Part shown: piece after piece, positions 1 through 64,000 of the stretch
How the letters are laid out: every line of letters begins with the position of its first letter
Numbering within the stretch: the stretch's first letter is position 1
Assembly (NCBI GenBank): GCA_938030895.1
Contig: CALHIV010000011.1
Coordinates: forward strand, 1 to 64,000
From: an uncultured Nitrososphaerales archaeon
Lineage (GTDB): Archaea; Thermoproteota; Nitrososphaeria; Nitrososphaerales; Nitrosocaldaceae
Direction: 5' to 3'
Length of the DNA: 64,000 nt
Notes under the pieces: generated by a model
Databases searched by the model: none
What the model saw: only the letters and a program-made list of their open reading frames with translations
Told to the model about the DNA's origin: nothing
Translations under genes and position numbers: made by a program

Positions 1-705
1 TCCTATTATGCAGTAGTCTCTGTTCTTAGCATATATATCAACTTCAATATCTTCCAATGCAAGGTTTCTCACCTTTAGAGTTATACCCTTCTGCTTCAAC
101 CAGTACTCTACCATATCCCTAGCCTCATCCTCTAAACTTACCGATATGTTATTCATGAATGACTCTATGTAACTTAACCTCTTATCCATATACTTGAACC
201 CTTCCTGCATATCCCTTCTTAGTTGCTCTATACTCTCCCAATGCCTTTTTAACTCCTCATCATGCCTTTTGAACCCTTCAAGCATATCCTGCCTTAACTT
301 CTCTATACTCTCCCATACCCTCTTGAACTCCTCATCATGCCTTTTGAACCCTTCAAGCATATCCTGCCTTAGCCTATTCGTCTCTGCCCTTAGATCCCTT
401 ATCTCCTCTTCAACCTTAGCAAACCTCTCATTCATCTCAGCCTGTAGATTAGCAAACCTCTCATCAACCTTAGCAAACCTCTCATTCATCTCAGTCTCTA
501 ACCTTAAGAACCTCTCATTCATCTCAGCCTGTAGATTAGCAAACCTCTCATCAACCTTAGCAAACCTCTCATTCATCTCAGTCTCTAATGCAACTATCCT
601 ATCCAAGATCTCTTTGTAGCCTATAGCTCCTGCTACAGCATGCCTAAACTCCTTATCCTCCTCAAGCATATCCAGAAGTCTCTTCTTCAACTCCTCTTGT
701 TGCAT
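1..705 (-). CDS. Coiled-coil protein, PD-(D/E)XK-like C-terminus (partial)
   Basis: The gene runs off the left edge; 235 residues are visible and the C-terminus is missing. The start at 705 reads MQQEELKKRLLDMLEEDKEF. Residues about 35-190 are a long coiled coil built from heptad-like repeats of two kinds, MNERFAKVDERFANLQAE and MLEGFKRHDEEFKRVWESIE, each present in several near-identical copies. The last visible residues (LALEDIEVDIYAKN...CIIG) look like the start of a PD-(D/E)XK-type nuclease fold, as in archaeal DUF3782/COG5493 proteins. Those proteins are common and of unknown role; a nuclease function is inference. The repeats probably grew by recombination. The family call is moderate because the C-terminal domain is cut. 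Confidence 0.75.
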   Translation of the reverse strand, partial: MQQEELKKRLLDMLEEDKEFRHAVAGAIGYKEILDRIVALETEMNERFAKVDERFANLQAEMNERFLRLETEMNERFAKVDERFANLQAEMNERFAKVEEEIRDLRAETNRLRQDMLEGFKRHDEEFKRVWESIEKLRQDMLEGFKRHDEELKRHWESIEQLRRDMQEGFKYMDKRLSYIESFMNNISVSLEDEARDMVEYWLKQKGITLKVRNLALEDIEVDIYAKNRDYCIIG

Positions 706-1405
706 AAGCAGGATTATGTTTAACCAGTATATAAGAGTAGGCATATATGTTAGGATGGTATCAAACAGCAATAGGAATACTACCTTCCCTTTACTCCATA
801 TAGCGTATCTTTCAATGTAGTATGATGATACCTACTACCTAGCATACATTCATAAACGTTGCTAAATGAAGATACATTCCTTACTATATAATATAGTAAA
901 ATAGCGATATCTTATCTCTATCTATCTATAGGCATTCTCCTCTTCTTAGCGAAATCCTTCTTTGCATGCTCCACCAACATTAAATATATACATATATGCA
1001 TGAATTAATTAATTAATTAATGAAAGTTGTAATCCTATATATGATAGGCAGTATTACGTTCTAATAGACAAATAGATAGATAAAGCAGATAGATAAACTA
1101 AACCCTATATCAGTGCATTATGAGTCCTAATATTTTTATAGAGTATATATGGTAATGATGGGGTAATGTTTATTTCTAGCCCCTGCTCTAGATAACATTG
1201 CAGAAGAGCGTAGTAAGGAGGATATAAATTATAAATGACGCCTAGCCCACTCATTTAGGAACCTGATAGATCATCTTCCTCCTCTTTATAATGCAAGGTA
1301 TTCCATCTACTCTATCTACTCCTTGCTTTATGGCACAATCATATCTCATATCCAGCTCTATCTCCCCCACTCTCCTCCTACCTATGATTAATCTATTGTA
1401 GATTA
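706..1405. other. Intergenic region, AT-rich, no gene seen
   Basis: About 700 bases with no convincing reading frame or structured RNA. It contains a short TTAA-type array (about 1003-1020) and AT-rich stretches before the coiled-coil gene. The side nearer the regulator gene is pyrimidine-rich. Confidence 0.6.
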
Positions 1406-2263
1406 CTAGTTCTTACTTACGATATTTGCACTGGTATATAATGCCTCAAAGAAGCTCTTCAGCTGAGATGCAATATGCTCATCCTCTATGTAAACCCCAG
1501 CATAGAACCTAGTTGGGTTGTTAGCGTTAACGAGTTCAATACCAACATATCTACCATCTAGAATAATGAAGCTGAATGGTACATCTGCTACCCTCCTCTC
1601 CAGTCTATCTGGGTAGAATGGATCTGTGAACATCTTGAACCTCTCCTCTTCATGCCTATTTGCATTATGCCTGCCCATACCCATACCCATATATCCTGCT
1701 ATATACCTCTCAACCAGTGCCCTATCAACTAGAATCCTTATATCAATACCTCTTCTATACAACTCTAGTGCTTTACTTACTATATGCTCATTGAAGTACC
1801 TAGTTGCATACCATGCCTGACCCTTAACATCCTTCATCCTCTCCTCTAGCATATTTATCAAGATATCGTAATCTGTTACGAGTCTAGCATAACCATTCTC
1901 AACCTTTATCTGTAGTAGCCTATATATCTCATCCATATCGAACCTCCCACTGCTCTTGAGTATATCTGCCATGATCAGCTTCTTAGCATTCCTTACCTGC
2001 TCGAATATCAACTGTAAGCATCTCTCATACAGTATCTTGCCCATCGTGGTCTGAACATACTTGCCCCTGCTCTTTGTTATTAACCCAGCATCTATGAGCT
2101 GCTTCAGCCTAGTGTAGTACTGCTTCTTGCTCATTCCTAGTCTAGATGGGGTGTCAGTGCTTGCATCTATACCCTCTATACTCTCCATGAAGATTGTTAG
2201 GGCATCATGCTTGGCAATGATTTCCAGTAATCTGGAAGTTTCTTGGATTATGTCATCTTGCAT
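1406..2263 (-). CDS. Winged-helix transcriptional regulator with C-terminal effector domain
   Basis: This 285-residue protein is probably a DNA-binding regulator. Residues about 8-90 form a winged helix: SRLGMSKKQYYTRLKQL is the likely recognition helix region, followed by GLITKSRGKYVQTTMG as the wing. The remaining 190 residues resemble the C-terminal domain of archaeal TrmB/FilR1-like regulators, which often have a phospholipase-D-like fold (IDIRILVDRALVERY, then FSFIILDGRYVGIELVN). MGMGMGRHNANRHEEER is a low-complexity loop. The gene stands alone, so its targets cannot be inferred. The HTH call is firm; the effector domain is inference. Confidence 0.75.
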   Translation of the reverse strand: MQDDIIQETSRLLEIIAKHDALTIFMESIEGIDASTDTPSRLGMSKKQYYTRLKQLIDAGLITKSRGKYVQTTMGKILYERCLQLIFEQVRNAKKLIMADILKSSGRFDMDEIYRLLQIKVENGYARLVTDYDILINMLEERMKDVKGQAWYATRYFNEHIVSKALELYRRGIDIRILVDRALVERYIAGYMGMGMGRHNANRHEEERFKMFTDPFYPDRLERRVADVPFSFIILDGRYVGIELVNANNPTRFYAGVYIEDEHIASQLKSFFEALYTSANIVSKN

Positions 2264-2391
2264 GCCAAAATATAAGACATGAACCTTTATAAAGTTAATG
2301 CATTAAGCAATATACTAGAAGTTGATATGATAACAGCAATGATAATCTCCTAAGATAATGAAAGGCTCTCGTTAGAGAGCTTAGAATAGAT
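2264..2391. other. Short intergenic region with hairpin
   Basis: At 2365-2380 there is a perfect 6-bp stem (GCTCTC/GAGAGC) with a GTTA loop. It ends 11 bases before an 18-bp direct repeat. It could be a terminator or part of a recombination site; the sequence alone does not decide. Confidence 0.4.
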
Positions 2392-2409
2392 AAGCAGGGT
2401 TCTGGTGCG
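2392..2409. repeat. 18-bp direct repeat, left copy (possible decayed att site)
   Basis: The sequence aagcagggttctggtgcg is identical to 6821-6838, where it spans the 3' end, encoded CCA and immediate trailer of tRNA-Gly. No tRNA can be folded around this left copy. A copied tRNA 3' end separated from the intact tRNA by a gene-poor, relic-rich stretch is the usual footprint of an archaeal integrative element. No integrase gene remains visible, so this is an inference. Confidence 0.5.
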
Positions 2410-2557
2410 TGGCGTGTGTTATATCCTCGCTACTACGTTCTTCTCTTCTCTTCATTGCCTTATATGCTTCCCTATCCTATATACTGCCTGCCCTTGCCCG
2501 CTAATATTGCAATATGCCCTCAACAATAAAAGTTTGCTTAGGAATAGAGATAGATAG

Positions 2558-2827
2558 AAAGGAAGGAAGGAAGGCGGAGAGGGAGAGGTAAAGAAAGGGG
2601 AGGATAAGGAAGGGAAGGGAGAGGGGAAGGGAGGGGGAGTGAAGAGGGAGGAGAGGAAGGGAGAGGGGAAGGAAGAGTAGTGTAGAAGAGAGTAAAGGAG
2701 GTAGAATAAGCGAGTAAGCGAGGGAGGAAAAGAGAGAGGAGTATAGTATGGAATTATGGCTGGAGTCTTTTTTCTCTGTTTCTTTCTCTGTTTCTTTCTT
2801 TCTCTCTTTGTTTTCCTTTCCTCCCTC
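2558..2827. repeat. Long purine tract followed by pyrimidine tract
   Basis: From about 2558 to 2756 the plus strand is almost only A and G (GGAAGG, GGGGAAGG and similar units). From about 2766 to 2827 it is almost only T and C (TTTCTCTG repeats). An 11-bp perfect inverted repeat (GAGGGAGGAAA at 2720-2730, TTTCCTCCCTC at 2817-2827) links the two. Reading frames here encode only low-complexity peptide and are not credible genes. Such DNA can form triplex or hairpin structures. Confidence 0.7.
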
Positions 2828-2967
2828 ATTATATAGTGTATGGAATTATGACGAATATGGAATGGGAGTAATTGTGGGGAGAGTATAACAAGGAATATGA
2901 AAGGAAGAAGGTAATGATGGTAAGAAGAGTAAGGATAGAGAGGATTTTTTTATGATATGCATAGGTG

Positions 2968-3004
2968 GTTGCAATAGCCAACTCGATGAAGCGAGGATTG
3001 AAAG
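2968..3004 (+). CRISPR. Solitary CRISPR-repeat-like sequence
   Basis: A 37-base sequence begins GTTGCAATAG and ends GGATTGAAAG, the classic ends of many type I and type III CRISPR repeats. It contains a central 4-bp stem (CTCG 2982-2985, CGAG 2992-2995) around a 6-base loop. I found no second copy in the window and no cas genes, so this is not an array. It may be an orphan left from a lost array or from a mobile element. Confidence 0.4.
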
Positions 3005-3575
3005 CAATGAAGGAAAGCACGGGATTAGAAGTGGAGTAGTATGGAGTAGTATGGAGTAGTATGGTATGGAATGGAGTGGAGTAGTGTTATGACGATTATT
3101 ATCGGTCTATTGCCATATCTATCTCTGTTACTGATGAGTAGAGTAGAGTGGAGCTGTGGCGCTAAGAGAGTAAATAGTAGAGTAGAATGGAGTGAGCCTA
3201 TTTATTAAGTAATTCTACTTATTAAAGGGGATACTCTCAACCTTACTATTAGGAGGTTTCTTTGCTATCATAAGCGATATCGTAAGCGATATCTATGCGC
3301 TAGTGTATACAAGCAAGGTTAAAGGAAGGAAAGCACTTACTAATTTATAAAATCTTGTATGTTTGAGTATAGTTACCACTACGATACAGTTCTATTGTTT
3401 ATGGTCGTTATCGTCGTTGTATGTTGTTATTGTTATTGTTATTGTTGTGTTGTGTTGCGTTGGCGTTGTTATCGTTGTATGTTATTGTTGCTATTGTTAT
3501 GTTATGTTATCTTTTGCTCTCCATTCCCATGGATATATCTTAGCCTTCTCTAGCTTATCATTAATATTCTTCCTC
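3005..3575. other. Gene-poor stretch with simple repeats
   Basis: Contains short tandem units (ATGGAGTAGT-type, about 3030-3085) and a GTTATTGTT-rich stretch about 3405-3510. Frames through the latter encode runs of Val, Cys and Tyr and look like repeat artefacts. No gene or RNA is supported. Confidence 0.55.
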
Positions 3576-4039
3576 TCATTGTAGAGAAGCCTTGCTAGCC
3601 TTTACCTCTTCAGCCATGAACCTCCTTATCCTCCTTATGCTCAAGTTGTCATAGCCTGTTAACCTCTCTACCAGTTGGTGTGCAACGCCTTCAGATGCTC
3701 CAACCTCTCCCAGATCAGTTCTTTCTGCCCTCTCAGCAACCTTATCATTGTATCCTTCATTACCCCTGTATTGCTACTATGCCAGAGAGTAGAAAGGAGT
3801 GTATCCTTGAGCAATGCTGAGTTCAGTACTGCCTCTTCCCTTGCCTTTGTAGAGTATGTATCATCAAACATGCCATAGTCCTTCACATTCGAATATAGTT
3901 GGAGGGCTCTTGCCTTGACCTGCTCCTTTATACCTATCTTGCTTGTGCTTGTGGCTGAGTCATGTAGCATTCCAGCGATCTTGGCTGAGAAGTTTGCCAG
4001 TATGTTAAGTGCAGGATGTTTGTATTGGAGAGCATAACA
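3576..4039 (-). pseudogene. Frameshifted gene remnant of unknown function
   Basis: One uninterrupted frame at 3668-3970 gives about 100 residues of natural-looking, charged helical protein (KARALQLYSNVKDYGMFDD...REEAVLNSALLKDTL). Good coding sequence continues past both ends of it. Upstream, in the same frame and back to a stop near 4040, it reads YKHPALNILANFSAKIAGMLHDS. Downstream in another frame, to a stop at 3576, it reads EGVAHQLVERLTGYDNLSIR and then RRFMAEEVKA. This pattern suggests a gene of about 150 residues broken by a frameshift near 3690 and lacking a clear start. It lies inside the relic-rich island. Family not recognised. Confidence 0.45.
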
Positions 4040-4185
4040 TCAAGTTAGGACGCAGAATAGGGTTGATGTTCATGGTAGGGGGTTAGGGTATTGTAAGGTA
4101 ATTACCTACATGTGCAGATTAACTGTATTTATGGTATGGTCTCTACAGAGCCATATAGTATAAAGGAAATAGATATTGGATAATT

Positions 4186-4564
4186 CTATGCTAGAGATGC
4201 TTTCTTTTGGATTAGCCTTCTATATCCATATATTACTAGTGTTCCTAATGGTGCAACTATAGCAAATATACCAGCTGGAAACTCAGGTTTTACATGAAAA
4301 CTCGTATAGAAGGAAGTCTCCCACACTCGTCAATACAAATCCGCTCCCAGAGAGTGTGGTTACAACATTTAACGACCATGGACCAACTTGATCAATTTGT
4401 GGATCGCCATTTATCCAATCGTTTGATGGAAATGGTATAACTACAGAACTACCAGTTATATCTATTGGTACTGCCTTATAAGAGTTCTTCTCCAGATGGT
4501 TTGCTACAATAAATGAGAGCTTATATATAAATATATATACAAGATTTGAACCATCATAGATATA
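4186..4564 (-). pseudogene. C-terminal remnant of a PEFG-CTERM surface protein
   Basis: On the minus strand the last 35 or so residues before the stop at 4186 read KPEFPAGIFAIVAPLGTL, then VIYGYRRLIQKKASLA. That is a PEF(G)-type motif, a hydrophobic helix and a basic tail, the tripartite signal recognised by archaeosortases and typical of exported thaumarchaeal proteins. The upstream part of the protein (SYKAVPIDITGSSVVIPFP, WSLNVVTTLSGSGFVLTSVGD) is in a different frame. The switch falls in a TTTT run near 4293, and removing one T joins the frames as EFHVKPEFPAG. The upstream frame hits a stop at 4565-4567. This is a decayed secreted protein. Confidence 0.6.
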
Positions 4565-4617
4565 TTATATTTTAGAATGACTACGATTATTTTGTTGTAT
4601 AGCTAATCTATTGGTTA

Positions 4618-5020
4618 TTATCCACTCTCTAATTTGGTTATTAACATATGAAGGTTAACTAGTCTATCCGTATTCCTTGCCATAACGTGCTCACCAACTC
4701 TTAGGTGAAGAGAATACTGATCCTCTAAGACCGCTCTTCCATCTAACCAGCTATGCCTAGTACAGATTATACTTTAGGTGATCATCTACTACTGAGTTCC
4801 TTCTTCCAGAGTGTACCTCCCTCTGTTGTAACATCCAATGCTAATATCCTCTTCTTATATCTGCTGTTACATGTATCTTAATTAAGATACCAGTATAACC
4901 TTCTACTTGCTAATCCAGTCACTCTATTGCCTTACCTGTATCATCTATAACAATAATAACATCATCATTGTTTATCCTCTTTCATCTATCCTTATCTTTA
5001 TCTTTAAGCTGTTTATCATT
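4618..5020 (-). pseudogene. Further decayed coding sequence, possibly the same surface protein
   Basis: Several short protein-like segments lie on the same strand upstream of the PEFG remnant, broken by stops and frame changes: AVLEDQYSLHLRVGEHVMA (ends 4618), RILALDVTTEGGTLWKKEL (ends 4782), and NDDVIIVIDDTGKAIE followed by in-frame TGA and TAG codons (about 4900-5000). They could be remains of the N-terminal part of the same exported protein. No single ORF connects them. Assignment to one ancestral gene is inference. Confidence 0.3.
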
Positions 5021-5347
5021 CTGCATATGGTAGTATAGTTAATCTGGTACTGGGGATCTATCTATTTATCTATCCCTGAATACTCAATATACATTCACAC
5101 TATCTATATGGTGGATGTAAGCATGCTTTAATAATACATGCTATCACAATGATGGATTCAGTATAGATAGATGAACCTTCTATAATCATTACATTTATTA
5201 ATACTCCTTTAATTATACAAAAGAAAGGCTGATCTATCAGTTGATGGTTCATCAATGTAGAGTAACAATTCATAGTATAGTCTTATGAAGATATTAAATA
5301 TAAATATCTTGTAACAAAGTACTATTAGCCTGCTTTATTCTTCATGT
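5021..5347. other. AT-rich intergenic region
   Basis: No reading frame or structured RNA is supported between the decayed coding segments and the membrane protein gene. Confidence 0.5.
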
Positions 5348-6109
5348 TTATCTGCTTAGGCTTGCAATTATCTCGTCTTTTAAGAGTCTGTCACTCTTTA
5401 TATGCTGGTTATAATCCCTAGTTATTATATATGCCCAATAGATGCCGAATATACCCAATGTTAATATCGTTAATATTATGTAAATGAAAGTACTCCTATC
5501 TTCTACCTCTTTATGATCCAATAGACTCTTTGTAAAATAGGGGTCTCTGCTCTTAATAACGTCTATTATCTCACCCAATAGCAGCTTCTCACTCTTAGAG
5601 TGCGCTACCATATCCTTGTTCATAAAGTGGTAGATATATAGGAAGTAGAATGGTAAGATAGCAGCAAGTACTAGATTAAGGCCTACACTCTTCTTGTTAT
5701 TGTTTGTTACCCTTAGTTCGTTCAATCTACTCTTTATTATATTAATCCTCTCACCAGTACCGCGTAGTTCCATAACCTCTGTTAAGATATTATAGAGTTT
5801 TGTAGTCCTTTCAAAATGCGTATTCCTACCTTTTATCAATCTGTAGTAGAAGTATAGTGGGATAAGATAGATCAAGAAGAAGAATGGGATAGTGGCGATA
5901 GGCGTAATGGTCGAGTCTACCGCAGACTGGACGGGCTGCGTATAATTGACCGATTGGAACGTATTGTATGTTTCAGCAAGAAGAATTAATATCGCTGTAC
6001 CTACTATAGATGCTATTAGTTGAAGGAATGGTAAGAACGTTGGTATATCTTTATCCTCTTCTAGTGCTCGTGCCTCTTTAATTAATGCACTGATCCTCTC
6101 TTGCTCCAT
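5348..6109 (-). CDS. DUF4234-like membrane protein
   Basis: A 253-residue membrane protein. Four hydrophobic segments are visible near residues 25-45, 73-92, 143-163 and 208-232. The last, TLGIFGIYWAYIITRDYNQH, matches the conserved block of DUF4234 proteins, and a similar shorter block (LPFYFLYIYHFMNKDM) precedes it, so the domain seems duplicated. A soluble charged region lies between segments 2 and 3. The DUF4234 family has no known function. This is the only intact gene of the island, which may mean it is still selected or is recent cargo. Confidence 0.65.
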   Translation of the reverse strand: MEQERISALIKEARALEEDKDIPTFLPFLQLIASIVGTAILILLAETYNTFQSVNYTQPVQSAVDSTITPIATIPFFFLIYLIPLYFYYRLIKGRNTHFERTTKLYNILTEVMELRGTGERINIIKSRLNELRVTNNNKKSVGLNLVLAAILPFYFLYIYHFMNKDMVAHSKSEKLLLGEIIDVIKSRDPYFTKSLLDHKEVEDRSTFIYIILTILTLGIFGIYWAYIITRDYNQHIKSDRLLKDEIIASLSR

Positions 6110-6831
6110 AATCTTCTTCTTATTTTGAGATTATTTATATTTATGTATGTAATAATATTAAATCTAGTCTTTATAAATTAGATTATCTTATTGGCGTTTG
6201 GTTATTCACCAGTTCATTCCATTTATTCATGCGTACATATACGTACGTATATTTGATTCAGTCTTCATTATCACATTATCACCGTCCTTTTTGGTTCGGT
6301 TGCTAGTTGGTAACTTTGCACTTTATATCATGGATGAGACCAATAGCAATAACATTCACATTAACAATAGTAATAGCCATAGTAATGTAATAGCAATAGT
6401 AATAACGATAGCAACAATAGTAGAAGTATATGCCTTCCATTCCTACTGCAATACACAGAGTAACAATACCTACTCCTCCTACTACTACAAGCAGGAATGC
6501 TACAACTATATTGAAAGTTTGATAAAGTATACGCTCAACGAGCAGTATAAGGATTGGAGTTATGGCTATTCTCAATCTATAACAAGGATAACGGAGACAT
6601 GATCTTATTACGATAATGTACTGTTGTTATTACTATTACTATTACTAGTGATAGTGTTACTGTTGTTGCTGCTACCCTTACTACTACTATTACTATTACT
6701 GCTATTACTACTGCTATTACTATTATTGTTAGTACCGCCTTTACCTTTATTGCTACTGCCCCTAGCACTATTATCCATTACCATCATAGAATAATGGTGA
6801 GAGGGAGAGGTAGTGATCCGAAGCAGGGTTC
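6110..6831. other. Intergenic region with AAT/AGT-type microsatellites
   Basis: Two blocks of short A/T-rich units resembling AATAGTAATAGC lie at about 6340-6420 and, on the other strand, 6620-6740. A minus-strand frame at 6303-6575 could encode a hydrophobic peptide (ITPILILLVERILYQTF..., TTG start), but its second half is the microsatellite, so I do not call it a gene. Confidence 0.5.
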
Positions 6832-6838
6832 TGGTGCG
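6821..6838. repeat. 18-bp direct repeat, right copy (tRNA-Gly 3' end)
   Basis: Identical to 2392-2409. Bases 6832-6838 are the end of the tRNA-Gly gene including the encoded CCA; bases 6821-6831 are its trailer. If an element integrated here, this is the copy that keeps the tRNA whole. Confidence 0.5.
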
Positions 6839-6909
6839 GTCGGCGGGATTCGAACCCGCGTCGCCGGCTTGGAAAGCCGATATCCTAGACCAGGCTAGAC
6901 GACGACCGC
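6832..6909 (-). tRNA. tRNA-Gly (TCC)
   Basis: Read on the minus strand the gene starts GCGGTCG and closes with CGACCGC, then discriminator A and an encoded CCA (6832-6834). The anticodon arm is TCGGC-TTTCCAA-GCCGG, giving anticodon TCC for GGA codons. The T arm contains GGTTCGAATCC. No intron is visible. The gene is followed by the 18-bp sequence repeated at 2392. Confidence 0.95.
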
Positions 6910-6980
6910 ATACGCACATACTACATCCATACTTGCTATGTATTAATATTATTGTGTAATTTTGTATCTTCTTCTTTATT

Positions 6981-7712
6981 CTAGCAGATAGAAAGGAGTG
7001 TCTTCTCCACCTCATACAGTACCCTTGCTACAACCACATGTGCTTCTAGACTATACCTACTTATAGCGATTGTATGATCGAACCTACTCCTTATTGCTGG
7101 TGAGAATGTACCTTTTGGGAACCCTCCTACAACTATACATGCTCCTCCACCAACATCGTCAACAGTACTAATACCACTAATGCCAGTACCAACAACACCT
7201 TTAACAGTACTTGCTACGTATTCAGCACTCTTCATCTCTCCTAACCTTGAGAGCCCTATCACCGTTGAAGGTCTTATCCTATCTATAAGTGTATTAAAAC
7301 CCATATCTTCTATCTCTAGTAATGTATACTTACCATCCTTACTCTCTATCTTACCCTTGCTGAATAGATCCTCAACGAGGCCTACGAATCTATTGTAGTT
7401 CTTTGGTAGCCTAACACCTCCTCCTATGCTTATCACCTTATCTGCCATAGTATGCACATATATGCTGAGCATATGATTGTAGTAGAGTGGTATGCTGGTA
7501 GCCTCTAAGAGCGAGAAGTGTACTATATCTGGTCTACCCCTCTTGTGAGCATCTCTCAGGTTCAGCATCGCTCTATGATGGTAACTCCTGTCCAATAGCA
7601 TACTTCTAGGCTCTTTGCCATGCCTTCTAGAATGAGTCCTAACCGCACTATGCCATACTATCTCCTCTGGAACCAACTCCAGTGCAGCCTCAGCTATTAT
7701 AAGGGTGATCAT
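6981..7712 (-). CDS. nep1: Nep1/Emg1 rRNA pseudouridine N1-methyltransferase
   Basis: Nep1 methylates a pseudouridine in small-subunit rRNA and acts in ribosome assembly. The 243-residue protein has the SPOUT-family features: LLDRSYHHRAM near residue 38, the block GRPDIVHFSLLEATSIPL, and the C-terminal S-adenosylmethionine knot region (ACIVVGGFPKGTFS). Length is normal for archaeal Nep1. It is divergently transcribed from the RNase P protein gene, with only 24 bases between the two starts, so the two RNA-maturation genes must share a promoter region. Confidence 0.93.
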   Translation of the reverse strand: MITLIIAEAALELVPEEIVWHSAVRTHSRRHGKEPRSMLLDRSYHHRAMLNLRDAHKRGRPDIVHFSLLEATSIPLYYNHMLSIYVHTMADKVISIGGGVRLPKNYNRFVGLVEDLFSKGKIESKDGKYTLLEIEDMGFNTLIDRIRPSTVIGLSRLGEMKSAEYVASTVKGVVGTGISGISTVDDVGGGACIVVGGFPKGTFSPAIRSRFDHTIAISRYSLEAHVVVARVLYEVEKTLLSIC

Positions 7713-7736
7713 ACTAGCATCACCATCACAGCAAAG

Positions 7737-8066
7737 ATGAGGAGTAGGTGGTTAAAGAAGGATATAGCTAGGCAGAGGATAGATATACTCTTCAGAAATG
7801 TCCTTGATACTGCAAGGTATGATCCTGCTCTAGCAGAGAAGCAGGCTATGCTCATCAAGAGGATAAGTATGAGGTATAGGATAAGGCTTCCATACGAGAT
7901 CAGGCAGTTATTCTGCAAGAGGTGCAAGAGGCTAATGATACCAGGCGTAACATCTAGGGTAAGAATAGGTAGATCGAGCATAAGGGCTGTTCGTATAACA
8001 TGCCTACACTGCAACCATGTATACAGGAAGATCATACCAAAGGAGAGGATAGAAGAGATTAGATAG
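7737..8066 (+). CDS. RNase P protein component 4 (Rpp21/Rpr2)
   Basis: A 109-residue subunit of RNase P, which removes 5' leaders from pre-tRNA. The ATG at 7737 (MRSRWLKKDIARQRI) gives the normal length; an upstream in-frame extension would run into nep1. The N-terminal helical region is followed by a zinc ribbon with two CxxC pairs, FCKRCKRLMIPG and ITCLHCNHVYRK, and a basic tail, all typical of Rpp21. Divergent from nep1. Confidence 0.9.
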   Translation: MRSRWLKKDIARQRIDILFRNVLDTARYDPALAEKQAMLIKRISMRYRIRLPYEIRQLFCKRCKRLMIPGVTSRVRIGRSSIRAVRITCLHCNHVYRKIIPKERIEEIR

Positions 8067-8089
8067 ATAAGGTGAGTGCTGAGGATGAG

Positions 8090-8178
8090 AATGATAACCT
8101 ACTAATAGATAGATAGGTAGAGGTAGGTAGATAGAGGTAGGTAGATAGAGGTAGGTAGAGGTAGGTAGATAGATCTAT
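8090..8178. repeat. Tandem AGGTAGATAG-type repeat
   Basis: The spacer between rpp21 and rps19e is filled with imperfect units of GGTAGATAGA/GGTAGAGGTA. No gene is present. It lies upstream of the probable promoter of rps19e, near the sequence CATATATAAC at about 8201-8210. Confidence 0.7.
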
Positions 8179-8232
8179 ACCGATCTACTCTTTGACTAAG
8201 CATATATAACAGGAGTTGGGTAGGTAATACGT

Positions 8233-8688
8233 ATGGTTAAGGCATACGATGTACCGGCGGATAAGCTTATAGCAAGGCTAGCGGATATCCTCAAGCAGGA
8301 TCAGAATATAGTGCCCCCACCATGGGCTAGGTTCGTAAAGACTGGATCTCATGCCATGAGAGTACCATCTGAGAGGGATTGGTGGTATGTAAGATGCGCT
8401 TCCTTGCTAAGGAAGATATACCTGCATGGGCCTATAGGCTTATCGGATCTAAGATCTGAGTATGGAGGTAGGCAGAGGAGGGGTTCAAAACCATCCCATC
8501 ACAGGGATGCTGGTGGAGCAATAATAAGGAATGCATTGCACCAACTTGAGCAGTCAGGGTATGTTATGAAGATACATGGTAAGGGCAGGGTACTTACAAG
8601 CAAGGGTATGAGCCTTGTGGATAGCGCAGCAAAGGAGGTATTCGATGAACTCGTCAAGATTATGCCAGAGTTGAGTAAGTATGCTTGA
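8233..8688 (+). CDS. rps19e: Ribosomal protein S19e
   Basis: A 151-residue small-subunit protein found only in archaea and eukaryotes. It has the family hallmarks: MVKAYDVPADKLI at the N-terminus, PPPWARFVKTGSHAMR, the RDWWYVRCASLLRKIY block and the basic GGRQRRGSKPSHHRDA segment. The fold is winged-helix-like. A PDCD5-like gene follows 28 bases downstream, a common archaeal pairing. Confidence 0.96.
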   Translation: MVKAYDVPADKLIARLADILKQDQNIVPPPWARFVKTGSHAMRVPSERDWWYVRCASLLRKIYLHGPIGLSDLRSEYGGRQRRGSKPSHHRDAGGAIIRNALHQLEQSGYVMKIHGKGRVLTSKGMSLVDSAAKEVFDELVKIMPELSKYA

Positions 8689-8716
8689 TAGATGAAAGGG
8701 TAGAGGTGAGCTAACC

Positions 8717-8998
8717 ATGGCCCAGTATGATAACAGGAGCGATGAGGAGAAGGCGAGGGAGATGGAGATAAGACTCATGCGTGAGCGTGTGCTGAGAGCA
8801 CTACTGACTAGTGAGGCTAGGCAGAGGCTTACAAACCTAAAGATGGTAAAGCCTGATCTAGCAAAGGCTGTGGAGGATTACATAATAACCATGGGCTCCC
8901 AAGGTAGGCTGAATAGGGCACTGACAGATGAGGAGTTGAAGAGGCTACTCCTCCAGATACAGCAACCAAAACGTGAGTTCAGGATAAATTACAAGTAA
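8717..8998 (+). CDS. PDCD5-like DNA-binding protein
   Basis: This 93-residue protein matches the archaeal PDCD5/TFAR19 family: a charged N-terminal helix, a three-helix core (LRALLTSEARQRLTNLKMVK, LAKAVEDYIITMGSQGRL) and the tail with LTDEELKRLLLQI. Members bind DNA or act with chaperones and the ribosome; the archaeal role is unsettled. It is probably cotranscribed with rps19e. Confidence 0.93.
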   Translation: MAQYDNRSDEEKAREMEIRLMRERVLRALLTSEARQRLTNLKMVKPDLAKAVEDYIITMGSQGRLNRALTDEELKRLLLQIQQPKREFRINYK

Positions 8999-9207
8999 TT
9001 CAGTATTCATTCAGCATAATATCCAGTATCCGGTATCTAGGATTAATGATTCAAGATGCAAGATGAAAGTAGGATGAACCGGTATCCTCTAGTAGGTTGA
9101 CCAGACATTAACAGAACAGGAACAGAAACAGAAACAGAACAAAAGGTATCTTGCCACCATTAATAATATTTATAACCTTATACCGGTTCTTATATCAAGA
9201 TAGTTAC

Positions 9208-9873
9208 ATGGTAAAGGCTATAGATCTTACAAGGACTATAGAGGATGGGATGCCAGTATTCGAGAAGAGGATGAGACCGATACTCATACCATGGGCTAGA
9301 CTAGATCTCCATGGCTATGATCTGGAACTTATATTCATGAGTACCCATACTGGTACACATATGGATGCGCCATCACACTTCATCAGGGAGGGGATGAGCA
9401 TAGATGCAATCCCATTAGATGTGCTCGTTAGCGATGCAGTACTTGTAGAGGTTAGGAAGGAAGAGAGGGGGTACATCTATAGGGAGGATCTGCTGAGGGG
9501 GTTGGGCCATATCAATATCGATATCGATATCGATATAGAAGGTAAGTGCGTTATAATCTCAACTGGTTGGGAGGAGAAGTGGGAGGATGGGGAGAACTAC
9601 ATTAGCAGTAACCCTGGATTGAGTAGAGATGCTGCAGAGTATCTGGTTGAGAAGGGGGTTATAGCAATAGGAGTAGATACTGCAAACATAGATCATCCAG
9701 ATGATAAGGAGTTTACAGTACATAGAATACTCTTGTCAAATAATGTGCCTATAGTTGAGAACCTCTGCAACCTAAAGGCTATAGGGAGTAGGGAGTTCAG
9801 GTTCATAGCACTGCCATTGAAGATCAAAGGTTCTACAGGTTCTCCTGTTAGAGCATTGGCCCTAATCGATTGA
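9208..9873 (+). CDS. Cyclase-family metal-dependent hydrolase (kynurenine formamidase-like)
   Basis: A 221-residue member of the cyclase/kynurenine formamidase fold. The metal-binding motif HTGTHMDAPSHF is near residue 50, preceded by LTRTIEDGMPVF at the N-terminus. GVDTANIDHPD and VENLCNLKAI are typical later blocks. I chose the ATG at 9208 because a TATA-like TATTTATAAC (9168-9177) lies about 30 bases upstream. A short in-frame dipeptide run (IDIDIDID) comes from a GATATC repeat near 9515-9535. Substrate unknown; archaeal members need not act on formylkynurenine. Confidence 0.8.
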   Translation: MVKAIDLTRTIEDGMPVFEKRMRPILIPWARLDLHGYDLELIFMSTHTGTHMDAPSHFIREGMSIDAIPLDVLVSDAVLVEVRKEERGYIYREDLLRGLGHINIDIDIDIEGKCVIISTGWEEKWEDGENYISSNPGLSRDAAEYLVEKGVIAIGVDTANIDHPDDKEFTVHRILLSNNVPIVENLCNLKAIGSREFRFIALPLKIKGSTGSPVRALALID

Positions 9874-9894
9874 GCAATAGATATCTGATGTTGT

Positions 9895-9960
9895 TCAACA
9901 TAATCTATCTATCTATCTCTTTATCTCTCTGTCTATCTATCTCTCTATCTATATATCTTG
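9895..9960. repeat. Pyrimidine-rich CTAT tandem repeat
   Basis: The spacer between two convergent genes is (CTAT)n/(CTCT)n. It may end transcription from either side, but no hairpin is seen. Confidence 0.6.
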
Positions 9961-9966
9961 GGATCA

Positions 9967-11043
9967 TCATTTGAGCATGATGAACTGGAACCTATTCTTG
10001 AATGCATCCTTGCTTAACCTGCCTATTATAGGTATTGGGTAGGAGCAGAACCTACACCTATTATGCTCATCCAGGTTCCAGGCAGTTATGTTGTAACCAA
10101 ACCTTCCTACAACAACATTGTTGCACTCAGGGCAGTAGGTGCTCTCATACCTATGCCCTGGAATATTACCTATGTACACATACCTCAGCCCTTCCTCTCT
10201 TGCTATCTGGTAATGCTTCTCGAGCGTCTCCACAGGGGTATACGGTAGATCCATCATCTTGTAGTCTGGGTGGAACCTTAGGAAGTGCAATGGTACATCA
10301 GGCCCTAGCTCATCATATATGAACCTTGATAACCTTCTAGCAGCATCTAGATCATCTCCAACCTTTGGTACTATAAGATCTGTTATCTCAATATGTATGC
10401 TAGTCTTATCCCTTATCTCCCTTAGCGTATCGAATACTGGTTGTGCATCCGGTATGCCTATGTAGCGCCTAACGAATCTGGTCTCTCCACTCCCCTTGAA
10501 ATCAACGGTTATACAGTCGAGGAACTCCCTCATCATCTTAACCGTCTCAGGTGTACCATAACCATTGGATACGAATATGTTGAATATACCCTTGCTCCTT
10601 GCTATAACCCCAACGTCCCTTGCATACTCTATGAATATAGTAGGCTCGTTATAGGTATAGGCTATGCCCTCACACCCATAGTAGAGTGTCTGCGCAACCA
10701 CCTCTTCTGGGCTCATCTCTACACCCTCTATCTTCCTCCTCTGACTTATATCGTAGTTCTGGCAGTACTGACAGAGCCAGTTACAGCCTGTAGTTGCTAT
10801 GGAGTATATCCTACTCCCAGGATGGTAGTGGATCACTGGCTTCTTCTCTATAGGGTCTATCTGCCCTGCTATTATCCTACCATAGACTAAGAGGTAGAGC
10901 CTCCCTCCTATGTTACCCCTTATCCCACATAGGCCTATCTTACCCTCTGGTATAGAGCAGTATCTTGCACATGCTGTACACCTCGCCCTACCCCCCTTCT
11001 CTTTGCTGTAGAGTATAGCCTCCTTGCCTATAACCTCTTGCAT
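9967..11043 (-). CDS. AmmeMemoRadiSam-system radical SAM enzyme
   Basis: A 358-residue radical SAM protein of the pyruvate-formate-lyase-activase-like family called AmmeMemoRadiSam. The cluster motif CNWLCQYCQNYD (CxxxCxxC) is near residue 90. An N-terminal Cys-rich segment (CTACARYCSIPEGKIGLCG) and a C-terminal one (CPECNNVVVGR, CRFCSYPIPI) may hold extra metal. In many genomes it partners with Memo- and AMMECR1-domain proteins; neither is adjacent here. The reaction is not established. Confidence 0.88.
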   Translation of the reverse strand: MQEVIGKEAILYSKEKGGRARCTACARYCSIPEGKIGLCGIRGNIGGRLYLLVYGRIIAGQIDPIEKKPVIHYHPGSRIYSIATTGCNWLCQYCQNYDISQRRKIEGVEMSPEEVVAQTLYYGCEGIAYTYNEPTIFIEYARDVGVIARSKGIFNIFVSNGYGTPETVKMMREFLDCITVDFKGSGETRFVRRYIGIPDAQPVFDTLREIRDKTSIHIEITDLIVPKVGDDLDAARRLSRFIYDELGPDVPLHFLRFHPDYKMMDLPYTPVETLEKHYQIAREEGLRYVYIGNIPGHRYESTYCPECNNVVVGRFGYNITAWNLDEHNRCRFCSYPIPIIGRLSKDAFKNRFQFIMLK

Positions 11044-11131
11044 ATGTATTATTCAGCACAATGAGATATTAGGTTATTGGTCTTTAGGTTATTGGTATTG
11101 CTGATTACTGAATAAGATTAATAACTGCAGC

Positions 11132-11650
11132 ATGGATGCTTCTAATCTGATGAGTAGGATAGGGGATATTGCAAGAAGGGTTCATGGCAGGATATTCGGC
11201 AGGCCACATAACTTCTCGTGGGTTATAGATGGTCTACTTGCAGGTAGTGCTAGACCAATGTCTATTCAAGAGATCGAATGGGTTAAGCATGAGGGTATAA
11301 GGAGTATAGTCAGCGTCATAGAGGATCCATTACCAGATGAGTGGCTCGATGGTATAGATTATCTGCATATCCCAACCCTTGACTATACAGCGCCAGATAT
11401 AGAGGATATGGATAGAGCAGTAGAGTTCATAAGATCATCTATAACATCTGGTAGAGCGGTTATGGTACACTGCGCTGCTGGCAAGGGTAGAACAGGTACA
11501 GTACTGGCAGCGTATATGATCAAGTATGAGGGTTTGAGTGCTAGCGAGGCTATAAGCAGGATAAGGAGTATGAGACCGGGCTCTATCCAGAGCAGTAGTC
11601 AGGAGGTGGCTCTAGCCCTGTATGAGAGGTATGTTAGAGGCATCGCTTAA
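11132..11650 (+). CDS. Dual-specificity protein phosphatase
   Basis: A 172-residue cysteine phosphatase. The active-site loop HCAAGKGRTGT (Cys-x5-Arg) is near residue 115, and the general-acid loop LDYTAPDIEDM comes before it, matching small archaeal dual-specificity phosphatases. The N-terminal FSWVIDGLLAGSARP is the usual entry to the fold. It stands alone; substrate unknown. Confidence 0.87.
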   Translation: MDASNLMSRIGDIARRVHGRIFGRPHNFSWVIDGLLAGSARPMSIQEIEWVKHEGIRSIVSVIEDPLPDEWLDGIDYLHIPTLDYTAPDIEDMDRAVEFIRSSITSGRAVMVHCAAGKGRTGTVLAAYMIKYEGLSASEAISRIRSMRPGSIQSSSQEVALALYERYVRGIA

Positions 11651-11682
11651 TGGTCATTTGTATATTAGTTTAGTTAGCATAT

Positions 11683-11829
11683 CTACTCTGGCACAGACTC
11701 TGTAACTAGCCTACCATTCTCCACCTTTATGAAGAGGTACCTATTATCCTTGAATATCAGGATTAGTTCGTTATCCTTCTCCTCAACATCCATCAACTCC
11801 TGCCCTCTTACACCATCGTATTTGGCCAT
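11683..11829 (-). CDS. Small conserved-looking protein, 48 aa
   Basis: A short frame starts at ATG 11829 (MAKYDGVRGQELMDVEEKDN) and stops at 11683. It alternates charged and hydrophobic residues as in a small beta sheet (ELILIFKDNRYLFIKVENG). Codon use matches neighbours and TATATTTAG-like sequence lies about 20 bases upstream. It is probably real but I recognise no family. Confidence 0.55.
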   Translation of the reverse strand: MAKYDGVRGQELMDVEEKDNELILIFKDNRYLFIKVENGRLVTESVPE

Positions 11830-11844
11830 AGAACAGGAACGGAC

Positions 11845-11907
11845 TCCTTTTATATTTAGATTTAGATTGGGTTAGATTGGGTTAGATAGATTTAGATTGG
11901 GTTAGAT
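11845..11907. repeat. TTTAGATTGGG-type short repeats
   Basis: Several copies of TTTAGATTGGGTTAGAT-like units fill the gap between two minus-strand genes and touch the 3' end of the second. The hexamer ATTTAG also forms the array at 37188-37212, on the other strand. Confidence 0.6.
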
Positions 11908-12441
11908 TATCTCTACTGTAACCTCGTTGGATCTAGCATTTACCGTCTCAGGCTCAGTGTACACATGCCTACCCCATTCTGCACTAACCTCAGCAAATAT
12001 GCTGTGCTTACCCTTACCAAGCATAGATGGTATAACCTCTATCCTTTTATATACATCGAAGAGTAGTGATCTAGCCTCATCCTCATCTTTAGGAAGTGTC
12101 GAGTCTTGATCAGCTATTACCATAATCCATACCTTCTTCTCTGGGGGGTATGGTTGCATTGTAGGATCCCTACTCCAGTATATAGATGCCTTCCTCACAA
12201 GTGTTATAGGCTCAACTATATTCTTAGCAAGTAAAGAACTCTTCTTTATAGATATAGCATACTTTATCCTGAATAGGTTATCGTTATGCTCATAGGCATC
12301 CAACCATCTCTCCTTGGTGAATACATCCCTTATATGACCGTCGAGACTGAACCTCAGATCAAGTATGATAGGCTCATGCCTTTTAGCAGTGGTTGGAGAT
12401 GCGTAAAGTGTAACATCCCTTATCCTATTTATACTACTCAT
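11902..12441 (-). CDS. Conserved hypothetical protein, 179 aa
   Basis: A soluble protein with a regular spread of charged and beta-prone residues (VTLYASPTTAKRHEPIILDL, KKVWIMVIADQDST). No signal peptide or membrane helix is seen and I recognise no motif. The C-terminal part (IFAEVSAEWGRHVYTEPETV) suggests a beta-sandwich. Lone gene, divergent from rpoL. A role cannot be given. Confidence 0.6.
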   Translation of the reverse strand: MSSINRIRDVTLYASPTTAKRHEPIILDLRFSLDGHIRDVFTKERWLDAYEHNDNLFRIKYAISIKKSSLLAKNIVEPITLVRKASIYWSRDPTMQPYPPEKKVWIMVIADQDSTLPKDEDEARSLLFDVYKRIEVIPSMLGKGKHSIFAEVSAEWGRHVYTEPETVNARSNEVTVEII

Positions 12442-12596
12442 CCTCTGTTGGTGTTAAACTATACCGTCATTTTATTCATTTCTATCATGTTGTACTCTAC
12501 AAGAGTGTTACAAGACCATAAAGACTAGGCTTATCTTACAGAAGGTATTTATCTTTGGTAGGGGTAGAGTGTATGGATGGATGGATGGTAATGGTT

Positions 12597-12953
12597 ATGA
12601 CTGAGGTGAGCCTGATAGAGAGGGATGAGAAGGGTATAACCATCAAGGTCAAGGATGAGGATATCTCCATACTCAATATACTCCAGTCTGAGATTGCCAA
12701 GGAAGATAGTGTTGATATAGTAGGGGTAGCACAGAGGCACTACCTCATACCCGAGTATGAGTTCAGGGTTAGCATGAAGGATAAGGATGGGGATCCATTC
12801 AATATAATGGCAGTAGCGGTAAGGAGATCCCTGGATAAGGTAAGAGCGATGAAGGAAGAGGTAAGTAGTAAGATCATCAATAGCAATAACAGTAGCAGTA
12901 GCAATAGTAGTAATAGTAGTAGTAGCAATAGTAATAGCAATAATAGTACATAA
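12597..12953 (+). CDS. rpoL: RNA polymerase subunit Rpo11/L with Ser-Asn tail
   Basis: Rpo11 pairs with Rpo3 in the assembly platform of archaeal RNA polymerase. Residues about 1-88 show the family core: ISILNILQSEIAKEDSVDIV, then YEFRVSMKDKDGDPF and AVRRSLDKVRAM. After this the protein ends in about 28 residues of only Ser and Asn (SNNSSSSNSSNS...), coded by an AGTAGCAAT microsatellite that normal Rpo11 lacks. I chose the ATG at 12597 (MTEVSLIERDE); an ATG at 12573 is possible and lies at the distance expected for a leaderless start behind TATTTATC at 12546. The tfs gene follows closely. Confidence 0.85.
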   Translation: MTEVSLIERDEKGITIKVKDEDISILNILQSEIAKEDSVDIVGVAQRHYLIPEYEFRVSMKDKDGDPFNIMAVAVRRSLDKVRAMKEEVSSKIINSNNSSSSNSSNSSSSNSNSNNST

Positions 12954-12969
12954 CTGGTTGGTGATAACC

Positions 12970-13305
12970 ATGCGTTTCTGCCCCAAGTGTGGTACACGCC
13001 TCCTGCCAGGTAGGAGTGGCGATGGTACTACACGCCTTACCTGTAGGAAGTGTGGCTACTCTGATGAGATCATTAGAAACCCATCAACAAGCACATCGAC
13101 GATCAGAGAGGAGAAGCCTCTTATACAGGTAGTTGGGGAAGAAGAAGAGGATATATCGGTGATGCCAACTATAAAGATCCCATGCCCAAAGTGTGGGCAT
13201 GATACCGCTGTATGGTGGATGCTCCAGACGAGGAGTGCAGATGAGCCAACAACGCAGTTCTACAGGTGTGTAAAGTGTAACCATACATGGAGGCACTATG
13301 CATAG
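12970..13305 (+). CDS. tfs: Transcription elongation factor TFS
   Basis: TFS is the archaeal TFIIS/RPB9-like factor that rescues stalled RNA polymerase by promoting RNA cleavage. This 111-residue protein has an N-terminal zinc ribbon (MRFCPKCGTRLLPG, LTCRKCGY) and a C-terminal one (IPCPKCGHDTAVWW, FYRCVKCNHTW). The acidic Asp-Glu pair of the cleavage hairpin is present in RSADEPTTQ. The ATG at 12970 begins MRFCPKCG as in relatives. It lies 16 bases behind rpoL, so the two are probably cotranscribed. Confidence 0.94.
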   Translation: MRFCPKCGTRLLPGRSGDGTTRLTCRKCGYSDEIIRNPSTSTSTIREEKPLIQVVGEEEEDISVMPTIKIPCPKCGHDTAVWWMLQTRSADEPTTQFYRCVKCNHTWRHYA

Positions 13306-13533
13306 TCAGCCTGCGTAGTTAGTTTATAACGATAAACAAGAAGATGGGTGAAGATAGTCCTAGATGAGTAGCCCATCACATCTGGATGCAATATATAAGA
13401 TATACCGTTCAGCAGGCTGCTATCATTCTTCTATCTATCATTCTTCTATCTATCTATTGATCATTTGTAGTTAACAAAGATGACCATACTTCTAGGTGTA
13501 AAGGTTTAATTCTAGTATCTATGTGGCTTAGGT

Positions 13534-14388
13534 ATGTTAATAGCAAGAAGCAGGAGTGCAGAAGAGTGGAAGACAGTGGTCTCTGCTATAAGCACTATAG
13601 TTGAAGAGGCTACATTTGAGGCTACTAGCGAGGGCATATCGTTCAGAGGTATGGATCCTAGCCATGTAGCATTAATAGATGCGCAGTTGCTCAACTCAGC
13701 GTTCGAACAATACCTATGTGATGGTAGCATAAGGTTCGCTGTTAGGGTAGATGAGTTCCTCAAACTACTGAAGAGGGCAGGCAAGGATGATAGTATAGAG
13801 ATCAGTATAGGTAAGGCAGTAGGGGCAGGAGGGGTAGAAGGTAAGGAGGGTGAGGGTAGAGGAGAAGGTATAGAGGAGGGTGAGGTTGCAATGGAAGAGG
13901 CTCTAGCTGTTACTAGTGCTGAGGAGAATATGCTCACAATAAAGATGATGAGCAAATACATCAGGCAGTACAAGATGAGGCTGATAGAGAGTACCTCCAG
14001 TTCCACACCATTACCAAAGATAAGCTTCAACACCAGAGTTATGATGAAGATGAGTTCATTCGTTGAGGCATTGAAGGATGTAGAGATAGTCTCAGATTAT
14101 ATAACGATGAGGTGTGATGGCAATACACTACAGTTTACAGGCAAAGGAGATAGTGGAGATGCTATAATCATATTCAAGAAGGGTGATGAGGGGATAGAGG
14201 AGATGGATAGCAAGGGGGAGAATAGTGCTACCTATAGTCTAGAGTACCTTGGGGGCATAGTTAAGGCAGTGGATAGTGCAGAGAGCATTGTTATAGAATA
14301 CTCCTCAAGGATGCCTCTACGCTTGGAGTTCAAGATGCCTTATATGTGCAAGATATACTTCTACCTTGCCCCAAGGGTGGAGAGTTGA
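13534..14388 (+). CDS. pcn: DNA polymerase sliding clamp PCNA
   Basis: PCNA forms the ring that tethers polymerases and repair proteins to DNA. The 284-residue protein has the usual two-domain fold (EEATFEATSEGISFRGMDPS at the start, LEFKMPYMCKIYFYLAPRV at the end). Archaeal PCNA is about 245-250 residues. The excess is an insert of some 35 residues near positions 95-130 (GAGGVEGKEGEGRGEGIEEG), rich in Gly and Glu and coded by GGTGAGG-like repeats. It lies near the domain boundary, where it could affect the interdomain connector and partner binding. A TATA-like TTTAATTC sits about 27 bases before the ATG. Confidence 0.93.
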   Translation: MLIARSRSAEEWKTVVSAISTIVEEATFEATSEGISFRGMDPSHVALIDAQLLNSAFEQYLCDGSIRFAVRVDEFLKLLKRAGKDDSIEISIGKAVGAGGVEGKEGEGRGEGIEEGEVAMEEALAVTSAEENMLTIKMMSKYIRQYKMRLIESTSSSTPLPKISFNTRVMMKMSSFVEALKDVEIVSDYITMRCDGNTLQFTGKGDSGDAIIIFKKGDEGIEEMDSKGENSATYSLEYLGGIVKAVDSAESIVIEYSSRMPLRLEFKMPYMCKIYFYLAPRVES

Positions 14389-14465
14389 TCGATTAAAGGG
14401 AAGAGAATAAGGTAAAGAATTTAAGCAGATTATATCTAGCCTTAACGATACCTTTGAGGCTCGTG

Positions 14466-15890
14466 ATGAAGTTTGGGGGTAATGCTGTAGCAAGTATAGA
14501 TCGAATAAGGTATATAGCAAGGGATATAATAGCCAGATATAGGGAGGATACTACGCTTACAGATGGCTCTAGCATAAACCAGATAGTGGTTGTGGTCTCT
14601 GCAATCAAAGGTGTAACAGATGATCTCATCCAGGTGTGCGATAGTATAGTTAGAGGGGAGTCTTCGAAGGTTGATAGCATAGTACACAGCATAGGGGAGA
14701 GGTATAAGAAGATAGCATCAGGCCTATGCAGTAACGCATCTTACACAGATGAGTTATCTAGTATTATAGAGGAGATGATAAGGGAGATGAGCGATCTACT
14801 CAAGGGCATGATGCTACTCAATGAGGTTACACCAAGATCTAGAGATTACCTGCTCTCATTCGGGGAGAGGTTTATGGCACCGATACTCTGCTATGCACTC
14901 AAGGATATAGGTATCGAGGCTAAGTATCTCACTGGTAAGGATGCTGGGATAGTAACAGATTCAAACTACGGTGATGCTAGACCGTTGATGGATACTACAA
15001 GGCTCAGGGTAAGGCATGTTATAATACCTATGCTTGAGCAAGGTGTATTACCTGTAGTGACAGGGTTCATAGGGGCTGATCAGCATGGTAACATAACTAC
15101 ACTTGGTAGGGGGGGTTCTGATTATACTGCAACCATAATAGCATCATGCATAGATGCAGATGGGATAATGCTATGGACAGATGTAGATGGTTTGATGACT
15201 GCTGATCCAAAGATAGTCAAGGATGCACAGGTGCTTAGAGAGGTCTCCTATGCAGAGGCTATGGAGATGGCTCTATTTGGTGCAAAGTATCTCCACCCTA
15301 GAGCATTGGAGCCTGTCCTAGACAAAGGTATACCTATAAGGATAAGGAATGTATTCAATACTGGATGCCAAGGTACAACTATACTGAAGAACCCTACAGC
15401 ATATCATAACAAGATAGTCAAGGCTGTAACTGCGATAAGGAATGTATCGCTAATAGATGTTAGGGGGAGTAGTATGGTAGGCGCTCCAGGGACTGCAGGG
15501 AGGATATTCAACGTACTTGGAGAGAATAGGATAAACATAATAATGATATCCCAAGGGCCATCGGAGTCGAGCATATCCATGGTTGTAAGGAAGAGCGATC
15601 TAGATAAGGCTGTGAATGCCCTTGAACTTAACCTCCTTGGCAGATTGATCAAGAGCATAAATGTAACAGATGATGCTGCCATAATAGCAGTTGTTGGTTC
15701 AGGGATGAGAGGCACAAAGGGTGTAGCAGCAAGGGTATTCAATGCAGTAGCAGATAGAGGAATAAATGTTATAATGATTGCCCAAGGTTCATCAGAGCTG
15801 AATCTTGCATTCGTGGTTGAGGATAGGTATGCTGAGGATGCTGTTAGAGCGCTCCATGATGAGTTTGATTTGGATGCAATAAACCAGTGA
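14466..15890 (+). CDS. Aspartate kinase
   Basis: This enzyme phosphorylates aspartate, the first step toward threonine, methionine and sometimes lysine. The 474-residue protein starts MKFGGNAVAS, has the kinase block LGRGGSDYTATIIA near residue 215 and LWTDVDGLMTADPK just after, and ends with two ACT domains (VRGSSMVGAPGTAGRIF, VVGSGMRGTKGVAARVF) that bind regulatory amino acids. TTG and GTG codons lie 12 and 3 bases upstream and are possible starts. Single gene, downstream of pcn. Confidence 0.93.
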   Translation: MKFGGNAVASIDRIRYIARDIIARYREDTTLTDGSSINQIVVVVSAIKGVTDDLIQVCDSIVRGESSKVDSIVHSIGERYKKIASGLCSNASYTDELSSIIEEMIREMSDLLKGMMLLNEVTPRSRDYLLSFGERFMAPILCYALKDIGIEAKYLTGKDAGIVTDSNYGDARPLMDTTRLRVRHVIIPMLEQGVLPVVTGFIGADQHGNITTLGRGGSDYTATIIASCIDADGIMLWTDVDGLMTADPKIVKDAQVLREVSYAEAMEMALFGAKYLHPRALEPVLDKGIPIRIRNVFNTGCQGTTILKNPTAYHNKIVKAVTAIRNVSLIDVRGSSMVGAPGTAGRIFNVLGENRINIIMISQGPSESSISMVVRKSDLDKAVNALELNLLGRLIKSINVTDDAAIIAVVGSGMRGTKGVAARVFNAVADRGINVIMIAQGSSELNLAFVVEDRYAEDAVRALHDEFDLDAINQ

Positions 15891-16250
15891 AGGAGCAAGT
15901 AGAGAGAATGTTGAGTAGATTAAAGTTAAGGTTATCCAACCAATCATTGTATAGATAACTTGTAATCTGTCTTATTGCTATATTTGGTGTATATTCTGAA
16001 TGAACCATAGTTGCTGTTTGGTATTACTAACTAGATAGTGGTAGTGATGGTAGTGATAATGGTAGTGATAATGGTAATGGTAATGGTAGTTGGTAATGGT
16101 AATGGTAGCTGGTATTGATAGTTGGTAATGGTATTGATAGTTGGTAATGGTAGTGGTTATACGCTACAGTTCCCAATTTAATATGTCATCGATCTCTTCT
16201 CTTATCTTAACCTAGATATTTATACAGGATTAATCAATCAACTCTTGCCT
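15891..16250. repeat. Intergenic region with GGTAATGGTAGT tandem repeats
   Basis: From about 16023 to 16156 the sequence is a variable array of GGTAGTGATAAT, GGTAATGGTAAT and TGGTAGCTGGTA units. No ORF or RNA is supported. A TATA-like AGATATTTATAC at 16213-16224 is placed to serve tyrS. Confidence 0.65.
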
Positions 16251-17312
16251 ATGGATCTAGAGTCTAGACTTGAGTTGATAACAAGGGAGCCTACTGAGGA
16301 GATAGTTACGCTTGAAGAACTTAGATACCTACTAGAGACGAACTCAAGGCCAAAGCACTACATAGGACTTGAGATCTCTGGCCTATTGCATCTAGGCAGT
16401 CTGGTGCTTACTGGGTTCAAGATAAACGATATGATCAAGGCTGGTGTAGAGTGCACCGTATTCCTTGCTGACTGGCATACATTCATAAATGATAAGCTGC
16501 AGGGTGACTGGGATGTAATAAAGAGGGTAGCAAGGTACTATGAGGATGCGTTCAGGTTCTTCTGCCCTGGTATAAACGTGGTGATGGGCTCTGACCTATA
16601 CACTAGTTATAGGGGTTACTGGGATGACCTTATAAGGTTCAGCAAGCATATAACCCTGCCTAGGATAATGCGCTCCCTGACTATAATGGGGAGGAGCGAG
16701 AAGGATAAACTCGATTTTGCACAACTTGTGTATCCTGTTATGCAGGCTGTTGATATACATGCTCTTGGGGTTGATATCGCTCATGCTGGTATAGATCAGA
16801 GGAAGGTGCATATGCTTGTTAGGGATGTATTCCCCAAGATGGGATGGAATGTTCCAGTTGCTATACACCATCATCTCCTGCCAGGGTTGGGCGAACCTGT
16901 TAGCCTTGGTCTAGAGGATGATTCAAGGATGGATCTGAAGATATCTAGTAAGATGAGCAAATCAAAGCCTCATACAAGCATATTTGTGCATGATGATGAG
17001 CATACAATAAGGGAGAAGATAAGGAAGGCATGGTGCCCAGAGAGTATAGAGTACAACCCAGTGCTAGAGATTGCAAGGTATATAATCTTCCATGAATTCA
17101 AGGAGTTCACAGTCGAGAGACCAGCAAAGTATGGCGGGAGCGTAACCTTCACAAGTTATAAAGAATTGGAGGAGGCATATGCTAGTAGGAGGCTCCATGC
17201 TCTCGACCTTAAGAATGCTGTTGCCCTATACGTTAATAGGATAGTTGAGCCTGTTAGAGGGTACTTTAAGAATAGGAAAGAGATCATGGAGGTATTGGCA
17301 AAGCAGCAGTAA
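16251..17312 (+). CDS. tyrS: Tyrosyl-tRNA synthetase
   Basis: A class I synthetase that charges tRNA-Tyr. The 353-residue length fits the archaeal/eukaryotic type. The HIGH-like signature is GLLHLGSLVLTGF near residue 45, and the signature KMSKSKPHTSIFVHDDE is near residue 236. The tyrosine-pocket region reads MQAVDIHALGVDIAHAGIDQ. I use the ATG at 16251; a TTG two codons upstream is less likely. A TrpRS would be longer with a different pocket, so TyrRS is preferred. Confidence 0.92.
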   Translation: MDLESRLELITREPTEEIVTLEELRYLLETNSRPKHYIGLEISGLLHLGSLVLTGFKINDMIKAGVECTVFLADWHTFINDKLQGDWDVIKRVARYYEDAFRFFCPGINVVMGSDLYTSYRGYWDDLIRFSKHITLPRIMRSLTIMGRSEKDKLDFAQLVYPVMQAVDIHALGVDIAHAGIDQRKVHMLVRDVFPKMGWNVPVAIHHHLLPGLGEPVSLGLEDDSRMDLKISSKMSKSKPHTSIFVHDDEHTIREKIRKAWCPESIEYNPVLEIARYIIFHEFKEFTVERPAKYGGSVTFTSYKELEEAYASRRLHALDLKNAVALYVNRIVEPVRGYFKNRKEIMEVLAKQQ

Positions 17313-17961
17313 CAGTAGTAGTGACATAATACATAATACATAATTGTAAAGGAAGAGAGAAGGATAAAGAGTAGAGTAGAGTAGATAGGACTCATTAAGA
17401 TAGGACCTTAAGATATAGGACCTGAACCCTTCCCAAAGCTTACAGCCTATATACGTGGAGACCCTAGCATCATTCAATGCGCTCAATTGTACTCTGTAAG
17501 ATGTTATCATCTTTAGCAGGCATCTCGATAAACAATTCTCTACAGTTACCGAGAGATGCTCGTAAATTATGTCGTTAACGTAGTTTGGTTCTATGATTAT
17601 AGTGCCTTTCGCTCCTTTATCTGTAGTTATACATACACATATACATATACATCACATATTGATAGTTATTGATAGTCTTTCTCACCTTTCTTGATATCTA
17701 TAGTATGGGAATCAACTCTATTAACTCAATGGGAGCCATAGGGATATTCTTGGTCTTGGTCTCTTGCATTACTATACCAATGGTTATTGTAGAGCTAGAA
17801 CAGCTTATTATCGCTAATCTGTTAGCATTAGTCAGCATAACATAATATTAATCCCACCTTCCTTTTATATCTCCATTCTAGATGAGATTCAACAGATCAT
17901 ATCATCTTACAATCCTTAACATGGGGATAAGGTTAAAAATAGTATCGATCTAGCAGTGCGT
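17313..17961. other. Intergenic region, about 650 bases
   Basis: No credible frame on either strand. A TTAAAAATAG box at 17933-17942 lies about 27 bases before the next ATG. Possible small RNAs could not be recognised by eye. Confidence 0.5.
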
Positions 17962-19014
17962 ATGGAGTACAGATACGGGTTGATGACTCTGCAGTGGGAT
18001 GATAAGGATAAGAGTCTAGTGCTCATAGATCAGAGGAGGCTCCCAAACAGATTAGAGTATATAAGGTGTAAGAGCCACGAAGAGGTTGCAGAGTGCATAA
18101 AGAGTATGGCTGTGCGAGGAGCCCCAGCGATAGGGGTTGCTGCTGCATTTGGTTTAGCACTAGCAGCGATGAAGAGCAAGGCAAAGGATAAGGATTCGTT
18201 CATGCATGAGATGGATGCTGCATTCAGACTGCTTAGATCTACAAGGCCTACTGCTATAAACCTATTCTGGGCACTGGAGAGGGTTATGAGCAAGGGTAGG
18301 AGCGCAGAATCTGTAGATAGGGCTAGAGAGGCTATGCTCTCTGAGGCTATAGCAATGCTCAAGGAGGATCTAGAGGTGAATAGAAGGCTTGGAGAGTATG
18401 GCTCCTCACTACTCAATGATGGGGATAGAGTGCTAACACACTGCAATGCTGGTGCACTTGCAACGGTAGGCTATGGTACGGCTCTAGGTGTGATAAGGGC
18501 TGCCAAAGAGAAGGGTAAGAGGGTAAGCGTTATAGCAACAGAGACGAGGCCAGTTATGCAGGGTGCAAGGCTTACTGCATTCGAGCTCAAGCATGATGGT
18601 ATAGATGTCAGTATAGCGCCAGACACCTCCATAGCACTGCTTATGGCTAGAGGGATGATAGACAAGGTTATAGTTGGGGCTGATAGGGTACTAAGGGATG
18701 GGCATGTATTCAATAAGATAGGTACATATCAGATTGCTATCCTTGCTAGGGAGCATCACATCCCATTCTACGTTGCTGCCCCCCTCTCTAGTTTCGATCT
18801 GAAGAGCAAAGTTGAGGATGTTGTGATAGAGGAGAGAGCCTCTGATGAGGTGGTAAAGATAGCAGGGAAGAGAGTAGCACCAAAGGGCATAAGGGTATTC
18901 AACCCAGCATTCGATCTAACCCCTCCAGCCCTAATAACTGCGATAGTAACGGAGAAGGGTGTGCTTGAACCACCATACGAGCAGTCAATAGCAAGGGTAT
19001 TCGACTCATATTAA
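17962..19014 (+). CDS. MtnA-like sugar-1-phosphate isomerase (eIF2B-alpha family)
   Basis: A 350-residue aldose-ketose isomerase homologous to S-methyl-5-thioribose-1-phosphate isomerase. Typical blocks are SMAVRGAPAIGVAAAFGLAL near residue 52, LTHCNAGALATVGYGTALG near 158, ATETRPVMQGARLTAFEL near 193 and VIVGADRVLRDGHVFNKIGT near 237. The Cys in THCNAG and the Asp in GADRV are the usual catalytic pair. It could act in methionine salvage or on a related sugar phosphate. The ATG at 17962 lies where a leaderless transcript from the TTAAAAATAG box would begin. Confidence 0.87.
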   Translation: MEYRYGLMTLQWDDKDKSLVLIDQRRLPNRLEYIRCKSHEEVAECIKSMAVRGAPAIGVAAAFGLALAAMKSKAKDKDSFMHEMDAAFRLLRSTRPTAINLFWALERVMSKGRSAESVDRAREAMLSEAIAMLKEDLEVNRRLGEYGSSLLNDGDRVLTHCNAGALATVGYGTALGVIRAAKEKGKRVSVIATETRPVMQGARLTAFELKHDGIDVSIAPDTSIALLMARGMIDKVIVGADRVLRDGHVFNKIGTYQIAILAREHHIPFYVAAPLSSFDLKSKVEDVVIEERASDEVVKIAGKRVAPKGIRVFNPAFDLTPPALITAIVTEKGVLEPPYEQSIARVFDSY

Positions 19015-19045
19015 TATCAACATATACATGGCTCATGGGAGCATA

Positions 19046-19363
19046 CTAGAGGAACTCTACAAGCATCTCAACAGGTAACTCCTTTGCTATTGCATTTGTT
19101 ATATCCTCATCATACAACTCGATCATATCATTCCTACTAGCCTGTACATTGTATGTTGCGGTTATCTTCCTACCAGAGTCTGTGTAGAGATGTATTAAAA
19201 CCTCTCTAGAATCAGGGTAGAGCATCTCTTCTGGAAGCAGTAGCGCCTTCCTCCCATACTGTATGTTTATAGCATAAACCTTCTTCCTATACATAGCCTT
19301 ACCGTATATGTAACTCTGCCCCCATGTTAGATCTAAGAAGAATAGTATCCTTGCCTTGCTCAT
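19046..19363 (-). CDS. Conserved hypothetical protein, 105 aa
   Basis: A small soluble protein, probably of beta-rich fold (RKKVYAINIQYGRKALLLPEE, EVLIHLYTDSGRKITATYNV). Its ATG overlaps the stop of the upstream gene by four bases, so it is translated together with the DUF4443-like regulator. No motif recognised. Confidence 0.65.
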   Translation of the reverse strand: MSKARILFFLDLTWGQSYIYGKAMYRKKVYAINIQYGRKALLLPEEMLYPDSREVLIHLYTDSGRKITATYNVQASRNDMIELYDEDITNAIAKELPVEMLVEFL

Positions 19364-20049
19364 ATAGGTCGATGATGCCTATGATTGTTGTAATCATAAT
19401 TTGTATGTAGTATATTAAGCAGCGTTGTAAGCGCAGCATACTTTGCTGCAAGTTCCGCTACCTTCATACTCGATGCACTCCCTATTATTATAACATCGCC
19501 CTCTTCTGGCATGAGGTTCTGGAGCGCATCCATCACACCTTGCTCTATTACATATACACTATTACTGCTTCCAGGCATCATCAACCTAGAGTCCTTGTAT
19601 ACTAGGGTTGTGGCACCAACAGCACCAACCTTGATAGCAGCATCCCTCTGCTCTAATCCAGACCTTATCGCATCTGCTATACCCCTGACCCTCACAGCGT
19701 AGTTGGACTCCCCTACTGCTATGGAGCACTTTGGTATTCTAGCCTCTGCAACCATAATTCTTGATATGCTATCATATAGCTCCTTACCCTTCTTACTCAA
19801 CACTGTACCCCTTCTGCTACTCTCTAGCAGAGTATACATCTTCATATGCTTTATCAGGGTCTTAGTAGATCCTTCACCAAGCATGAGCTCTCTCATCAGT
19901 AGTGCTCTGCTGACTCTCCCTAGTCTACCCATCAACTGTAATGCAATTATGATATGTGCTATATTGAATGAGAGCATCCTACTGGGAGCATATCTACTGC
20001 CTACCTTGATGAGTAGAGAGAGCGTATCTTCACGCTCATCCTTATGCAT
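19360..20049 (-). CDS. HTH protein with DUF4443-like domain
   Basis: A 229-residue protein. Residues about 15-90 form a winged helix (ALQLMGRLGRVSRALLMREL, GSTKTLIKHMKMYTLLESSR) and the rest matches the DUF4443-type domain found with such helices in archaea (YAVRVRGIADAIRSGLEQRD, IKVGAVGATTLVYKD). GDVIIIGSASSMKVAELAA may be a ligand pocket. It forms a two-gene unit with the next small gene through a 4-base overlap. Regulation of that unit or sensing of a metabolite is inference. The His/Asn-rich tail (NYDYNNHRHHRPI) is odd. Confidence 0.7.
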   Translation of the reverse strand: MHKDEREDTLSLLIKVGSRYAPSRMLSFNIAHIIIALQLMGRLGRVSRALLMRELMLGEGSTKTLIKHMKMYTLLESSRRGTVLSKKGKELYDSISRIMVAEARIPKCSIAVGESNYAVRVRGIADAIRSGLEQRDAAIKVGAVGATTLVYKDSRLMMPGSSNSVYVIEQGVMDALQNLMPEEGDVIIIGSASSMKVAELAAKYAALTTLLNILHTNYDYNNHRHHRPI

Positions 20050-20196
20050 ACCTACCTATATTCATGCTAAGATATAACAACTACTATTACTACTACCATT
20101 AGTTATTACCATTAGTTATTACCATCGCTGCTACATCCATAGAACGTACTACGCGACCATAGTTTATTATTTGGATGAGTATGGGAAGGATAAAGA

Positions 20197-20538
20197 TCAT
20201 GCCTTCTGTAGTGTAACTATAAGGGTATCACCAACCTTAGGACTCCCTATCCTCTCATATACATGTCTAGTTATCGTTATGCTCATCTGTATTGGAGAGT
20301 AGGTTACATGCTGAACCTGCTGGAATGGTATTATTGCAGGGATTATCTTCTTCATAACCTCCTTCGTATCATCATCCAACTCCTTTATACTGTCTATCCT
20401 CTGCTTTAGCATCTCAGCCTGATCTACCGGCTCCGTTCTTATCTCCTGCTGTAGTAGGAGGGTTAGGAGACTACCATTATCAGTCAACGATCTGATTACG
20501 AACTCTAGACCCTCTTGCATAAGCAGTGATAGCACCAT
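20197..20538 (-). CDS. Conserved hypothetical protein, 113 aa
   Basis: A predicted soluble protein with an amphipathic N-terminal half (VIRSLTDNGSLLTLLLQQEI), a charged helix (MLKQRIDSIKELDDDTKEVM) and a beta-rich end (IQMSITITRHVYERIGSPKV). It precedes another small unknown on the same strand. No family recognised. An ATG seven codons in (MQEGLEFV) is an alternative start. Confidence 0.6.
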   Translation of the reverse strand: MVLSLLMQEGLEFVIRSLTDNGSLLTLLLQQEIRTEPVDQAEMLKQRIDSIKELDDDTKEVMKKIIPAIIPFQQVQHVTYSPIQMSITITRHVYERIGSPKVGDTLIVTLQKA

Positions 20539-20614
20539 CCCATTTAACTATCTTTCTTACCCTTCTTCCTATCTATTACATTATAATTCAACTGCATACT
20601 GCATACTCATGGCA

Positions 20615-20998
20615 TCATCGTACCAATTCAAAATCCTCTAGTCTAGCAAATACCTCAACATCACCAACCCTTATAAGGTAAGCATAGGGTCTATCTGGTT
20701 CTATATCAACTATTACCCCCTTGGAGCCAGCACTCACATCTGGCATATCATGCTTGAAGATAACGGTATCCCCAACCTTTGGAACTACCTTCTCTTCATA
20801 TCCAGCCCTCTTCAGTAGAGTAGCAAGTTGTTCAGCAACGAATCTGGTAACCTCATCCATAGAGAGATCACCATACTTGTAATCCTTTAGCCATACAGCT
20901 ATCTTTCCAGCCTCACGCTTCGATGGCTGTATTATTATAACTACGCCATCAGGTTCATCAGTAACTTCGATGCTTACTATCACTGGTTTACATGACAT
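20615..20998 (-). CDS. Hypothetical protein with SH3/KOW-like C-terminus, 127 aa
   Basis: The N-terminal half is mixed alpha/beta (VIVSIEVTDEPDGVVIIIQP, DEVTRFVAEQLATLLKRAGY). The C-terminal 55 residues (PKVGDTVIFKHDMPDVSAGS, then KGVIVDIEPDRPYAYLIRVG) look like a small beta barrel of the SH3/KOW type that often binds RNA or protein. It lies 76 bases upstream of the 113-aa gene on the same strand. Role unknown. Confidence 0.6.
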   Translation of the reverse strand: MSCKPVIVSIEVTDEPDGVVIIIQPSKREAGKIAVWLKDYKYGDLSMDEVTRFVAEQLATLLKRAGYEEKVVPKVGDTVIFKHDMPDVSAGSKGVIVDIEPDRPYAYLIRVGDVEVFARLEDFELVR

Positions 20999-21526
20999 AG
21001 ATATTAGGTAGATGTTCTGGGATAAAAATCTTAGAGTTGGTAGTCTGAACTAACTTGCAATGTTTAGCAGTGCGCATCATCTTACAACCATTATGTATCT
21101 ACGTTGAGGGGGATACAAGGATCTTATACAGACCAATGATGCCTAACATACTATACATACTATACAATTTGTAAACCTTATCTACTTTACACTAGCCTGA
21201 TTAGAGCAGATTAGGATACGACCATCATCACTATTATTATACTGCTAGCATTAATATCACCATATACAGTTGGTGTGTCTAAACCTATCTATCCCTTCCA
21301 CCTAAGGTATGTTAACATTGCAGATATACACTTGCCTAATAGATGATTAGATGCATATGGCTCATCTACTATAACCTTACTATAACCGATATGTTGGTAT
21401 GCTCATTATGTACAGTTGGTATGTATGTTTATAATGAGGGAATACGATGTGAACTAGAGTGATTACTTGCCTACCCACCTACCCGTTCATTCATCCATTT
21501 ATTCACTCATTCACCTACTCGCTCAC
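20999..21526. other. Intergenic region, about 530 bases
   Basis: No supported reading frame or RNA. Contains a CCTACTCGCTCACTTACTC-type simple pyrimidine-rich segment at about 21470-21530 beside the end of the glyoxalase-family gene. Confidence 0.5.
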
Positions 21527-21949
21527 TTACTCAGTACCTATAGCACCTAGAAGGTCGAACTCCTCCTGAACAGTACCCTTTATCTGTGCCAAAGATATCA
21601 TATGACCGTCTGGATCAAGTATGATTGCATGCCTCCCAAATGCCTCATTCCGTGGCTCCTTCAGGAACCGCACACCCTTCTTCTTGAGCAACTCACACAA
21701 CTCATCTATATTCTGAATAGTGAAGCCTATGAGTATGCCAGATCTAGTAGGGGCAGTAGTAGTAGCCTCGCCTTTAACCTGTTCAGCCTCACTATAACTC
21801 TTGATGACTATCTTTGTGCCAGAGGAGAAGAACTCTGCAGTATCCTTTGTAGCATTCTGTAGTGGTAGACCAAGATCATCTCTGTAGAACTCTACTGCAC
21901 GTTTAATATCGCTGGTGAAGAGTATCACAGCGTTAAGCCTTCTGAACAT
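21527..21949 (-). CDS. Glyoxalase/bleomycin-resistance (VOC) family protein
   Basis: A 140-residue metal-dependent VOC fold with paired beta-alpha-beta-beta-beta modules: FTSDIKRAVEFYRDDLGLPL at the start and DELCELLKKKGVRFLKEP, then RHAIILDPDGHMISLAQIKG at the end. The final Glu/His metal position is unclear because the usual N-L-E ending is replaced by MISLAQ. The reaction cannot be assigned from sequence. Lone gene. Confidence 0.8.
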   Translation of the reverse strand: MFRRLNAVILFTSDIKRAVEFYRDDLGLPLQNATKDTAEFFSSGTKIVIKSYSEAEQVKGEATTTAPTRSGILIGFTIQNIDELCELLKKKGVRFLKEPRNEAFGRHAIILDPDGHMISLAQIKGTVQEEFDLLGAIGTE

Positions 21950-22101
21950 GCGCTATCTTCAAATAAGTGGATTAAAAAGATTTCTCAAAGTGTCTTGGCA
22001 TAATGCTTATGAAAGAGGCCAGGCGATATAACCAAAGAGTAGGATTATGATATTAATGGGTTGGAAAATCTTATATCATTATATCCCTAATATACTATAG
22101 G

Positions 22102-22446
22102 ATGAAGAGGGTAGAGGCGATCATACCAACGGAGAGGCTTACAGCAGTCAATGAGGCACTGAAGAAGGTAGGAGTTGGAGGTATAACAGTCATAGACAGC
22201 AAGGGTAGAGGAGCAGGGAAGAGGGAAGCCATAGCAGGTGCAAGGGGCACAATGTACTATATCCCAGAGTTCCATGCAAGGACTACACTGATAACAGTTG
22301 TAGATGACTCAAAGTTGGATGATGTCATCAATGCTATACTTGGTGCTGCAAGCACAGGCTCCCCTGGAGATGGCAAGATATTCATAACAAATGTGGAAGA
22401 AGTAGTTGATATAGGGAGTAAGAAGAGAGGGCAGGGGGCTCTATAA
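22102..22446 (+). CDS. Nitrogen regulatory PII protein with intact B-loop
   Basis: A 114-residue PII signal protein. It starts MKRVEAIIPTERLTAVNEAL, has a T-loop region around GAGKREAIAGARGTMYYIPE, and keeps the canonical ATP-binding B-loop TGSPGDGKIFITNVEEVVDI. It should bind ATP/ADP and probably 2-oxoglutarate. It is not next to amt, unlike the other two PII genes in this window, and may regulate another target. Typical length. Confidence 0.92.
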   Translation: MKRVEAIIPTERLTAVNEALKKVGVGGITVIDSKGRGAGKREAIAGARGTMYYIPEFHARTTLITVVDDSKLDDVINAILGAASTGSPGDGKIFITNVEEVVDIGSKKRGQGAL

Positions 22447-22494
22447 GAGATTCTCTCCTCTCCTCCTCCTATTTATTTAAGGGGCTGATTATTA

Positions 22495-24024
22495 TTATGA
22501 TGATGGTGGTGTACTGATCCTCTTGTTACTGAAGAACCTCTTCGTCTCCCCGAGCATGAGCACCTCTGGTTGCATAGTCATCATCACCAAAGGGAGGTTG
22601 TTAACTACACTCCCTATAACCATACAGTGCTTTGCTGGCAGGGTTCTAACTATTGACTTTACAGACTCTGCATCTATCATCGATGCCCTTGCTATCTTCT
22701 CCAAGTCATTCTCGTTGGTGAAGTTGAAGAGGAAGATGTTATCCAACTGCCTGTATATACTATCGCTGATAGCATCTGGCTGGTTGGTTATGAACGTTGT
22801 GAATACTCCAAAGTGTCTCATCCTAGTCACTATATCCTCCCAGTAGGTATCTCTAAGGTATAGATGCGCCTCCTCAGCGAAGAGGAATATTGGGGGTATC
22901 TTGCCTTGCTCAAGTAGTTCAACGAGTTTGCTCAGTAGAAGTTCTACAGTCATCCTTCTAACCACTGGAGTAGTCTTGCCCATTCCTATTATCGCTATAG
23001 CACCATTAGACCTCTCCCTTATGATATCCTCTACCTTTACACCATTACTATCTGTAAAGAGCCCCGATGTGAGCATCGTATGTAGTCTAGATGCTAGAGC
23101 ATCCTTCACAAGCTCATTACTTCTCCAGCCTGCTACGGACTCTATGAGGTTTGATATGCTGAGCCTATTCCTTGATACTAGAGTATCCCAGATCCTGAAG
23201 AACTCCCTGAGCGATGCTGCTGGTATCTCTAGAGCATACTTGAGCATGCTGGCTATGGGACCCTTACCAAGGTAGTCTAGTGTGAACCTCAGGCCTCTTC
23301 CAGGCTCAAGGAATAGCACCTTATCCCCTATGCTACTCTTACCCCCATCATGCCTCCATGCCAAGCCAAGATACTCATTGTTGAGATCAAGTACGAATAT
23401 GTATGCACCATACTCTGCTAGGCTCTTGATTATGCTCTTTGCAAGATGCGATTTGCCTGAACCCTTCTTACCGGTTATGAGGTTCAACTTACCATCCAGA
23501 TCCTCAGCATATATGGTTATAGTCTCACCATCTTTGCTGTATCCTATCTCTATTGGGCGCATCTTAGGAGTATCTATTGTAACCATCCCTTCACCTCTCC
23601 CTCTCCCTATTCCACTCGCTCTTCCACCACTCTGTATAAGCGAGTTCAACTCGAGCATATCTACCCTCCTTATCCTTGAACTAACCCTAGATGGTAGCCA
23701 TGATGCTGTATAGCTTAACCTATCATCCTCTACACTCGCCCTTATCTTGCATCTTAAGAGTCTCGCATCCCTTACTATCCTTGCTATATCCCCTATCTCC
23801 AACGGATCGTATGGGTTACATCTGCTTGCTGCATTAACTACCTCATCCCTTATCATATCCTCAAGGAGCGACTGTGTATTATGGTACTCCTCATCATATA
23901 CCTGAACTAGTAGCCCTCTCTTACCATCGAGATCCTCTATGAGGAGGTAATCACCCTTGCCTATCTCTTCACTATGTAATGCAAGTAGTATTATCTCATC
24001 ACGCTCTTTGCTTATTATCCTCAT
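22495..24024 (-). CDS. herA: HerA-family ATPase (housekeeping copy)
   Basis: HerA is a hexameric DNA translocase that works with NurA and Mre11-Rad50 in end resection. The 509-residue protein has Walker A GKKGSGKSHLAK near residue 185, Walker B IFLFAEEAHLYL near 385 and the late segment TFITNQPDAISDSIYRQLDN. An N-terminal beta-rich barrel is plausible. GGRASGIGRGRGEGM is a Gly/Arg-rich linker before the ATPase. I start at 24024 (MRIISKERDE), 24 bases after the nurA stop. It is the second gene of a nurA-herA operon. Confidence 0.85.
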   Translation of the reverse strand: MRIISKERDEIILLALHSEEIGKGDYLLIEDLDGKRGLLVQVYDEEYHNTQSLLEDMIRDEVVNAASRCNPYDPLEIGDIARIVRDARLLRCKIRASVEDDRLSYTASWLPSRVSSRIRRVDMLELNSLIQSGGRASGIGRGRGEGMVTIDTPKMRPIEIGYSKDGETITIYAEDLDGKLNLITGKKGSGKSHLAKSIIKSLAEYGAYIFVLDLNNEYLGLAWRHDGGKSSIGDKVLFLEPGRGLRFTLDYLGKGPIASMLKYALEIPAASLREFFRIWDTLVSRNRLSISNLIESVAGWRSNELVKDALASRLHTMLTSGLFTDSNGVKVEDIIRERSNGAIAIIGMGKTTPVVRRMTVELLLSKLVELLEQGKIPPIFLFAEEAHLYLRDTYWEDIVTRMRHFGVFTTFITNQPDAISDSIYRQLDNIFLFNFTNENDLEKIARASMIDAESVKSIVRTLPAKHCMVIGSVVNNLPLVMMTMQPEVLMLGETKRFFSNKRISTPPSS

Positions 24025-24048
24025 CAAGCACCACCATAATATCATCTG

Positions 24049-25092
24049 TTATATCCTGCCCAAGAGTACCCTTCTAACATCATCTCCATCGACCTCCTTT
24101 ATCTTCAGCCTGCTCTTCATGAAGCCCTTTATGCAAAGCGCATCTGTATGCGTAAATACAGATGTATGGTGTGCAATCCTCAGAGACTCTGGATAACCAC
24201 TATGAAATGCATCATTTGCAATCAATATGCCCAGAGACCTTTGTGGATCATCGACCACATCCGCTCTGAGTACCAATCCATTGGGCGTGAGCTTTGCTAG
24301 GAGTGAACTTATCTTACCAATTCTAGCACTAACACTATACTCATCATCTCCATCACCACATAAGCGATGATCCTTATCGCTTCTCTTCTTACCATCATCC
24401 ATCCTCTCTACTACTGCTGTAACATCTGTATAACATGGGTACCCTTCTCTACTGAGGAGTGGCATAATATACTCAAGGTATCTGAGTCTAGTACTCTTGC
24501 TCAACCCTATGAGTATGTTGTTGTTAACTCTGCATACCTCCTCTATCTTATTGATGGTGTATAGGCGTTCATATATAGAGTGCCTTAAGGATCCATCTAC
24601 AAGTAGTATTATTCCTCTAAATGAGCCTGCTAATTCATATTGGATCAAGCGTTCAAGCCTCACCCTTATCATCCTCTTTATACCATCAATATCCATACTA
24701 GATACTCCATCGCTACTCCCATCCTGAATGTAGAATAGCAGGGGTCCTATCAGGGCATGTGTTATAGGCTTACCATCGTATGATAATGCTATACTACACT
24801 TTGCAGAGTATATAGAACCATCCATCGTCTCCCCTACCAGTATACAGCTAGAGTCTACTGCAACCACATATGTTGTTGCATCTACAGGTTCCAATCTATA
24901 CACTGGGATATCTCTAGCAAGGGTTACATCCCATCCCCCTACAGGCTTTAATACTCTATCGTTGGTGAATAGAACCTGTTTGCCACTCAACATATCCAGC
25001 CTAGATGGTATGAGATCGTCCAGACTCTTACCTATCATATCGACCACGCCTCCAAGATCGGATACAACAGGAAGGTTTAATTGTGTCTTCAT
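24049..25092 (-). CDS. nurA: NurA nuclease (housekeeping copy)
   Basis: NurA is the 5'-3' nuclease partner of HerA. This 347-residue protein has the NurA core: YVVAVDSSCILVGETMDGSI (first catalytic Asp) near residue 80, GIILLVDGSLRHSIYERLYT near 160, and the late SLRIAHHTSVFTHTDALCIK. LIGLSKSTRLRYL matches the middle motif. Normal length for NurA, unlike the second copy at 37505. The ATG at 25092 follows a TATA-like ACATTTATAGG that lies in a shared divergent promoter. Confidence 0.8.
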   Translation of the reverse strand: MKTQLNLPVVSDLGGVVDMIGKSLDDLIPSRLDMLSGKQVLFTNDRVLKPVGGWDVTLARDIPVYRLEPVDATTYVVAVDSSCILVGETMDGSIYSAKCSIALSYDGKPITHALIGPLLFYIQDGSSDGVSSMDIDGIKRMIRVRLERLIQYELAGSFRGIILLVDGSLRHSIYERLYTINKIEEVCRVNNNILIGLSKSTRLRYLEYIMPLLSREGYPCYTDVTAVVERMDDGKKRSDKDHRLCGDGDDEYSVSARIGKISSLLAKLTPNGLVLRADVVDDPQRSLGILIANDAFHSGYPESLRIAHHTSVFTHTDALCIKGFMKSRLKIKEVDGDDVRRVLLGRI

Positions 25093-25117
25093 CTTGTTCA
25101 ACAATATAGGATATGGG

Positions 25118-25130
25118 GCCTATAAATGTT
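25118..25130. promoter_or_regulatory. Bidirectional TATA-like element between nurA and a winged-helix gene
   Basis: The plus strand reads CCTATAAATGT and the minus strand ACATTTATAGG. Starts lie about 30 bases away on the minus side (nurA, 25092) and about 50 on the plus side (25179), so one AT-rich core could serve both. Confidence 0.4.
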
Positions 25131-25178
25131 GCGCAAGATGTTCAACATGAACAATATGAGGGTGCTAGTGAACCTAGC

Positions 25179-25640
25179 ATGGTTAAGGTAAGGCTCAAGA
25201 GAGGTACATGGGAGGTAGAGATAACATGCAGGGAGGACAGGGTTAGACAGGTGGTAGAGAGCGTACTTGCTGGTATGGGTACCACTGGGATCAATCCAGA
25301 TGGTCTAGGTGTATCTAGTTCAGGCTCAGATATAAGCATGGGTGAGAGAAAGTCTGCAGATGGGAGAGATGTGGTTATGGATAGGGAGAGTAAGATTATC
25401 ACTATGGCTGGCAAGGGTTTAACATGTAAAGGCCTGATAGAGAAGTTATGGCAGGAGGGTTGGTTTACAGTTGAACGTAACCTTGGGGAGGTGCACGAGG
25501 GACTTGCAAGGCTGGGATACAACTATGATAGAACCGCTGTATCACATGCTTTAACAGATCTGGTAAGGGAGGGTGTACTGAGTAGGATAGGGAGTGCTAG
25601 AACCTATAGATATGTACAGAAGAGACCTCCTCATGCTTGA
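25179..25640 (+). CDS. Winged-helix protein of a three-member family (member 1)
   Basis: A 153-residue protein. A beta-rich N-terminus (MVKVRLKRGTWEVEITCRED) is followed by a helix, a low-complexity middle (GVSSSGSDISMGERKS) and a C-terminal winged helix (KGLIEKLWQEGWFTVERNLG, TAVSHALTDLVREGVLSRIG). The same layout occurs at 26353-26853 and, less closely, 25748-26275. I start at MVKVRLKRG (25179) because a TATA-like element lies in the longer upstream frame (to 25113). DNA binding is likely; targets unknown. Confidence 0.65.
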   Translation: MVKVRLKRGTWEVEITCREDRVRQVVESVLAGMGTTGINPDGLGVSSSGSDISMGERKSADGRDVVMDRESKIITMAGKGLTCKGLIEKLWQEGWFTVERNLGEVHEGLARLGYNYDRTAVSHALTDLVREGVLSRIGSARTYRYVQKRPPHA

Positions 25641-25747
25641 TTAGTGTAGTATAGTGTAAGTATAGTGTAGTAGTGCAAGTATAATGTAGTATAAGTAATT
25701 ATATATGATGTAATGGAAGTAATGCTACATGGTTGTTAGTTAGTTAG

Positions 25748-26275
25748 TTATCTCTTACTTGCTAGTGTATTGCTCAGCCAGTGTATCCCTTGAGTCGTTA
25801 CCCTGTACCTCGTCCCTTTCGTCCCTTCTTCACCTGCCTCTTTCTCAACATACCCAGCCTTCACGAGCTCGCTTAACCTAGAACTGACTGACTTGGGCTT
25901 AAGCCCTGTTATAGCCTGTATCTCTTGTAGGGTCATGCTTGGAGTACTGAACCTCTTCAGATCAAACATCATCTTATATGCTACCAGTTGGAGTGCTATA
26001 ATCTCCTTATCACTCAACCTCTTACCAGTATCATTTATAACTCTAGGACCTTCAGGTGTTAACCTTATGTATTGAGCGAACATATCCATGAGTTGGGGCA
26101 GTGAGTAGTTCAGAGAGATCCTACTTGCAAGGTCTAGGTTAGGTATCTCTCGCTCGAGGAACCTATGGAGTGAATCAAGTACAGCCTCTGGAGTACCTCT
26201 GAACTCAACACTTGTATCCTTTATGGTAACCACTACTGTAACCTCCAGCCTCTCCCTCTCTTCAGTGCTCTCCAT
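25748..26275 (-). CDS. MarR-like winged-helix protein, family member 2
   Basis: A 175-residue protein with an N-terminal strand-helix unit (LEVTVVVTIKDTSVEFRGTP, AVLDSLHRFLEREIPNLDLA) and a C-terminal winged helix (MTLQEIQAITGLKPKSVSSR, then LSELVKAGYVEKEAGEEG). It is probably a regulator or a conserved thaumarchaeal DNA-binding protein. Its N-terminal unit resembles those of the flanking genes at 25179 and 26353, suggesting local duplication. Confidence 0.65.
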   Translation of the reverse strand: MESTEERERLEVTVVVTIKDTSVEFRGTPEAVLDSLHRFLEREIPNLDLASRISLNYSLPQLMDMFAQYIRLTPEGPRVINDTGKRLSDKEIIALQLVAYKMMFDLKRFSTPSMTLQEIQAITGLKPKSVSSRLSELVKAGYVEKEAGEEGTKGTRYRVTTQGIHWLSNTLASKR

Positions 26276-26352
26276 CTAGATCACCCTTACATGCAAATAT
26301 ACATGCACATATGCATACAATGAATCATCTCCTCCATTCTCACATAAATAGC

Positions 26353-26853
26353 CTAACTGCCCGTATTAACATTCCCATCAACACTAGCAAGTAATTCAGT
26401 AGAGGCTGTATAAACGAACTCGTTATCGTAGCCCTTGAATCTCCTAAGCCTTCCATTCTGTGCTAACCTAAGGAGAGTAACTGCTACAGACTGCTTTGGA
26501 TAGGATAAACCATAATGCTCCAGTACATTCTTAACATCTGCAAGCCTCCTAGTCTGCCTCCCCCACTCAGTCTTGAACATCTTAACTATTATATCGCTTA
26601 GAGAGTCATCCTTCTCAACCCTTATCTCTGGTATGATCTGTGTACTCTGCTGTGCTGAGCGCATGGTATCTGGATTATTGACAGGATTAAGATTGCCATG
26701 ATCTTGGTTACCCTGCATGCTATACTCCTCATGGCTGTGAATCTTGCTGAGTATTGATGGTATGGCATCTATAACTTGTGGTAATGAGTCTATGGACGAT
26801 TCTATCTCCACCTCATTCATGCCTGTCTTTACCCTGATCTTGACTAAGGACAC
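26353..26853 (-). CDS. Winged-helix protein, family member 3
   Basis: A 166-residue protein laid out like the one at 25179: N-terminal MSLVKIRVKTGMNEVEIESS, a low-complexity Gln/Asn-rich middle (QGNQDHGNLNPVNNPD) and a C-terminal winged helix (TRRLADVKNVLEHYGLSYPK, SVAVTLLRLAQNGRLRRFKG). Natural role unknown. The two related genes lie within 1.7 kb. Confidence 0.65.
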   Translation of the reverse strand: MSLVKIRVKTGMNEVEIESSIDSLPQVIDAIPSILSKIHSHEEYSMQGNQDHGNLNPVNNPDTMRSAQQSTQIIPEIRVEKDDSLSDIIVKMFKTEWGRQTRRLADVKNVLEHYGLSYPKQSVAVTLLRLAQNGRLRRFKGYDNEFVYTASTELLASVDGNVNTGS

Positions 26854-26907
26854 ATATCAAACACTCTAAAGCGGTATAAAACCTTTTTTTATTGGTTAGA
26901 GATGCTC

Positions 26908-27003
26908 AGCCTTCTAACTCTCTGTAGCCTAATCATACTGCTATGAGCAGTAAGGATGGGAGCATATTCAGTAAGCCTTCTAACTCTCTATAGCCTAATC
27001 ATA
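26908..27003. repeat. 30-bp direct repeat at a gene end
   Basis: Two copies of AGCCTTCTAACTCTCT[g/a]TAG, continuing CCTAATCATA, lie at 26908-26937 and 26974-27003, with one mismatch. The second copy contains the stop codon of the 120-aa gene, so the 3' end of that gene appears to have been duplicated over about 66 bases. Confidence 0.65.
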
Positions 27004-27361
27004 TCCCTGCTTTACTGTTCAGCCTCATCATCCTCTCCCTAATGGTTGCATTAACATCCTTATCTATATCTAGACCATGTCTGAGGTACTCCTTCTCTAG
27101 CCTCTTGTACATCTCATTGATTATAACACTTGCACCATCGCCAAATAATGAGTGTAGCAAGTACTCTAGATCCTTGATATCTATGCTATTGATATCTACT
27201 CCCCTCTTGCTAAGATGGTGCATAACTGCCTTCATTGAACTCTCTCCAAGGAGAGATAATGCTCCCTGCAATGCACTCCATAGTATATTACGCTTTAGAG
27301 CCTCGATGTCATCATACATCTTCTTGCCATCAGCCTGTGTTGATCCATTCCCTTTTATCAT
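26999..27361 (-). CDS. Helical hypothetical protein, 120 aa (possible NitrOD5-like domain)
   Basis: A small all-helical protein. The core (LWSALQGALSLLGESSMKAV, MHHLSKRGVDINSIDIKDLE, YLLHSLFGDGASVIINEMYK) recalls an output domain seen in thaumarchaeal signalling proteins, sometimes called NitrOD5; that resemblance is from memory. Its 3' end lies in a duplicated 30-bp sequence. Lone gene upstream of gatE. Confidence 0.6.
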   Translation of the reverse strand: MIKGNGSTQADGKKMYDDIEALKRNILWSALQGALSLLGESSMKAVMHHLSKRGVDINSIDIKDLEYLLHSLFGDGASVIINEMYKRLEKEYLRHGLDIDKDVNATIRERMMRLNSKAGI

Positions 27362-27466
27362 ACGTGGTTATTGCACATACGGTGTAAAAAGGATTAGTAA
27401 GTATATGGCATATACACACAGCATTTATATATACTGTTAAAAATAATCCTATATCACCTGTAAGGG

Positions 27467-29473
27467 TTACTTATTCCCTATTATCTCCTCTATCTTCCTT
27501 TTGAGCATCGTATTAACCTTGCTACCATCTACCTTCCCTCTTAACCTCTTCATCGCTATACCCATGAGTATACCTAGTGCCTTCCCTCCCTTCTCCTTTA
27601 CCACACTGTAGTTCTCACTTATTATCTCATCCAACATGCTTGAGAGTTCCTCTTCCCCTATAGCCTCGAGTCCTAGTATACCTATGGCCTTCTCTACGCT
27701 ATCTGCTCTGCCCTGCATTATAACCTCGAATATACTTGCTATCGACTCCTTCGCAATCTCTCCCCTTGCTACGCTTGCAAATGCATCTTCGATATGCTCA
27801 TCACTTAGCCTAGATGAGTCCAAGCCTTGCCTCTCTAGACTTACTATAGTCTCTGTAAGGGTTGATGCTATGAAGCTACTCTGTATACTTGTTGATCGTG
27901 CTATACGCTCAAAGAGGTCTAGATACTCAGAGTCTAGTAACTTCTCTGCAAGGATCCTGTTTATGCCATAGCTGCTGCTCAACTCATCAACATACTCATC
28001 CCATGACTTTGGTACCTTATCCTTCAATCGGGATAGCATCTCCTCACCTATAACTATCGGTGGTATATCCGTTTCAGGGTACATCCTTGCTGCTCCAGGC
28101 CTGGGTCTACTGTACACTGTTCTACCATCCTGTGTCGCTGCCCTAGTCTCCGATGGTATGCCAACTGATACTACCTTTATCAGCCGTTCGATTATGGCAT
28201 TCATTGCACTATCAACACTCTCTTCCCTCCCAGCGAGTAGTATGAATGCATCACTACTATCTAGCATGAGTTCTCTCCTCACAGAATCTACCTCATCACT
28301 GCTTATTCCATATGCTGGTAACTCATCTGAGTGGAATATACCCCCAAGTCCATAGAATCTCACGAGTTCGCTGAGCTCTCTACCAAGCCTTATACCCTCA
28401 TACGGTTCATATGCAAGCATACCTGCGAAACCCTTGAGTGCTAATGCCTTCACCACACCAGGATGCTTATCAGCACCATCAAGGGCGCTCCTTATAACCT
28501 TGGATGCTGTATCATTGAATAACTTGCTTACATCCACTATCCTAGGCTCATCTATAGTAATCTTCATGCTCCTAAGCCTCTCTGCTATGACCTTCAATCC
28601 ATGCTGCCTCTTCATCTCATACTCTATAACCTTCTTCAGCTGATCCAACTTCTGCACGCCTTTAACCTCTACCACACCTCCTCCCTCTATGGATATGTTA
28701 ACATCCTGCCTTATGCTACCTAACCCTCTAGCAACCCTCCTTGTTGCTCTAAGTAGCCTACCAAGGGTTAGTGCAACGTTGGTTATCTCCTCTGGTGTAC
28801 CAGTCACTGGCTCTAGTGCTATCTCTACGAGTGGTATGCCAAGCCTGTCTAGATCGTATGTCCTTACATATGCATCATCACTCACAAGCCTAGCTGCATC
28901 CTCCTCTAGGCATATACTCTGTACCTTAACCTCCTTCTCACCACCCTTGAACTTAACATGCAAAGAGCCCCCAGTTGCAATGAGCATCGTCCTCTGGAAT
29001 CCTGTCGTATTTGAGCCATCTATGACTATCTTACGCATCACATGAACCTCATCAACAACATCCGCATTGAGTGCCAATGCTATTATCACAGCAGTCTCTA
29101 ACGCTTCCCTGTTGAGATCGTGTGGGGGCTCTTCATCCATCTCAACAAGGCATGATGTGCCTCTCTTTGCTAGATACCTCATCACCTTACCCTTCCTGAA
29201 CTCAAAGAGCGCTGCAGGATCGTACTCACCAAGCTCGCTATGGGTAGGTCTCAACCTTCTGAAGAACTCGAGGCTGTAACTATTACTATCATTGTCGTTG
29301 CCAACCCCATCACCACTACCTTCGTTGGGGCTGCATCTGCATGAGCAGAAGAGCTTGCTCTTGGTAGCCAACTGCTGGTGTATCTCAAACCCAACCCTGA
29401 GGCCTATAGCATATGGATCTAGCGAACCTGATCGTGATAGTGGTGGGGATGGAGATGGAGATGGATTGGTCAT
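27467..29473 (-). CDS. gatE: Glu-tRNA(Gln) amidotransferase subunit E
   Basis: GatE with GatD converts Glu-tRNA(Gln) to Gln-tRNA(Gln) in archaea. The 668-residue length is slightly long for the family. It has the kinase-like GatB core (IGLRVGFEIHQQLATKSKLF, EMDEEPPHDLNREALETAV, GSIRQDVNISIEGGGVVEVK), a mid-protein domain and the C-terminal YqeY-like tail (KEKGGKALGILMGIAMKRL). Low-complexity inserts occur near the N-terminus (NPSPSPSPPLSRSG and GDGVGNDNDSNS). gatD lies 35 bases upstream on the same strand. Confidence 0.94.
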   Translation of the reverse strand: MTNPSPSPSPPLSRSGSLDPYAIGLRVGFEIHQQLATKSKLFCSCRCSPNEGSGDGVGNDNDSNSYSLEFFRRLRPTHSELGEYDPAALFEFRKGKVMRYLAKRGTSCLVEMDEEPPHDLNREALETAVIIALALNADVVDEVHVMRKIVIDGSNTTGFQRTMLIATGGSLHVKFKGGEKEVKVQSICLEEDAARLVSDDAYVRTYDLDRLGIPLVEIALEPVTGTPEEITNVALTLGRLLRATRRVARGLGSIRQDVNISIEGGGVVEVKGVQKLDQLKKVIEYEMKRQHGLKVIAERLRSMKITIDEPRIVDVSKLFNDTASKVIRSALDGADKHPGVVKALALKGFAGMLAYEPYEGIRLGRELSELVRFYGLGGIFHSDELPAYGISSDEVDSVRRELMLDSSDAFILLAGREESVDSAMNAIIERLIKVVSVGIPSETRAATQDGRTVYSRPRPGAARMYPETDIPPIVIGEEMLSRLKDKVPKSWDEYVDELSSSYGINRILAEKLLDSEYLDLFERIARSTSIQSSFIASTLTETIVSLERQGLDSSRLSDEHIEDAFASVARGEIAKESIASIFEVIMQGRADSVEKAIGILGLEAIGEEELSSMLDEIISENYSVVKEKGGKALGILMGIAMKRLRGKVDGSKVNTMLKRKIEEIIGNK

Positions 29474-29508
29474 ATTGCGGTTATCTCTTCTATTAATTTA
29501 ATCCTTAC

Positions 29509-30858
29509 TTACTTGAACTCCATAGCAATATCACTAAGAAGCATAGATCTTGCCTCATCCATACTGCTAGAGTTTGCAAGTACCCACATAACCTTTACAA
29601 GCGCCGTCTCAGGGAGCATATCCAATGGGACCACTCCCATACTCAATAGATCCCTACCGGTCTCATATACTGTCATCCTCAGCCTACCCCATATACACTG
29701 TGATGTCATACATACAAGCATCTTGGAGTCTATAGCATCCTTTATAGCATTGAAGCATCTCTTACTTACATGCCCTAACCCTGTCCCCTCTAACACTAAG
29801 CCCCTGTAACCCTTGCTGATCAGATACTCTATCATGCTTGGATCAAATCCAGGATAGAACTTGATCAATGCTACATGCTCATCGAACCTTGATCTAACTA
29901 TTGGTCTCCTAGACTTATCCCTTCCTCTAACATTGCAATCCGATTCAAGCATCTCTATCCTCTTACTATCGATATCAACAACTGCTATAGGCTCAATATC
30001 TATAGACTCGAATGCATCCCTACTACTGGTATGGTTCTTCCTAACCCTAGTACCTATATGCAGGGCTACCCTATCATCGCTCTTACCCTTATGCATAGCA
30101 ATGAATACACCGGATGCATCTGCGGTTGCAGCAAAGAGTGAAGCCCCTATGAGGTTGGTTGCAGCATCCGATGATGGCCTATCCGATGATCTCTGCGCCC
30201 CAACAAGAACTACTGGCACGGGTAGATCCTGGAGTGCAAAACTTAGTGCTGATGATGTGTAATGCATGGTATCTGTGCCATGAGTTATAACTATTCCATC
30301 ATATCCCTTGTATATCTTCTCAGTAACCTTCTCTGCCATGATACTCCAGTGCATCGGTGTAAGATTCTCACTATACTCCTGCATGAGTACCTCTGCATCT
30401 ATTACTGCTATGCTGGACAGCTCTGGGACTATGCTATACAGTTCCTCTGCTGTGAGCACTGCCCTAACCCCTCCAGTCCTATAATCTATCCTGCTTGCTA
30501 TAGTGCCTCCAGTACTCACCAACGCTAACCTTGCCCTTGTAGAGTTACGCTCTATTACCGATCCTCCCCTACCCCTCTCTCCCTCCTCTCCCTTCCCTTC
30601 CTTATCCTCCCCTCTCGCTTCCACTACCTCCTTATCCTCCCTCCTCTCATCCAACCTTATGCTAACTATCCTATCTATGCTTACACCTATATTGTAACCA
30701 TTACCCAACTTTATGACTAGATGAGTATCATCTGCAAGCTCGTATCTGGGCATGAGTATACCCCTATACTCATTATCCCTAGTCTTGACTACTATCCTAT
30801 CCCCTACCTTCGCACCACGAGACTCCAATAGTCTGTATGCATCGCCTCTATACTCCAT
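29509..30858 (-). CDS. gatD: Glu-tRNA(Gln) amidotransferase subunit D
   Basis: GatD is the asparaginase-like partner that releases ammonia from glutamine. After an N-terminal beta barrel (GDRIVVKTRDNEYRGILMP) comes the asparaginase domain with both active-site Thr blocks: LALVSTGGTIASRIDYRTGG and VITHGTDTMHYTSSALSF. The 449-residue length includes a 25-residue Glu/Lys/Gly-rich insert near residues 70-100 (EARGEDKEGKGEEGERGRGG). First gene of a gatD-gatE unit. Confidence 0.94.
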   Translation of the reverse strand: MEYRGDAYRLLESRGAKVGDRIVVKTRDNEYRGILMPRYELADDTHLVIKLGNGYNIGVSIDRIVSIRLDERREDKEVVEARGEDKEGKGEEGERGRGGSVIERNSTRARLALVSTGGTIASRIDYRTGGVRAVLTAEELYSIVPELSSIAVIDAEVLMQEYSENLTPMHWSIMAEKVTEKIYKGYDGIVITHGTDTMHYTSSALSFALQDLPVPVVLVGAQRSSDRPSSDAATNLIGASLFAATADASGVFIAMHKGKSDDRVALHIGTRVRKNHTSSRDAFESIDIEPIAVVDIDSKRIEMLESDCNVRGRDKSRRPIVRSRFDEHVALIKFYPGFDPSMIEYLISKGYRGLVLEGTGLGHVSKRCFNAIKDAIDSKMLVCMTSQCIWGRLRMTVYETGRDLLSMGVVPLDMLPETALVKVMWVLANSSSMDEARSMLLSDIAMEFK

Positions 30859-31000
30859 GACCCAAGCTTACACTACCCTCAGTTCGTTCATTTATTCTTA
30901 TTTATCAACTATAGCATACTATCTATACATCCTTCACCAATCATTGATAGACCAACAGGTACAGATATATCATAAAATAGTAGATGGAGTTGGAGTTGTA

Positions 31001-33172
31001 TCATCTATAATATGGGACTGTAACCTTCTCGCCTGGCTTGCCCTCCTTCTGCTGCCTGACCTTCTTAACAGCCTCCTCAAAGTGCCTCTGGTGTATATAA
31101 GCCTCCTCAACATGCTTCGCTGCCTCCTCTGGATTTGGATACTTGGCAAGGTACTCATGTAGCACCAATGATACTGCTGTATTGGCTACTGCTGCAACAT
31201 CTGCACCGCTAAAGTCCTCGGTCATCTCTGCTATCTTCTCCAGATTAACATCTTGCGCTAATGGTTTGTTCTTACTGTGTATCTCGAGTATCTTCTGCCT
31301 TGCATACTTGTCCGGCATAGGCACGTATATCAGTTTATCGAACCTTCCTGGCCTCAAGAGGGCTGGGTCTATCATATCTATCCTGTTGGTTGCTGCCAAC
31401 ACAACCACACCTTGCAGTGATTGTATACCATCCATCTCTGTTAGTAACTGGCTCACAACCCTCTCTGTAACCATGCTATCACCTCCCAGACCCCTTATTG
31501 GAGCGAGTGAGTCTATCTCATCGAAGAAGATCACACATGGAGCTGCTTGCCTTGCCCTTCTGAAGACTTCCCTAACACCTCTCTCGCTCTCACCAACCCA
31601 CTTGCTGAGCAGTTCTGGACCTCTAACGCTTATAAAGTTGGCCTCGCTCTCAGTTGCTACTGCCTTTGCAAGCATAGTCTTGCCAGTTCCTGATGGGCCA
31701 TGGAGTAGTATACCCTTGGGCATGTTATGGCCTAACTTCTTGTACAGGTCTGGGTACTTGAGTGGCCATTCGACACCCTCCTGCAGCTGCCTCTTCACAT
31801 CCTCTAAACCTCCTATATCGCTCCACTTCACATCTGGAGTCTCTATGTAAACTTCTCTCATGGCAGATGGTGTCACCTCCTTCAATGCTTCCATAAAGTC
31901 ATCCATCGTAACTATCAACTTGTTGAGTACCTCTGGGGGTATCTTCTCCTCCTCAAGGTTCAGTTCTGGGAGCACCCTCCTAAGGCACTTCATCGCTGCT
32001 TCTTTGCAGAGATACTCTAGATCTGCCCCCACAAAGCCATGTGTCATGTTAGATATCTTCTCCAGGTTAACATCTGGAGCAAGTGGCATATTCCTTGTGT
32101 GTATCTGTAGTATCTCAAGCCTTGCCCTCTTATCTGGAACCCTTATCTCTATCTCCCTATCGAACCTCCCCGGCCTTCTAAGCGCTGGATCTATAGCATT
32201 GGGCCTATTGGTTGCTGCTATGACTATAACCTTGCCCCTAGACTCTAACCCATCCATGAGCGAGAGCAACTGGCTAACTACCCTTCTCTCAACCTCTCCT
32301 GTGACCTCTTCCCTCTTTGGTGCGATAGAGTCTATCTCATCTATGAAGATTATGCTGGGAGCCTTCTCCCTTGCCTCCTTGAATATCTCCCTAAGCCTCG
32401 CCTCAGACTCGCCATAGAACTTGCTCATTATCTCAGGTCCTGAGATGCTTATAAAGTGCGCATTGCTCTCATTCGCTACTGCCTTTGCAAGCAGGGTCTT
32501 GCCTGTTCCTGGAGGACCATATAGCAGTATTCCTTTTGGTGCCTCTATCCCTAACTTCTCGAATATCTCTGGGTGCCTCAAAGGCAGTTCTATCATCTCC
32601 CTAACCTTCTGTATCTCCTCCTTGAGCCCTCCGATATCCTCATAGGTAACCTTTGGAACCCCTCTTATCGTCTCTCCCTTCTCTGCTAGGTGGAATACGG
32701 TCTTCTGTGTCACTATAACCGCCTCTGCATTAGCAGGGTTCACTGCAACTACCTGGAAGGTTAACCTCCCACCAAAGTATGGCACCATAACATTATCCCC
32801 CTTGACTAGTGGCATACTCTCTAGAGCATCTGCAAGGTAGCGCTCATCTATAGGTGGTATAGCCTCCAATGGCGCTACTATGACCTTCTCTGCAGGAGAG
32901 GCCTTTATCTTCCTAACTATTACAGTATCGCCTATAGCAACACCAGCGTTGTTCCTTACAAGCCCATCTATCCTTATTATACCCTTGCCCTCATCTGAAG
33001 GATAGAGTGGGAGGCATTTTGCAACTGTTCTCCTCTTCCCCTTTATCTCGACTATATCTCCAGTCGATGCACCAAGAGAGTCCATAGATTCATAATCTAT
33101 TCTTGCAACCCCTCTCCCTACATCCCTAGTGTAAGCCTCCAGCACCTTTAGAGTGAATACCTTCTGACTCAT
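31001..33172 (-). CDS. cdc48: Cdc48/VCP-family AAA+ unfoldase
   Basis: A 723-residue ATPase that unfolds and extracts proteins, often feeding the proteasome. The N-domain (residues about 1-180) is followed by two AAA modules. D1 has Walker [14 protein letters not shown] near 220 and [16 protein letters not shown]2 has [14 protein letters not shown] near 495 and [14 protein letters not shown]. The tail ends [12 protein letters not shown], resembling the C-terminal HbYX proteasome-docking motif (here YYR, so not exact). TATA-like boxes lie about 25-40 bases upstream of the ATG. Confidence 0.95.
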
Positions 33173-33280
33173 GCTATTACTTATCTACTCCTCTCCTTAT
33201 ATCTTTATACTTTATGATGGCATTATGAAAACATACATATAGCATGAAGAAGATGGTAAGGAAAGAGAGGAGAGGTAGGT

Positions 33281-34003
33281 ATGGGTAAGAGGATACTCGT
33301 GCAGAGAAGGGGTAAGGGAGGGAAGCAGTTCCAAGCAAATAGGATAGGCAAGATAGCCCCAGTCGGCTACCCACTCTATCCAGAGGATGAGGAGCATGTT
33401 GGGGAAGTGGTTGATATAGTACATGAGACTGGTAGACCAGCACCATTGGCAAGGATAAGGCTTGATGATGGGAGGTACTGCTACATCCCTGCTCTACAAG
33501 GCATGTATGTTGGTTCACAGATACGCTTCAACTCAAAGGTTCAACCATTTACTATCAAGAGCCTTGGCGAGATACCAGATGGTACAACTGTATGCCTTGT
33601 AGAGAGGAACCTTGGTGATGGCGGTAAACTTGTGAGGAGTGCTGGCTCTTCAGCAATAGTATTCTCACACTCTGGCAGTACTGTAACTCTAAGGATGCCA
33701 TCTGGCAGGTTCATAACCCTTGATGCAAAGTGTAGAGGTATGATAGGGGGTATAGCAGGAGGGGGGAGGTTGGAGAAGCCATTCCTGAAGGCTGGAGCAA
33801 AGTGGCATGCAATGAGAGTAAAGGGAAGAAAGTGGCCAATAGTTAGAGGCGTGGCTATGGCTACACCATTCCATCCACATGGTGGAGGGAGGCATCAGCA
33901 TCCTGGGAAGCAGACCTCAGTAGCAAGGAATGCACCCCCTGGTAGGAAGGTTGGTCATATAGCGCCTAGGAAGACTGGGAGAGGGAGGGTGAAGCGTATA
34001 TGA
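33281..34003 (+). CDS. rpl2: Ribosomal protein L2
   Basis: Large-subunit protein near the peptidyl-transferase centre. The 240-residue archaeal form begins MGKRILVQRRGKGGKQFQAN and contains the conserved end block VRGVAMATPFHPHGGGRHQH (its His is implicated in peptide transfer) and KVGHIAPRKTGRGR. In this organism it stands apart from the large S10/spc-type cluster, at least within the window. Confidence 0.96.
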   Translation: MGKRILVQRRGKGGKQFQANRIGKIAPVGYPLYPEDEEHVGEVVDIVHETGRPAPLARIRLDDGRYCYIPALQGMYVGSQIRFNSKVQPFTIKSLGEIPDGTTVCLVERNLGDGGKLVRSAGSSAIVFSHSGSTVTLRMPSGRFITLDAKCRGMIGGIAGGGRLEKPFLKAGAKWHAMRVKGRKWPIVRGVAMATPFHPHGGGRHQHPGKQTSVARNAPPGRKVGHIAPRKTGRGRVKRI

Positions 34004-34148
34004 TGCTCATTAAAAATATTAGCTATGAGATGAAGATTAAGGAAATGTTTTTAAATAGATAGAGTTGGATTATACCAACAAAGAGTTGGGGGAACATAAG
34101 AGCAAGTTACAATTGGTGCAGGAGATAAACCTGAACCTAAACAGGTTC

Positions 34149-35501
34149 ATGAGCGATGATGAGTTGCATGAGGCGATAGAGAAGTTCGGTACCCCTCTTT
34201 ACATAATCGATGAAGAGACGCTACACAGGAAGGTCAGAGAACTCCTAGATGCATACAAGGGCTTCAAGGGCAAGAGGCAGATAGCCTATTCAGTTAAGGC
34301 CAACTTCAACCCATCTGTGATCAGAGCATTCATAAAGGATGCTATAATGTTCGATCTAACCTCGCTGGGAGAACTCTACTTCTATACTAGATGTAATGGT
34401 GATCCAAGCGCTGTAATATATACGAGCGTTGCTGAAGAGGAGGATGAGTATATTCAGGTATTGAATGCTGGTGTAGGTAGAGTAGTTGTAAGCTCCTATA
34501 ACGGTCTGCTCAACCTGATGAGCGCTGCCAGTAGAGTTGGTGTTAAGCCAAGGGCGATGATAAGGATAAACCCAGAGATAGCTGTGAAGGCTGAGGTGAA
34601 GGCATCTTATAGGCATGGCAAGTTCGGTGTACCATTCAATACCAATGCTAGGGATAGTGCAACCAACATGATAAAGAAGATGATGCAGGATGATACTCTT
34701 GAGTTCGAGGGCTTCCACTTCCATCTAGGCTCACAGATAACCGATTACACATGCTTCACACATGCACTGGATAGGCTAGATGCATTCATAGCAAATTTGA
34801 AGAAGGTTTATCCAAGATTCACATTCAACACCATAGATATAGGTGGAGGCACACCAGTGAGTTATGGAGAGTATGTTCCAACTCCAGCAGAGATGGCATC
34901 AAAGATAGTTGAGAGGTTGAATAGGATAGCTGATAACCACAACAGTGACTTCACTCTGGTTATAGAGAGCGGGAGGTATCTGACTGCAGAGTCAACTATA
35001 CTTGTATCTAAGATAGTGAATACAAAGGAGTATACCAACGATAGGTTCCTGATAGTCGACTCTGGCTACCATATACTGCTTGATGCTGCACTACTTAAGC
35101 AGGAGTACCCACAAGAGGTATACCCAGCGAAAGATGATAACTATAGGGATAGCGATGGTAACGATAACAGCAGGTATGGTACAAGGAATGGTAGTAATAA
35201 TCAACACAGTGCCAACGGTAATGGTAATTACACAGCAACAAGGACACATCTAGTAGGGAGGTTATGTGACACATACGATATCTTCCCAATATCGAAGGCA
35301 TCGAACTTGAACTATGCGAAGGAGAATAGATACATCATATTCTACAACGTTGGTGCATACTCCATAGTCTTCAACATGCCCTTCCACTGTCAGACAAAGC
35401 CTCCTATACTGATGAAGAGAAGTGATGGGAGGCTAGTGGTTGTAAGGAAGCCCACAACGATAGAGCATCTCTTCCTAGAAGAGGGCGGCGATCTGCTATA
35501 A
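34149..35501 (+). CDS. Diaminopimelate/ornithine decarboxylase-family PLP enzyme
   Basis: A fold-type III PLP enzyme of 450 residues. The Schiff-base lysine lies in RQIAYSVKANFNPS, the Gly-rich phosphate loop is DIGGGTPVSYG, and VGRLCDTYDIFPIS carries the active-site Cys. Most like DapDC, so lysine or polyamine synthesis is likely, but the substrate is not settled. A 35-residue Asn/Asp/Ser-rich insert (YRDSDGNDNSRYGTRNGSNN) sits before the Cys motif. An in-frame TTG at 34065 adds 28 residues. I prefer ATG 34149 because the TATA-like TTTTTAAATA at 34047-34056 implies transcription starts downstream of that TTG. Confidence 0.8.
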   Translation: MSDDELHEAIEKFGTPLYIIDEETLHRKVRELLDAYKGFKGKRQIAYSVKANFNPSVIRAFIKDAIMFDLTSLGELYFYTRCNGDPSAVIYTSVAEEEDEYIQVLNAGVGRVVVSSYNGLLNLMSAASRVGVKPRAMIRINPEIAVKAEVKASYRHGKFGVPFNTNARDSATNMIKKMMQDDTLEFEGFHFHLGSQITDYTCFTHALDRLDAFIANLKKVYPRFTFNTIDIGGGTPVSYGEYVPTPAEMASKIVERLNRIADNHNSDFTLVIESGRYLTAESTILVSKIVNTKEYTNDRFLIVDSGYHILLDAALLKQEYPQEVYPAKDDNYRDSDGNDNSRYGTRNGSNNQHSANGNGNYTATRTHLVGRLCDTYDIFPISKASNLNYAKENRYIIFYNVGAYSIVFNMPFHCQTKPPILMKRSDGRLVVVRKPTTIEHLFLEEGGDLL

Positions 35502-35607
35502 TAGATCAGTTTATTATTTTTATTTTACTACGATAGGTAGGTATCCCTTAGTATCGAGAGAGATATTCAGCAATTTATATATAATTTTACCATTACTATA
35601 AAATGGT

Positions 35608-35892
35608 TTGAATCTGAGGAAGGCTAGGGCGCACGTCTATGTGAAGGGGAAGGTGCAAGGGGTGTACTTTAGGCAGAATATGCGTAACGTTGCTAGAAGG
35701 TATAATGTGTATGGTTGGGTAAGGAACCTGAAGGATGGTAGGGTTGAGGCTGTTTTAGAGGGGGATGAGGATGCTGTACATCAGGTTATAGAGTGGTGCC
35801 ATATAGGACCTAGTGGTGCTAGAGTGGATGATGTGGATGTAGTGTATGAGGAGTACAAAGGCGAGTTCAACTCATTTGATATTATATACTGA
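35608..35892 (+). CDS. Acylphosphatase
   Basis: A 94-residue enzyme that hydrolyses acyl phosphates. The active-site loop VKGKVQGVYFRQNMRNVARR carries the catalytic Arg, and NVYGWVRNLKDGRVEAVLEG has the conserved Asn. Length is typical. The start must be TTG at 35608: the nearest ATG (35603) reads ATG-GTT-TGA and stops at once. TATATATAATTT lies about 35 bases upstream. Confidence 0.88.
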   Translation: MNLRKARAHVYVKGKVQGVYFRQNMRNVARRYNVYGWVRNLKDGRVEAVLEGDEDAVHQVIEWCHIGPSGARVDDVDVVYEEYKGEFNSFDIIY

Positions 35893-35913
35893 TGGGATAT
35901 GCTATATGCCATA

Positions 35914-35945
35914 CGTACATACATACATGCATACATACATACATA
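35914..35945. repeat. CATACATA tandem repeat
   Basis: A tetranucleotide-type CATA array after the acylphosphatase gene. No gene. Confidence 0.6.
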
Positions 35946-36020
35946 TGTAGAGAGGTTAAATACAGAAGATCTATCATTATTAAATGGAGAGAGGGTCACA
36001 ATAAAAAATTAAATAGCGAC

Positions 36021-36344
36021 TCACGCATGTTCATAAGCCTTCCTTATCATGCCGTACAGATCCTGTAGTTGGTTTATTGAGCGTACGAGTATCCTTGATG
36101 GCGGTGCCCTAGACTCTGTCTTTATATTCACCGCTAATATATTCATAGCAGGCTCTATATCCATGAATATCCTCGTATTGAACCCCTTTGAGTAGACTAT
36201 CCTGTGAGGCCTTATATCCTCTATAACACTTGGTAGGGAGAGTACGTAATCCCTTAGATCCATGAGCATGTTCCTTGCTGGCTCAGACAACCTTGCTAGA
36301 TGATCGCTTAGACTCAATTTCTCGCTCTTCTCATCCATACTCAT
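36021..36344 (-). CDS. Small hypothetical protein (DUF1801/DUF5655-like fold suspected)
   Basis: A 107-residue soluble protein: a helical start (LSDHLARLSEPARNMLMDLR) followed by short strands (HRIVYSKGFNTRIFMDIEP, ILAVNIKTESRA) and a C-terminal helix. The layout recalls the YdhG/DUF1801 fold, but no motif settles it. Lone gene. Confidence 0.55.
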   Translation of the reverse strand: MSMDEKSEKLSLSDHLARLSEPARNMLMDLRDYVLSLPSVIEDIRPHRIVYSKGFNTRIFMDIEPAMNILAVNIKTESRAPPSRILVRSINQLQDLYGMIRKAYEHA

Positions 36345-36419
36345 AGTATTATTATATATCTAAAGTATAAAAATGTACTGCGTATTATACAGACCAATAA
36401 TAAATATGTATAGAGAGCA

Positions 36420-36475
36420 CCGGCAGTAGTAGCAATAGATAATAACAATAACAACATAATAGCAATATAATAACG
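36420..36475. repeat. AATAACAATAGCAATA-type microsatellite
   Basis: A short AT-rich array of the same kind as those near 6340 and 6620, just beyond the 3' end of the SRP RNA. Confidence 0.5.
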
Positions 36476-36486
36476 ACAGCAAGGAT

Positions 36487-36803
36487 GGTAGTAGCCCCGT
36501 TGGTTCCACCATAGAGCATGGACCCCATCTCAGACCCAGCCAGATCCCCCACGTAGACACGACAGCGTGGCCATCTCACCTTAGGGTTGCTCCCTCCCGG
36601 ACCTCACCCGGTTCGGTGATCGGATGGTGCCCCTATCCCTTCGGACAGGGAGCCCATCTATGACCACCCATCGTGGCGTGGGTTCATACCAGCAGGGTAA
36701 GCGGGTATCCATACTCCATGGATTTACCCAACGGTTACTGGTCCCCGCATGTAGCCGGTTTCGGGTATGGGGCACGGCTAGCACCCCGACCCTCCCTACT
36801 ACC
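36487..36803 (-). ncRNA. Signal recognition particle (7S) RNA
   Basis: A GC-rich block in an AT-rich context, read on the minus strand. The ends GGTAGTAG (from 36803) and CTACTACC (to 36487) pair to close the molecule. Helix-8-like sequence GGTGAGGTCCGGGAGGGAGC, continuing AACCCTAAGG, matches the conserved SRP54-binding motif, and GCTCCCTGTCCGAAGGGATA resembles helix 6 with its GNAR-type loop for SRP19. The length of about 317 nt is right for archaeal SRP RNA. Exact ends are my estimate. Confidence 0.9.
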
Positions 36804-36822
36804 ATTATAGTATATACTTGGA

Positions 36823-36835
36823 GAGTATTTACGTT
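36823..36835 (-). promoter_or_regulatory. TATA-like box of the SRP RNA gene
   Basis: On the minus strand AAACGTAAATACT lies about 20-32 bases upstream of the inferred RNA 5' end at 36803. Confidence 0.5.
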
Positions 36836-37504
36836 TTTATCATGGTTTTATCGCATGACTTTGTTCATAGCTGGTTATTATTTCTTATATTTCTTAAATT
36901 TTCTACAAAAATAAGTAGAAGATTTATAATATATAATCATATTATTGTATATATGTAAGATAGTCCTATACAGCAAAGCACAACTGTTCAGATTATCTAC
37001 ACATATAATATAATTAGATATTGGAGGGTCTTTCAAACAAAGAGAGGATGATAAGAATAGTGCAATAAAGAGGATACATGCCACCATCAGGTGATAATGA
37101 TAAGGTTAGCTTGGCTTTGAACCGTTATTAGCATATATTAGATTACTATGGTATGCATTAACATCATGTTATGTATGTATATGAGAATCTAAATCTAAAT
37201 CTAAATCTAAATGGGAATAGTTTAGATGGCAAGGGATCTTGAGATATCTCTTGAGATACCCTATATATGGATTTAAGTCTAAAATAGCAAGAATGACTAT
37301 CAACAGCATAAAAATAAGCATTTAGAATTACGGTTAGTGAAGAATGTTCAGTTCGATAAAGTAGATTGGCGCATGCCTATCTAGTCAGATAAGATCTTTA
37401 ATAGGAAAAGACTTATAGCGAAGATTATAAGGATATTATATATCTTGGGCAGTATATTAGCCAGTGTATATGGACATAATCATATCTACTATAAGGGATG
37501 AACC
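36836..37504. other. Intergenic region before the second nurA-herA-like pair
   Basis: AT-rich, no credible frame. At 37188-37212 there is a (TCTAAA)4 array. A TATATATC-like stretch precedes the next gene (37437-37444). No RNA gene recognised. Confidence 0.5.
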
Positions 37505-39403
37505 ATGTCCAGCTCAAGATCAAGTTCTATTACCGAGAGGTTAAGGCAACATACATCATGGCTGAGTAGGAGGTTTATAGATGTTGTCTCAAGATTCAAA
37601 GAGCAGACAGAGCTGAGATCAATTATAAAGACGGTCGATGTAACTAGAGGTATATTATTGCCCAAGGGCGAATATATCATGATTGGTATAGATGGTTCAA
37701 TGGACTATGATGAAAGGCTTGAGATGCTCCTCTTCTACATATGTGCCTCAGCCTACAGATGCCCTATAACTATTGATGATAACGGGGTACATGTTAACAT
37801 AAGTAAGACTGAACGTGACTCTAGGATAGCGTTATCATCAGGAATCCCACTATGGCTTGAGGATGTATCCAATGTGCTTGAGGCACTTCCTGCAGAGAGC
37901 GACTTTGAATTCGAGCAGAGGTTAAGGAGCATTCCCTTCACTCTAATGACTCTAGGAGAACTATCAATAGCATTAGATGCGCTAGAGTACAAAGATGTTC
38001 TTGCTATATTCCTTGATCGTCCTCTCTTTACAACGTTCAACACATCATCGAGGGATCTCAGGCTATTGCTAAAGAAAGAGTCAGCGCTCGTTGGTTTTCC
38101 CACTAGTCATGGCAGGTTATCTATGCTAGATATAAAAATAGCATCTATACTTGGAGCTGGTAACCTTTACATTCCTAGAAGAGAGCCATATCTCGTATAT
38201 GCAGCTATACAGGTTCTGATTAACGCTAGTAAGCGTAGTAATAGCAATAGTGGTGCAGATGAGGGGATTAAGATAGAGACTCTAGCAAAGGAGCTAAGAC
38301 TTGATGATAAAAGTGTAGAGAAGGTTGTGAAGGAACTGAATTATCTTGATAAGAGGTACGATGGGCAGTTGTTAGAGAAGTGCGCTGATGGATATGGCAA
38401 TTATGGGAATACATCTATCAGATTGAAGGATGATGTGAGACATTACTGGGAGAGAGTAATGGAAACAGTAGTAGCCATCAGGAGAAGAATCTTTGAGTCA
38501 ACGGATCAACATCCACTGTATCTTCATGATGACCGTTGGCTCACCTTACTTGATCTTAACGCTATCAACACATTCCTTATATATGAACTACTCGATAAGT
38601 CACTTGAAAGGAACATCATGGTAGTGGGAATTGCCAAGGATACCAGTGCAACTGACCTCATTAGGAGCGTTATACCGTTTGCAACCTATAAGGGCATGCT
38701 AAGAGGATCTGTTCAACACTATAACAGTGTAAAGAACGATAAACTGCTCCTAACTATGATGGCAGCAATGGATAACAACGTTGAGACCCCATGGCGAACC
38801 ATAAGCTATGATATCTGTTTCACAACTATGATCAGCGATACGAGAAGCAATTGGGTGCAAGGATCATCCTCTAATATATCACCAACTGCATCACAGGACC
38901 AACATGTATTATTCAGAGCAGCTAGGAAGCATATCTTTAGAGAGCGTCTATTCATAAAATCTTACTTCCAATTACGAAGATTTGCTACAGATAATACAGT
39001 GCGCTCTCCCGTATTCGTCTATGACCGTTTCTTTAACCCTAAAGTCGATAATCAATATGAGTCGTTGAGTGTATTGGAGCATAGAAGAAACGTGTCGATA
39101 GAACCTTACTTTGAGGGTACTAATACCAATCTATTAGATAACCTCATCCTACACATCCTCTCTAAATCAGATAACCCAGAGGTTCTAGAGGCCTTAGGGC
39201 ACAATCAACTCCTCTACCTTGCTGATAAGGCCGTCAAGGCTGAGATAACATCTATGAGGGGTGCCTTAAGAGGAGTAATGGATATAGAGCTGGATACACT
39301 GGCTAGAAGGGAGAGGATCTTCTCAGCATCAAGACGATTCAGGGATATTAGGAAAGAGAGTGAAAAGAGGCGTGAGAGTAAAGATTATCATAAACCTCGT
39401 TGA
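37505..39403 (+). CDS. Long divergent NurA-like nuclease with internal winged helix
   Basis: This 632-residue protein is nearly twice the usual NurA length. NurA-like landmarks appear in order: EYIMIGIDGSMDYDERLEML (candidate catalytic Asp63), DVLAIFLDRPLFTTFNTSSR (Asp171), RNIMVVGIAKDTSATDLIRS (lysine motif, about 378), VRSPVFVYDRFFNP (Asp507) and a late HNQLLYLADKAVKAEI. Between the second and third lies an insert of some 130 residues that includes a probable winged helix (IKIETLAKELRLDDKSVEKV) and the Ser/Asn run SNSNSG. A HerA-like gene starts 9 bases downstream. The NurA call is by motif order and context, not by a search; moderate. Confidence 0.6.
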   Translation: MSSSRSSSITERLRQHTSWLSRRFIDVVSRFKEQTELRSIIKTVDVTRGILLPKGEYIMIGIDGSMDYDERLEMLLFYICASAYRCPITIDDNGVHVNISKTERDSRIALSSGIPLWLEDVSNVLEALPAESDFEFEQRLRSIPFTLMTLGELSIALDALEYKDVLAIFLDRPLFTTFNTSSRDLRLLLKKESALVGFPTSHGRLSMLDIKIASILGAGNLYIPRREPYLVYAAIQVLINASKRSNSNSGADEGIKIETLAKELRLDDKSVEKVVKELNYLDKRYDGQLLEKCADGYGNYGNTSIRLKDDVRHYWERVMETVVAIRRRIFESTDQHPLYLHDDRWLTLLDLNAINTFLIYELLDKSLERNIMVVGIAKDTSATDLIRSVIPFATYKGMLRGSVQHYNSVKNDKLLLTMMAAMDNNVETPWRTISYDICFTTMISDTRSNWVQGSSSNISPTASQDQHVLFRAARKHIFRERLFIKSYFQLRRFATDNTVRSPVFVYDRFFNPKVDNQYESLSVLEHRRNVSIEPYFEGTNTNLLDNLILHILSKSDNPEVLEALGHNQLLYLADKAVKAEITSMRGALRGVMDIELDTLARRERIFSASRRFRDIRKESEKRRESKDYHKPR

Positions 39404-39412
39404 TGATTAATT

Positions 39413-41254
39413 ATGGTATCCAATATCAACTATGAGATATTCAATGATATAGGAGGTAGATTTGAGGCTAGGCTTAGAGAGAATAAGATAACAACAACGA
39501 CCACAAAGATGCGTGAGGGCGATGTTACTCTAACCAATCCTATAGCCATCCTAGATGTAAGGTTTGATTTTGACGTCCTCAATAGATTGCATGAACCATC
39601 GTTTGTAGGTATAGAGAGGCGTCTGACGGCTGATGATACAAGCGAGAAGATATACCTGATATATGAGATAGTTACACCAAACCCTATCCACTTCCAGATG
39701 CTTGGGATGAATGTTACTATGCCTACAGTGATAAGGAAGGAGTATCTTGAGATCATAGAGAGTAGCTGGGGCAAGAGCGATGATACATGGATAGATGTTG
39801 TTGCCGTACCTACCAACTACATGATGAAGATTGTCACTGATAAAGTAGGTGGGATAGAACCGATCTTCAATAGATCTAGACTTGTACCGTTGATTGGTTC
39901 TAGGGCGTATCTCCTTTCCAACTATACGGTAAGCAAGTTCCTCTGTATCGAAGGAGGAGTATCGTTAGGCACCATGATAGGCTTCGATATGCCCCTTACA
40001 GTGAGCATCGATAACATGATAAGATACCATACTGGTATATTTGGGTTCACAGGATCAGGCAAGTCAAATCTAACCTCATATCTGGTAAGAGAGGCTCTAA
40101 GAAGTATAAGCGATTTAGCTGTAGTTATCTTCGATATTGGTGGGGAGTACTCTATACACCTACTCGATCTTATAAGCAATGATGGACTAATATATACAAC
40201 AGAAGAGTTCAATAATGACCCAGCAAGGTTCATTGCCTCCCAGGTTATCCCTGAGACATTAGAGGAGAGGATCAGTGAATCGACTCTGTTAAGGTATGCT
40301 GAGAATATCTTGAACCAGAATAGGGTAAGGAGGATATCCGTTCATACAAACAGCATGTCAATACTCTCTCTAGGATATATCATATCAATACTTAATGATG
40401 CGGCTCAGTCAAGTAGAGGAGGAGCATTACGGGCCGGAATAATGCTACAGAAGATCAATGATTATATAAATAAACATAATATCAATACTAATACAGATAT
40501 AGCAGATATAAAAAGTGAAGATAGAAGATATCTGGTAGATATAATAGGAGAGTACCTCGATAATCCAAATGATAGAACTGCATTGAAGCAAGATCTTCAA
40601 GCACTTGTGGAGTATATAAACAAAATAGAAGAGAACAATGTTACAGATGGCAAGGTGTTACAGAATGGTATAAAGGGTGAGGTAACACCTATAGATGCAG
40701 GGAAATTGGCATCATGTATACTTCATGATACACCAACGCTTAGCATAGTCTACATACCGAAACCAGATCATGCTAGAAATATTGTATCAATGTTCATTGA
40801 TAGGCTCTTCTACCTAAAGAAGGTATATGGTTCAAAGAAGAAGGTCCTTATAGTTCTTGATGAAGCCCAAGAATTCATTCCAGATCGTGTAAAGGAAGAA
40901 GATGGTTCGTCGAGCTCAAATAGGGCAGTAGAGGCCCTACTGAGACAGGGAAGGAAGTACAGGTTACACTGCTGGTTGAGTACGCAAAGGGTTGCTCATC
41001 TTAACGTTAATGCACTACAGCAACTTCATACTTACTTTGTAAGTGTACTGCCCAGATTCTACGATAGAATGGTTATCGCTGATGCCTTCTCATTAAGCTA
41101 CAACATACTGGAGAGGACCACAGAGCTTGAGACAGGACAATGGTTGTTTGTATCATACAAAGCCACCAAACAGAAGAACGTCCCAGTATTTATCCAGGCA
41201 AATAATAATGAAGATATACTGTGTAGCAGATTAAACTATTCTATTAGTTATTAG
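39413..41254 (+). CDS. HerA-like ATPase, second copy
   Basis: A 613-residue FtsK/HerA-class ATPase. The N-terminal 200 residues form a HAS-barrel-like region. Walker A is GIFGFTGSGKSNLTSYLVRE (residues 209-228), Walker B KKVLIVLDEAQEFIPD (476-491), and LLRQGRKYRLHCWLSTQRVA carries the arginine/sensor segment. Residues about 260-440 are a long helical insert not seen in the first HerA. It differs clearly from the copy at 22495. Tightly paired with the NurA-like gene, so the two probably form one translocase-nuclease complex. Role in repair or defence is open. Confidence 0.8.
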   Translation: MVSNINYEIFNDIGGRFEARLRENKITTTTTKMREGDVTLTNPIAILDVRFDFDVLNRLHEPSFVGIERRLTADDTSEKIYLIYEIVTPNPIHFQMLGMNVTMPTVIRKEYLEIIESSWGKSDDTWIDVVAVPTNYMMKIVTDKVGGIEPIFNRSRLVPLIGSRAYLLSNYTVSKFLCIEGGVSLGTMIGFDMPLTVSIDNMIRYHTGIFGFTGSGKSNLTSYLVREALRSISDLAVVIFDIGGEYSIHLLDLISNDGLIYTTEEFNNDPARFIASQVIPETLEERISESTLLRYAENILNQNRVRRISVHTNSMSILSLGYIISILNDAAQSSRGGALRAGIMLQKINDYINKHNINTNTDIADIKSEDRRYLVDIIGEYLDNPNDRTALKQDLQALVEYINKIEENNVTDGKVLQNGIKGEVTPIDAGKLASCILHDTPTLSIVYIPKPDHARNIVSMFIDRLFYLKKVYGSKKKVLIVLDEAQEFIPDRVKEEDGSSSSNRAVEALLRQGRKYRLHCWLSTQRVAHLNVNALQQLHTYFVSVLPRFYDRMVIADAFSLSYNILERTTELETGQWLFVSYKATKQKNVPVFIQANNNEDILCSRLNYSISY

Positions 41255-41735
41255 TGAAGAAGCATATGCTTGTTACCGATCTATATTATAGTAGTATAGC
41301 AATAAAAAGAGAGCAACATAATGATAGATGAGTAATTAATATAGATGAGAGGTGTGTCTCCTTTTCACCTAGCAAGATTCTTGCTTCCAAGAAGGGATAT
41401 TTATAACATTACCCTCTAGAGCGATATTTGGTAAGTCTAGGCAAGTAAGTCCTCTCCAATTATTTGAGATTTTTGGTTTAGAATCGTATTTACTCCTAGC
41501 TTATTCCATTATAGACTACCGAGAGCAACTTTTTCTTCTTGTTGTGTATCTGCTGCTTTGTTGCACGATTTAATATATGTATGTATGTAGTCATTTCTTA
41601 ATGAGCGTGATCTCTTGAATATAAGCAGATTATCTCATAGTATATGCAATATGTTATTGCAGTATATAGATCTACCATTCTCCCATACTCATAGCAAACA
41701 TTAAGGGATAACGATTATTCATTCAACAAGTACTT
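41255..41735. other. Intergenic region downstream of the second herA-like gene
   Basis: About 480 bases without a supported gene. GGATATTTATAAC (41396-41408) looks like a plus-strand TATA box, but nothing recognisable follows it; an unannotated small RNA is possible. Confidence 0.45.
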
Positions 41736-42656
41736 CTACTCTACGATCCTCCTCTGGAGCCTATTCCTCAAGTATATTGCTAGCACGTTTAGTGTTAAGA
41801 GTATTATCAGTAGTACGATTATACCAGCCGCAGACAATTCTATGAATGCTTGCTGTGGTCTGCTCACCCAGTTGTATATCTGGAGTGGCATAACGGTGAA
41901 CTCATCAAAGAGCGATAATGGGTCCCTACGTACAAAGATCAATCCACTTATAACCAGTATAGGTGCAGCCTCTCCCATTGCTCTGGATAATGCCAATATA
42001 GAACTTGTTAGTGCCGTAGGGATTATCTGGGGTAGAACAACCTTGAATACAACTTGGTACTTCCTTGCGCCTAGGGCATATGCAGCAAGCCTATGTGTTG
42101 CTGGAACCATCCTAGCACTCTCTATTGTGGTTACTGTTATCAGAGGGAGTACAAGGAATGCTAATGCTATAGAACCAACTATTATGGATCTACCTAAACC
42201 TAGATTGTAGGAGAGGAAGCTTAGCGCAACTAGCCCAAATATAACAGATGGTATGCCTGCAAGGTTAGTTAACGTCGAGTATATTAGTCTAGTCACGATA
42301 TTGTTACCACCATACTCATTTAGATACAGTCCAGTAGCTATACCCAATGGTAACGCTATAGCAATGGCAAATACTACAGTATAAAGCGAGCCTAGTATTG
42401 CTGCCCTCATACCTGCCTCGTTAACATTACTGGATGCATAGTTGAAGAACAGGTTGGCATTCAATCTATCTATACCATTGAGTGTTATGTTGACTAGGAG
42501 AACTGTAAGAACCATAACACCTATACATATAGATATAAGTACATAGAACTGTAGACCATACTCTGAGATGACTACACCCTTTCCTTTTATCTTGGACTTC
42601 TCAACACCTATTACCTCCTCCTTACTTATACTCATACTCATACCTTTATCTCCCAC
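41736..42656 (-). CDS. pstA: Phosphate ABC transporter permease PstA
   Basis: A 306-residue membrane permease of the high-affinity phosphate importer. Six hydrophobic segments are visible. Landmarks are AILGSLYTVVFAIAIALPLG, NLAGIPSVIFGLVALSFL and the ATPase-docking loop AAYALGARKYQVVFKVVLPQ. Its start overlaps pstC by 19 bases. Third gene of the pstS-pstC-pstA unit. Confidence 0.93.
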   Translation of the reverse strand: MGDKGMSMSISKEEVIGVEKSKIKGKGVVISEYGLQFYVLISICIGVMVLTVLLVNITLNGIDRLNANLFFNYASSNVNEAGMRAAILGSLYTVVFAIAIALPLGIATGLYLNEYGGNNIVTRLIYSTLTNLAGIPSVIFGLVALSFLSYNLGLGRSIIVGSIALAFLVLPLITVTTIESARMVPATHRLAAYALGARKYQVVFKVVLPQIIPTALTSSILALSRAMGEAAPILVISGLIFVRRDPLSLFDEFTVMPLQIYNWVSRPQQAFIELSAAGIIVLLIILLTLNVLAIYLRNRLQRRIVE

Positions 42657-43597
42657 CTCTTCTTTAGGTAACTTGAAAGCAGGTTCAGTATTGCAACTAT
42701 TACAAAGAGGTACAATGCTACAGCAAATAGCGATGTATACTCTATAGTGCCTCTAGGGGCATCCCCTGTTGCTGCCTGTGCTATTGCAGATGTCATGGTC
42801 ATGACACTCTCGAAAGGATTAAGTGTTAGGGTTGGTTTCAGTCCTGCTGCTATTGTAACTATCATCGTCTCTCCAACGGCCCTGCCTATACCAAGTATTA
42901 CTATAGCAACTATTGCTGAGAGCGTATATGGTATAATTATCCTCATCACTACAGTGCTCTTCCTTGCACCTAAGGCATAACCTGCTGCTTTGAGACTCTG
43001 GGGTACTGCATAGAATGCATCCTCGCTTAGGGATGCTATTGTTGGTATTATCATTACACCCATCGCCAGACCTGCTGCCAATGCATTATATGTGGCGAGA
43101 TCCGGTATGAATGATTGTAGGTTTGGTGTGATGAAGTATAGTGCAAAGTAGCCGTAGACAACAGTTGGTATTCCTGCAAGTATCTCGAGTATTGGCTTAA
43201 CTATACGCCTAAGCGATGATGATGCGTACTCGCTCAGGAATATAGCTGAACCTATACCAATAGGTATTGCAAGCGAGAGTGCTACTGCTGTTGTGAGTAC
43301 AGTACCTGCAAGTAATGGAAGGACGCCAAATGACTTATCATCAAAGAATGCTGCCCATCTATCGCCAAAGAGGAACTTATCCATAGGTATATGAAGGAAG
43401 AAGCTCCATGACTCTGATATAAGGGAGTATGCTATTATTATTATTGCAAGAGTCGTGAGTAGAGCAGCTACTAATAATGAGTATCTTACTATAATATCTA
43501 GTAAAATAGTATTGGTATTTGAAAAAATTAATTTATTTTTCTCATCCTCTCTATCTCCTTTACCTCTAGCCTTCTCTGCACCTTTACTCATTACCAT
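42638..43597 (-). CDS. pstC: Phosphate ABC transporter permease PstC
   Basis: A 319-residue membrane permease paired with PstA. A charged N-terminal tail (KGAEKARGKGDREDEKNK) precedes six membrane segments. LAGIPTVVYGYFALYFITP and the docking loop KAAGYALGARKSTVVMRIII are typical of PstC. It begins two bases after the pstS stop, indicating a single transcript. Confidence 0.93.
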   Translation of the reverse strand: MVMSKGAEKARGKGDREDEKNKLIFSNTNTILLDIIVRYSLLVAALLTTLAIIIIAYSLISESWSFFLHIPMDKFLFGDRWAAFFDDKSFGVLPLLAGTVLTTAVALSLAIPIGIGSAIFLSEYASSSLRRIVKPILEILAGIPTVVYGYFALYFITPNLQSFIPDLATYNALAAGLAMGVMIIPTIASLSEDAFYAVPQSLKAAGYALGARKSTVVMRIIIPYTLSAIVAIVILGIGRAVGETMIVTIAAGLKPTLTLNPFESVMTMTSAIAQAATGDAPRGTIEYTSLFAVALYLFVIVAILNLLSSYLKKRWEIKV

Positions 43598-43599
43598 AT

Positions 43600-44685
43600 T
43601 TACTCAAGGCCCTCCCTATATATTCTGTTGAATGCTTTATCGTCGTCTGGTGTGTATCTACCTTCCTTTATCAATCTAACAGCATCGTTATAGTACTTCT
43701 CACTAAGTGGTATGTAGGCTACCTTCTCTACAGCGCTCTTTGCATTACTTAGATAGAAGATCACGAACTCCTTTAACTCCTGCTTACTCTGAAGCTTATC
43801 GTAGTTCACATGTATGAATAATGGTCTTGATAATGGATACTTGCCAGATACTACACTTTTGCTATCGGGGAATACACACTCACCGCCTTTCTCATTGGAT
43901 ACCTTGAGTATCTTGAGCTTATCTTGGGCATGCTCTACATATGCTAATGGTATGTAACCTAGAGCAGATTTATCTCTACTTACACCTGCTACTAGAACGT
44001 TATCATCCTCGCTTGGTACGTAATCTGTTCTACTTGCTCTTGCTTTACCAACAACACGCTCAGTAAAGTAATCGAATGTACCAGAATCCGGACCTGCACC
44101 ATAAAGCCTCATCTCCTCTCTTGGATATGCTGGATTGAGATCACTCCAGTACTTTATACTACTATCTGGCTTCCATATCTCCCTCAACTCCTCAACACTT
44201 ATGCAATCATTAGGTAAGAGGTTGTTACTTTTGTGCACAACTATGGTTAGACCTTCTAGTGCAACTGGTATCTCAACCCATCTTACATTATTCTCCTTTG
44301 CTGTACTCTTCTCTTTATCTGTTATAGGCCTAGATGAATCATTTATATCTGTCTCGCCTATAACAAACCTCTTGAAGCCTCCACCAGTACCAGATATACC
44401 GACAGTAACCTTCACATCAGGGTACTTCTTACTGAACTCTTCAGCTATAACCTCCGTTATTGGATATACTGTACTAGATCCATCTATAACTACTGAACCG
44501 CTTAACTTCTGCTGCTCTATCTGTGGTGTCTGTGGTGAAGAGGTTGGTGTTGGTGTCTGTGGTGAAGAAGTTGGTGTTGGTGTCTGCTGTGATGTAGTTG
44601 GTAGACCAACGGTGCCTATAATCCCGACCACTACTCCTATCACTACTGCTGCTATCACTCCTGCTATCACTATATTTCTGTTCAT
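43600..44685 (-). CDS. pstS: Phosphate-binding protein PstS
   Basis: A 361-residue extracytoplasmic phosphate receptor. An N-terminal hydrophobic anchor (IVIAGVIAAVVIGVVVGII) is followed by a Pro/Thr/Ser linker with a duplicated unit (PTPTSSPQT), then the binding fold: GSVVIDGSSTVYPITEVIAE and GISGTGGGFKRFVIGETDI, whose Ser/Thr/Gly residues hold phosphate. No lipobox Cys is seen, so it is probably anchored by the N-terminal helix. The minus-strand GGTTTATAACATG about 20-35 bases before the start is a likely promoter. Confidence 0.94.
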   Translation of the reverse strand: MNRNIVIAGVIAAVVIGVVVGIIGTVGLPTTSQQTPTPTSSPQTPTPTSSPQTPQIEQQKLSGSVVIDGSSTVYPITEVIAEEFSKKYPDVKVTVGISGTGGGFKRFVIGETDINDSSRPITDKEKSTAKENNVRWVEIPVALEGLTIVVHKSNNLLPNDCISVEELREIWKPDSSIKYWSDLNPAYPREEMRLYGAGPDSGTFDYFTERVVGKARASRTDYVPSEDDNVLVAGVSRDKSALGYIPLAYVEHAQDKLKILKVSNEKGGECVFPDSKSVVSGKYPLSRPLFIHVNYDKLQSKQELKEFVIFYLSNAKSAVEKVAYIPLSEKYYNDAVRLIKEGRYTPDDDKAFNRIYREGLE

Positions 44686-44702
44686 GAGTGGTGATCATCT
44701 AG

Positions 44703-44806
44703 AGCATGTTATAAACCAATTCCATTTAGATTATTAACCATCCTATAATGTATATAGTATTAAATATTCCAATATAGTTCATATAGGGAAATTATTTTAA
44801 ATGGCT
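44703..44806. promoter_or_regulatory. Divergent promoter region of the pst locus
   Basis: A TATA-like TTTATAAC lies on the minus strand (about 44705-44718) for pstS, and TTATTTTAAATGG on the plus strand (about 44793-44805) for pstB. The gap of about 137 bases must carry any phosphate-responsive control; no clear inverted repeat is seen. Confidence 0.5.
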
Positions 44807-44822
44807 AAGAGTAGCAATAGCC

Positions 44823-45680
44823 ATGCGGTTATGGAGTCTTGTAAATAAGGAGTATGCAAAGGAAGAAGATATACAGAAGGGCAAAGAGGTTATCACAAAG
44901 GATGCGATGAATGGTAATAATAAGATTGTACTTGAAGGTAGGGATATAGGGGTAGCGTATGGTAGCAAGTATGCCATAAAGGAGGTTAACATAAAGATCG
45001 TAAGGAATACAATCACAGCAATAATAGGACCATCGGGCTGTGGCAAGAGCACACTACTAAGATGCTTCAACAGGATGAACGATCTTCTAGATGCAAGGAT
45101 AGAGGGTGATATACTCTTCAATGACTATAACATATACTCCAATGGTGTGAACGTTGCTGAGATAAGGAGGATGATAGGCATGGTATTCCAGAAACCTAAT
45201 CCCTTCCCTACAAGCATATACAACAACGTTGCCTTTGGTCTAAAGATAAACGGATTCAAAGGAGACATGGAGAGGCAGGTCGAGTATGCGTTAAGGGAGG
45301 CAGCATTATGGGATGAGGTAAAGGATAGGTTGAATGATAACGCTTATAGCCTATCAGGGGGGCAGCAGCAGAGGCTATGCATTGCTAGAGCCCTTGCAGT
45401 TGAGCCTGAGGTTCTACTCATGGATGAGCCTACAGCCTCTTTGGACCCAATAGCATCAGCGAAGATAGAACAACTCATCACACGCTTAAAGGAGAAGATA
45501 ACCATAGTTATAGTTACACACAATATACAGCAGGCAGCAAGGGTATCTGATTATGTTAACGTCATGATGGTTGATGATAGTATGATAGGTAGATTGGTGG
45601 AGTCTGGTCCCACAAGAGAGGTATTCGAGAGTCCAAAGAGCAAGGTTACAGAGGATTACATAAGCGGCAGATTTGGCTAG
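44823..45680 (+). CDS. pstB: Phosphate ABC transporter ATPase PstB
   Basis: A 285-residue ATPase. Walker [21 protein letters not shown]-loop [18 protein letters not shown], signature [17 protein letters not shown] and Walker [14 protein letters not shown] are complete. About 40 extra residues precede the normal start of the domain. It is divergent from pstSCA and cotranscribed with phoU 48 bases downstream, so the transporter subunits are split over two transcripts. Confidence 0.95.
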
Positions 45681-45728
45681 TTGTACCAATTATATTATCA
45701 ATTATCATGGATCATGGTTTGAGAGGGG

Positions 45729-46367
45729 ATGAGGAGGCTGCTGGATGTTGGAATAAGCAGGTTATCTAACCTGCTTCATGATATGTCTAGGATATCACAA
45801 GAGTGTGTAGCAATGGCAATAAATGCCTATCTAAGCGATAGGGATGTTGTACAGGAAGTTTACTCAAAGACCAACCAACTTGCAATGTTGAAGGAGGAGG
45901 TTAATGATCTTGCCATTGAGTTGATGATAAGGTATCAACCAGTAGCAGCGGATCTAAGATTTATAAGTTCATGTATGGAAATAGCATACGATCTTGTAAG
46001 GTTTGGTAGATACGCCTATGATATAGCTCAGATAAGGGAGCAGTTCGGTGATCTTGGAGGGTGTGATAAGAGTATGATAGCATCGATGGCAGAGATGGTG
46101 AGTAAGATGCTTAAGGATAGCATAACCGCATTCAACAACAAGGATGAAGGTCTTGCAGAGAGGCTCATAGAGATGGATGATATTGTAGATTCATCATACA
46201 GGAATAACCTTAGGAGGATAGTTGGTAGTGAGAAAGATGATGGTATGGATCTAAGGTGTGCTCTATCCTCAGTGTTGGTCATGCGCTACCTTGAGAGGAT
46301 AGCAGACCATGCAGTGTATATAAGCGAGCTTGTAAGGTACATGGTGAGTGGTGAGAGGGTTAGATGA
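45729..46367 (+). CDS. phoU: Phosphate uptake regulator PhoU
   Basis: A 212-residue all-helical protein that restrains Pst activity. The two three-helix bundles carry the family's metal-binding signatures: LMIRYQPVAADLRFISSCME in the first and VMRYLERIADHAVYISELVR in the second. Cotranscribed with pstB. Confidence 0.92.
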   Translation: MRRLLDVGISRLSNLLHDMSRISQECVAMAINAYLSDRDVVQEVYSKTNQLAMLKEEVNDLAIELMIRYQPVAADLRFISSCMEIAYDLVRFGRYAYDIAQIREQFGDLGGCDKSMIASMAEMVSKMLKDSITAFNNKDEGLAERLIEMDDIVDSSYRNNLRRIVGSEKDDGMDLRCALSSVLVMRYLERIADHAVYISELVRYMVSGERVR

Positions 46368-46458
46368 CTGCTTATAATAACTGCTATATATAATAAAGAA
46401 CTATACATAATAAAGAAATAGGAAGAAATTAAATTAAAATTAAAAGTGTGTTGTTAGC

Positions 46459-47688
46459 CTATACAGTTAGATAGGCCTTCTCTCCATGCAGTACTATATC
46501 CTCTCCAGCCTCTTCCTCCTGTGGTTTCAGTCTTATCGGTGTTACCTTGTTCATTATCTGCATTATTATGTATGTTAATGTGAATACAAATGCAGCAGTT
46601 ACAACTATGGCAAGTGCCTGTACACCTACAAGGTCTGCTGAGCCATATGCGACTCCTACGAGTTCACCTCCCGTAACCATTGGTGATGCGAAGAGCGCTA
46701 CACCCATGCTGCCCCATACTCCAGTCATACCGTGTATTGCTATGACATCACATGCATCATCAACCCTTAACTTCTCCTTGAAGAGGAGCACAAAACCATA
46801 GAAGACAACTCCAGCAACTGCACCTATAACCACTCCAGCCCATGCCTCTATGAATCCTGCTGCTGGTGTAACGGCTGCTAGACCTGCTATGCACCCGTTT
46901 GCTGCAAGGCTAGTACTTGGCTTCTTACTTTTAACCCATCCAGCAAGGAATGTTGTTATGGCACCTGCTGCTGCTGCAAGATTAGTGCTTACTATTGCTG
47001 CCACTGCTGCCTCATTTGATGCTAGAGCACTACCTCCATTGAAGCCATTCCATCCGAACCAGAGTAGGAATGCTGCAAGGAACTGGTATGGAACATTATG
47101 CTGAGCCATCGTCTCTGCCTTGCCGAACCCTAGCCTTCTACCGAGAGCGAGTGCTGCTGCGAGTGATGCGAACCCTGCTGCTACATGTATAACCATACCT
47201 CCAGCCCAGTCTCTTGCACCCATCTGTGCAAGCCAGCCTCCTCCCCATATCCAGTGTGCAACCGGTCCATAAACGAATATCATCCATATGAAGATGAAGA
47301 CAAGCCAAGGGCCAAAGCGCATCCTCTCTGCTATTCCTCCACTTATCAGTGCTACGGTTATTGCAGCGAACATGCCTTGGAAGAGGAAGAATAGGTAGCC
47401 TGGTATAGTTGGTGCATAATCCATTGGTTCTAGTGTAACGCCCTGCAGGAATGCATAATCGAATGTGCCTATCCATCCATGCTCAGATGGTGCAAATGCA
47501 AGGCTAAAGCCTATTATGAACCATGCTATTAAGCCTATGGTAGCTGTCTGATAGACCTTCATGAGTATGCCAAGTGCGTTCTTTGCCCTTATCAGCCCTG
47601 CCTCGAGGAAGCCTACCCCTCCTATCATGAGGAAGACCATTGCTGTAGAGACTATCATCCATGCTGTGTCTCCTGTGTCTATTGCCAT
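46459..47688 (-). CDS. amt: Ammonium transporter Amt
   Basis: A 409-residue channel-like ammonium transporter with eleven predicted helices. AFLLWFGWNGFNGGSALASN and DVIAIHGMTGVWGSMGVALF contain the conserved pore histidines, and AGGMVIHVAAGFASLAAALA is a typical helix. For an ammonia oxidiser this supplies nitrogen and perhaps substrate. The ATG lies about 20-30 bases behind ACTTTAAAAATACT on the minus strand, implying a leaderless mRNA. PII genes lie on the other side of this promoter. Confidence 0.95.
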   Translation of the reverse strand: MAIDTGDTAWMIVSTAMVFLMIGGVGFLEAGLIRAKNALGILMKVYQTATIGLIAWFIIGFSLAFAPSEHGWIGTFDYAFLQGVTLEPMDYAPTIPGYLFFLFQGMFAAITVALISGGIAERMRFGPWLVFIFIWMIFVYGPVAHWIWGGGWLAQMGARDWAGGMVIHVAAGFASLAAALALGRRLGFGKAETMAQHNVPYQFLAAFLLWFGWNGFNGGSALASNEAAVAAIVSTNLAAAAGAITTFLAGWVKSKKPSTSLAANGCIAGLAAVTPAAGFIEAWAGVVIGAVAGVVFYGFVLLFKEKLRVDDACDVIAIHGMTGVWGSMGVALFASPMVTGGELVGVAYGSADLVGVQALAIVVTAAFVFTLTYIIMQIMNKVTPIRLKPQEEEAGEDIVLHGEKAYLTV

Positions 47689-47705
47689 ATACCTACTACT
47701 TTACA

Positions 47706-47720
47706 TAGTATTTTTAAAGT
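47706..47720 (-). promoter_or_regulatory. TATA-like box of amt
   Basis: ACTTTAAAAATACTA on the minus strand, 18-32 bases upstream of the amt ATG. Very T-rich DNA (47719-47735) lies just upstream of it. Confidence 0.6.
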
Positions 47721-47843
47721 TTTTTTAAAAAAATAATATAATGATATCCAATAGCTTATCATTGATCTTGCTACTCAGGAATATTCCATAGAGATGATAA
47801 CCATTTGAATATCTTTTTATATAAGTTATCCTATAATACATAC

Positions 47844-48056
47844 ATGAAAAGGTACATTGTTGCTGCACTGGCTACGTTATCTCTACTATCGCTGATACTG
47901 ACAGATGCGTATGCTTTAGGTGCACCACAGCCCCTCCCAAAGCCTCCAGGTCTGATAGTAACCTATCTTGCTACACTCTTAAGCGTGTTATTCTTCATGT
48001 TTATACAGCATCTGGTAAGGAAGAGTTTCTACTCCAAGTACAGGCTAGTACCGTGA
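47844..48056 (+). CDS. Small membrane protein, 70 aa
   Basis: A short protein beginning MKRYIVAALATLSLLSLILT: a hydrophobic signal-like N-terminus with possible cleavage near AYALGA, a Pro-rich link (PQPLPKPPG) and a second membrane helix (LIVTYLATLLSVLFFMFIQH) with a basic tail. The ATG at 47844 lies 20-30 bases behind TTTTTATATAAG. It sits between amt and the PII genes, so a link with ammonium transport is possible, but no family is recognised. Confidence 0.7.
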   Translation: MKRYIVAALATLSLLSLILTDAYALGAPQPLPKPPGLIVTYLATLLSVLFFMFIQHLVRKSFYSKYRLVP

Positions 48057-48100
48057 CCAACTCCCCTTTTATTATCAAAAGCTTATCATTCTAGATAACA

Positions 48101-48109
48101 TTTATAATT
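48101..48109 (+). promoter_or_regulatory. TATA-like box of the PII-fusion gene
   Basis: TTTATAATT ends 22 bases before the ATG at 48131, which would place the start codon at or near the transcript 5' end. This argues against the upstream in-frame ATG at 48110. Confidence 0.55.
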
Positions 48110-48130
48110 ATGTTATCATTAGTTAGAGTC

Positions 48131-48811
48131 ATGAAGAGGATAGAGGCTATAGTTAGAACAGAGATAGTACCAGATCTTAAGATACAGCTAGAGAAGTTTG
48201 AGATCTATGGGTTGAGCATGCATAACATAACCAGCCCACATATAACCTCGAGGAACGGTGCTGTAGGGAGAGGAGGTGGTATAGGCGAATTCCTTACAAA
48301 GATTGAACTCATAGTCAGCGATAGGGATGCAAAGAGAGTTATAGATGCTATAAGTACAGCATCTGGCAGATATAAAGAGCATACAAAGATCTTCGTCTCT
48401 ACCCTAGAAGAGATAGTCGATGTATCGCATATGCATTCCATAAAGGACCTTGAAGATGTGAGGGATGTGAGTATATCCTATAAGCATGATAGTGGTAGTG
48501 GTAGTGGTACTATAACCGATGTTGATGATGGAAGCAATGAGGAGAGGGATTCTACAGATCTACGTATGGATATCAACTCTGCTGAGTATGAGGAGCAGGG
48601 AAAGAAGAGTAGATTGGTACCGTTACAGAAGTACACTCTTATGAGAGTACTCAAGTTCTACAATACCAACAAGGATACATTACGATCAGAGTATAGGATA
48701 AAGTCCTTCAGTGATTTTGTGAACTTCTGCATACTCGGCTACTTACCGATAATAGAGAGCGAGATAAGGCAACAGAGTATAGAGGGAAGGAGTAAGCTGC
48801 TTAGAATCTGA
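48131..48811 (+). CDS. PII-like protein fused to an unknown C-terminal domain
   Basis: A 226-residue protein, about twice PII length. Residues 1-105 align with PII (MKRIEAIVRTEIVPDLKIQL, then LTKIELIVSDRDAKRVIDAI), but the T-loop is changed (HITSRNGAVGRGGGIG) and the B-loop GDGKIF is replaced by RYKEHTKIF. An acidic Ser/Gly linker (SGSGSGTITDVDDGSNEERD) leads to a basic, helical domain of about 60 residues (RLVPLQKYTLMRVLKFYNTN, YRIKSFSDFVNFCILGYL) that I cannot place. Start ATG 48131 follows a TATA box. It lies in the amt locus, so it probably senses nitrogen or energy state. Confidence 0.8.
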   Translation: MKRIEAIVRTEIVPDLKIQLEKFEIYGLSMHNITSPHITSRNGAVGRGGGIGEFLTKIELIVSDRDAKRVIDAISTASGRYKEHTKIFVSTLEEIVDVSHMHSIKDLEDVRDVSISYKHDSGSGSGTITDVDDGSNEERDSTDLRMDINSAEYEEQGKKSRLVPLQKYTLMRVLKFYNTNKDTLRSEYRIKSFSDFVNFCILGYLPIIESEIRQQSIEGRSKLLRI

Positions 48812-48854
48812 TCACATGGCAAGGATTATCATAATGTTAGCATACTGGCAATGG

Positions 48855-48862
48855 TTTTTATA
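48855..48862 (+). promoter_or_regulatory. TATA-like box of the third PII gene
   Basis: TTTTTATA ends 24 bases before the ATG at 48886. It shows that this PII has its own promoter and need not be cotranscribed with the fusion gene. Confidence 0.55.
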
Positions 48863-48885
48863 GTATGAATTCTATTAATACTAAC

Positions 48886-49224
48886 ATGAAGAAGGTAGAG
48901 GCCATAGTTGCATCTGAGAAGGTAGATATAGTCTATAGAGCATTGAAGCGATATGGTGTAGATAACATATTCATAGTTAATGGGTATGGCAAAGGTCTCT
49001 TTCAGAATATAGTGCTAACAGGGGCAAGGGGTACTGGCTCATACAAGCCAGAACTCATGCCAGCATCAAAGATCGAACTCATAGTTGCTGATAGAGAGGT
49101 TGAAGATGTGCTAGATATAATTGCAAAGAATGCAGGGATAGGCATAAACGAGGGCCTAGTTGGAAGAGCAGTCATAACTCCTATAGAGCAGGTAAGGAGG
49201 CTAGAGAAGACGGTAAAGGTTTGA
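48886..49224 (+). CDS. PII-like protein with degenerate B-loop
   Basis: A 112-residue PII (MKKVEAIVASEKVDIVYRAL). The T-loop region NIVLTGARGTGSYKPELMP is well conserved, but the B-loop TGxxGDGKIF is replaced by INEGLVGRAVITPIEQVRRL, lacking the Asp and Lys that contact ATP. It could bind a different ligand, act in mixed trimers or dock to Amt in a fixed state; all three are inference. I use the ATG at 48886 because of the TATA box upstream. An in-frame ATG at 48865 is less likely. Confidence 0.87.
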   Translation: MKKVEAIVASEKVDIVYRALKRYGVDNIFIVNGYGKGLFQNIVLTGARGTGSYKPELMPASKIELIVADREVEDVLDIIAKNAGIGINEGLVGRAVITPIEQVRRLEKTVKV

Positions 49225-49326
49225 GTAGATAACGTACGTTTATACGCTATAAATTAGCGCTTATACTGGTTATGGTTACTATTAATACTGGTTAGGATAT
49301 GCTCCTACTCACTAGTATTATCTGCA

Positions 49327-49992
49327 TCATCTGAGGCTCATCTTTATCAACTCTATAGTTCTATCTACAGCATCTCTAGCCAAAGATTCACTTATACTCT
49401 CCATAATATAGCAGCCAACTATCAATACCTTGCTAGTATTATCCTTCACAGATGTTCTTAGGGCATCTCTGTGAGGGAATAAATGTACTACTCCTATACC
49501 ATCTGCAAGTACCAACTCATTCCCTTTAAGCATGCTAACCCTGCCTGTGATATCAACGAACTCCTCGCCATTCATAGCCCTCCTAAGTATGAGAGCACCT
49601 CTAACTGCTGCAAGATCGTATATGCCTATAGGTACAAGCGTCTCTATAGATGCTATATTACCAGCGTCCACTACGTTGTTTATCCTAGGTATGCTTCCTG
49701 CCAAGAATCTCCTTGCTAGTGCCTCGCTTGATGGTCTAACCTTTGTGGGATCTATACCTAGCCTCCAGTAAAAGTCCCTGAATGCTCTAACAACGGGATG
49801 GTTCTTCAGATCATCCTTATTCAACTGCAGCCTTCTCCTCAATCCATCTATAGCATAGGTATAGTCATAGTCATGCCTTATCCTAACATCCATAGCCTTT
49901 GCATAAAGGCCTATCTTGTATGTATCCCTAACCTCCTCTGCTATAGTTATTACTACACTATCATGATCACCTTCATTGCAGCCTATACTCAT
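49327..49992 (-). CDS. B3/B4 tRNA-binding domain protein
   Basis: A 221-residue stand-alone copy of the B3/B4 domain of phenylalanyl-tRNA synthetase beta chain. Blocks include VRAFRDFYWRLGIDPTKVRP, VVDAGNIASIETLVPIGIYD and LADGIGVVHLFPHRDALRTS. Such proteins are thought to edit mischarged tRNA or bind amino acids. Alone, with no operon partner. Confidence 0.85.
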   Translation of the reverse strand: MSIGCNEGDHDSVVITIAEEVRDTYKIGLYAKAMDVRIRHDYDYTYAIDGLRRRLQLNKDDLKNHPVVRAFRDFYWRLGIDPTKVRPSSEALARRFLAGSIPRINNVVDAGNIASIETLVPIGIYDLAAVRGALILRRAMNGEEFVDITGRVSMLKGNELVLADGIGVVHLFPHRDALRTSVKDNTSKVLIVGCYIMESISESLARDAVDRTIELIKMSLR

Positions 49993-50019
49993 CCCTATAC
50001 TTAGATGTAGAGAAGTAAA

Positions 50020-50075
50020 TAATTCTATTCTATTCCATTCTATTCTCTTCTATTCTATTCTCTTCTATTTACTAA
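50020..50075. repeat. TTCTA pentamer repeat
   Basis: About ten imperfect copies of TTCTA/TTCTC lie between the B3/B4 gene and the next membrane protein. No gene. Confidence 0.65.
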
Positions 50076-50196
50076 CCTTAAACTATCTATACTGTACAAG
50101 AGTAATGTATATGAGTCTGCTCCATCTCCAACATTTAATTAATACAACCCATCTATAACCAAAAAAATTTTATCTTTGCATTAAGCGAATAAGAGT

Positions 50197-50775
50197 ATGC
50201 AGCCACAGAGTGATGAACCTAACAGGTATGAGTACTCTAGAGGCATACTCGTCTATAAGATCATCTTCTATATCTGCGCTGCAATAATGTTGAGCATAAC
50301 TGTATATGCCATCGCTGAGAGCCTTAGAGAGTACCTTGCAAGTGGGAGCGTAGTTATAGGCGAGGTTCTCGTGAGTACTGAGGTACCATTCAAGGGCTTC
50401 GCAAAGCTTGTAACCTATCTCATGGTCTCCTCTATAGTAGGCTGGTACTGTGTAACGAAGATAGGGAGGGAGAAGACTAGGAACATCTCTGCTAAGAGTA
50501 GAGCGATCCTCAAGTTGATAGCATTATCAATAGCAGTAGTCTCCTTGTATGAGTTTATATACAACTTTGTAGTATGGAATGCTCTCATGACTGCAGATGC
50601 TATTAGTGGGATAATAAGGATAGATGTTCTAAACATCCCTTACCCTAATCCAAAGACGCCTTGGAGCCTGGTATTCGCTACAAAGATGTTCCTCGCTGCA
50701 TTCGTTATCAGTGCACATGCGTTCTACCTTATGGCTAGGGATGAGAGGAGAGTATCTGATAGGTTAGATGAATAG
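50197..50775 (+). CDS. Four-helix membrane protein, 192 aa
   Basis: Membrane segments are near residues 20-42 (VYKIIFYICAAIMLSITVYA), 68-86 (KLVTYLMVSSIVGWY), 105-125 (LKLIALSIAVVSLYEFIYNF) and 160-180 (VFATKMFLAAFVISAHAFYL). Both ends are charged and likely cytoplasmic. I recognise no family; similar proteins of unknown role occur in ammonia-oxidising archaea. A TATA-like AAATTTTATC lies about 30 bases before the ATG. Confidence 0.7.
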   Translation: MQPQSDEPNRYEYSRGILVYKIIFYICAAIMLSITVYAIAESLREYLASGSVVIGEVLVSTEVPFKGFAKLVTYLMVSSIVGWYCVTKIGREKTRNISAKSRAILKLIALSIAVVSLYEFIYNFVVWNALMTADAISGIIRIDVLNIPYPNPKTPWSLVFATKMFLAAFVISAHAFYLMARDERRVSDRLDE

Positions 50776-50826
50776 AACAGGTTGGCCATAGCCACATTTA
50801 AATAACCACAATCCCACTATATCTCT

Positions 50827-51474
50827 ATGCCATATACATCAGAAGGGGAAGGGTATGAGTACGAGGATGTTGAATCATTGCTTAATAAGCCCGTTGAGTA
50901 TGTACTAACTACTAACGTAGTCACACTTGAAGGGAATATGAGCGCTGCCGATGCTGCTTCTATAATGAAGGAGAGGAACTCTAGGAGTGTACTTGTAACA
51001 CACAATGGTGAGGCCATAGGTATAGTGACAAAGACAGATATACTCTTCAGGGTCATGGCTCAAGGCAAGAACCCCAACAAGGTTAGGCTTAGGGAGATAA
51101 TGAGCTCACCAATTATAACAATATCTCCAAAGACAAGTATAAGCGATGCCTTGGCAGTTATGGAGAAGCATGTGTTGAGGCAGGTTGTGGTCAGTTCTGG
51201 CCCAACAGTCATAGGCATGGTTACCAGAGAGGGCCTGTTTGAGAGGATACACAAGGCAAGCATGATCACAACGCAGACCGCATTGAAGGGTACTCCTGTA
51301 TGCATAATAAACCCAAAGGCCATAGCATATGTTAAGGAGGCTATCGAGGCAAAACTATCATGCCCATACTGTGGTTCGCCATTCGATGACAAGAATGCCT
51401 TATCAAAACACATAGATAGATTGCATATAGGCTCTGGTGTACTTGAAGGGGATGTTAGGAGGATAGTTGAGTGA
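50827..51474 (+). CDS. CBS-domain pair with C-terminal C2H2-type zinc finger
   Basis: A 215-residue protein. Two CBS domains (VEYVLTTNVVTLEGNMSAAD, MSSPIITISPKTSISDALAV) form an adenosyl-nucleotide sensor. They are followed by CPYCGSPFDDKNALSKHIDRLH, a Cys2-His2 finger. CBS pairs usually regulate something by binding AMP or ATP; the finger suggests nucleic-acid or protein contact. TATA box CATTTAAATAACC lies about 30 bases upstream of the ATG. Confidence 0.88.
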   Translation: MPYTSEGEGYEYEDVESLLNKPVEYVLTTNVVTLEGNMSAADAASIMKERNSRSVLVTHNGEAIGIVTKTDILFRVMAQGKNPNKVRLREIMSSPIITISPKTSISDALAVMEKHVLRQVVVSSGPTVIGMVTREGLFERIHKASMITTQTALKGTPVCIINPKAIAYVKEAIEAKLSCPYCGSPFDDKNALSKHIDRLHIGSGVLEGDVRRIVE

Positions 51475-52053
51475 TAACCATAACCATTATAGAGCCATGC
51501 TTACTGATCGCATTAAATGCTAGTGGTTGAATATACTTCATACTACTTATATAGCCTTAATCACCCTACTAATTATCAAGACTACATGGTATGTTTATAG
51601 ATAATATATAATGATAGATAATATACATGGTTCATAACCTCGATCCATATTCTATCCTCTTCCTCCAATCCTATCATACACCTCTGCCATGTGAACTAAT
51701 CTTGTAGATTATTCCAATCATTACTGCTACGCCTATATATGCTGCTATATGCTGCTGATCTCTACTTGTGCTGTTTTGTACGTTTCTGTCTAGCCATCTG
51801 TCTAGCATCCATTCTTATAGAGGATAAGTATCGTAATAGATAGATAGATAGTGTCTGTACAAACTGTATATTAGTTGCTCCTTACAAGTAGAGAGTAGCA
51901 TTCTTCGTACCGTTAGTATAAGATGGAGGTACGATCTCCAATGTACGCTATACGCCTGTTCTTCTGATAGCATCTGATTGGGTTGGGCCGATTCAGGGTA
52001 TACCTGCAACCTCATATAATAAAGAATAAAAGTTATGATGAAGCGTAGTATGC
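51475..52053. other. Intergenic region, about 580 bases
   Basis: No supported gene. GATAGATAGATAG units occur at about 51836-51850. The region holds the promoter of cobJ (AATAAAGAATAAAAG near 52017-52031). Confidence 0.5.
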
Positions 52054-52848
52054 ATGAGCGATGATATGCTAGAGGGTAAGGTAGGCAGGTTATACGTTGT
52101 TGGTATAGGTCCAGGATATGAGGAGCATATGACCTTTAGAGCAAGGCAGTGCATTAGGGATAGCAAGATAGTGATAGGGTATGAGACATACATAGATCTG
52201 ATAAGGCATATGCTGGATGGCAAAGAGGTTTATGCATATGCAATGACTCAAGAGGTTGATAGAGCTACTCATGCGATAGAGTTGGCAAGCAAGGGTAATA
52301 CAGTCTCCCTAGTCTCTAGTGGGGATCCAGGGATATACGGTATGGCCGGTCTTGTATATGAGGTGCTGGCAGAGCGCAACTGGGATGGGATAAACCCGTA
52401 TGTTGAGGTTGTGCCAGGTGTATCAGCACTTAATGCATCTGCAGCGCTGGTAGGTTCTCCCTTGATGGCAGATTTTGCAGTAGTTAGTATGAGCGACCTG
52501 CTTGTACCATGGGATATAATAGTGAAGAGAGTAGAGGCTGCAGCACAGGGTGACTTTGTGATAGTCATCTACAATCCTCAGAGCAAGAAGAGGGTTCACC
52601 AGCTTAGAGATACTAGAGATATACTCCTCAAGTATAGGAGCGCAAGAACCCCAGTTGCAATAGTCAAGTCTGCATACAGGGATTCACAGAGTATAGTGCT
52701 TACGGATCTTGAGCATATGCTTGAGTACCAAGACCATCTTGGGATGCTGAGCACTATAATAATAGGGAACTCATCCACATTCATCTACAAAGGGCTCATG
52801 ATAAACCCTAGAGGGTACAAGAGCAAGTACGAACTTGTAAAAGTATAG
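52054..52848 (+). CDS. cobJ: Precorrin-3B/cobalt-precorrin-3 C17-methyltransferase
   Basis: CobJ/CbiH contracts the corrin ring in B12 synthesis. The 264-residue protein has the methyltransferase loop VVGIGPGYEEHMTFRARQCI near residue 14, the SAM-binding SLVSSGDPGIYGMAGLVYEV near 88, VVPGVSALNASAALVGSPL near 124, and DFVIVIYNPQSKKR. No other cobalamin gene lies beside it. Confidence 0.9.
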   Translation: MSDDMLEGKVGRLYVVGIGPGYEEHMTFRARQCIRDSKIVIGYETYIDLIRHMLDGKEVYAYAMTQEVDRATHAIELASKGNTVSLVSSGDPGIYGMAGLVYEVLAERNWDGINPYVEVVPGVSALNASAALVGSPLMADFAVVSMSDLLVPWDIIVKRVEAAAQGDFVIVIYNPQSKKRVHQLRDTRDILLKYRSARTPVAIVKSAYRDSQSIVLTDLEHMLEYQDHLGMLSTIIIGNSSTFIYKGLMINPRGYKSKYELVKV

Positions 52849-52894
52849 GAGTATAGTTGAAAGATAGAGAGAGGGATAGAGAGATATAACCAGC

Positions 52895-53896
52895 ATGGAT
52901 AGGATGGGTATGAGTCATAACCATGGCTCTGATAGATTAGAGTTTGGAATACTCCTCCCCCAGGGTTGGATAGACGATCTCAATGGGTTGAGGTTTGAAT
53001 ACATAAAGGGGTTTGCCCTGATGGCAGAGAGTCTAGGCTTCGACTCGCTATGGGCGTATGATCACTTCATCCCATACAGGGAGTACAGACCGTTCATAGG
53101 CAAGCCGATGCTTGAGTGCTGGACACTACTCTCTGCAATAGCTGCAGTGACATCAAAGGTTAGGATAGGGCAGGTTGTTACATGCAACTCATACAGGAAC
53201 CCTGCCCTTCTTGCAAAGATGGCATCTACTCTAGATTACATAAGCAATGGTAGGCTTGAGTTTGGTATAGGGGCTGGGTGGTATGAGGAGGAGTATATAT
53301 CGTATGGCTATACATTCCCAAGAGCTAGAGCAAGGGTGGAGCAGTTGGATGAGGCACTCAGTATAGTAAAGTCTATGTGGGTAGATGAGTCGAGTACATT
53401 CCATGGCAGATACTATAATGTTAGTGGTGCTGTAAACTACCCAAAGCCTCTACAGAGGCCTCATCCCCCGATAATGGTTGGAGGCTCTGGCAGGCTCTTA
53501 CTCAAGGTTGCTGCAAAGCATGCAGATATATACAACTGCCCATTTGTAGACGTGGATGAGTTAACTGATAAACTGAGGATACTCAAAGAGCATTGCACGA
53601 ACATCAAGAGGGATTATAACACTATAGTCAAGTCATTGCTTATGAGGGTGATAATAGCAGATAGACATGAAGAGTTGATCGATAAGATTAGGGTAGTGAA
53701 GAGGAGTGATGAGAGTATAGATGGGTTCATTGCAAGGAATAAGGGTTCAACCATCATAGGTACACCAGATGATGTTGCAAGGGAACTTCAAGGCTATACT
53801 GCTATAGGTGTTAGACACTTCATCCTCCATCCACTTCCAGTAGGGGAGGATCTTGAATCACTGAGGCTTCTCATCGGTGCATGTAAGAGAGTATAA
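52895..53896 (+). CDS. F420-dependent-type luciferase-like oxidoreductase
   Basis: A 333-residue TIM-barrel protein of the LLM family. It has LEFGILLPQGWIDDLNGLRF, the flavin-pocket block DSLWAYDHFIPYREYRPFIG, VRIGQVVTCNSYRNPALLAK and LEFGIGAGWYEEEYISYGYT. The cofactor is probably F420, common in this phylum, or FMN; the substrate is unknown. It starts 46 bases behind cobJ and may share its transcript. Confidence 0.87.
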   Translation: MDRMGMSHNHGSDRLEFGILLPQGWIDDLNGLRFEYIKGFALMAESLGFDSLWAYDHFIPYREYRPFIGKPMLECWTLLSAIAAVTSKVRIGQVVTCNSYRNPALLAKMASTLDYISNGRLEFGIGAGWYEEEYISYGYTFPRARARVEQLDEALSIVKSMWVDESSTFHGRYYNVSGAVNYPKPLQRPHPPIMVGGSGRLLLKVAAKHADIYNCPFVDVDELTDKLRILKEHCTNIKRDYNTIVKSLLMRVIIADRHEELIDKIRVVKRSDESIDGFIARNKGSTIIGTPDDVARELQGYTAIGVRHFILHPLPVGEDLESLRLLIGACKRV

Positions 53897-54143
53897 TCTA
53901 ACAACGAAGGATCTAATCTAATCTAATCTTGTAAGGCTATATATGTAGAAGAGTGTAATATTCTTTCATGGTTACTTTCATGGTTACTCCCTTGAAAGGT
54001 GTGGTTACTACAATCATATACCGATGGATGACTAGTGATATACCATCCAAGCAGTAGTACTAAACATGCCCAGGGTGAGAAGATGGGTTTGTCAGTAGTT
54101 CTTAGATAGTTAACTTTATATATCATTTCTTACCATTTATTTG
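53897..54143. other. Intergenic region
   Basis: Contains ATCTAATCTAATCT repeats (53909-53930), a run of TTTCATGGTTACT direct repeats (53964-53988) and a TTTATATATC box. No gene. Confidence 0.5.
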
Positions 54144-54371
54144 CGTGGCAGAAGGAGGATACCTGCGAGCGAGGCAGCTTACAGGAAGGATATGCCCGAT
54201 ATGTGGCGAATTGAGTAGAGTAAGCCGAATGGGCATACATTTAAGTGTAGATGCAGTTTCCAAGCGGATAGACATTTAGTTGCTGCTTGGAATATAGCTG
54301 TAAAAGCAAAAGCAGAAGCAGAAGGAGAGTATAAAGAAGTGAATACAACTTTTCATAATATCAAGATCTAG
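54144..54371 (+). pseudogene. C-terminal remnant of an IS200/IS605-type TnpB
   Basis: The first part reads LRARQLTGRICPICGELSR, with the first CxxC of the TnpB zinc finger. After a frame change the sequence reads TFKCRCSFQADRHLVAAWNI and AVKAKAEAEGE, with the second CxC-type pair and the DRH-x-AAxNI signature that closes TnpB proteins. Nothing of the RuvC core remains upstream. Its last codons run into the 3' end of trmJ. Confidence 0.7.
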
Positions 54372-55065
54372 ACTCTGCACGCTTTATCGCTAGTATAGCA
54401 CTCCTCAGGAGTGATACCATGAGCATAACCTCTTTGGATGTAGCCATGCTTCTGCCAATAACCCTTCTTATTGCACTCTCTATCATGGGTACCCTATATG
54501 CCCTTGTATTTGCTACTCTTGCAAGTTCTACAGCATATCTGATGAGTAGATCTATCTCCTCCCTGCTTGCATACTCTACTCTATGTGTGCTTGAATCCCT
54601 AAATATCTCGTAGAGGATTATTGCTAGTGCATGGGATATGTTCAATGCTTTGTAATCCGTTGGTGTGTTTATGCTTACCACAACATCACATCTAGCAAGT
54701 TCCTCATTTGTTAGCCCTGTAGACTCTCTACCGAGGAGGAGGCATGCCTTATCCTTGCCTCTTACAATACCTGCTAGCATGCTAGCATCTACCGCATCCC
54801 TTATTATGTTGCTCCTATCCCTACTTGCTATGGATGTGCTTCCTACTATGATATCAAAGTCCATCTTGAGGATATCCTCAAATTGTACCCTCCTTGCTCT
54901 ATCCACTATGCTAGCAGCATGTGCAGCAAAGACCCTAGCCTTTGCTAGATCAACCTTCGGCTCTATCAGCAGCAACTCCTCGAGCCCAAAGTTCATCATA
55001 AGCCTTGCTATATGACCAACATTAACCTCATATACAGGCTCACAGACCGCTATGCTTATCTTCAC
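54361..55065 (-). CDS. tRNA 2'-O-methyltransferase, TrmJ/SpoU type
   Basis: A SPOUT methyltransferase. The knot motifs are present: EPVYEVNVGHIARLMMNFGL near the N-terminus, LLLGRESTGLTNEELARCDV in the middle and SINTPTDYKALNISHALAII late. The start is uncertain: ATG at 55098 abuts the ATG of the next gene (CATATG), but a GTG at 55065 gives the usual MKISIAVCEP-type N-terminus and leaves room for a promoter, so I prefer it. The reading frame is open to 55098. The target is probably position 32 of tRNA. Confidence 0.82.
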   Translation of the reverse strand: MKISIAVCEPVYEVNVGHIARLMMNFGLEELLLIEPKVDLAKARVFAAHAASIVDRARRVQFEDILKMDFDIIVGSTSIASRDRSNIIRDAVDASMLAGIVRGKDKACLLLGRESTGLTNEELARCDVVVSINTPTDYKALNISHALAIILYEIFRDSSTHRVEYASREEIDLLIRYAVELARVANTRAYRVPMIESAIRRVIGRSMATSKEVMLMVSLLRSAILAIKRAESRS

Positions 55066-55071
55066 AGCATA

Positions 55072-55079
55072 TATATCTA
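55072..55079 (+). promoter_or_regulatory. TATA-like box of the hydrolase gene
   Basis: TATATATC, about 20-27 bases before the ATG at 55099, inside the N-terminal extension of the divergent trmJ frame. It suggests a leaderless hydrolase mRNA. Confidence 0.5.
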
Positions 55080-55098
55080 GATAGGGTCTTATCTGCAT

Positions 55099-55911
55099 AT
55101 GGAGAGGTATGCTCTAATCAATGGGTACAGGATAAGGTACATCGAGGAGGGTTCTGGTCCTACTCTCATACTTGTACATGGGCTTGGAGGCTCTGCAGAG
55201 AGTTGGACCAACAACATACCTACCTTGGCTAAGGATAATCATATATACGCGCTAGATATGCTAGGCTTTGGTAGGAGTGATAAGCCAAGGATCGATTATA
55301 CCATAGACCTCTTCGTAGATATGCTCAAGGGGTTAGTGGATACACTTGCGGTAGATAAGGCTAGTATAGTAGGCTCATCGCTTGGAGGGCAGATAGCTGC
55401 TGAGTATGCTCTAAAGTATACAGAGAGTGTAGATAGACTCATCCTTGTTGCACCAGCAGGGTTCACACCAAAGAGGTTCAAGGGCACTAGTGCACTACGC
55501 AACTACACAAGGATATTCAGTGCAAAGAGTAAGGATGGATTGAAGCATCTATTGGAGAGGGTCCATGGCACCAGTACCAATATCAGTGTAAGTGATGAGT
55601 ACATCGATTGGATGTACGAGTATATAAGGATGGATAATGCAAAGCGTGCATTCATCTCAGCATTGAGGAACAGTGCAAAGGCAGAGAGGTTGGGTAGGAG
55701 GTTCAAGAAGGCTTTAGAGTCAGGGAGTATAAAGGCATTGGTGCTCTGGGGCAAGGATGATAGGATAATCCCTGTAAGGTATGCTGAGCAGTTCATAGAT
55801 ATGCCAAACTGTAGGCTAATCCTGCTTGAGAACTGTGGGCATAGACCCCATGTTGAGGTTAGCGATGTATTCAATGAGTATGTGAGGTTCTTCCTGAAGC
55901 AGAGGGATTAG
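55099..55911 (+). CDS. Alpha/beta hydrolase
   Basis: A 270-residue hydrolase. The oxyanion region is LILVHGLGGSAESW near residue 24, the nucleophile elbow is IVGSSLGGQIAAEYAL (Ser near 95), and ALVLWGKDDRIIPVRYAEQF and LENCGHRPHVEV carry the acid and the His. Triad complete, so it is probably active. Substrate unknown (esters or lactones are usual). Confidence 0.87.
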   Translation: MERYALINGYRIRYIEEGSGPTLILVHGLGGSAESWTNNIPTLAKDNHIYALDMLGFGRSDKPRIDYTIDLFVDMLKGLVDTLAVDKASIVGSSLGGQIAAEYALKYTESVDRLILVAPAGFTPKRFKGTSALRNYTRIFSAKSKDGLKHLLERVHGTSTNISVSDEYIDWMYEYIRMDNAKRAFISALRNSAKAERLGRRFKKALESGSIKALVLWGKDDRIIPVRYAEQFIDMPNCRLILLENCGHRPHVEVSDVFNEYVRFFLKQRD

Positions 55912-56234
55912 TTAGCCCTAACCTTAGCCCTAGCCTTAGCAGTTACAAAGCAGTTCTTACACAAGTATTTAGATTAACTCAAACTAGTAGTTTATGGGAT
56001 ATAGTAGCTGATAGGGTACAGAGACAGACAGCTAGATAGAGATAGATAGAGAGATAGGTAGAGATAGAGATAGGTAGAGATTAGCATCATTAGCCGGTGA
56101 TTGCATCACTTTAGCATGGATGATAGCAATAGCCAATGGCAATGGGAGGCGCAGTATATACTATACAAGTGTATATACTATACCATCTACCCATAGTGAT
56201 GAACAAACTTATACGCTCCTAAATAAAGATTGTA
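55912..56234. repeat. Intergenic region with GATAGATA arrays
   Basis: CCCTAACC/CCCTAGCC-like units at 55916-55938 and an AGATAGATAGAGATAGG array at about 56020-56085. No gene or RNA supported. Confidence 0.6.
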
Positions 56235-57941
56235 TCAGAAGCCCTTTACACCTTTAGCCAGCTCCATCTGCCTATGCATCTCTGATAATGCACATCCAGC
56301 ACCCATATCCTGCTGTTGAGGCTTGCCTCTCCTCAGCAAACCTCTATAGAGTCCTTCCTCTAACCTCTTCCCTACCCTCTTCTCCCACTCCTCCACAGGT
56401 ATACCATACTTCTTCTGCACCCTATCTCTATACCACTCTGGTATAACGTTGAATGCGCAGAATGGTATTATCCTGAGGTCTGGTGTTAGATAGTGTATAT
56501 CGCATCTCTGCAGCCTTTCAAGGTCCTCGTTGTACTTATCCTGGAAGTGCATCATGCCTAGGAAGAGGCTCCTCACATGCCATGAACCAACACTATCGAA
56601 GTTCCTCTTGAGTAGTATGCTTGCGAACATCTTCGCTAGATCAACGCCCTTTGGCTGCTTCTTCCTGTCTATGAATGTGTTGAGCTTGCTAACAACCTCA
56701 ACCATGCTTGTATACCTATTCTTACCAGACCTGATCTCCTCTGCCTTCTCCTCAAAGTACTCCAACAACCCTCTTATATCAACGAACGAGGTTAATGGTA
56801 CCAACTTCCTACTCTCAGAATCCTCGAAGACGTAGGTGCCAGCACCGCATGCAAAGTGTATGCTCAACTCGTACTTTGGCTTCTTACTGAACTGTTCTAT
56901 AACATCAGTTAATGGCATGCAACTGGGTACAGGGAACCAGGCATCCTTGGGTATCTCGCCATTGGTCTGCTCCTCGATCCTCTCTATGCAGTCTGGTATG
57001 GTTATCCTATACTTCTCCCTCTCCTTCTTCGTCATCCTCCCTGTCAGTGATACAGGTTGGAAGTTGACACCATGCACAACATCTATGTTCTTCTGAGCAT
57101 ATCTGATTATATCCCCCAACTCATGATCGTTAACCGATTTGATCACTGTAGGAACGAAGACTATGGTCATGCCAACCTTCCTTGCATTCTCAAGCACATA
57201 TGGAACCTCCCAGTGGTTCTTTGGATTTGTTCTAGGGGTAACACCATCAAAGCTCAGGTAGAGGTTGTTCACACCAGCCTCCCTTATCTGGCGCATCAAC
57301 TCTATATCCATTGCAAGCTTTATACCATTGGTATTCATCTGTATATGATCTATGCCCTCCTCCCTTATCGTCTTTATAACATCTACGATATCCTCTCTGA
57401 GCATTGGCTCCCCTCCAGTTATCTGCAATGAGTTGCCTGGGATAGGCCTCTCAGCCTTGAGCATCTTAGCCATTGCTCTAACCTGATCTAGAGTAGGCTC
57501 GTAAAGGTATGAGCCCTCTAAACCCTTCTTAACGTAGAAGAAGCAGTACCAGCATGTGAGATCGCATCTATTCGTGACTATCATGTTTGCTAGACCTGAG
57601 TGGCTAAGATGATTTGTGCATAGACCACAGTTCATTGGGCATGCACACTTATCTATACCAACATTTGCTGTACTAGCATCTATCCCCTTACCGTCCCTCC
57701 AGTATGTGCTGAACCTCTTGTACATCTCGTATGAGCCGAAGTAGAGTTCCTCAACCTCCCCATGATTTGGGCATGTCTTCCTCATGTATACCTTGCCATC
57801 CCTCTCGAAGATCTCTGCATCGAGTATCATGTTACAGTCTGGGCATATGCTCTGTGTATACCTTATCGTCTTGCCCTTACCCTGTCCTTCTCTCTTTGTT
57901 AGAGATGTTATCTGTATCAGATCCATCATTGATAGCATCAT
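56235..57941 (-). CDS. tes: Tetraether lipid synthase-like radical SAM protein
   Basis: A 568-residue radical SAM enzyme with the Tes layout. The N-terminus has a Cys-rich zone (SICPDCNMILDAEI, MRKTCPNHGEVEELYFG and CACPMNCGLCTNHLSH). The main cluster is VTNRCDLTCWYCFFYVKK near 130. SLQITGGEPMLREDIVDVI and IQMNTNGIKLAMDIE follow, and the C-terminal domain has CGAGTYVFED. In other archaea Tes joins two archaeol chains into GDGT membrane-spanning lipids, as needed for crenarchaeol. The function is by family, not proved here. Confidence 0.82.
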   Translation of the reverse strand: MMLSMMDLIQITSLTKREGQGKGKTIRYTQSICPDCNMILDAEIFERDGKVYMRKTCPNHGEVEELYFGSYEMYKRFSTYWRDGKGIDASTANVGIDKCACPMNCGLCTNHLSHSGLANMIVTNRCDLTCWYCFFYVKKGLEGSYLYEPTLDQVRAMAKMLKAERPIPGNSLQITGGEPMLREDIVDVIKTIREEGIDHIQMNTNGIKLAMDIELMRQIREAGVNNLYLSFDGVTPRTNPKNHWEVPYVLENARKVGMTIVFVPTVIKSVNDHELGDIIRYAQKNIDVVHGVNFQPVSLTGRMTKKEREKYRITIPDCIERIEEQTNGEIPKDAWFPVPSCMPLTDVIEQFSKKPKYELSIHFACGAGTYVFEDSESRKLVPLTSFVDIRGLLEYFEEKAEEIRSGKNRYTSMVEVVSKLNTFIDRKKQPKGVDLAKMFASILLKRNFDSVGSWHVRSLFLGMMHFQDKYNEDLERLQRCDIHYLTPDLRIIPFCAFNVIPEWYRDRVQKKYGIPVEEWEKRVGKRLEEGLYRGLLRRGKPQQQDMGAGCALSEMHRQMELAKGVKGF

Positions 57942-58071
57942 CTACCCTATACGATATAAGCGTATCTAAAGTAAACATAAGGTGAATTGTATGCTTGCAG
58001 GCTCTAAATACATACATGCATACATACATGCATAAATTAAATACCACATGCTCTTAGAAGAGGGAGAAGAG

Positions 58072-58836
58072 ATGATAAGTGAGAAGGCAAGGAGAGCCAT
58101 GGAGAGTATAGGATTAACTAGTTACGAGATAAGGGCTTATACTACGCTCCTCGTTGATGGTGCCCTTACAGCACAGGAACTAAGCATGAGATCTGGAGTA
58201 CCATATAGCAAGATATATGAGGTTCTAGGCAAGTTGGAGGAGAAGGGTTGGATAGAGTCTGATGGCTCAAGACCAACAAAGTTCTATCCAAGGTCACCTG
58301 CAACTGCACTAGAGGCTATGAGGGTGCGTATGGAGAGCGAGATGAGGGATGCGGAATCTACAATAGTTGGGGAGTTGATGCCACTCTACGATAAGAGTGG
58401 GGCGAAGGAGAAGCCAGAGATATGGGTGCTTAGAGGGCTACATAATATACTTGGAAAGGTTAGGGAGATTATACTAGGATGTGAGAAGGAGTTGCTTGTT
58501 GCACTACCATCTATAGCTGAGGGCATGAGTAGACAGATGCAGCCATTGCTTAGACAGTTGAGGGAGAAGGGTGTTAGGATAACTATACTTGCGAGTGAGA
58601 GCACTAACAGCGAAGTTATAAAGGCTTTGAGTAGGGTAGCAGATGTAAGGCTTAAGGATAGCATGTTTGGAGGAGGGGTTATAAGCGATAGTAGGCAAGT
58701 GATACTTCTTCTGGCGAGTGAGAGGATGGGTAATGAGCCATTGGCGATACTTGCTGAGCATACAGGCCTTGCAGGGTTTGCAAGGGAGTACTTCAACTAT
58801 CTCTGGAAGGATGCAAGGGAGATAGATCATGGTTAG
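58072..58836 (+). CDS. TrmB-family transcriptional regulator
   Basis: A 254-residue regulator. The N-terminal winged helix (MESIGLTSYEIRAYTTLLVD, LSMRSGVPYSKIYEVLGKLE, KGWIESDGSRPTKFYPRSP) binds DNA. After a coiled linker comes a PLD-like effector domain (EIWVLRGLHNILGKVREII and SRVADVRLKDSMFGGGVISD). TrmB proteins often sense sugars, though thaumarchaeal ones have other roles. ATG 58072 is preferred over 58048 because the box TTAAATA (58036-58042) would start transcription near 58065. Divergent from tes. Confidence 0.83.
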   Translation: MISEKARRAMESIGLTSYEIRAYTTLLVDGALTAQELSMRSGVPYSKIYEVLGKLEEKGWIESDGSRPTKFYPRSPATALEAMRVRMESEMRDAESTIVGELMPLYDKSGAKEKPEIWVLRGLHNILGKVREIILGCEKELLVALPSIAEGMSRQMQPLLRQLREKGVRITILASESTNSEVIKALSRVADVRLKDSMFGGGVISDSRQVILLLASERMGNEPLAILAEHTGLAGFAREYFNYLWKDAREIDHG

Positions 58837-59012
58837 GTAGTGCAATATAAATATAGTGTATATAGTATAGTAGTTAGGTATAGTGTAGCAAAACATAATG
58901 TAGCAAAGCATAATATAAGTATGCTAAGGCTATCCACTATTCCTGCAATGCTGTTATGAGAATCCATCTAGAAATGAGATGAGTAACGTACAGACGTTAG
59001 ATGGTGAGGCTT

Positions 59013-59528
59013 CTAACCACTTAGAGCATCCCTTACCCTATTCACTATAGTGATATCCTTCAAACGGTAGAAGATGTATCTGCCTACCCTCTCGCCATCT
59101 ATTATCCCTTTAACCTTTAACCTCTCTATATGGTAATTTATTGTGGTCTTTGCCTTCTTCAGAGATTTGGTCAATCCATCAAGTGTTACAGTACCATACT
59201 TCAGTATCATGATGAGTATCTCTTTACATACCCTACTCCTTATACACTCTATGATATCTGCCTGTAAATCATCGATATCGTTTGTATAGTATCTACTCAT
59301 CCTTGCTGAGCGTACAATCCTTATACTCCCTTCTCTCTCAAGCCTCGTAAGATGGTATGTTAGTGTACCATATGACAACCCTGTAAGTCTCTTAAGCTCC
59401 ATGTACCTTATCCCTTGGTTATTCTTTATAATGTTCAGCACTATATACCTATTATCTACCTTTATAGTAGGAAGTGGTTTATTTCTGCTAATTTCTCTCC
59501 CATTCATATAGGAAATGATTACATACAT
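59013..59528 (-). CDS. Tandem winged-helix regulator
   Basis: A 171-residue protein with two winged helices in a row: residues about 25-85 (RYMELKRLTGLSYGTLTYHL, TRLEREGSIRIVRSARMSRY) and 105-165 (TVTLDGLTKSLKKAKTTINY, HIERLKVKGIIDGERVGRYI). Double ArsR-type archaeal regulators have this shape. A second ATG at 59507 (MNGREISRN) is an equally possible start. Targets unknown. Confidence 0.72.
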   Translation of the reverse strand: MYVIISYMNGREISRNKPLPTIKVDNRYIVLNIIKNNQGIRYMELKRLTGLSYGTLTYHLTRLEREGSIRIVRSARMSRYYTNDIDDLQADIIECIRSRVCKEILIMILKYGTVTLDGLTKSLKKAKTTINYHIERLKVKGIIDGERVGRYIFYRLKDITIVNRVRDALSG

Positions 59529-59667
59529 GGATATTAGTATTCACGATTATTCTCAACGCTGATTATCAATAATGACAATATATAAATAATTGAGTACGAA
59601 CGTTATTCTAGTACAGTACTAGCATAATTCCACAAAATTTAATATAAATATTCCAGATATATTAATC

Positions 59668-60168
59668 ATGAGGTATACGGTATACGTGCTTGGTATAGTA
59701 GTAGCAGTGCTTGCAGTAGTAGCAACAGTACAGGTCTCACAACAGCAGCAACATGGTGCAGAGGAACATGGAGCAGGTACAATACCCATGCATCCTATAA
59801 GCCATGGAGGTCCAACCATAGTGGTACATATAACAAGTGGGGATCCAAAGGATGCAAGGCATATGCTCAGTGCTGAGATGGGTGTAAGGATGGCACTAGC
59901 GATGCAACAGCAAGGCAAGGATGTGATAGTCTTCCTTGACTCATATGGCACTATGCTTGCACCAAGGAACCCTACAGATAGCAAGTTGAAGGCACTGAAC
60001 TCAGATCTGCAACAGTTCGCAATGCAGGGAGGTAGAGTCATAGTATGTCCACACTGTTATCAGGTGTTAGGCAACAAGGCTGAGGATCTTACACCAGGAT
60101 TCGAGTGGGCTGGTCCCGGGAAGATGTCCAAGGTATGGAGTGGGCACGTGATAGTGATAGACTATTAA
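59668..60168 (+). CDS. Exported or membrane-anchored DsrE-like protein
   Basis: A 166-residue protein. The first 22 residues form an uncleaved-anchor or signal helix (VYVLGIVVAVLAVVATVQV), followed by a His/Gln-rich linker (SQQQQHGAEEHGAG). The rest resembles a DsrE/F-like fold (PTIVVHITSGDPKDARHMLS, VIVFLDSYGTMLAPRNPTDS) with a Cys pair in VIVCPHCYQVLG, which could carry sulfur or bind metal. A TATA-like TTAATATAAATATT lies about 25 bases upstream. Confidence 0.75.
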   Translation: MRYTVYVLGIVVAVLAVVATVQVSQQQQHGAEEHGAGTIPMHPISHGGPTIVVHITSGDPKDARHMLSAEMGVRMALAMQQQGKDVIVFLDSYGTMLAPRNPTDSKLKALNSDLQQFAMQGGRVIVCPHCYQVLGNKAEDLTPGFEWAGPGKMSKVWSGHVIVIDY

Positions 60169-60271
60169 AACAGATAGGCTGCTCCCATAATCCTCTTCAT
60201 TCATCCCTTTTCTTTATTTTTTATTTGATCTGCATCTATCTAACCTCACAATTCTCTGTTAAAACTAATAT

Positions 60272-60284
60272 ACTAATCATTAGT
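60272..60284. promoter_or_regulatory. Perfect 13-bp palindrome before the DtxR-like gene
   Basis: ACTAAT-C-ATTAGT lies 13-25 bases upstream of the ATG at 60297, overlapping the probable core promoter. It could be the operator of the regulator itself; binding is inference. Confidence 0.45.
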
Positions 60285-60296
60285 AATAATCTATAA

Positions 60297-60752
60297 ATGA
60301 TGGAGAAGGAGGAGGCGCTCTTCATAGAGACTGCAGAGAGGGAACATATAGAGATGTATCTAAAGGCTATATGGATGCTTAATGAGAGAGGAGAGGAGGC
60401 AAAGGTGAGCATCATAGCAAGGGTATTGAACATAAAGCAGCCTAGCGTAGTTCAGATGCTTAGGAAGTTGCACAAACGGGGTTATGTTGTGTACAGCAAT
60501 GGCAAGGCAGAGTTGACAGATAAGGGTAGCGAGATTGGTAGACAGATGGTTAGGAATAGTAGACTATTAGAGGTTCTAATGAAGAACACATTGAAGATAG
60601 ATCTGGATGAGGAGATGGTCTGTGGCATGGAGCACCATATGAGCAGGAGGTTTGCGGATGCTATATGTACCCTACTCAACCATCCAAGGATATGCCCCCA
60701 TGGCTATGTTATACCTGAAGGTGAATGTTGTAAAAATAATAAGGTTAACTAA
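60297..60752 (+). CDS. DtxR/MntR-family metal-dependent regulator
   Basis: A 151-residue regulator. The winged helix is AKVSIIARVLNIKQPSVVQM, then LRKLHKRGYVVYSNGKAELT; the metal/dimer domain follows (MEHHMSRRFADAICTLLNH and CPHGYVIPEGECCKNN). The metal ligands EHH and the Cys near CPHG are in place. It probably senses iron or manganese. An extra N-terminal helix (EREHIEMYLKAIWMLNERG) is typical. A palindrome lies at its start, and its stop overlaps by four bases the stop of the convergent gene. Confidence 0.87.
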   Translation: MMEKEEALFIETAEREHIEMYLKAIWMLNERGEEAKVSIIARVLNIKQPSVVQMLRKLHKRGYVVYSNGKAELTDKGSEIGRQMVRNSRLLEVLMKNTLKIDLDEEMVCGMEHHMSRRFADAICTLLNHPRICPHGYVIPEGECCKNNKVN

Positions 60753-61081
60753 CTTAGTCTAGTCAACTTTAGTCTCAGCTCTGCAAGCTCTTGGCTGTTC
60801 AACCTAACATAGTTCCCACCAGCCCTCTCTATAACTATATAACCAGACTTTACCTCGCTTGGATACACCTTTATGTATGCCCCATCACTCCTAGTGAACT
60901 CATACCTTCTTCCAGACGATGCTCTATCTATTGCAACTATGAACTCTGCAACATCCTTTGCCGATGGTATAGCCACTCCTCCCCCTCCTCCAGTTGGTAG
61001 AGTGCCTCCCCTTGCACCTCCCTCATCGCTACTCCTTATAACCCATCCATTACCATCCAGTTTAGTTACGTTCACAGCCAT
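60749..61081 (-). CDS. Hypothetical protein, 110 aa, Gly-rich loop
   Basis: The protein starts MAVNVTKLDGNGWVIRSSDE at ATG 61081, about 20-28 bases behind CTTTATAAC. A Gly-rich stretch (GGARGGTLPTGGGGG) separates it from AEFIVAIDRASSGRRYEFTR and a beta-rich end (AYIKVYPSEVKSGYIVIERA). No family recognised. It converges on the DtxR-like gene with a 4-base overlap of stop codons. Confidence 0.6.
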   Translation of the reverse strand: MAVNVTKLDGNGWVIRSSDEGGARGGTLPTGGGGGVAIPSAKDVAEFIVAIDRASSGRRYEFTRSDGAYIKVYPSEVKSGYIVIERAGGNYVRLNSQELAELRLKLTRLS

Positions 61082-61239
61082 GTATTGCACACACAGAAGG
61101 AAAGTTATAAAGTTTTTCGTATCTGTATATTGATTATATTAAAGGGTATACCATATGCCTCTCCATATCATGGTTCTATCACTTCTAGTATCTATCTGCT
61201 GAGGATGAGGTGTAGTGTAACATAGTATAATGTAGTATA

Positions 61240-61743
61240 ATGTGGTTAGTAATACTTATGATGACCTTCTACATTCAATTCATCATGCCCCTGCTGAAGG
61301 AGAGGGCATTGCTCATATTTGAGGAGGATGTTATAGATGTAGGAGTACTGAAGACTCTGAGGGCAAGGATAGTCACACAGATGCTCCCTCCCTACAGATA
61401 CGATGGTATGCTCACTATAGATGGTGAGCTACTACTCTTCGATGGTAGAGATATCCTGAATGGTGATAGACTTTGGCTTAGCATATCGGTTAGGAGTATG
61501 GTAGATGTGCATATAGGCTTTGATGACGTATATATAGGCAGGGATAGCAAAGGCAAGAGATATCAGTTGAACCCTATAAGGATAAAGTACGTTGGTGACT
61601 CTACATCTGATAAGCCAACTACACTCTACATCTTCCCTGAGTATAAAGGGTTGTTCAGGGCAAACAGTAGCGAGGAGGTGTACAAGATCATCATGGATCT
61701 GAAGGCTAGAGTGATGGATGGTACTAGTAGTAGTAAGCACTAA
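61240..61743 (+). CDS. Hypothetical protein with N-terminal hydrophobic segment, 167 aa
   Basis: A hydrophobic start (MWLVILMMTFYIQFIMPLL) may anchor it; an ATG further in would remove this. The soluble part is beta-rich (PPYRYDGMLTIDGELLLFDG, MVDVHIGFDDVYIGRDSKGK) and recalls a PH/GRAM-like domain, like the gene at 63023. Role unknown. Confidence 0.6.
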   Translation: MWLVILMMTFYIQFIMPLLKERALLIFEEDVIDVGVLKTLRARIVTQMLPPYRYDGMLTIDGELLLFDGRDILNGDRLWLSISVRSMVDVHIGFDDVYIGRDSKGKRYQLNPIRIKYVGDSTSDKPTTLYIFPEYKGLFRANSSEEVYKIIMDLKARVMDGTSSSKH

Positions 61744-61929
61744 CAGTAGTAGCAATAATGAAGTATCAGCAATCATGAAAGGTTTTATCTGACCTTGCTG
61801 CAGTATTAAAGGGCATACAATGATGAGCAAGCCCTGCTGAGAGAGTGATGAGGATCTTGAGTACTGAGTTGCCCCTCGCCAACTCAACTAAATAAGATTA
61901 TAAATAGAGTAGTGTAATCAACTAATGAA

Positions 61930-62439
61930 TTGGTAACTATAGAGACCACAGCAAGTCTAGAGAGCTTCAGGAGGTTCCTTATAGTAAGCACTTGCAAGTC
62001 TTTTATGCCAGAGAGTTACATGAGAGATCCAGAGGTATTCCCTGAGAGGGAGAATAGTCCAGGCACCATATATGTTGAGGCAGCAGACAAGGTTACCCTG
62101 AAGAAGATCGGAGATATAACATTTGTAAATGCAAAGGATATACTTGGTATAATATACTCTAGCAAGAGTGGCAACACAAGGCTTATGTGGAGGCAGATAA
62201 GGAGGAGGATAGGTAAGGTCACTGGTACAGCATCTGCCAATGCCCTAGTCAACCTAGTTGAGAGCGGTGTTCTAACAAAGGAATGGGTTGATGAGTATCT
62301 AAGCAAGAGTGGGATGATGAAGGAGGGGGAGGGTAATAGTGAGGCTAGTGATAAGAGCGCTAGTAGTAGCAATAAGAGTGCAGATGTAAGTACAGAGGAT
62401 GAGAGAGAGGAAGGGCAGGAAGCACGTATGAGCCTATGA
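61930..62439 (+). CDS. Hypothetical protein, 169 aa, TTG start
   Basis: The soluble core (residues about 5-130) has SLESFRRFLIVSTCKSFMPE and TLKKIGDITFVNAKDILGII. Its C-terminal part (GMMKEGEGNSEASDKSASSS) is a disordered, low-complexity tail. The nearest upstream ATG (61925) reads ATG-AAT-TGG-TAA and cannot encode it, so TTG at 61930 is the apparent start, about 25 bases behind the TATA-like ATTATAAATAG. No family recognised. Confidence 0.6.
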   Translation: MVTIETTASLESFRRFLIVSTCKSFMPESYMRDPEVFPERENSPGTIYVEAADKVTLKKIGDITFVNAKDILGIIYSSKSGNTRLMWRQIRRRIGKVTGTASANALVNLVESGVLTKEWVDEYLSKSGMMKEGEGNSEASDKSASSSNKSADVSTEDEREEGQEARMSL

Positions 62440-62506
62440 CTAAGTGTAAAAAGATGGGCGTTGTTATATTGGAGATACAGCCAGTGCAGTCAGTAGTTGT
62501 AGACGG

Positions 62507-62932
62507 CTATTTGATAGGTGAACCTCTACTCGTGCCCTCTCCCTTCTCGCCTACCTTCTTTCTTTCTTCTTGCCTCTCCTTCCTCGCAATACTCAAGATA
62601 TATGATGCTAGTCCTATATATGCTCCTTGCATAATCTGTGTTGCTATACCAAATTCATTTATGGGTAATGCTCTCTCTGTTACTGGGTTTGGGAATCTAG
62701 TTATAGTCCATAGTGCAATCAATGCAGCGTTACCACCAATACCTATGTAGAGCCAGTAACTTGGCCATCGCTTGATCGATGGTATGATCCAGAATAACTG
62801 AGCAACTCCTGCTACCAAGAATAGTATCGCTGCAGGGAAGAACCTATCCCATAGCATAGGTGCCATCACCAGATGTATAATCCCTGCTACCCCTATGGTT
62901 GCTGCTGATGCGTAATATACTATCTTGCCCAT
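62507..62932 (-). CDS. Four-helix membrane protein, 141 aa
   Basis: Four hydrophobic segments are seen: YYASAATIGVAGIIHLVMAP, FFPAAILFLVAGVAQLFWII, YWLYIGIGGNAALIALWTIT and IATQIMQGAYIGLASYILSI. The tail is charged (RKERQEERKKVGEKGEGTSR). No motif is recognised. Its 3' region carries a pyrimidine-rich tract on the opposite strand. Confidence 0.7.
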   Translation of the reverse strand: MGKIVYYASAATIGVAGIIHLVMAPMLWDRFFPAAILFLVAGVAQLFWIIPSIKRWPSYWLYIGIGGNAALIALWTITRFPNPVTERALPINEFGIATQIMQGAYIGLASYILSIARKERQEERKKVGEKGEGTSRGSPIK

Positions 62933-63022
62933 ACTGTACTGTTACATTAAGATATATTTCAATTTTGTGGTGTATCACTCTAATCATTGAATTGACGATT
63001 CTGATAATTATAATATTATTTG

Positions 63023-63517
63023 TTATACCATGTATTTTTTAACTAGGGCTATCCATCTACCCCAGTCTACATGCTTATACTCAACCGGATCGGCAACTGG
63101 ATACCTTATCCAGGATCTTACTACTGTGAAGGTGTAACTCTTACTATTACCATAATCATCCCTGAATACCAGATTCAAAGTACTCCCATAGCGTTTCTCT
63201 TCATAACTCATATCAATTATATTCTCTAATGGTATGTTAAGGTTCTTCGTTTTGTAACTCTCAAGATCACTGTAGAGCATATCTAGCGTATAAGCCTTGG
63301 ATAACCTAACAGGGTCTCTCGATCTATGTAGTTCTTTAACCTGTGCATCAACCTCCCTCTTCCATACATCCACACTCATACCTGTCCTTGAGATGAATGC
63401 TACCCTCTTACTTGTAAGTACAAGTATCCCTTCTCTACCCCGCTTCATGAACCCCTGCTCGCCTCCCCATACAGAGTATAGTGTAGAGAGTATCCTCTCC
63501 TCTCCTCCACCATCCAT
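63023..63517 (-). CDS. PH-like domain protein, 164 aa
   Basis: The first half resembles a bacterial-type PH/GRAM domain (GREGILVLTSKRVAFISRTG), followed by helices (DPVRLSKAYTLDMLYSDLES) and IPLENIIDMSYEEKRYGSTL with a beta-rich end (NLVFRDDYGNSKSYTFTVVR). No membrane helix or signal is seen. Likely a lipid- or protein-binding adaptor, but that is inference. Confidence 0.65.
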   Translation of the reverse strand: MDGGGEERILSTLYSVWGGEQGFMKRGREGILVLTSKRVAFISRTGMSVDVWKREVDAQVKELHRSRDPVRLSKAYTLDMLYSDLESYKTKNLNIPLENIIDMSYEEKRYGSTLNLVFRDDYGNSKSYTFTVVRSWIRYPVADPVEYKHVDWGRWIALVKKYMV

Positions 63518-63812
63518 ACCCTGTTATACTCTGATAGGGTTATTAAATAGACTGTTGCAACGGTTTAATAGGTGAATTCTAGATCCGTTTAACCTATATA
63601 CGTTATTGGCTGAAGAATATTCTAATAATGGTTTATTATATTATATATTCCTATATCCATTCCATCGTCTGCTTTATAAATGATTAATAAATATATCTAG
63701 CATCGTCTTGCAAATATATGATAATATCAAGGATTAAGAAAGTAATCAAATTTAGCAGTTATCTTCAAATTATCTACAAAATATTTTTATCATATGATTA
63801 CCAAATGGTAAT
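63518..63812. other. AT-rich intergenic region
   Basis: No gene seen in about 295 bases. Contains AAAATATTTTTATC near 63778-63791, a likely promoter core 20-30 bases before the ATG at 63813. Confidence 0.5.
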
Positions 63813-64000
63813 ATGCGCAGTACTCTAGTAATGGCAGCAATAGTTGCATTAATGGTAGCATTTACTGTAACAGAGCAACTTGCATTTGCTGCACATGGGA
63901 GAGAGGTTAAACCAAACGATAATGGAAGCATACCGTTCGTAGAGCCAGATCAGAACCCACATGAATGCTGGACACCTGAAGGAGATCCATGCCCAATAGA
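63813..64000 (+). CDS. Secreted protein, N-terminal part only
   Basis: The gene runs off the right edge; 62 residues are visible. It opens with a signal peptide (MRSTLVMAAIVALMVAFTVT, cleavage likely after AFAA), followed by a mature start (HGREVKPNDNGSIPFVEPDQ) with two Cys residues in HECWTPEGDPCPI. Cys pairs could form a disulfide or bind metal. Family cannot be told without the rest. Confidence 0.7.
   Translation, partial: MRSTLVMAAIVALMVAFTVTEQLAFAAHGREVKPNDNGSIPFVEPDQNPHECWTPEGDPCPI

What the first reader, a model, noticed from the sequence alone, without database searches (positions are those of the whole stretch)
37505..41254. A second, divergent NurA-HerA-like pair with an oversized NurA partner
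The window already has a normal nurA-herA operon (22495-25092). This second pair is tightly linked (9-base gap) and set apart by gene-poor flanks. The first protein is 632 aa with NurA-like motifs in the right order but about 130 extra residues holding a likely winged helix; the HerA-like protein has a long helical insert. HerA paired with nucleases is known in anti-phage defence as well as repair. A spare translocase-nuclease pair with its own DNA-reading module is the best candidate here for an undescribed system.
Basis: partly seen in the sequence, partly recalled or inferred. Interest (0 to 1): 0.8.

Follow-up and report, generated by a model that had tools for sequence, protein, structure and literature searches.

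The report
Mobile NurA-HerA-type DNA-destroying gene pair
An archaeal genome has gained a self-contained two-gene machine, predicted to pull DNA into a nuclease and destroy it; five sister species lack it, relatives hold divergent versions at one site, and the best guess is that it defends against invading DNA, though this is untested.

Summary
ORFs 37505-39403 (632 aa) and 39413-41254 (613 aa) form a nuclease-translocase pair of the NurA-HerA type. Sequence similarity of the first to NurA is below threshold, but its predicted fold matches solved NurA structures and nothing else convincingly, the acidic catalytic residues are invariant in 72 relatives, and a fast-evolving winged helix is inserted. 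The HerA partner is clear. The pair is a distinct two-gene family: 67 of 398 sampled genomes of the phylum, nurA beside herA in 76 of 79 checkable loci, dN/dS about 0.1. It is separate from the canonical pair on another contig, from the second pair at 22495-25104, and from the CRISPR-linked Pyrobaculum nurA-csm6-herA.

It is not housekeeping. All five congeners have an empty site of 21-41 bp where this genome carries about 4.9 kb, between the SRP RNA gene and pstA. In another family, one chromosomal slot holds either of two versions only 30% alike, while the flanking gene stays about 67% alike.

Best reading: a stand-alone DNA-degrading defence module; the mechanism is likely, the role about even odds. 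No CRISPR link, no defence-island enrichment, no integrase. Accessory DNA repair is the main rival. New variant of a known kind.

The parts
36838..41735 (.). Segment of about 4.9 kb gained in this species; congeners have 21-41 bp between the aligned flanks
   Evidence: BLASTN joins to five congeners, junction sequences; no target-site duplication or terminal repeat found
37505..39403 (+). NurA2: divergent NurA-fold nuclease, 632 aa
   Evidence: ORF, family alignment A1, AlphaFold + Foldseek to NurA, PF09376 in 10 of 22 members
37685..37699 (+). Motif I GIDGS (residues 61-65); D63 corresponds by motif to catalytic Asp49 of T. kodakarensis NurA
   Evidence: D63 and G64 in 72 of 72 sequences; Asp49 essential in PMC12977600
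38186..38440 (+). Winged-helix insert of NurA2 (residues 228-312)
   Evidence: helix-helix-helix-strand order in the model, weak matches of members to HTH/TFIIE families and to a Z-DNA-binding winged helix; fastest-diverging part of the protein
39197..39229 (+). C-terminal motif GHNQLLYLADK (residues 565-575), counterpart of GYPxxLxxAH in other NurAs
   Evidence: position 566 is His in 65 and Tyr in 7, D574 in 72 of 72; canonical motif read
39413..41254 (+). HerA2: FtsK/HerA-superfamily DNA translocase, 613 aa
   Evidence: DUF87 2.7e-18; AlphaFold + Foldseek top hit Tko HerA-NurA 8.4e-20; own clade in the tree
40043..40066 (+). Walker A GFTGSGKS of HerA2; the intein site in some relatives
   Evidence: intein in L128, L129, L136, L139
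40844..40867 (+). Walker B region with the DEAQ motif of HerA2
   Evidence: D483, E484 near-invariant
36489..36801 (-). SRP RNA gene, left neighbour of the insertion (its 5' side)
   Evidence: Rfam RF01857, 147 bits
41736..42656 (-). pstA-like transporter permease, right neighbour of the insertion (its 3' end)
   Evidence: PF00528; adjacent to the SRP RNA gene in five congeners
22495..25104 (-). The window's other NurA-HerA pair (HerA1 22495-24045, NurA1 24049-25104), conserved in all congeners; comparison only

Best explanation
The two genes encode a stand-alone HerA-NurA-type machine. HerA2 forms a ring that pumps duplex DNA in an ATP-driven way into a NurA2 dimer, which cuts both strands. 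Its likely role is to destroy foreign DNA (virus, plasmid or conjugating DNA) that offers a suitable end or state. The winged helix inserted in NurA2 would bind or gate DNA and set which DNA is accepted. Shown here: the pair, the folds, conserved catalytic residues, purifying selection, recent gain and different versions at one site. Inferred from solved homologues: ring plus dimer, pumping, cleavage. Inferred only: foreign DNA as target, and the role of the winged helix.
For: Fold and motifs of both partners. nurA2 directly beside herA2 in 76 of 79 checkable loci and correlated distances (r=0.88). dN/dS 0.03-0.18 in nine close pairs. Absent in 5 of 5 congeners at a clean empty site, with gain favoured over loss because the short junction is homologous among congeners. 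Patchy: 22 of 61 relatives, 67 of 398 genomes of the phylum. In one genus, divergent versions sit at the same site: flanking gene about 67% identical whichever versions are compared, NurA2 30% between versions against 65% within. The winged helix evolves faster than the nuclease. The closest PADLOC model of HerA2 is the CRISPR type III-linked HerA, although this pair stands apart from it. The T. kodakarensis HerA-NurA complex degrades both strands and its authors propose a role against viruses (PMC12977600).
Against: No defence-island enrichment among the flanks. No association with Cas1: 7 of 22 pair-bearing against 14 of 39 pair-free relatives. No self/non-self marker gene accompanies the pair. 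Different versions at one site could also come from differential loss of old tandem paralogues. Nothing shows activity or antiviral effect. A profile-profile comparison with the window's other NurA found no sequence relation, so the NurA assignment rests on the fold, on motifs and on weak Pfam matches.
Confidence: 0.5

Rival explanations
1. Accessory DNA repair: a spare end-processing complex that works on broken chromosomal ends or stalled forks, useful in some lineages.
For: Canonical NurA-HerA is linked to Mre11-Rad50 and end resection (literature, e.g. PMC4351679); the pair sits among housekeeping genes in most genomes; some genera hold it in every genome searched (g11, g32).
Against: The genome already has two other pairs; the presence pattern is patchy and congeners do without it; divergent versions occupy one site; the winged helix diverges fast.
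Confidence: 0.3
2. Cargo or remnant of a mobile element: the pair serves DNA processing or competition of an integrated plasmid or virus.
For: Recent gain as a small insert; an intein with a LAGLIDADG match lies in HerA2 of some relatives; HerA-like ATPases are common in archaeal dark-matter islands (PMC4158269).
Against: The insert holds only these two genes, no integrase, no attachment or target-site repeats; no relative in the viral contig collection with the patterns used; no tRNA beside most copies.
Confidence: 0.12
3. A CRISPR accessory pair, like the nurA-csm6-herA cluster of Pyrobaculum.
For: The best PADLOC model of HerA2 is the HerA labelled 'Type III coevolved', 121 bits; both NurAs end the C-terminal motif in AD[RK].
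Against: The Pyrobaculum-type HerA scores 604 bits on that model and its NurA 373 on the partner model, whereas NurA2 has no match to the NurA model; HerA2 forms its own clade; no Cas1 in this genome; no csm6 gene beside the pair.
Confidence: 0.05

Closest known systems
HerA-NurA complex of Thermococcus kodakarensis (PDB 9x1l-9x1p, PMC12977600)
   Same: Translocase plus nuclease; best fold match of HerA2 and among the best of NurA2; catalytic Asp motif
   Different: NurA2 has a winged-helix insert and GHNxxLxLAD instead of GYPxxLxxAH; little sequence identity (11-15% over structural alignments); patchy, recently gained here
CRISPR-linked nurA-csm6-herA of Pyrobaculum (PMC3396285; PADLOC PDLC01055/PDLC01056)
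   Same: Extra NurA-HerA pair beside the canonical one; closest PADLOC model for HerA2; AD[RK] at the end of the C-terminal motif
   Different: No csm6, no CRISPR link in this genome, NurA of 338 aa without the large insert, separate clade of HerA
HerA-based defence pairs of bacteria (SIR2-HerA, DUF4297-HerA)
   Same: Two-gene systems with a HerA ring and an effector; clear fold similarity of HerA2
   Different: Effector is a SIR2 or DUF4297 enzyme, not a NurA-fold nuclease
The window's other pair HerA1-NurA1 (22495-25104)
   Same: NurA-HerA-type pair
   Different: Conserved in all congeners, NurA1 351 aa without the insert, HerA1 in another clade

Membership tests
NurA (PF09376) | Profile match above the curated cut-off | tested here: not met
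   13.5 bits against 21 for this protein; 10 of 22 relatives match at E<=1, best 5.7e-6
NurA (PF09376) | NurA fold | tested here: met
   AlphaFold model; the ten PDB hits at E<=1e-3 are all NurA, next hit 0.02; global superposition is poor because of the inserts
NurA (PF09376) | Catalytic acidic residues (Asp of motif I, Glu, Asp) | tested here: met
   D63, E152 and D171 in 72 of 72; equivalence to known sites by motif order only
NurA (PF09376) | C-terminal GYPxxLxxAH motif | tested here: not met
   GHNxxLxLAD; His/Tyr at 566, Asp at 574 in all 72
NurA (PF09376) | Mn-dependent nuclease activity with HerA | not testable with these tools
   needs protein
HerA (DUF87, PF01935) | Profile match, Walker A and B | tested here: met
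   67.3 bits against 23.2; motifs near-invariant in the family
HerA (DUF87, PF01935) | N-terminal HAS barrel | tested here: inconclusive
   strand-rich N-terminus in the model, no Pfam HAS-barrel match
HerA (DUF87, PF01935) | Hexameric ring | not testable with these tools
   no complex prediction available
CRISPR-linked nurA-csm6-herA | csm6 (Cas_APE2256) in the cluster and a CRISPR locus near | tested here: not met
   9-base gap between the genes; no PF09651 or Cas1 match in this genome
CRISPR-linked nurA-csm6-herA | NurA and HerA of the 'Type III coevolved' models | tested here: not met
   HerA2 121 bits against 604 for the Pyrobaculum-type HerA; NurA2 no match; separate clade
SIR2-HerA / DUF4297-HerA defence systems | SIR2 or DUF4297 effector partner | tested here: not met
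   partner has the NurA fold and no SIR2 or DUF4297 family match

The most novel reading that the evidence does not exclude
A widespread, CRISPR-independent two-gene immune system of Nitrososphaeria and related archaea, in which a NurA-fold nuclease with its own fast-evolving winged helix selects invading DNA and a dedicated HerA pump feeds it in; hosts exchange divergent versions at fixed chromosomal sites.
Probability: 0.35. Interest if true: 0.75.

Novelty: new variant of a known kind. Interest (0 to 1): 0.55.

Why it matters
Whether archaeal HerA-NurA serves repair or antiviral defence is an open question (PMC12977600). This family is a natural experiment: a HerA-NurA-type pair that is dispensable, gained cleanly, present in divergent versions at one site and fitted with its own winged helix. 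It is a compact two-gene unit that could be tested directly in a laboratory host, with a clean comparison between sister species with and without it.

Tried and rejected
Profile-profile comparison of NurA2 with the window's other NurA family: no relation (0.3% probability). Sequence search of PDB with NurA2 alone or as a profile: no NurA hit. Search of viral contigs: no relative. CRISPR link: rejected. Defence-island context: not found. Transposon or integrase-type insertion: no terminal repeats, duplication or integrase. The two tRNA calls around the pair in L120 are two different tRNAs sharing 20 bases, not a duplicated attachment site. Upstream genes as a recurrent third partner: unrelated metabolic and transport genes, one Eco57I-like methylase. 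The nucleotidyltransferase gene beside the pair in one family: not taken as a partner, since it is on the opposite strand, has a stop inside in one genome and is absent elsewhere. Composition: GC 0.41 and 0.40 against a mean of 0.44 for window genes, codon usage within the spread, so composition alone does not show foreign origin.

Full report
What is there. Two ORFs on the + strand, 37505-39403 (632 aa, 'NurA2') and 39413-41254 (613 aa, 'HerA2'), are separated by 9 bases. HerA2 is a clear HerA/FtsK-superfamily ATPase (DUF87 E=2.7e-18). NurA2 alone is below threshold for NurA (E=0.052) and finds nothing in PDB by sequence.

NurA identity. Aligned with 21 relatives (A1), NurA2 gives a confident model (pLDDT 83, pTM 0.85). 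Its ten PDB matches at E<=1e-3 are all NurA (3taz, 3tai, 3tal, 9x1l-n, 2ygk); the next has E=0.02. Global superposition is poor (TM-score by target 0.36-0.59), as expected with large inserts. Ten of 22 members match PF09376, best 5.7e-6. D63, E152, D171, D209, K378, D379, D436 and D574 are invariant in 72 sequences. The C-terminal motif is GHNxxLxLAD where the canonical NurA and the window's other NurA have GYPxxLxxAH; position 566 is Tyr in seven members, which supports the register. A profile-profile comparison with the window's other NurA family failed. I therefore call it a divergent NurA-fold protein that fails two tests of canonical NurA, the curated cut-off and the C-terminal motif.

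The insert. The DR-to-KD distance is about 204 residues in NurA2 against 30-40 in the canonical, CRISPR-linked and second-pair NurAs. Residues 228-312 have the order of a winged helix in the model, with weak HTH, TFIIE-alpha and Z-DNA-binding-domain matches. This part diverges faster than the nuclease: at 45-60% overall identity it is 29% identical against 52% for the first nuclease part. The helical insert of HerA2 is not special: HerAs carry a helical-bundle domain there (PMC12977600).

Which pair is normal. The genome has three NurA-HerA pairs. The canonical one is on contig C4 (NurA 1.6e-23, HerA 4.6e-31). The one at 22495-25104 is itself divergent but conserved: NurA1 is in all five congeners and 46 of 61 relatives. 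The finding is the third. In a HerA tree, HerA2 and relatives form one clade (SH-aLRT 100) apart from canonical HerA, HerA1 and the CRISPR-linked HerA; deeper joins are weak, with long branches.

A two-gene family under selection. In named genomes nurA2 lies beside herA2 in 76 of 79 loci that could be checked; L152, L153 and L154 lack an adjacent HerA2. Distances of the partners correlate (r=0.88, 0 of 2000 permutations), although shared species history adds to that. dN/dS is 0.03-0.18 in nine close pairs. No third gene recurs across families.

Patchy and mobile. The family is in 22 of 61 relatives and, counting strong matches only, 67 of 398 sampled genomes of the phylum (the 19 weak matches in one family look like the C-terminal part of ordinary NurA). 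None of five congeners has it. There the SRP RNA gene (RF01857) and pstA are neighbours: BLASTN alignments end at window 36837 or 36843 and resume at 41735-41748, with 21-41 bp between them in the congeners. The junction sequence is homologous in three congeners, including the nearest one (G005), which favours gain over repeated loss. I found no target-site duplication, terminal repeat or integrase. The related genus has a copy elsewhere.

Different versions at one site. The NurA2 tree has two deep clades. In one genus (g11) and neighbouring lineages both occur in the same slot beside a 254-aa nucleotidyltransferase gene: G029 and G046 hold one, G015, G053 and G059 the other. The flanking gene is 67% identical between loci of different clades and 66% between loci of the same clade, whereas NurA2 is 30% against 65% and HerA2 37% against 74%. 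Replacement of the pair as a unit fits; differential loss of tandem paralogues is not excluded.

Context. Flanks are mostly metabolic; PADLOC finds restriction-modification proteins in one or a few loci, for example an Eco57I-like methylase upstream in L112. Cas1 is absent from this genome and no more common with the pair (7 of 22) than without it (14 of 39). PADLOC's 'Type III coevolved' HerA model matches the Pyrobaculum-type HerA at 604 bits and HerA2 at 121; the matching NurA model hits the Pyrobaculum-type NurA at 373 bits and NurA2 not at all.

Mechanism. The T. kodakarensis complex is a HerA hexamer with a NurA dimer that pumps duplex DNA with ATP and cuts both strands; its authors doubt end resection and suggest antiviral defence (PMC12977600). 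By fold and conserved residues NurA2-HerA2 should work likewise. The distribution fits a defence or conflict module better than housekeeping repair, but no defence context and no experiment supports it, hence confidence 0.5 for the role. The host is inferred to be a Nitrososphaeria archaeon from the named records of same-order relatives; its name is not known to me.

Noticed in passing
L128:9175-12546, L129:9754-13155, L136:6030-9428, L139:2405-5818 (L130 partial): HerA2 of some Nitrososphaeria relatives contains an insert of about 530 aa inside the Walker A motif, between F212 and T213 of the window protein; in L128 it matches an intein (PF14890 1e-18, LAGLIDADG_3).
   Followed up: partly
G000 contigs C4:28039 and C18:9950 (L051, L050): The genome has a canonical NurA-HerA pair on C4 and a further HerA/TraG-like ATPase on C18.
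   Followed up: partly
window 36484-36837: The SRP RNA region is 96-97% identical to congeners while neighbouring genes are about 78-89% identical.
   Followed up: no
L152, L153, L154: NurA2 relatives without an adjacent HerA2 and with no HerA2 remnant in the fetched stretch.
   Followed up: partly
L140:6437-7201 and orthologues: A 254-aa nucleotidyltransferase-like gene (PF14907 1e-6, just below its cut-off) marks the slot where divergent versions of the pair are found; it has a stop inside in G046.
   Followed up: partly
L112:5048-7939: An Eco57I-like DNA methylase gene of 963 aa lies 59 bases upstream of nurA2.
   Followed up: no
window 194-588: Tandem direct repeats of 75 and 80 bases inside a short ORF.
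   Followed up: no
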